This document shows, piece after piece, positions 1-21,233 of a DNA stretch of 21,233 nt. Every line of letters starts with the position of its first letter. Position 1 is the stretch's first letter. The position numbers and the translations under genes are program-made. Source of the DNA: Candidatus Eiseniibacteriota bacterium (GTDB lineage: Bacteria > Arandabacterota > Arandabacteria > JAGLYR01); contig JAGLYR010000129.1 of assembly GCA_023132135.1 (NCBI GenBank), positions 1-21,233 of the forward strand, given 5' to 3'. The notes under the pieces were generated by a model. It was given only the letters and a program-made list of their open reading frames with translations, was not told the DNA's origin and made no database searches.

Positions 1-115
1 TTCGTGCAAGGAGAAGGGCATTAGAACAAGTCCCTAGTCCGTAGTCCCTAGTCCAAGGAGAAGGGCATGAGAAGCAGTGCTTCGTGCCACGTGCCCCGTG
101 CAAGGAAAAGGGCAT
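1..115. repeat. 47-bp modular repeats: shared 14-bp head plus module-specific heptamer array
   Basis: The 14-bp head AAGGAGAAGGGCAT lies at 8-21 and 55-68, and as AAGGAAAAGGGCAT at 102-115, so the copies are spaced by exactly 47 bp twice. Each of the first two heads is followed by 8 bp (22-29, 69-76) and then a 25-bp array of 7-bp units. At 30-54 the units are GTCCCTA, GTCCGTA, GTCCCTA and a final GTCC. At 77-101 they are GTGCTTC, GTGCCAC, GTGCCCC and a final GTGC. The window opens with TTCGTGC, which looks like the end of a further GTGC-type array. Period, part lengths and phase are read directly from the sequence. Likeness to cyanobacterial short tandemly repeated repetitive (STRR) heptamers is by analogy only. 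No gene is seen here, and function is unknown. Confidence 0.85.
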
Positions 116-130
116 CATACCCTCACCCTA

Positions 131-151
131 CCCTCTCCCAGAGGGAGAGGG
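131..151. repeat. perfect 9-bp inverted repeat, cargo of the third module
   Basis: CCCTCTCCC (131-139) and GGGAGAGGG (143-151) form a perfect 9-bp stem with a 3-nt loop. It is preceded by CCCTCACCCTA, so the whole is a CCCT-rich tract ending in a palindrome. It follows the third 14-bp head (102-115) in the place where the first two modules carry heptamer arrays. Similar CCCTCACCCTA-type palindromes are, as far as I recall, dispersed in many bacterial genomes. It could fold in RNA from either strand, but no T-run follows on the minus strand, so a classic terminator is not supported. Confidence 0.75.
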
Positions 152-277
152 AAAGACCGGCTTTCTTGCTCTGCGTAATCTGCGGCCAAGGGTCCACTGT
201 TCTCGCCCTCGCCACGTCGCGGTTATAGCCAGGCACATTCTGCGACCCTCGCAGCAGGGATTCCTGAATATCCCAAG
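152..277. other. gene-free stretch downstream of merR
   Basis: No credible gene is seen between the palindrome and the merR stop. The stretch has a short 9-bp-period repeat, CTGCGTAAT then CTGCGG (171-185), and the hairpin at 240-254 listed separately. Confidence 0.5.
240..254 (-). terminator. possible hairpin downstream of merR
   Basis: On the minus strand CTGCGA, GGG, TCGCAG is a perfect 6-bp stem with a 3-nt loop, 23 nt beyond the merR stop codon. No uridine tract follows, so this is at most a weak or factor-assisted terminator, or a 3'-end stability hairpin. Confidence 0.3.
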
Positions 278-634
278 CTAGTCGAGGAATTCCAACACCC
301 CCTCCAGCTCACCCCGGATGCTCAACAGCAAGGCCCTGCGGTCGACTTCGCGCACAGCGGTTTTCTCGGCGGGGCCATCCGGTTTCCTCCCTGCGCCCAG
401 TCTCTTGCGCGCACCCTCTATGGTCAAACCCTGTTCGTGCAACAGGTGCTTGATCATGGCGACCAGCTCGATGTCTTTCTTGTTGTACATGCGATTGCCC
501 GCCCGGTTCCGGTTAGGGCGGAGCATTCCGAACTCCTTCTCCCAGTAGCGAAGGACGTGGGGCTTCAACTTGAGGAGCTCGGACACTTCTGTAATACTGT
601 GATAGAGTTTGTCGGTACTACGGAGTCTGATCAT
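278..634 (-). CDS. MerR-family transcriptional regulator (short form)
   Basis: A 118-residue protein whose residues about 12-80 form a MerR-type winged helix: the recognition segment around HVLRYWEKEFGMLRP, a wing with NRMYNKKDIE, then a helix with LLHEQGLTIEGARKRLG. MerR proteins bind spaced promoter elements as dimers. The C-terminal part (about 85-118) is short and has no visible cysteine cluster or other effector domain, so no ligand can be proposed. The ATG start is backed by GGAGG 10 nt upstream. It is the last gene of the der-plsY-gpsA-merR run, 94 nt after gpsA. The leader contains a heptamer repeat array. Family is secure; target unknown. Confidence 0.88.
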   Translation of the reverse strand: MIRLRSTDKLYHSITEVSELLKLKPHVLRYWEKEFGMLRPNRNRAGNRMYNKKDIELVAMIKHLLHEQGLTIEGARKRLGAGRKPDGPAEKTAVREVDRRALLLSIRGELEGVLEFLD

Positions 635-653
635 TCTGACTCTCCCTCCTTGC

Positions 654-683
654 CCTATTTCCTATTTCCCATTCACTATTTCC
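654..683. repeat. heptamer array in the merR leader
   Basis: Four successive 7-bp units CCTATTT, CCTATTT, CCCATTC, ACTATTT are followed by CC. The array lies in the 94-bp gap between gpsA and merR. On the minus strand its end runs into GGGCAAGGAGG, which contains the merR Shine-Dalgarno sequence. It has the same 7-bp period as the arrays at 30-54 and 77-101 but a different unit. Confidence 0.75.
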
Positions 684-728
684 TGTGGGTACCTGGCGAC
701 GCCATCGGCCTCTGGTGAGAAAAGCCGT

Positions 729-1733
729 CTAGAACTCGTTCTTGGGGTCCCTCGTCATGAGCTCCGTGATTGCCTCCGCGGGCGACTTGTCCTCGAACAG
801 CACACGGTGAATCTGCTCGGTGATCGGCAACTCCACACCTACCTTGCGAGACAACTGGACGGCGCTCACGGCGGTCTCAACACCTTCGGCCACCATTACC
901 ATCTCGTCGAGGACTTCCCGCAACGTCCTTCCGCGGCCGATTTCTTCGCCGACGTGGCGGTTCCTGGAATGCGGGCTGATACAGGTGGTGATGAGATCTC
1001 CCATTCCTGTCAACCCGGCGAAGGTCTCGCGCCTGGCGCCCATTTCCACTCCCAGGCGCGAGATCTCGGCGAGACCGCGGGTCAGAAGCGCACCCTTCGT
1101 GTTATCCCCGTAGCCAAGGCCATCGCAGATGCCGGCCGCTATAGCGATGACGTTCTTGAGCGAGACACCCAGTTCCACACCTATCAGATCATCGTTTGTG
1201 TACACACGGAAATACTGCACGCGGAAGCGATCCGCTATCTTCCTCGCGGTCTCGGGAGATGCAGACGACGCCACAACTGTCGTTGGGATGCTGCGCGCCA
1301 CCTCGTACGCGAGTGACGGACCCAGCAGAACACCCAGCCTGAAATCAGCATCCTCCCCCCCGATTTCCTTGGACAGGACCTCAGACATCCTCGCCAGCGT
1401 GTCCTTCTCGATGCCCTTGACCACCGATGTAAGGATAGACTTGGGATCCAGGAGCGGCGCGGCGCTTCGGACAACGGACCTTAGAACCTGCGACGGCACG
1501 GCGAAAACGACGAAATCCGCGCCGTCAAGCGCCTCTCGCATTTCCCCCGAAACCATCACCGATTCGGGCCACGGAATACCCGGCAGGAACTTCCGGTTCT
1601 CGCTGTCTCTGCTAATACCGCTCACGACCTCCGGGTCGTGTTCCCAAAAGCGAACCCGATCCCCCTTGGCAGCCAGAAGGAGCCCCAGCGTCGATCCCCA
1701 GCTCCCCGCTCCGAGTATGGTAGTATTGCTCAC
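729..1733 (-). CDS. gpsA: NAD(P)-dependent glycerol-3-phosphate dehydrogenase
   Basis: This cytoplasmic enzyme reduces dihydroxyacetone phosphate to sn-glycerol-3-phosphate, the backbone of phospholipids. The 334 residues are a normal family length. The N-terminal Rossmann motif is GAGSWG (8-13). The family segments LGPSLAYEVA (137-146), SLKNV with the expected catalytic lysine K193, NTKGALLTRG (211-220) and GLTGMGDLITTC (240-251) followed by SRNR are all present. The start is GTG, and its GTGA overlaps the plsY stop by 4 bp, with a G-rich AAGGGGG upstream. It makes the substrate for the acyltransferase PlsY encoded just before it, so the two form a lipid-precursor pair. Confidence 0.97.
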   Translation of the reverse strand: MSNTTILGAGSWGSTLGLLLAAKGDRVRFWEHDPEVVSGISRDSENRKFLPGIPWPESVMVSGEMREALDGADFVVFAVPSQVLRSVVRSAAPLLDPKSILTSVVKGIEKDTLARMSEVLSKEIGGEDADFRLGVLLGPSLAYEVARSIPTTVVASSASPETARKIADRFRVQYFRVYTNDDLIGVELGVSLKNVIAIAAGICDGLGYGDNTKGALLTRGLAEISRLGVEMGARRETFAGLTGMGDLITTCISPHSRNRHVGEEIGRGRTLREVLDEMVMVAEGVETAVSAVQLSRKVGVELPITEQIHRVLFEDKSPAEAITELMTRDPKNEF

Positions 1734-2380
1734 GACGTCGCCCCCTTACGGATTCGCTCCAACCGGTTCTCGTTTCCGTCGAGCAACCGCCGGATGTTGG
1801 AGCGGTGTTTTGCCAATACAACAACGGCAATGATGACGGCCAGCCAGAACTCGGGGCGCGAAGCGGCTGCCACTGAAGGCGGCCGCGCTCCTACGAAGTA
1901 CACTCCGATGGGCAGAACCAGAGTCCCGATCATGGATCCTACAGAAACATAGCGTGTGAGAACAACCAGGAGCAGCCAGACGACAAACGATATGAGAGCA
2001 GGAATAGGCGTAAGGCCCAAAAAGGCGCCTGCGGCCGTGGCAACACCCTTCCCCCCCCGGAACTTGAGAAACACCGTCCAGATGTGTCCGGCAATGGTGC
2101 CGAGGGCCGCCGCGCTGCGGCACCAGGATGCGGGTTCCCACCCCAACGCGCCGGCGAGCCATCCAGCGACAATGACACCGGCCGCGCCCTTGCCGATATC
2201 CAGAATCAGCACAGGCACAGCGAACCCGGCGCCCAGAACCCGGTACGTATTGCTGGCGCCCAGATTCCCGCTGCCGTGCTCCCGGAGATCCACTCCCCGG
2301 AGACGACCCGCCAGGTAGCTGAAGGGAATCGATCCCAACAGGTAGCCGATCAGTAGAGAGACTGGAATGCCCGGCCACAT
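1730..2380 (-). CDS. plsY: acyl-phosphate:glycerol-3-phosphate acyltransferase
   Basis: This integral inner-membrane enzyme transfers the acyl group from acyl-phosphate to position 1 of glycerol-3-phosphate, giving lysophosphatidate. The 216 residues contain several hydrophobic helices. The cytoplasmic-loop motifs of the family are GSGNLGASN (36-44), DIGKG (61-65), GH (98-99) with KFRGGKGVAT (106-115), and KHRSNIRRL (191-199) near the C terminus. The ATG start has GGAG 6 nt upstream. Its stop overlaps the gpsA start. PlsY usually works with PlsX, which is not in this window. Confidence 0.97.
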   Translation of the reverse strand: MWPGIPVSLLIGYLLGSIPFSYLAGRLRGVDLREHGSGNLGASNTYRVLGAGFAVPVLILDIGKGAAGVIVAGWLAGALGWEPASWCRSAAALGTIAGHIWTVFLKFRGGKGVATAAGAFLGLTPIPALISFVVWLLLVVLTRYVSVGSMIGTLVLPIGVYFVGARPPSVAAASRPEFWLAVIIAVVVLAKHRSNIRRLLDGNENRLERIRKGATS

Positions 2381-2410
2381 GAGAAACTCCAGACCAGCGC
2401 CGCGTGCTCG

Positions 2411-2470
2411 GAAAGGGACATTAGGACAACAGTCTCGCTCTTCGCGAAGCTCTCGCGTTGTCGCCCTTTC
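2411..2470. repeat. imperfect palindromic element between der and plsY
   Basis: Nested arms surround the perfect palindrome CTTCGCGAAG (2440-2449): GACAAC (2425-2430) with GTTGTC (2457-2462), and GAAAGGG (2411-2417) with CCCTTTC (2464-2470). TCTCGC occurs as a direct repeat on both sides of the centre (2433-2438, 2451-2456). The left arm, GAAAGGGACATTAGGACAAC, resembles the head of the first left-end module (13-29), so the element may belong to the same dispersed family. It could fold in the der-plsY transcript. Confidence 0.55.
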
Positions 2471-2485
2471 CCCCTTTGGATATCT

Positions 2486-3790
2486 CTATCTACGTCGCCG
2501 CAGAGACAGCTTGATCGGTGTCCCTTCGAACCCGTATTCCTTTCGCAGCTGGTTCATGAGGTAACGGATATAGTTCCTCTGTATGTTCTCCGGCCTCGAT
2601 GCGAACACCACAAAGCTCGGCGGGCAGTCCGCTATCTGGGTGCCGTAGAATATCCTGGTCGGACGCCTTCCCGGGGGGGGATGGTATTCCACGATTTTCT
2701 GGAGCGTCCGGTTCAGATCCGCAGTCTGGATCCGCGTCCGGCGAGCCCCGTCCACCTTGCGCGCAGCCGGTAGAAGGGCCTTCGTCCCGTGCTTTTCCTT
2801 GACCGAAATGAAGTGGACAGGTGCGTACGGATTGAAGGCCATGACACGCTCCAGTTCCTCGGCGAGTCTCTTCTCCAGTGGGCGCCGGGCCTGGACAAGG
2901 TCCATCTTGTTGAACACGAGGATGCTGCCGCGCCCCGCTTCATGGGCGAGCCCGGCGATCCGGATATCCTGCTGGGTCACGCCATGATTGGCGTCCATGA
3001 GAACCAACGCCACGTCGCACTTCTCGATACTGTGCACACTTCGCAGATGGCTGTAGAACTCCACGCGGGAGGAAATTCTGCCGCGCCGCCGGAGACCCGC
3101 CGTGTCCACCAACACGTAGGGTTGCCCTTTCACCGTGATGGGCGTGTCTATGGCGTCCCGCGTGGTACCCGGCTCAGCATCAACGACGTTGCGGTAGGTT
3201 CCCAGTAATTGGTTCACGAGCGAGGACTTTCCGACATTGGGGCGGCCGATCACGGCAACGCGGACGCCTTCGGACGCCGCCTCGTCATCCAATTGCTTTG
3301 GCAGCAGCGCGACCAGATCATCCAGCATCTGCCCGATTGAGGTACCGTGGATGGCCGAGACCAGAACAGGCTCTCCCAGCCCGAGCGATTGGAGCCCCGC
3401 AGCCGGCCCCTCCGGTGCGCGATCGCTCTTGTTGCCTACGAGGAGACACGGCTTGTTCCGCCGCTTGATGATCCGGGCCAGAGAAAGCTCGACCTCGCCG
3501 GCCCCCAGCTGCGCGTCTACCAGGAAGAGTATGACATCCGCCTCGTCCACCGCAACTCTGGTCTGGTCGAGAACGAGCGCATCAATGCCATCCGCGTTCT
3601 CCGGCATCCATCCTCCGGTATCCACCAGGAGAAACTCATGGCCGGTCCATTCGACTTGCCGGAGGTTGCGATCCCGGGTAACTCCGGGTTCATCGCTCAC
3701 CACGGCGACCCGGCTCCCCACAATACGGTTGAAGAGCATGGACTTGCCAACGTTCTGGAGGCCCACAATCGCGACGATGGAACGCGCCAT
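2486..3790 (-). CDS. der: ribosome-assembly GTPase Der (EngA), two tandem GTPase domains
   Basis: Der is a cytoplasmic GTPase needed for maturation of the 50S ribosomal subunit. The 434 residues show the family layout. The first G domain has a P-loop GLQNVGKS (10-17), DTGG (57-60) and NKSD (120-123). The second has GRPNVGKS (182-189), DTAG (229-232) and NKMD (294-297). A basic C-terminal KH-like domain follows, ending in RRRR. The first P-loop has LQ where the family normally has RP, but the catalytic GKS is intact. The ATG start has AAAGGA upstream. It lies downstream of the DUF512 gene, a frequent neighbour of der in other bacteria. Confidence 0.97.
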   Translation of the reverse strand: MARSIVAIVGLQNVGKSMLFNRIVGSRVAVVSDEPGVTRDRNLRQVEWTGHEFLLVDTGGWMPENADGIDALVLDQTRVAVDEADVILFLVDAQLGAGEVELSLARIIKRRNKPCLLVGNKSDRAPEGPAAGLQSLGLGEPVLVSAIHGTSIGQMLDDLVALLPKQLDDEAASEGVRVAVIGRPNVGKSSLVNQLLGTYRNVVDAEPGTTRDAIDTPITVKGQPYVLVDTAGLRRRGRISSRVEFYSHLRSVHSIEKCDVALVLMDANHGVTQQDIRIAGLAHEAGRGSILVFNKMDLVQARRPLEKRLAEELERVMAFNPYAPVHFISVKEKHGTKALLPAARKVDGARRTRIQTADLNRTLQKIVEYHPPPGRRPTRIFYGTQIADCPPSFVVFASRPENIQRNYIRYLMNQLRKEYGFEGTPIKLSLRRRR

Positions 3791-3869
3791 GATTTCCTTT
3801 CGTACAAAGAGCCGACCGCAGATTGCTCTTTCTCAGGTTTCGGGGCTCTATGCCCTCAGGCCCCCGCTT

Positions 3870-3885
3870 CTTCGTGTGCTTCGTG
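3870..3885. repeat. short CTTCGTG direct repeat in the der leader
   Basis: CTTCGTG occurs at 3870-3876 and again at 3879-3885, giving a 9-bp period. It lies in the 121-bp gap between der and the DUF512 gene. TTCGTGC, at the window start and at 82-87, is closely related. Nearby GGGGC (3842-3846) and GCCCC (3860-3864) can pair with a 13-nt loop. No gene is seen in the gap. Confidence 0.5.
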
Positions 3886-3905
3886 GTTGGAACTTTATCT
3901 TCTAT

Positions 3906-3940
3906 ATCAGTTCAGTGCGTCAGTTCCGCCAGGAACTGAT
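3906..3940 (-). terminator. two mutually exclusive hairpins at the DUF512 stop
   Basis: TCAGTTCC (3920-3927) and GGAACTGA (3932-3939) make a perfect 8-bp stem with a 4-nt loop over the last codons of the DUF512 gene. A second copy, ATCAGTTC at 3906-3913, can pair instead with GAACTGAT (3933-3940), also 8 bp, enclosing the stop codon (3912-3914). Only one of the two stems can form. No uridine tract is evident, so a role in termination or attenuation before der is inference. Confidence 0.35.
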
Positions 3941-5195
3941 CCACCGGCGCCGACGCGACACGCACATCAAGTCCCAGCTCCGTACCCAGATCCTCCGGAC
4001 GACCATCATCCAGGAAGACCCCGTCCTCATTCACGCAGTTAGGAGGCAGGAAGACCCGCGCTCCCTCTTTCAAGCCTCTCAGCGAACCCCAGATATCCGC
4101 ACCGGCCAGAAGACCGCTGACGGTCACCGATTCCCCGAGGAAACGGTTTGGAGGGGCAAGGACTCCGCACTGCCCTCCCGCGTGCCGGATCGGCCGCGCC
4201 AGAGCTTCTTCAAGGATTGTACCCATTAGCGTCCCCGTGACAAGGGTTGCCTCAACATTCTTCAATCTTTCCTGAGGCACGGATTCCAGGCCGGACCGTA
4301 TCTCCTCAAGGAACCGGGGCGTCATGCCGACGCCGTTTTCGATCTGCGCCATGGCCTCATAGTCCGAGACTCGTGGAAACGGAGTCCCGGCGAGAAGATA
4401 GAACTCGTCGGCGAGGAAAACCCCGCGCGTTCCCGTCTCGTTCAGACAGCGGCGCTGCCAGGTACTCACCGTGGAGATGAGCGCTCGGGAGTACTGCGGC
4501 GTACACGGAGAAAGAGGAGGCAGACCGTCGCGGTGGCGTGTAAGTCCCACGGGAACCAGGGCAACGGATTCAACGCTCGGGTAAAGGGACAGGAGATCCT
4601 CCACGGTTCGCTTCAGGTGCGCCCCATCGTTGATACCCGGGCACAGGACAACCTGAGCGTGGATCGTAATCCGCATTCCGGCCAGCTTCCGCAGGGGCCC
4701 CATCACGTCCCCGGATCTCCGGTTCCGGAGCATACGGCCTCGCAGTTCCGGATCCGTGGCGTGGACCGACACGTAGAGCGGGCTGAGTCGTTGCTCTCCG
4801 ATGCGTTCGTAGTCCTCATCGTCGAGATTTGTCAGGGTCACGTAGCTTCCGTGCAGGAACGAGAGCCGGTAATCCTCGTCCTTGATACAGAGGGACGGCC
4901 TCACGTTCTCCGGCATCTGGTCTACGAAACAGAAGATGCATCGGTTTGGGCACCGCAGGATGGGATCCGGGACCGGCTCCAGCCCCAGGTCTTCGCCCGA
5001 TCGTCTCACGAGATGCGCCGTCCGGGTCTTTCCCTCCGGGGACTCCACCTCTACCTCCAACTCCTCCTCTGAGCTGAGATAAAGATAGTCCACCATGTCG
5101 CGGATGGGCTCTCCGTTGATCGTGACCAGATACTCTCCGGCCCTGAGTCCTGCGCGCTCGGCGACGGACCCTGGTTTGACCGCTGCAATTTCCAT
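3912..5195 (-). CDS. DUF512 protein: PDZ-like domain plus radical-SAM-type cysteine cluster
   Basis: A 427-residue protein of the DUF512 / TIGR03279-like group of putative radical SAM enzymes, whose reaction is not known. Residues 1-60 resemble a PDZ domain (VKPGSVAERAGLRAGEYLVTINGEP region). C82, C86 and C89 form the CX3CX2C motif that would ligate a 4Fe-4S cluster. Conserved stretches such as YRLSFLHGSYVTLTNL follow. I chose the ATG at 5195 because it begins the PDZ domain. An upstream in-frame start at 5312 would run into the tRNA gene and adds a low-complexity basic leader. The Shine-Dalgarno signal at 5195 is weak. It is followed by der after 121 nt, an arrangement that hints at a translation- or ribosome-related role. 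Confidence 0.88.
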   Translation of the reverse strand: MEIAAVKPGSVAERAGLRAGEYLVTINGEPIRDMVDYLYLSSEEELEVEVESPEGKTRTAHLVRRSGEDLGLEPVPDPILRCPNRCIFCFVDQMPENVRPSLCIKDEDYRLSFLHGSYVTLTNLDDEDYERIGEQRLSPLYVSVHATDPELRGRMLRNRRSGDVMGPLRKLAGMRITIHAQVVLCPGINDGAHLKRTVEDLLSLYPSVESVALVPVGLTRHRDGLPPLSPCTPQYSRALISTVSTWQRRCLNETGTRGVFLADEFYLLAGTPFPRVSDYEAMAQIENGVGMTPRFLEEIRSGLESVPQERLKNVEATLVTGTLMGTILEEALARPIRHAGGQCGVLAPPNRFLGESVTVSGLLAGADIWGSLRGLKEGARVFLPPNCVNEDGVFLDDGRPEDLGTELGLDVRVASAPVDQFLAELTH

Positions 5196-5300
5196 AGGGA
5201 GAAGTCTGACCGCACGTCGCCAGCGGGTATTCGCCGGCCGTTGCAACGTTTCTTTCCGGGAACGGTTACCGATTTCCGGTTTCCAGCCCTTGGGTAAAGT

Positions 5301-5376
5301 TGGAGCGGGCAACGGGAGTTGAACCCGCGACTCTCAGCTTGGGAAGCTGATACTCTACCAACTGAGTTATGCCCGC
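5301..5376 (-). tRNA. tRNA-Gly, anticodon CCC, CCA encoded
   Basis: A complete 76-nt cloverleaf. The acceptor stem is GCGGGCA with TGCCCGC, the D stem ACTC with GAGT, the anticodon stem TCAGC with GCTGA around the loop TTCCCAA, and the T stem GCGGG with CCCGT around TTCAACT. The discriminator is T, and the 3' CCA is encoded (5301-5303). The CCC anticodon reads the glycine codon GGG. It stands alone between the deaminase and DUF512 genes. No repeat or integrase was seen near its 3' end, so it shows no sign of being an attachment site. Confidence 0.97.
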
Positions 5377-5406
5377 CCCGTCAATAGGACTCGATTCACC
5401 TTATGC

Positions 5407-5435
5407 AGCGTAGGCCAACGGGTTGGGTTGGTCAA
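5407..5435 (-). promoter_or_regulatory. sigma70-type promoter of tRNA-Gly
   Basis: On the minus strand TTGACC (5435-5430) is separated by 17 bp from TACGCT (5412-5407). The -35 box matches 5 of 6 consensus bases, and the -10 box keeps the key first, second and sixth positions. Transcription would begin near 5400, leaving a short leader before the tRNA at 5376. Confidence 0.55.
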
Positions 5436-5471
5436 GCGAAAAGGGCGAACAACAGCATCTCACCGTAGCCG

Positions 5472-6068
5472 CTAGCCGCGTTTGCGGTGAAATCCGGAGC
5501 GAAGTTGCTCTCCTTCCTTGCTCATGACGGGCCCAATAACCTCGGTTTCAGGCGAGATTTTCCCCAGCACCTCTCGGCAAGGAATCTCCTGGAACCTCCC
5601 CCCCAGGTTCTGGGGCGCCCCGTAGACCACCCTGGGAATCCCCGCCCACCGGATGGCCCCCGAACACATCACGCATGGCTCGGTGCTCGTGTAAAGCGTA
5701 CACTTTGAGAGCTCGCCACGACCAAACTGTCGACTGGCGTCACTGACAAGGGACAGTTCCGCGTGCCGCGTCACGTCTCCCGAGCTGATACCGGTATTGA
5801 CAGCCTCCGCCAGAATGGAATCTGCCTTCACCAGGACCGCGGCGAAGGGCGGATTGCCTTGCTCTGAGGCCGCCCGGGCGAGTTCGTAAGTGCGAGCGAT
5901 CATCTGCCGATCCAATTCCGTCGCGCGCGGATCATCGAGGATTTCTTCCTGCGCCTGGTCCCCCGCATCCCTGGCGCAACCGGGCGCCAGGACGATCAGC
6001 ATGGCGATCATCGTCATCCAGTGGACCCAACCACCCGATTTCCCGTACCTCGCATTGTGACTCATCAT
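5472..6068 (-). CDS. exported (putative lipoprotein) nucleoside/guanine-type deaminase
   Basis: A 198-residue zinc deaminase of the CDA/guanine-deaminase/TadA fold with an N-terminal export signal. Catalytic parts are H102-A-E104 (zinc histidine and proton-shuttling glutamate) and P-C132-V-M-C135 (zinc cysteines). PFAAVLV (74-80) and WAGIPRVVYGA (141-151) fit the same fold. Residues 14-30 form a hydrophobic segment ending LAPG before C31, a lipobox-like site, although proline at -2 is atypical. Close relatives are normally cytoplasmic. The start at 6068 has GGAGG 10 nt upstream. An in-frame extension to 6248 overlaps miaA and has no such support. The gene follows miaA after 62 nt. Substrate cannot be predicted: guanine, cytosine or another purine or pyrimidine are all possible, and a tRNA substrate is unlikely if it is truly exported. 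Confidence 0.85.
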   Translation of the reverse strand: MMSHNARYGKSGGWVHWMTMIAMLIVLAPGCARDAGDQAQEEILDDPRATELDRQMIARTYELARAASEQGNPPFAAVLVKADSILAEAVNTGISSGDVTRHAELSLVSDASRQFGRGELSKCTLYTSTEPCVMCSGAIRWAGIPRVVYGAPQNLGGRFQEIPCREVLGKISPETEVIGPVMSKEGEQLRSGFHRKRG

Positions 6069-6130
6069 GTGTCTATTCCCTCCAGACTCCTTGAAAGACC
6101 GGTTGTTCCCTGGAATCGTTCTGGCTCCTG

Positions 6131-7081
6131 TCACGTTTTCGGGTTTGAGGCGCGCGCCGTGAGAGCCACAATCTCCTCCGCGATGTCCTTCGCCCGGGAT
6201 GCGGGCGATAAGGCAATCCATTGGACACGTGGATCCTTGGAGAACCATGTGATCTGGCGTTTGGCGTAGCGGCGGCTGTTTGTTCTGATCTGTTGGAGCG
6301 CCTGTTCGAGGGAGATGTCCCCGCGGAGCGAGGCGGCGATTTCCCGGTAGCCCACGGCATCCCAGCTTCGTTCCCCCCCCCGCCCCTGTTCAACGAGGCG
6401 ACGAACCTCATCGACCAAGCCTGCGTCCATCATCTGATCGACTCTTCGGTTGATGCGGTCGTAGAGGTCCTCCCGGTTCCGGGTGAGACCGACAACGGTT
6501 GCATCCAAAGGCGGGTTGTCCTCGCTCACGCGCTCCCTGAGCCGCGAGATCGGATCGCCCGTCAGCATGAAGACCTCCATGGCGCGAACGATGCGAACTG
6601 CATCGTTGGGATGAATAGCCTGGGCCGCGTCCGCATCGACCTCTTCGAGGCGTGCGTGGAGCTCGGGCGATCCCAGTTCCTCGATCACCTGCTGAAGCTC
6701 GGCGCGGATTCTCGGCGAAGCGGGCGGACCCAGGAACAGTCCGTCCAGAAGGGCGCGAATGTAGAGCCCGGATCCACCGACGACGATGGGGTATCGACCG
6801 CGACCGTGAATATCCACGATCGCCTCACGCGCCATCCCGGCAAAGCGCACCGCGTTGAAGTCTTCCCCCGGATCCGCGACATCGATGAGATGGTGTGCAG
6901 CGCGCGCAAGGAGTTGTGGTTCCGGCTTTGCAGTGCCGATGTCCATGCCGCGGTAAATCTGCCGCGAGTCGGCTGAGATAATTTCGCCATTGAGGTGCTC
7001 GGCGACGAGGACAGAGATCTCCGTCTTGCCGACGGCCGTTGGACCAACGATGAGGAGGATCGGGACGCCGCTGTCCGTCAT
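6131..7081 (-). CDS. miaA: tRNA dimethylallyltransferase
   Basis: MiaA transfers a dimethylallyl group to N6 of A37 in tRNAs that read codons starting with U, giving i6A. The 316 residues are a typical length. The P-loop GPTAVGKT is at 13-20. The signature SADSRQIYRGMDIGTAKP (36-53) includes the catalytic aspartate D38. GGSGLYIRALLDG (102-114), NDAVRIVRAMEV and RRYAKRQITWF also match. The ATG start shares the sequence ATGA with the mutL stop, a 4-bp overlap. The mutL-miaA order is widely conserved, but hfq, its usual follower in enterobacteria, is absent. MiaB, which acts next on the same base, is encoded upstream in the same run. Confidence 0.97.
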   Translation of the reverse strand: MTDSGVPILLIVGPTAVGKTEISVLVAEHLNGEIISADSRQIYRGMDIGTAKPEPQLLARAAHHLIDVADPGEDFNAVRFAGMAREAIVDIHGRGRYPIVVGGSGLYIRALLDGLFLGPPASPRIRAELQQVIEELGSPELHARLEEVDADAAQAIHPNDAVRIVRAMEVFMLTGDPISRLRERVSEDNPPLDATVVGLTRNREDLYDRINRRVDQMMDAGLVDEVRRLVEQGRGGERSWDAVGYREIAASLRGDISLEQALQQIRTNSRRYAKRQITWFSKDPRVQWIALSPASRAKDIAEEIVALTARASNPKT

Positions 7082-8856
7082 CGTTTGCTCGGGGAGGGTC
7101 GTCTAAAGCGTCTCTCGATCTCCGCTCGATCCACGCGTACGACCGTGGGTCGGCCGTGCGGGCAGCGGTGCCAGTCCTTGCAGGCAAAGAGACGGGAGAG
7201 AAGAGCTGTCTGCTCTTGGGGGTTGAGCGAATCCCCTGCCCGTACGGCGGTGTGGCAGGCAAAGGAAGCTGCCACGTGCGAGACGCGGTCGTCAGGGACT
7301 GATGAGGCCTGTCCCATCTCATCCAGAATATCCATCAGGACCTGTCCGTTCTCCCACCGCTTGAGATCCGCGGGCGTCGCCTCCACCAGCACACTCCGCC
7401 CCCCGAAAGGTCCGATTTCGAAACCCAGCTTCTCCAGATCGTCGCGGTACTCTTCGAGTGCCTGCGCCTCCTGTGGAGTGAGTTCCAGCGTGAGTGGCAA
7501 AAGAAGAGCCTGCCTGGCCGGAGGCGAGCCCTCCAGCGCTCGCTGCGCCTGTTCGTACAGGATTCTCTCATGGGCCGCGTGTTGGTCGATCAGCACCAGG
7601 TCGTCCCCGTCCACGGCCAGCAGGTAGGTTTCCGCCAGAGTGGCGATCAACCGCGGGCCCGGACTCCCATCACCTTTTTCGAACGCGCCGGGGCCGACTT
7701 CCTCTGCAACCTCCTCTGCCGGGCGCACCATCCTGGCCAGCATTTCGGGCGGAATCCCCTCCACCTGCTGCGGAACCCCGGGAGAAGCAGGTGATATGCG
7801 GATCGGGTACGAGGACCGCGTCTCCGCCACGCCCCCACCTGCCGGGAAGCGTCCCCGCCGGAGATCTCTGAGACGGTTTTCAACAGCCCGGAAGAGGTCG
7901 TTGCAGACCTTTCCGCTCTCACGGAAACGCACCTCCCGCTTCGTCGGATGAACGTTGACGTCTACGGACTCGGGGGGCATCTCCAGGTAGATCACGGCCG
8001 CGGGGTAGCGGCGCTGCGGCAGGAAAGGCGAGTAAGCCCGCAGGAGGGTCTGCATGAGAGGCCGGCTCGCGATCCACCTCCGGTTCACGAAAAAGTAGAT
8101 GTGGCCGGCGGAAGAACGGCCCACATCCGGTTCCGAGATCAGTCCCTGGATCCCGGCGGCAAGCCCGGATGGTTCCCCGGATAATTCGAGAGAAGCCCAG
8201 TGGATGCCCCCTCCCAGGACATCTCGGATCCGCTCGGCGGAATCTGCAGCAGCGAGGTAGCGCCCATGGCGGCGCCCATTGACTGAGTAGGAAAATGCAA
8301 TTGCCGGGTAGCCCATAGCGTAGGCCGTGACCACCTGCGTGATCCACCGCACCTCGGTGGCATTGGACTTCAGGAACCTGGAGCGCGCGGGGGTGCGGGC
8401 AAACAGGCTGCGCACCTCAACGGTGGTTCCCGCGGCGCGCGGCGCGTCTATGGGTTCCTCCCGCTTCCCGTAGCGGACCCGCGTTGCCGTGGCCGCATCG
8501 CTTTCTCTGACTCGCGTGATGAGAGTGAGATCCGAGACGGATGAAATCGCCGGAAGGGCTTCTCCTCGAAAGCCCAGGGTCCCGATGCTCCCGAGATCCT
8601 CCGCTGTCCGGAGTTTGCTCGTGGCGTGGCGCTCCAGGGACCGGAGCGCGTCGTCTCGCGACATGCCCTCCCCGTCATCGGCTACGGCCAGGAGCGTTCT
8701 CCCTCCGCCTTCAATGGTGATGTCGATAGACGTGGCGCCGGCATCAATGGAGTTCTCAAGCAACTCCTTGATGACAGAGGCCGGCCGATCGACTACCTCG
8801 CCCGCCGCGATGAGGTTCCTGATCTGGTCAGGGAGTACCCGAATCCTTGGACTCAT
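7078..8856 (-). CDS. mutL: DNA mismatch repair protein MutL with endonuclease site
   Basis: MutL couples mismatch recognition by MutS to downstream repair. The 592-residue protein has the N-terminal GHKL ATPase: ENSIDAG (34-40), DDGEGM (60-65) and GFRGEA (95-100). A variable linker (about 335-400) and a C-terminal dimerisation/endonuclease domain follow. The latter contains DQHAAHERILYE (424-435), which fits DQHA(X)2E(X)4E, plus ACK (558-560) and CPHGRP (565-570). These mark the nicking MutL found in bacteria without the MutH/Dam system. The ATG start lies 29 bp inside the 3' end of mutS, consistent with translational coupling. Confidence 0.97.
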   Translation of the reverse strand: MSPRIRVLPDQIRNLIAAGEVVDRPASVIKELLENSIDAGATSIDITIEGGGRTLLAVADDGEGMSRDDALRSLERHATSKLRTAEDLGSIGTLGFRGEALPAISSVSDLTLITRVRESDAATATRVRYGKREEPIDAPRAAGTTVEVRSLFARTPARSRFLKSNATEVRWITQVVTAYAMGYPAIAFSYSVNGRRHGRYLAAADSAERIRDVLGGGIHWASLELSGEPSGLAAGIQGLISEPDVGRSSAGHIYFFVNRRWIASRPLMQTLLRAYSPFLPQRRYPAAVIYLEMPPESVDVNVHPTKREVRFRESGKVCNDLFRAVENRLRDLRRGRFPAGGGVAETRSSYPIRISPASPGVPQQVEGIPPEMLARMVRPAEEVAEEVGPGAFEKGDGSPGPRLIATLAETYLLAVDGDDLVLIDQHAAHERILYEQAQRALEGSPPARQALLLPLTLELTPQEAQALEEYRDDLEKLGFEIGPFGGRSVLVEATPADLKRWENGQVLMDILDEMGQASSVPDDRVSHVAASFACHTAVRAGDSLNPQEQTALLSRLFACKDWHRCPHGRPTVVRVDRAEIERRFRRPSPSKR

Positions 8857-11458
8857 CTCGTTCCACCAGTTCCTTGAAATGCTGGATTCTCAGAAGAGCT
8901 TCCACCGGTGTGAGGTTCTCAGGGTTCAGCGCGTTGAGCTCGCTCTCGAGTTGTTCCAGATGCGGAGGAGTGTGGAGCCCGAAGAGATCCATCTGGCTCT
9001 CCTCGCGAGCGTGTTCCTCCGGGTGAGCCAGATTGGAGCGCTTCGATTCGAGATCCACGAGGATCTCCCTGGCGCGGTGGAGAACCTCCGAAGGAAGGCC
9101 GGCCACCCGCGCGGCATGGATCCCGTAGCTCCGGTCTGCTCCCCCCTCGACAACCTGCCTCAGAAAAACAATATCATCATTCCACTCTCGAACAGCCACG
9201 TTGAGGTTGCGGACGCGCGGCCACTCCTTTGCCAGCTCTGTCAACTCGTGGTAGTGAGTGGCAAACAGCGTCTTCGCCCCTCCTGGTCCGTGGCCGTGCA
9301 GGTGCTCCACAACGGCCCAGGCGATGCTGATACCGTCATAGGTACTGGTTCCCCGGCCGACTTCGTCCAGGAGAAGCAGGCTGCGCTCAGTCGCATGATG
9401 CAGGATATGAGCAACCTCAGTCATTTCCACCAGGAAGGTGCTTCTGCCCCGCGCCAGGGACTCCCCGGCCCCAATCCGGGTGAAGATCCGATCCACGATC
9501 CCAACGGACGCCTCCGTGGCGGGGACAAAGCTCCCCATCTGCGCCAGGATCACGATGAGCGCAACCTGCCGGAGGTACGTCGATTTGCCCGCCATGTTGG
9601 GACCGGTGATGATCAGAATCTGCCGATCCCGCGTGTCCATAGCCACATCGTTTGGAACGAAAGCCTGGTGGGCCAGGAAATGCTCCACCATGGGATGGCG
9701 GCCTTCCCGGATCGAGAGGTCCCCGCTCTCGTGAACCTCGGGTCTCGTGTACCGGTTCTCCAGGGCAGCGGTGGAGAGCGACTGGAACACGTCCAGTTCC
9801 GCGAGGGCCCGGGCCGTCTGCTGAATTTGCTCGCGGTGGGCAGCCACCATCTCCCGGATTTGCCGGAACAGTTCGTATTCCATCTCCCCCACCCGGCTCT
9901 CCGCCGCAAGGATCTTTGATTCTTTCTCTTTGAGCTCGGGGGTGATGAACCTTTCTGCGCCCACCAGCGTCTGCCTTCGCGTGTATTCGGGCGGGACAGA
10001 CTTGAGGTGCGTCTTGGTCACTTCCAGGTAGTATCCGAAGACGCGGTTGTAACCCACCCTGAGAGTGGGGATCCCCGTGCGCTTGCGTTCTTGCTGCTGA
10101 AGCGCGGCGATCCACACCTTGCCCTCGGATACCGTCTCTCGCAGTGCATCCAGTTCAGGATGGTACCCGTCCTGAATGAGACCGCCATCCTTCAGCGTCG
10201 TGGGCGGATCCGGAACCAGGGCTTCTTCCAGTTGCGTGACGATCTCGGGCAGATCACCGATCCGCTCAAGGAGACCCGTCAGCGGAGGTTCAGCATCCGG
10301 GAGCGCCTCAGCCCGGAGAGCAGCGGCCGCGGCCAGGGAACCCTTGAGGTAAACGAGATCCCGGCCGTTCACGCGTTCGCAGGCCAGGCGTCCCACGAGG
10401 CGCTCGACGTCGGAGACCTCGCCCAGCGCCTTCCGGATCTGTACCCGCAGCTGGTGCTTGTGGAACAGGAACTCGACCGTGTCCTGGCGGACACGAATGG
10501 CCCCGGCACTGACCAGGGGTTTCCGAATCCACTGCCGGAGCAGGCGGCTTCCCATGGCCGTGCGGGTGTGGTTCAGCACCTGAAACAGCGTGGTCTGCTC
10601 GCCTGCCGCCTGCCGCGAGGGGACCAGCTCCAGGAGGCGTTGCGCGTTGTCGTCCACCACCAGGAAATTGTCGCGCGAGATGACCACGATCCGGTCGATA
10701 TGCTCAGGCACTCCCCCCTGCATTTCGTCCAGGAAATTGAGAATGGCGCCCGCTGCACTCAGCCCCGAATCCATGGAGTCGCAACCATATGCATCGAGCG
10801 ACTGCGTTCCGAACTGGGCGGTCAGGGCATCGTACGCTGCCTGGTGAACGAACCGGAAATCCTCCCTCTCTGTGAGAGTGATTCCTGGCAGAAGTTCGGC
10901 AATCGACGCCAAGCTGCCATCCTCTCTCCAACTCTCCGGAATCACGAGCTCGCTGGGCTCGATGGTGCGCAGGTCGCTCAGCACCTCCTCCCGGGGACCT
11001 TCCGTAACGTAGAACTCTCCGGTGGAGAGATCCAGGTAGGACATTCCATAGAGGTCCCGGGTCCGGGCCATGGCCGCGAGGAAGTGGTTGCTCCCGGTGT
11101 CGAGAAGATCGGGGCTGAGCGCGGTACCCGGCGTGACGACGCGAACCACTTCTCGTTTGACCAGCCCGCGCGCCGTCTTTGGATCCTCCACCTGTTCGCA
11201 GATGGCAACCGAGTGTCCGGCCCGGATCAGCCGGGCGATGTAAGACTCCGCTGCATGCCAGGGAACTCCCGCCAGCGGGATGGGTTCTTTCTTGCCCTTG
11301 TCGCGGGTTGTGAGCGCTATGCCGAGTACTCGGGAGGCCAGTTTGGCATCCTCCCCGAACATCTCGTAGAAATCACCCATGCGGAAGAACAGGACGTGTT
11401 TCTGGTGTTGGCGCTTGATACGGTGGTACTGCTCCATCAAAGGCGTGGACGCGGCCAT
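8828..11458 (-). CDS. mutS: DNA mismatch recognition protein MutS
   Basis: MutS binds mispaired bases and small loops and, with ATP, forms a sliding clamp that recruits MutL. The 876 residues cover the whole MutS1 architecture. The mismatch-reading motif is F30-Y31-E32 within GDFYEMF, followed by connector, core and lever regions. The ATPase domain has Walker A GPNMAGKST (619-627), GESLARGRSTFLVEM and Walker B LLLLDEVGRGTSTYDG (D698, E699). The C terminus carries a short extra segment with ESKDSGTP at the end. The ATG start is preceded by GAGGG about 9 nt upstream. It follows the TPR-SPOR gene after 37 nt and overlaps mutL. Confidence 0.98.
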   Translation of the reverse strand: MAASTPLMEQYHRIKRQHQKHVLFFRMGDFYEMFGEDAKLASRVLGIALTTRDKGKKEPIPLAGVPWHAAESYIARLIRAGHSVAICEQVEDPKTARGLVKREVVRVVTPGTALSPDLLDTGSNHFLAAMARTRDLYGMSYLDLSTGEFYVTEGPREEVLSDLRTIEPSELVIPESWREDGSLASIAELLPGITLTEREDFRFVHQAAYDALTAQFGTQSLDAYGCDSMDSGLSAAGAILNFLDEMQGGVPEHIDRIVVISRDNFLVVDDNAQRLLELVPSRQAAGEQTTLFQVLNHTRTAMGSRLLRQWIRKPLVSAGAIRVRQDTVEFLFHKHQLRVQIRKALGEVSDVERLVGRLACERVNGRDLVYLKGSLAAAAALRAEALPDAEPPLTGLLERIGDLPEIVTQLEEALVPDPPTTLKDGGLIQDGYHPELDALRETVSEGKVWIAALQQQERKRTGIPTLRVGYNRVFGYYLEVTKTHLKSVPPEYTRRQTLVGAERFITPELKEKESKILAAESRVGEMEYELFRQIREMVAAHREQIQQTARALAELDVFQSLSTAALENRYTRPEVHESGDLSIREGRHPMVEHFLAHQAFVPNDVAMDTRDRQILIITGPNMAGKSTYLRQVALIVILAQMGSFVPATEASVGIVDRIFTRIGAGESLARGRSTFLVEMTEVAHILHHATERSLLLLDEVGRGTSTYDGISIAWAVVEHLHGHGPGGAKTLFATHYHELTELAKEWPRVRNLNVAVREWNDDIVFLRQVVEGGADRSYGIHAARVAGLPSEVLHRAREILVDLESKRSNLAHPEEHAREESQMDLFGLHTPPHLEQLESELNALNPENLTPVEALLRIQHFKELVERDESKDSGTP

Positions 11459-11495
11459 AGATATTCACCCTCGGGAGGCCCTGCCGGGCCAGGAG

Positions 11496-12581
11496 TCAGT
11501 CCTTGGGCACCGGCTCAATTCGCCTGAAAATGTGGGTTTCCAGGTTATCCCGCTGCCGCAGGACCGCTGCCATGGTCTCCCCCTCGTCGCGGGTGGAGAA
11601 TCTCCCGACCAACACCCTGTGGAATGGTTCGGAACCCGAGTCGTTTGTCTCGATTCGTACCTCGGGATACCCGCGGGCGGACAGGACCCGTTCGAGACGC
11701 TCAGCGTTTTCTTCCACGGCAAATGCACCGGTCTGGAGTATCCAGATCTCTTGCGATTCCACTGCGCGCACATGTTCCTCTGCCTGCGCGTTCCCGGAAG
11801 CGCCGCCGCCGCTCTCCTCCCCGGCCTCAGTCTCGAGCGAATCTGCCTCCGGAGGAATCCGAAGAGGCTGAGGCCAATCGGCAAGTCTCGCAGTCGCCTG
11901 CACGCCCTGGTATGTGTCCGGATACGATTCCGACAAACGGATGTACAGGGAGCGCGCTCTCGCGGGATCCTCCAGACGCTCATACACCCGGGCGAGCTGG
12001 TGCAGGGCGGTGCTTTCCAGATCCGCCGAGGGGAACCGCTCCAACATTTCCTCGTAGGCCCGCGCAGCCTGCGGGAAATCACCCTTGAGGCGGAAACAAT
12101 CGGCAATCCCGATCCGGGCCCAGGTGCTCTTTTCCGAGGACGGACCGCGGTCGATGACCCAGCTAAAACGATCCATAGCCGCATCGAGCTGCCCAAGGGC
12201 AAGCAGAACAACACCGTCCCAGTACCCGGCATCCTCGGCGCGATTCCCCTCGGGGTACTGTTCCAGAAGCCGGGAAAACTCCCGCTCGGATGTCCGCTGG
12301 TAACCCAGCGAATAATGCTGCATCGCCAGGGCGAAGAGAGCATCGTCCGCCAGCGAATGCTCCGGAAAACGTTCCAGGAGAAGTTCGTACGCTCTCTCGG
12401 CTTCCGCGGCACTCTCGCTTGCGAGGGCCTGGCGGAAGATCTCCTCCGCGGACGATGCCGAGGGGGGATCCTGCGCGTCGGAGGACTGGGCTCGCGCGCG
12501 CGAATCCGCGCCCCAACCCCCCATCAGGACGAAACTGCCCACGATCAGACAGGCCGTCGTTTTTCCACACACGGAGTCCAT
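11496..12581 (-). CDS. exported TPR protein with C-terminal SPOR domain
   Basis: A 361-residue secreted or periplasmic protein. The N terminus (1-32) looks like a signal peptide with probable cleavage after ARAQ. Residues about 45-235 are tetratricopeptide-like helical pairs (examples ALFALAMQHYSLGYQ, ALHQLARVYERLEDP), similar in style to CpoB/YbgF and BamD proteins. A low-complexity acidic linker leads to a SPOR-type domain (about 276-355, with WILQTGAFAVEENAERL and FHRVLVGRFSTRDEG). SPOR domains bind denuded septal peptidoglycan, so a role at the division site or cell wall is likely but not shown. The ATG directly follows the lapB stop (TAGATG), suggesting coupling. Confidence 0.8.
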   Translation of the reverse strand: MDSVCGKTTACLIVGSFVLMGGWGADSRARAQSSDAQDPPSASSAEEIFRQALASESAAEAERAYELLLERFPEHSLADDALFALAMQHYSLGYQRTSEREFSRLLEQYPEGNRAEDAGYWDGVVLLALGQLDAAMDRFSWVIDRGPSSEKSTWARIGIADCFRLKGDFPQAARAYEEMLERFPSADLESTALHQLARVYERLEDPARARSLYIRLSESYPDTYQGVQATARLADWPQPLRIPPEADSLETEAGEESGGGASGNAQAEEHVRAVESQEIWILQTGAFAVEENAERLERVLSARGYPEVRIETNDSGSEPFHRVLVGRFSTRDEGETMAAVLRQRDNLETHIFRRIEPVPKD

Positions 12582-13736
12582 CTAGGAGCTTTCCTGGATA
12601 AATGTTTCCCAACCCCCGCAGTCCGGACAACGCCAGAGGATCTCCGCGGCCTCGTGCCCGCACCTGGCACACACGAACATCTCGGCTGCCTCCATCTCGT
12701 CCTCCAGAAGTACCCCGAGAAGATCCGAAGCCTCGGCGTTCCTTCCCTGTTCCGCGCGAATCAAACCCATGTAGAGGCGGGCCAGCGGTTCCTCAGGATC
12801 GTTCTCGAGAATCCTGGAGATGGCCTCTTCCGCCTCGTCCAGATCCCCCTTCTTACGGTGGAACTGCGCGACGGACAGGAGTGTGGTCACATCGTTGGGA
12901 TGCTCCTTGAGCACCTCGTCATACACGTCCATCATGGTCTCGAAATGCCCGAGATCGAAGTATGCCTTTTCCAGCCGCCGGTAGACCCATGGCGCGCTGT
13001 CCGGGTGGTGCTGGATCACCTTCTTCCAGAGCTCCACAGCGTCCTGGAGCTTCCCGTCCTGGTATTTCAGGTCCCCCGAGTAAATGCAGGCCGCCAGGCT
13101 GTGCTTGTCCTTTCTGAATGCTTCTTTGAAGTGATCCTTCGCGCTCTTCCGGTCGCCCCTGCCGGCCAGCTCCCTCCCCACATGTGCCTGGAAACGCGCC
13201 AGGGCGGCGCCATTGTCTCCGGCCAGCCGCTGGAGCTGTTTCCGGAATTCGTACGCGGACTCCCAGTTTCCCTGATCCTCCGTCAGCTGAGCAGCGGCTT
13301 CGTAGGCGAAGACACTTTTCTTGTTGAGGTTCCTCAGCTCCTCCAGCGTCGAGAGCGATTTCTCCGTATTGCCCGCCGCCGTATAGTCCAGAGCCAGCTC
13401 CATCAGGGCCTGTTCGCTCTCGGAAGCATCGATTCCGGGCCGCAGCGAAATCTCGCGGTGAATCCTGGTTGCCCGTCCGGGGTCTCCCCGGAGGCGCAAC
13501 AGTGTTCCCAGGCGAATGTAGGCTCCCACATTGTTGGAATCGCTGCGCACTGTTTCTCGCAGGAGATCCAGGCCCCGTGCCTCATCGCCGGCCAGAAGCG
13601 CATCCAGGGCTCCGATGTAGAGAGACGTCGCGCTTGGCGGCGGACGCCGCCTGGACCTGCGAACAGAAACTGCCACCACGATGACAATGACCGCCAGAGC
13701 GCCTGCCCAAATCATCCAACTCGCGTCCGGATTCAA
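12582..13736 (-). CDS. lapB: LapB/YciM-like TPR protein with C-terminal rubredoxin-type metal site
   Basis: A 384-residue membrane-anchored protein: one N-terminal transmembrane helix (about 8-25), a long run of TPR repeats (about 38-340), and a C-terminal metal knuckle with C356, C359, C370 and C373 (CARC and CPDC). This matches LapB, which in E. coli works with FtsH to control LpxC and so lipopolysaccharide synthesis. The start is a TTG at 13736, three bases after the lapA stop. AAGGGAG 8 nt upstream supports it over the in-frame ATG at 13715. The lapA-lapB order is the same as in enterobacteria. The assignment rests on architecture and pairing; identity to E. coli LapB is not claimed. Confidence 0.87.
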   Translation of the reverse strand: MNPDASWMIWAGALAVIVIVVAVSVRRSRRRPPPSATSLYIGALDALLAGDEARGLDLLRETVRSDSNNVGAYIRLGTLLRLRGDPGRATRIHREISLRPGIDASESEQALMELALDYTAAGNTEKSLSTLEELRNLNKKSVFAYEAAAQLTEDQGNWESAYEFRKQLQRLAGDNGAALARFQAHVGRELAGRGDRKSAKDHFKEAFRKDKHSLAACIYSGDLKYQDGKLQDAVELWKKVIQHHPDSAPWVYRRLEKAYFDLGHFETMMDVYDEVLKEHPNDVTTLLSVAQFHRKKGDLDEAEEAISRILENDPEEPLARLYMGLIRAEQGRNAEASDLLGVLLEDEMEAAEMFVCARCGHEAAEILWRCPDCGGWETFIQESS

Positions 13737-13739
13737 TCG

Positions 13740-14069
13740 TTACTCTCCCTTGCTCGAGGGTTCGAGTACCTCCTCTTCCAGCGGGAGGTTTCTCAGCGTC
13801 GTCAATTCCGCTTCCAGGGCCTTCTTCTCGTTCCGCAGGCGGCGGACCGAGATGGCCATTTCGCAGTAATACAGGAAACCGAAAATCAGCGTGAGCGCGA
13901 CCCCCGCCAGGAAAGCGATGAAGATCGTGTACACGAAAGGCACGCGCTCGTACGTGTTGCCAAGAATGTTCACGTTCAACTGCTGTGCCGGGTTCCAGAC
14001 CGCAAACGCGACCAGCGCCAGCAGGATGCCCAGCATCAGGAGCCCGATCAGCACTTTGCCAACTCTCAT
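13740..14069 (-). CDS. lapA: LapA-domain (DUF1049) inner-membrane protein
   Basis: A 109-residue protein with two hydrophobic helices (about residues 5-25 and 45-68), followed by a charged coiled coil (RRLRNEKKALEAELTTLRN) and an acidic tail. The NPAQQLNVNILG stretch between the helices is typical of LapA. In E. coli LapA is the small partner of LapB in the system that regulates lipopolysaccharide synthesis. I use the ATG at 14069 because AGGAGG (14084-14079) lies 9 nt before it. A GTG at 14087 would add six residues and would place this strong ribosome site inside the gene. It sits between miaB and lapB. Confidence 0.86.
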   Translation of the reverse strand: MRVGKVLIGLLMLGILLALVAFAVWNPAQQLNVNILGNTYERVPFVYTIFIAFLAGVALTLIFGFLYYCEMAISVRRLRNEKKALEAELTTLRNLPLEEEVLEPSSKGE

Positions 14070-14078
14070 GACCTCTGC

Positions 14079-14084
14079 CCTCCT
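14079..14084 (-). promoter_or_regulatory. Shine-Dalgarno sequence of lapA fused to the miaB stop
   Basis: On the minus strand the miaB stop and the ribosome site merge as TGAGGAGG, 9 nt before the lapA ATG. This decides the lapA start and implies reinitiation by ribosomes leaving miaB. Confidence 0.75.
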
Positions 14085-15427
14085 CACGTGGCGGAGTCTG
14101 CCGGCCGCCGTCCAAAAGCCGTCCAGCGTCCGGCGGATTCGATTCGGACCTTCACAAGGCTCCCCACAAGCTGTGGATCGCCCTCAAAGGATACCAGCCG
14201 GTTCGTCCGCGTTCTCCCGGAGAGTTTCCGGGGATCTTTCCGGTCTCTCCCTTCCACCAGCACCTCAACTTCATGGCCGACCATCCGCTTGCCGAGAGCG
14301 TCGGTCACTGCGTTCTGCTCCTGCAAAAGCCGCTCAAGCCGCTCGCGCTTGATATCCTCCGGAACCTGATCCGGCAGTCCGGACGCGGGTGTCCCGGGCC
14401 GCGCAGAGTATATGAATGTGAAGGCGGCGGCAAACCCTATCTCGCTCACAAAACGAAGCGACTCTTCGAAGTTCTCGTCGGTCTCTCCCGGGAATCCCAC
14501 CATCAGATCTGTGGAAATCGCCACCCCGGGGATCTCGGCCCGGGCCGTCTCGACCAGTTCGCGATACCGCTCCACCGTATACCCGCGGTGCATCGCGCGG
14601 AGCGTCGCATCACAACCGGCCTGGAGAGGCAGGTGCAGGTGTTCGCAGACATTCTCCGCCCGCCCGATGAACCGGAGGACTTCGACGGTCATGTCCCTGG
14701 GGTGTGAAGAGGTGAAGCGAACACGCCAGAGCCCCGGGACCTTCTCCATCGCCGCCAGCACATCCAGGAAGTTCGCTCCTCTGTCCTGGTAGACATTGAC
14801 ATTCTGCCCAAGCAGAGTAACGTCGCGGGTTCCGCCTTCCACCAGTCGGTGAGCCTCCTCCGTGATGTCGTCCAACGACCGTGAGCGGTGCGGCCCGCGC
14901 GCCGATGGGACCACGCAGTAGGTGCAGTGGGAATCACAGCCCCTGGAAATGCTGATGAAGGCCCTCAGCGGCGATGGCTCGTCTGTCACCGGCATCCGGT
15001 AGGACCCGGACGGAGAGTCGTCCAGCAGAACCGGGCCGCCCCCGTTCTCCCGCGTAGACAGGCCTGCCTCCACTGCGGCCAGAAGACTGTCGTACGAACC
15101 GCACCCCGCCACCAGAGCGGGCCGACCCCGGCTGCCTTCCCCGAGACCCTGCGTCGCCCGGCTGGCTACGCAGCCGCAGAGAACCACCAACGGTGAGCCC
15201 GGCCGTCCCTTGATACTGGTGTAGAGGGAAATCCGGGCCCACGCCCGGGCCTCCGCCTTGCGGCGAACGCTGCACGAATTGACGAGGATTACGTCCGCCT
15301 GTTCCGGTGCCGCCGCCGCCCGGTATCCTTCCTGCAGGAATCGGCGCCGCAACAGCTCCGAGTCGTAGACATTCATCTGGCATCCAAGCGTCTCTATGAA
15401 AAAAGTCCGGGAAGCGCGGTCGCTCAC
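14084..15427 (-). CDS. miaB: tRNA-2-methylthio-N6-dimethylallyladenosine synthase
   Basis: MiaB is a radical SAM methylthiotransferase that converts i6A37 into ms2i6A37. The 447 residues show the three parts of the family. The N-terminal UPF0004 domain has cluster cysteines C16 (TLGCQMNVYDSE), C52 (NSCSVR) and C86 (CGCVASR). The radical SAM core has C164, C168 and C171 (SRGCDSHCTYCVVP). A C-terminal TRAM domain follows (from about 378, VEVLVEGRDRKD onward). The start is GTG, and its GTGA overlaps the mtaB stop by 4 bp. It depends on the product of MiaA, encoded in the same run. The MiaB assignment over related enzymes rests on CQMN and CVVP, in contrast to the CRLN form in its neighbour. Confidence 0.95.
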   Translation of the reverse strand: MSDRASRTFFIETLGCQMNVYDSELLRRRFLQEGYRAAAAPEQADVILVNSCSVRRKAEARAWARISLYTSIKGRPGSPLVVLCGCVASRATQGLGEGSRGRPALVAGCGSYDSLLAAVEAGLSTRENGGGPVLLDDSPSGSYRMPVTDEPSPLRAFISISRGCDSHCTYCVVPSARGPHRSRSLDDITEEAHRLVEGGTRDVTLLGQNVNVYQDRGANFLDVLAAMEKVPGLWRVRFTSSHPRDMTVEVLRFIGRAENVCEHLHLPLQAGCDATLRAMHRGYTVERYRELVETARAEIPGVAISTDLMVGFPGETDENFEESLRFVSEIGFAAAFTFIYSARPGTPASGLPDQVPEDIKRERLERLLQEQNAVTDALGKRMVGHEVEVLVEGRDRKDPRKLSGRTRTNRLVSFEGDPQLVGSLVKVRIESAGRWTAFGRRPADSAT

Positions 15428-16752
15428 GACGCCATCGCCTCCTTCTTTTCCGACGCAACGAGCTTCCCCTTCACTGCAGTAGCCGTGACGTCGGTGACTT
15501 CCACGTCAGCGAAGCTGTTGAGAAGATGTTCCGGGCCGGGAACTGCCACCCGAATGTAGTTGCCGGAGAGGCCGGACAGCTGCCCCGTCTGATCGGCGGT
15601 CTCAAAGAGCACACGCAGCGAGCTTCCAACAGAGCGCGTCCTGAAGGCCAGTGATTTTTCCTGTCCCAGGCTGCGCAGCGCCAGGCTCCGAGCCTTCTTG
15701 CTTTCGCCCGGGACAGCGCCCCCGAAGTTCGCTGCTGCTGTCCCGACGCGTGGAGAGTAGCTGAATACGTGGAGATAGGTCATCGGAAGCCGCCTGATCA
15801 GTTCCTCAGTCTTCCGGAAATCGGCCTCGCTCTCAGCCGGGAACCCCACCATCACATCCGCGCCCAGCCCGGAGCCCGGAGCGAGCTTCGCTATGCGGCT
15901 CACCAGGGCCTCGAATTGTCCCGCATCATAAGTCCGGTTCATGCGCCGGAGCACGCCATCGGAACCACTCTGGAACGGAATGTGGAAATGACGGCAGACC
16001 TTCGGATGCGAAGTGACAATGTCCACGAGCTCGTCGGTGATTTCCTGGGGCTCAACCGAGCTAAGCCGGATCCTCCCGATGTCCGGCATTGACGCCAGGC
16101 GCTCAATGACGGCTGCCAGACTTACGCCGCCGGGCAGATCCCGTCCGTAACTTCCAAGATTGATGCCTGTGAGAACAATCTCGCGGTAGCCCGTCTCGAT
16201 CGCGCGCTGGGCCTCTCGCTCAATGAAGACCCACGGGCGGGAGCGCGCTCTGCCGCGGGCGACCCGCACCGCGCAGTAAGCGCAGACCTGATCACAGCCA
16301 TCCTGGATCTTCAGAAATGCCCGCGTGCGGCCACCCGGATGTCCCCGCACCTCGGGGCCTTCGGCGAACACGCGGGGAAGTGGATCCATAACAATCCGCG
16401 GACACCCGTTCCTCCGGGTGAGCAAGTCCGGGAGATCGAGCTTGCGGGCATTGCCCACGACGACGTCGACAGCCGGGATGCTGCCGCAGGCCTCAGGCTG
16501 ATTCTGTGCATAGCAGCCGGTCACGACAACAGTGGCGCCTGCATTGCGGCGGCGCGCTCGGCGGGCCAGCTGTCTGGAGCGGTAGTCGCTCCGGCCCGTC
16601 ACTGTGCATGTATTGATAACACATACATCGGCCGGAGCGTCAAAGGGCACAATCCTGTAACCCTTCTCGACAAACGCCCGCTTGATCTGATCCGTCTCGT
16701 ACTGGTTCAGACGGCAGCCGACCGTCCCGAAGCTGACCGTGCCGCGAGACAC
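15424..16752 (-). CDS. mtaB: tRNA threonylcarbamoyladenosine methylthiotransferase
   Basis: MtaB is a radical SAM methylthiotransferase that turns t6A37 into ms2t6A37 in tRNAs reading ANN codons. The 442 residues carry the MtaB hallmarks VGCRLNQYE with C13, TCT with C49, TGCYAQ with C80, and the radical SAM triad C153, C157, C160 in IQDGCDQVCAYC. ARGRARSR follows the triad, as in the family. The C-terminal TRAM-like part is present. The start is GTG, with a purine-rich GGGGAAGG just upstream, and is less certain than the rest. It is the first gene behind the promoter at 16850-16822 and overlaps miaB, its paralogue, by 4 bp. Confidence 0.94.
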   Translation of the reverse strand: MSRGTVSFGTVGCRLNQYETDQIKRAFVEKGYRIVPFDAPADVCVINTCTVTGRSDYRSRQLARRARRRNAGATVVVTGCYAQNQPEACGSIPAVDVVVGNARKLDLPDLLTRRNGCPRIVMDPLPRVFAEGPEVRGHPGGRTRAFLKIQDGCDQVCAYCAVRVARGRARSRPWVFIEREAQRAIETGYREIVLTGINLGSYGRDLPGGVSLAAVIERLASMPDIGRIRLSSVEPQEITDELVDIVTSHPKVCRHFHIPFQSGSDGVLRRMNRTYDAGQFEALVSRIAKLAPGSGLGADVMVGFPAESEADFRKTEELIRRLPMTYLHVFSYSPRVGTAAANFGGAVPGESKKARSLALRSLGQEKSLAFRTRSVGSSLRVLFETADQTGQLSGLSGNYIRVAVPGPEHLLNSFADVEVTDVTATAVKGKLVASEKKEAMAS

Positions 16753-16821
16753 ACCTTCCCCGCTTTCCTGAAGTCCTTCAATTCACTGGGAATGCTACGG
16801 ATACACTTACCCACGCTAAGT

Positions 16822-16850
16822 ATGGTAGGACGCCGTGAAGGGAGTGTCAA
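16822..16850 (-). promoter_or_regulatory. sigma70-type promoter of the mtaB-to-deaminase run
   Basis: On the minus strand a perfect TTGACA (16850-16845) is followed after 17 bp by TACCAT (16827-16822), 4 of 6 for the -10 consensus. Transcription would start near 16815, giving a leader of about 63 nt before mtaB. It lies in the 115-bp gap after the PorV-like gene, the only sizeable break upstream of mtaB. Confidence 0.65.
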
Positions 16851-16867
16851 TTCAATTCGTTTGCAGG

Positions 16868-17911
16868 CTAGAAATGGGCGCGTACCGACACGCGGTGAGA
16901 GCTATCCAGATACTCATGCCCGAGGAAGGCATAGTCAACCCAGTAGCCCCGCATTCCCAGGCTTGCGCCCGCGGTGAAGTTGCCCTCAGCCGTGCCGAGG
17001 CGAAGCGCCAGCAGGTTGCGCCAGGTGCACTCCATGCCTGCCCGGAAATCGGCGCTCGCGGCCCCGGTATTGAACTGGGTGGCGAACTCCCGCCCCTCAA
17101 ACCGGATGTCCGTCTGGACGGCCAGAAGCAGATGCGTTTCGATGGACTCAAAACCCCGCTGGTAGGCAACTCCCAGATGGGCGTTGGGCGTGATAGTCTC
17201 ACGCGTTCCTGTATCCCACGAGAGGATTGTCCCGAAGAAATCCTGAAGACTGATTCCCACCGACACCCCATTCTCGGAGCGCATCAGGAATCCGAGGTCC
17301 GCCCCGAAGCCGAAGCAGGAGTATTCGGCAAACGACTTGCGAATGGGCTTGAGGGTCCCGCCTACGGCGAGTCCGGGACGGAGCTCGCGGCCGTAGGAGA
17401 GAAAAACAGCGACTTCCGAGTCCGTTCGCCAGTGGATCCTGGAAGGATCGAACCAGACGCGCTCTCCGGGATCGTATTGCCCGTTCTCATTCCCGCCGCA
17501 CCAGGTCGAATCGCAGTACGGCAGGTCCCGCGTATCGGGGATGTCCTGCACCGCCAGGCGAAGAACCATGATTCCGAAGGCACTCGCATGCTCGCCGCCG
17601 GTCTGGGGATGGACGTAGGCGAGATCATCGTAGTTGACGACGCCTCCGAAATTCTCGCTATGCTCCGGCAGCACTGTGCGGGTCTGGATGAAGGCGAGGC
17701 CTGCCGGGTTCCAGTATGCGGCCGACGCATCGTCGGCCACGGCGACAAAAGCGCCTCCCATGCCCATCGCTCGCGCGCTCACTCCGACCGCCAGGAACTC
17801 ACCTGCGTACTTCGTACCCAGAGCGTCGGAGGCAAACCCGACGGAGACGAGCAGAACCAGAGATCCCAGTCCCGCTTCCCACCATTGCCTGTCGAACACG
17901 CCCTTGCGCAT
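16868..17911 (-). CDS. PorV/PorQ-family outer-membrane beta-barrel protein
   Basis: A 347-residue secreted barrel. Residues 1-32 form a signal peptide (hydrophobic 15-27). The start of the mature protein has the family signature GVSARAMGMGGAFVAVADD (43-61) followed by AAYWNPAGLA (64-73), seen in PorV, PorQ and FadL-like proteins. Alternating hydrophobic strands follow, and the chain ends in RVSVRAHF, with the terminal phenylalanine expected for insertion by the BAM machinery. The ATG at 17911 has GAAGGA about 10 nt upstream and follows its own promoter. PorV shuttles cargo in type IX secretion, but nothing else here belongs to that system, so a general transport or structural role is equally possible. 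Confidence 0.85.
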   Translation of the reverse strand: MRKGVFDRQWWEAGLGSLVLLVSVGFASDALGTKYAGEFLAVGVSARAMGMGGAFVAVADDASAAYWNPAGLAFIQTRTVLPEHSENFGGVVNYDDLAYVHPQTGGEHASAFGIMVLRLAVQDIPDTRDLPYCDSTWCGGNENGQYDPGERVWFDPSRIHWRTDSEVAVFLSYGRELRPGLAVGGTLKPIRKSFAEYSCFGFGADLGFLMRSENGVSVGISLQDFFGTILSWDTGTRETITPNAHLGVAYQRGFESIETHLLLAVQTDIRFEGREFATQFNTGAASADFRAGMECTWRNLLALRLGTAEGNFTAGASLGMRGYWVDYAFLGHEYLDSSHRVSVRAHF

Positions 17912-17961
17912 GAATCGGGATTCCTTCCCGTATGTTTGCGGTTGATCGCGTCTCTTCTGCA

Positions 17962-17989
17962 AGTCTATCACGATCGAGCGCGATGTCAA
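17962..17989 (-). promoter_or_regulatory. sigma70-type promoter with extended -10, upstream of the PorV-like gene
   Basis: On the minus strand TTGACA (17989-17984) is separated by 16 bp from TAGACT (17967-17962), which has an upstream TG at the extended -10 position. It begins 3 bp after the stop codon of the SH3b-like gene. The predicted start near 17955 leaves a leader of about 45 nt. Confidence 0.65.
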
Positions 17990-17991
17990 GA

Positions 17992-18732
17992 CTAGTGAGA
18001 CAAGAGAGGCAACGGTGTCTCCTGAGGCGCCAAGGTCTCTGGAGGCTTGGCCCGCGACCATCGAACCCGGTCGTAGGTAAACCTCACTTCCGCCGGCGCC
18101 ATGTCCATCTCCTGCCCGGCTTCGATCCACAGGCTGTCGCAATCGAAAATGGGAACTCCCTGCCGGCTCTTGCTGTGATACAACTCTCCAAGCCGGTCGA
18201 AAATCTCCACATCCAGCGAGGAGACCTCCGGGATTTCATGGATCTCGAGATCAGAATCGCCGCCGGAAATCCACCTGCCCTTGCACATGTAGTCGCCGTT
18301 GGGGTACTGATTCGCCAGGTATCCCTCGATGGAAAGCTCTTTGAGGCGCGGGAATTCCCCGCGCCGGGCATCCAGAATGTGCCGACACATGGCCTCCAGC
18401 GTGGGCTCTCCGAGATACCTGTCTACTGTGAAGCAAATGATCCGGCGATTGCCGGCCAGCGGTTCTTCACGGACCACATCGTAGGTGGCGAGCCAGGCGC
18501 TCCAGACAAATGCGTCCGTCGTATCCGTGAACGTGATCCGGCTCCAGCGTCCGACCGTCTTCACCCGGTCGTACACATCGCCCCACTGAGCCACGCTCAC
18601 GGGGCTCAGTCTCAGACCAGGTCTGGGTCGGATCATGGTATTGGGCTCCGCCATAAAAACAGCTTCGGCCCCGATGTCGCCCGCGAGTCCAAGCAGGCAC
18701 AGTCCAATCAGAAACGGTGTCACCTTTGTCAT
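17992..18732 (-). CDS. exported protein with SH3b-like domain and unknown C-terminal domain
   Basis: I do not recognise a full-length family. The 246 residues start with a signal peptide (1-24, MTKVTPFLIGLCLLG then AEA). Residues about 28-82 resemble a bacterial SH3 domain: MIRPRPGLRLSP, then VYDRVKTVGRWSRITF and AFVWSAWL in the order RxGP...V..GxWxxV...GWV. The remaining 160 residues have no motif known to me but hold four cysteines (C100, C116, C150, C198), which could form disulfides outside the cytoplasm. The tail is proline-rich. The ATG at 18732 has AGGAGG about 12 nt upstream. Upstream in-frame codons lie over DUF2007. SH3b domains often bind cell-wall peptides, so an envelope role is possible. 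Confidence 0.7.
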   Translation of the reverse strand: MTKVTPFLIGLCLLGLAGDIGAEAVFMAEPNTMIRPRPGLRLSPVSVAQWGDVYDRVKTVGRWSRITFTDTTDAFVWSAWLATYDVVREEPLAGNRRIICFTVDRYLGEPTLEAMCRHILDARRGEFPRLKELSIEGYLANQYPNGDYMCKGRWISGGDSDLEIHEIPEVSSLDVEIFDRLGELYHSKSRQGVPIFDCDSLWIEAGQEMDMAPAEVRFTYDRVRWSRAKPPETLAPQETPLPLLSH

Positions 18733-18778
18733 GCCGAGATCTTGCCTCCTGTCACAAGTCAACCCTGCTCTGCAACCA

Positions 18779-19024
18779 TCATAACACCTGGGCTGATTCT
18801 CCGGTTCCCCTGTTCCGGAAGTCGTTGACCAGTTCCCGGGCCCGGGCTGCGTCGGATTCGGCCACGAGAATACGGACTTCCCCCAGGCCATTCACAGTGA
18901 TCGGATGCACGGAATGAACGAGATCGGATCTAGTCATACATTCCACTCCCTGGCTTTCCAGCCAGCCCTTGAGGAGCAGAAGACTCTCATCATCGGGTCC
19001 GCGATATATTTCCACTACATCCAC
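18779..19024 (-). CDS. DUF2007-type small protein (putative signal-transducing)
   Basis: An 81-residue soluble protein beginning VEIYRGPDDESLLLLKGWLESQGVEC, with a later EVRILVAESDAARARELVNDF. This is the short alpha/beta pattern of DUF2007, a domain annotated as putative signal-transducing and structurally similar to PII-like or ACT-like folds. No enzyme motif is seen. The start is GTG at 19024, with AGGAGG 7 nt upstream and fused to the stop codon of the thioesterase gene (TGAGGAGG). This makes the start choice strong and suggests translational coupling. Confidence 0.8.
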   Translation of the reverse strand: MDVVEIYRGPDDESLLLLKGWLESQGVECMTRSDLVHSVHPITVNGLGEVRILVAESDAARARELVNDFRNRGTGESAQVL

Positions 19025-19031
19025 AGGTCGG

Positions 19032-19037
19032 CCTCCT
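19032..19037 (-). promoter_or_regulatory. Shine-Dalgarno sequence of the DUF2007 gene fused to the thioesterase stop
   Basis: The thioesterase stop reads TGAGGAGG on the minus strand, so its last base begins a full AGGAGG ribosome site 7 nt before the GTG start. The same fusion occurs at the miaB-lapA junction. Confidence 0.7.
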
Positions 19038-19444
19038 CAGTCACGGAGCTTAGCGTTCATCCACTCCGGCATGGTTGTAACCCGCTGCTCCGCATTGAGG
19101 CAAATGTGGGTCGTCTCGCCTTCGGCCAGGAGAAGCCGGTCCCTCTCGATGCGGTATTCGAGGACCATCTTGCGGCTGCGGACCTCGCGTATGGAGGTAT
19201 GGACCGTGATCTCGTCGTCATAGCGGGCTGGAAGCAGGATCCGGCAACGAACCTCCGAGACGGGGACGTAGATCCCGCGCGATTCCACCTCCGCGTAGGG
19301 CAGGCCGATGTGCCGGAACAGGTCGTTCCGGCCGACCTCAAACCAGATCAGGTAATTGGCGTAGTAGACTACCCCCATGCCGTCGGTCTCGGCGTATCGC
19401 ACGCGCTGAGTGATGCTGGATGTCAGGATACGACCAACTCCCAT
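19037..19444 (-). CDS. YbgC/FadM-type hotdog acyl-CoA thioesterase
   Basis: A 135-residue single hotdog domain of the 4HBT family, which hydrolyses acyl-CoA or acyl-ACP thioesters. The N-terminal signature RYAETDGMGVVYYANYLIWFEVGR carries the catalytic aspartate D21 followed by the substrate helix. The second half has strands RCRILLPARYDDEITVHT and MVLEYRIERD. The ATG at 19444 puts the aspartate at the usual distance from the start but has no clear ribosome site. An ATG at 19513 also lies in frame, but it would add sequence unlike the family and include the hairpin at 19466-19485. It follows ade and precedes DUF2007. The exact substrate is unknown. Confidence 0.88.
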   Translation of the reverse strand: MGVGRILTSSITQRVRYAETDGMGVVYYANYLIWFEVGRNDLFRHIGLPYAEVESRGIYVPVSEVRCRILLPARYDDEITVHTSIREVRSRKMVLEYRIERDRLLLAEGETTHICLNAEQRVTTMPEWMNAKLRD

Positions 19445-19465
19445 CTGCAAAAGCCGCGCCGATGT

Positions 19466-19485
19466 GGACGGCGTGGAAGCCGTCC
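19466..19485 (-). other. perfect 7-bp hairpin between ade and the thioesterase
   Basis: GGACGGC (19466-19472) and GCCGTCC (19479-19485) pair perfectly across a 6-nt loop. It lies 22 nt before the thioesterase ATG, in the 100-nt gap after ade. There is no immediate uridine tract, so it is more likely an RNA-stability or translation element than a complete terminator. Confidence 0.45.
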
Positions 19486-19544
19486 CTCCAGTCTGAACGT
19501 GCGCATTGCCCATATGGAGGGTCGGGTTCCACCGCGACCATCCC

Positions 19545-21233
19545 CTATGCGATCTGGTCGAACAGATTAATGATCCGGCCTTCATCAACATCTACCAGAC
19601 CCAGGTCGGAGAGCTTCAGCGACGGGATGACCGTGAGACCCAGGAAGGAAATCGCCGCCAAGGGATCAGCAACGGCCGCTCCCAGCGTGCGCGCTGCCTC
19701 GTGTAACTCGCCCAACTTCCTTTGCACCTCCGAAAGTGGTTCATCCGACATGAGCCCTGCAATGGGCAGAGCCAGGGAGGCAAGAATCTCCCCATCCGAT
19801 ACCACAACGAGCCCCCCCCTGAGCTTTACGACTCCCACAGCAGCTACGAGGATATCCTCATCTGCGACCCCCGCAGTAATGATATTGTGGGAATCGTGGG
19901 CCACGGACGATGCGATGGCGCCCCTTTTGAGCCCCAGACCCCTGACCATTCCTCTCCCGATGTTGCCTGAGGCGTGATGCCGCTCGATCACGAAGATCTT
20001 CAGGAGATCCCGCTCTGGATCAGAAACGACGTGACCGTCCTCGACGGTCACGCTCTCCTTCAGGTGTTTGGTGATCAGCTGGTTTGGAATCACGCCGATG
20101 ACGTTGGCGGTGGTTCCGTTGGCGGGGATCCGGAAATCCTCGAGCGTGAGCTCCTGCACGTTGATGGAACTCCGGACCTGGAATTTCTGGGCCGGGGGCG
20201 GCTCGTACAGCGCACGGCCCTTCTCGGCGACCAGGACTCCGCCCTTGTAGACCTGGTCAACCGTGCACGCCTTCAGATCGTCCAGCACCACGAGGTCTGC
20301 ATCATAGCCCGGCGCGATCGCTCCGATATTGTTGAGGCCGAAGTGCCGGGCCGGGTTAAGCGTTGCCATCCGCACTGCCAACACCGGGTCTATCCCGAAC
20401 TCGATGGCCAGCCGGATCATGTAGTCGATGTGGCCCTCCTCGATCAGGTCCCGCGGATGGCGATCGTCCGTGCAGAACACGAAGCGGTTGACGTTGTCAC
20501 GAGTCACGAGAGGCAGGATGTCCAGAAGGTTCTTGGACATCGATCCTTCCCTGAGAAAGATGCGCATTCCCAGCCGTATTTTCTCGCGGGCCTCCTCCAC
20601 AGTCGTGGATTCGTGGTCCGACTCTATTCCCGCGGCCACGTAGCCGACCAGTCTCTTGCCCGTCAGTCCGGGCGCATGACCGTCAATCCTCTTGCCTGAG
20701 ACAATCTTGATCTTGTCCAGAACATCCTCGTCTCGGCTTAGAACCCCCCGATAGTCCATCACCTCGCCCAGCCCCAGCACCCACTTGTCGGAGAGAAACG
20801 GGAACAGGTCGAGAGCCTTCAGTTCGGATCCGGCCGTTTCCATGTCCGTTGCCGGGACGCAGGACGGGAGCATGAGGAACACGTTCAGAGGATTGTACTT
20901 GCTGGCGCGCAACATGTACAGAATACCGTCGGAGCCTAGAACATTGGCAATCTCGTGCGGATCGATAACCAGCGATGTGGTCCCAAGAGGGACAACAGCC
21001 TTCGCATACTCGGATACCTGCACCATCGAGCTCTCAATATGAACATGGCCATCGAAGAAGCCGGGGCTCAGGTACCGTCCCTCGAGATCCACCGTCCTGG
21101 GACCGTCGTACTTCCCAATACCGGCAATCTTGTCTTCGCAGAGAGCAACATCGGCCGGGTAGATTTCTCCTGTGAAGACGTTGATGATCCGGACATTTTT
21201 CAGGACAAGATCAGGTTCCTGGAAACCTTGAGC
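19545..21233 (-). CDS. ade: adenine deaminase, 5' end beyond the window
   Basis: This enzyme of the amidohydrolase superfamily hydrolyses adenine to hypoxanthine and ammonia in purine salvage. The frame stays open to the right edge of the window, beginning inside the N-terminal beta domain (LVLKNVRIINVFTGEIYPADV), so the real start lies outside; 562 codons are visible. The metal motif GHVHIESSM follows SPGFFD, and VIDPHEIANVLG and VFCTDDRHPRDLIEEGH match the family. The C-terminal half has the characteristic SSVAHDSHNI and GGLVVVSDG. A GTG near 21092 is an internal valine codon, not a start. The gene ends TAG, 100 nt before the thioesterase. Confidence 0.95.
   Translation of the reverse strand, partial: AQGFQEPDLVLKNVRIINVFTGEIYPADVALCEDKIAGIGKYDGPRTVDLEGRYLSPGFFDGHVHIESSMVQVSEYAKAVVPLGTTSLVIDPHEIANVLGSDGILYMLRASKYNPLNVFLMLPSCVPATDMETAGSELKALDLFPFLSDKWVLGLGEVMDYRGVLSRDEDVLDKIKIVSGKRIDGHAPGLTGKRLVGYVAAGIESDHESTTVEEAREKIRLGMRIFLREGSMSKNLLDILPLVTRDNVNRFVFCTDDRHPRDLIEEGHIDYMIRLAIEFGIDPVLAVRMATLNPARHFGLNNIGAIAPGYDADLVVLDDLKACTVDQVYKGGVLVAEKGRALYEPPPAQKFQVRSSINVQELTLEDFRIPANGTTANVIGVIPNQLITKHLKESVTVEDGHVVSDPERDLLKIFVIERHHASGNIGRGMVRGLGLKRGAIASSVAHDSHNIITAGVADEDILVAAVGVVKLRGGLVVVSDGEILASLALPIAGLMSDEPLSEVQRKLGELHEAARTLGAAVADPLAAISFLGLTVIPSLKLSDLGLVDVDEGRIINLFDQIA

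Follow-up and report, generated by a model that had tools for sequence, protein, structure and literature searches.

Head-linked heptamer arrays at the start of a Candidatus Eiseniibacteriota contig: a probable composite of genome-specific small dispersed intergenic repeats

The window analyzed in this study is a 21,233-nucleotide stretch of Candidatus Eiseniibacteriota bacterium DNA (assembly GCA_023132135.1, contig JAGLYR010000129.1, forward strand), which starts at base 1 of its contig (C34) in a 3.4-Mb draft assembly of 345 contigs. The features at positions 1-205 are as follows.

1..7, + strand: 3' end of an upstream GTGC heptamer array (TTC GTGC), with GTGC directly before the head
8..21, + strand: head 1, AAGGAGAAGGGCAT, present in 36 exact copies genome-wide
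22..29, + strand: link 1, TAGAACAA; the same link, TTAGAACAA, precedes 6 GTCC arrays
30..54, + strand: GTCC-type heptamer array of 4 cores with spacers CTA, GTA and CTA (GTCCCTA GTCCGTA GTCCCTA GTCC)
55..68, + strand: head 2, AAGGAGAAGGGCAT, identical to head 1
69..76, + strand: link 2, GAGAAGCA
77..101, + strand: GTGC-type heptamer array of 4 cores with spacers TTC, CAC and CCC (GTGCTTC GTGCCAC GTGCCCC GTGC)
102..115, + strand: head 3, AAGGAAAAGGGCAT, with one change relative to heads 1 and 2
116..205 (3' limit approximate), + strand: C1 body, an CATACCCTCACCC element consisting of a CCCT palindrome and a conserved tail, from an alignment of 13 matches

Since the window starts at contig base 1 and its first seven bases (TTCGTGC) close a further GTGC array, the contig end truncates the composite. 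The geometry given in the earlier note was reproduced base for base, with heads at 8, 55 and 102, 8-bp links and 25-bp arrays of two kinds, and the third head indeed lies in phase (47 and 47 bp) and is followed by the CCCT palindrome from 116. The array at 30-54 is the commonest whole GTCC array of the genome (7 identical copies), and its order is conserved. At head position 6, A is the commoner variant (51/100) and G is found in 36/100. The C1 body contains a hairpin, CCCTCTCCC-AGA-GGGAGAGGG, of -20.2 kcal/mol. An Rfam scan over the window detected a single tRNA and nothing else.

Two other repeats were observed in the window. Positions 248-280 (- strand) belong to a different family of dispersed palindromes (TAGCCTGG[AG]TTATTCA[GT]GAATCCCTGCTGCGAG), whose pattern matched about 74 times in 1.1 Mb of the same genome. 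At 653-681 (+ strand), just upstream of the start of a MerR-like gene, lies a third heptamer element, CCCTATTTCCTATTTCCCATT..., whose other copies show the same order and a common 3' tail, CCTGTGGGT.

The exact head was matched 36 times in the assembly and its reversed control 0 times, which excludes a chance motif. The head search proposed in the earlier note returned many intergenic matches followed by at least two kinds of 7-bp tail or by another body, at quantized spacings that include 47 bp. The two heptamer arrays gave 80 and 101 matches in the same genome. Among 40 other genomes, isolated single or double matches to the head were obtained in five. A combined search for array and head found none across about 85,000 species scanned (a set from which the own genome was possibly left out), both arrays had nothing comparable in 7 members of the phylum, and long GTGC arrays had nothing comparable in about 385 genomes. 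The region is one member of a large, genome-specific family. The heptamer alone is widespread, with GTSCNTA arrays in more than 100 contigs of many phyla, some of them as inverted pairs. In unrelated bacteria (L206, L231, L235 and L256), GTNC-heptamer arrays form inverted pairs with the potential for long hairpins, and their variable spacers may match on both arms.

In 0.96 Mb of sequence, parsed from contigs mostly chosen for holding matches, 100 composites fit one grammar: head (14), link (7-8), (GTNC nnM)n GTNC, then the next head. The units are GTCCNNA and GTGCNNC, and arrays and heads share one direction within each composite. When up to 3 mismatches were allowed, a head was located at offset zero after 92 of 134 arrays, against a chance of about 4e-5 per site; this fraction is somewhat biased upwards, because among the 135 arrays measured single-unit arrays were admitted only near a head. 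Head-to-head distances were 32/33, 40, 46/47 and 53/54 bp, with one of 55 and one of 60, and almost always followed 25/26+7n. The 47-bp module of the earlier note is therefore a real value, second in frequency (10) to 54 bp (17), but it is not fixed and belongs to this series.

The first five head positions, AAGGA, were 94-99% conserved. In front of heads without an upstream array, which were selected for having a body, the 12 preceding bases showed no conservation and the body behind was kept, and the head is accordingly taken as the 5' edge of the unit. The 5' edge is sharp, while the 3' edge varies with the body. For the first arrays of composites, 46/97 were preceded by a link only and 17/97 by neither head nor link, indicating that the 5' edge of the unit is often missing or decayed. 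The earlier idea of a modular dispersed element with a fixed head and an exchangeable tail holds, and is sharpened by this placement of the head.

Several bodies are introduced by the head: GTCC-heptamer arrays, GTGC-heptamer arrays, the CCCT palindromic element and an GTTGAAGCCCC element. The CCCT element begins directly at the head in 12 of 13 aligned matches, and the GTTGAAGCCCC element carries the head in 10/16. A further heptamer element, CCCTATTTCCTATTTCC... (CCCTATTTCC...), is copied whole with a common 3' tail. Hairpins are confined to some bodies (CCCT, GGGGCGACCC); the head-array unit is not palindromic, and folding of the arrays against shuffles gave z about -1.5 with no unit hairpin. 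At L098:3198-3261 (G000:C17), a perfect 29-bp inverted repeat places the head on both sides of an GGGGCGACCC palindrome, and this region has a fold z-score of -13 over 89 nt. When a general inverted-repeat (MITE) organization with a head at either end was looked for, this was the only clear case. When 14-mers with at least 12 copies were grouped in 0.96 Mb of this genome (G000), about 24 distinct repeat groups were distinguished, several of which are combined into intergenic mosaics.

Using codon-scored gene calls made here, 96 of 100 composites were intergenic, though only about 13% of the sequence is intergenic. Where the 5' neighboring gene is co-oriented, the composite begins at a median of 11 bp past its stop codon, and downstream genes lie at a median of 127-172 bp. 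Relative to the 5' neighbor, 39 composites were on the + strand and 56 on the -, without sense-strand bias, and such mixed orientation argues against a function as sense RNA.

Growth by local slippage is expected to give alike neighboring units and lengths that tail off. In the GTCC arrays, the spacer order CTA-GTA-CTA(-CTA) exceeded within-array shuffles, and identical neighbors were depleted (27 vs 52 by within-array shuffling). The GTGC arrays favor the order TAC-CCC-TTC, also above within-array shuffles, and showed no depletion of identical neighbors by the same shuffling (17 vs 18). Lengths pile up at five cores, where mode and ceiling coincide, with few exceptions; the GTCC ceiling is broken by one array. 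Identical 25-bp arrays were found at unlinked loci. Derivation by deletion from one master was supported in part: GTCC arrays of 3 and 4 spacers agreed with it above chance, and short arrays do not discriminate. The conserved order, the GTCC neighbor depletion and the stop near five cores together suggest that the arrays are mostly copies of ordered masters and not products of fresh local slippage. With the further element copied whole, they also suggest that the heptamer structure is old or was made elsewhere and that the finished unit spreads. The heptamer tails are thus exchangeable in that two kinds exist, as the earlier note proposed, but they are mostly copied in order rather than freshly expanded.

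Based on these results, the region is probably a three-unit composite of genome-specific small dispersed intergenic repeats, whose units were copied whole and joined at their heads. Each unit consists of the 14-bp head (AAGGARAAGGGCAT) at the 5' edge, usually a purine-rich link of 7-8 bp, and one body, which is an ordered array of GTCC or GTGC heptamers or a palindromic element such as the CCCT element. This anatomy is shown directly, as are the copy number, the intergenic position, the head-to-tail orientation, the swapping of bodies after the head, the order of the spacers and the quantized length. Whole units were probably copied to new intergenic sites and joined there at their heads, head to tail in one direction, and we infer growth by joining from the mosaic of bodies. 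Mobilization would most likely be REP-like (HUH/Y1 transposase) in trans or proceed by replication template switching. Changes in heptamer number would then mostly be losses of one or several 7-bp steps, and loss of like neighbors by recombination may leave alternating units. Unlike units did adjoin above chance (29/38, P about 7e-4), as expected if recombination removes like neighbors. The elements would persist owing to their intergenic position, where they do little harm.

For the Y1 transposase, one truncated and degraded Y1_Tnp ORF of 89 aa was detected, and an intact RAYT or REP-type Y1 transposase was absent from the assembly, which is 96% complete, so that an intact gene could be missing from it. 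A trans-acting HUH-type enzyme whose gene has since decayed, or is not in the assembly, may be responsible, and so may template switching between short homologies. Neither a target motif nor a target-site duplication could be established, and no empty site could be shown with a phylum sample of 8 genomes, the nearest of which shares only the class with this genome. The sole reverse transcriptase found is a UG9-type defense gene (L334, G000:C168, around 6,958-7,350), and a reverse transcriptase was therefore rejected as the repeat source. A gene with a membrane-protein-like product lies upstream of this UG9-type gene.

The strongest competitor, to which we give a minor share of belief, dispenses with a transposase: short homologies (the head, GTNC cores, TAGCCTG starts) would alone serve to join and exchange units, through recombination or template switching. 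Every array junction lies on GTNC cores, some arrays pass straight into other elements via common CTA/TAGCCTG letters, and no intact REP-type transposase was found in the assembly. The inverted head duplication at L098:3198-3261 fits fold-back copying, and suggests that this occurred at least once. Such joining does not readily account, however, for units that entered some 100 unrelated sites, sharp at their 5' edge and without flanking letters in common. That the heptamer arrays arise locally by replication slippage, to which a 7-bp unit would be the most prone, with the head no more than a common flank, is unlikely. The conserved spacer order, the depletion of identical GTCC neighbors, the five-core ceiling with its mode at the ceiling, the head at offset zero and the identical arrays at unlinked loci all argue against it, although period 7 prevails among the intergenic arrays of this genome (94, against 0 at periods 5 and 6 and 8 at period 8) and the GTSCNTA arrays of many phyla often have identical units. 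Slippage also gains from the report in PMC4679880 (citing Mrazek 2007) that, among long simple repeats, heptanucleotides are the most frequent in most prokaryote genomes.

Regulation at the RNA level, in which the head would resemble a Shine-Dalgarno or CsrA motif through its AAGGA core and the composites would be bound within transcribed leaders or 3' ends, is quite improbable. It draws on the conserved AAGGA at head positions 1-5, on a CsrA gene in the genome, on the start of co-oriented composites just past stop codons and on the proposal of the Beggiatoaceae TAACTGA heptamers as translational sites (PMC4679880), but the sense strand is not favored, A rather than G at position 6 breaks AAGGAG in most heads, and array folding barely beats shuffles. 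We consider very improbable an undescribed one-ended copying, in which an enzyme would recognize the head, copy the 14-bp start plus the following body (heptamer arrays included, these having originated from a telomerase-like reverse transcriptase with 4-nt GTNC re-priming) and append units head to tail in intergenic sites. An assembly artefact at repeat-rich contig ends can be practically dismissed: 15 of the 36 exact matches to the head are no more than 300 bp from a contig end (about 2 expected) and the window starts mid-unit, but most heads lie within contigs and have differing unique flanks. The enrichment at contig ends is attributed to the behavior of short-read assembly at true multicopy repeats.

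Intergenic heptamer repeats have been on record in bacteria for decades, with polymerase slippage as the usual explanation. The spacer order found here indicates that a short heptamer array can be passed on and spread as the fixed body of a small modular repeat with a common head, and the question of slippage versus dispersal becomes testable. The family is also a clear example, beyond the cyanobacteria where such repeats are best known, of reusable parts making up intergenic DNA.

Among known systems, the small dispersed repeats (SDR) of heterocystous cyanobacteria are reportedly very small, dispersed and intergenic, with many families per genome that occur alongside heptamers, and have been proposed as mobile. 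The elements here are likewise small, non-coding, dispersed intergenic units with a defined edge, many unlinked sites, many families and heptamers present. They differ in phylum and sequence, and here the heptamer arrays themselves are the bodies behind a common head; the mobility of the present units is putative.

Heptameric simple repeats (STRR, PMC2670836) include GGGGA(C/T)T of Nostoc and GGGAATC of Xanthomonas (PMC4692102). The arrays here share with STRR the tandem 7-bp units, the intergenic position and the location nearer the 5' neighboring ORF than the downstream ORF, and a similar asymmetry of 5' and 3' gene distances is described for the Xanthomonas repeats (PMC4692102). STRR are longer, near-identical runs, whereas the present arrays are short and ordered, with degeneracy at fixed positions, a cap near five cores and an attached head. 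The comparison with cyanobacterial STRR drawn in the earlier note is thus a fair analogy and not membership: unit order, GTCC neighbor depletion and the length ceiling do not agree with a slippage repeat of near-identical, locally expanding units. The TAACTGA repeats of Beggiatoaceae (PMC4679880) resemble the present arrays in having two to six heptamers per set and many intergenic sets per genome; they use one invariant heptamer, lie mostly just upstream of start codons, and have no head or body exchange described in the part of that paper covered here. Since the units here are GTCCNNA and GTGCNNC, they are not TAACTGA repeats.

With RAYT-associated GTAG/CGTC REPs, REPINs and BIMEs (PMC3733652, PMC3116915, PMC2817692), the elements share many copies and intergenic mosaics; some bodies are palindromic, and one family starts with GTAGGGGCGACCC. 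A strict GTAG palindrome pattern, which was too strict, gave 1 match in the own genome in a survey of 145 genomes. The head-array unit is non-palindromic, clusters lack alternating orientation except for a single inverted pair of heads about a palindrome, and no intact RAYT was found in the assembly, so membership of the REP/REPIN/BIME class was rejected. DRT10 (UG17; PMC12632851) carries out telomerase-like synthesis of tandem-repeat cDNA, and its A-B-A' geometry, with a 4-nt A, resembles GTNC-nnn-GTNC, but the arrays carry several ordered spacers. DRT10 requires a UG17 reverse transcriptase with a matching ncRNA template and was rejected, as the only reverse transcriptase here is UG9-type and, by eye, no 7-periodic GTCC/GTGC template was seen in the 231 bases upstream of its operon. 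The closest kinds are the SDR and STRR of cyanobacteria, the heptameric repeats of Xanthomonas and Beggiatoaceae, and REP/BIME mosaics, and the family is best read as a mosaic of small dispersed, REP-like repeats that works like a dispersed-repeat mosaic.
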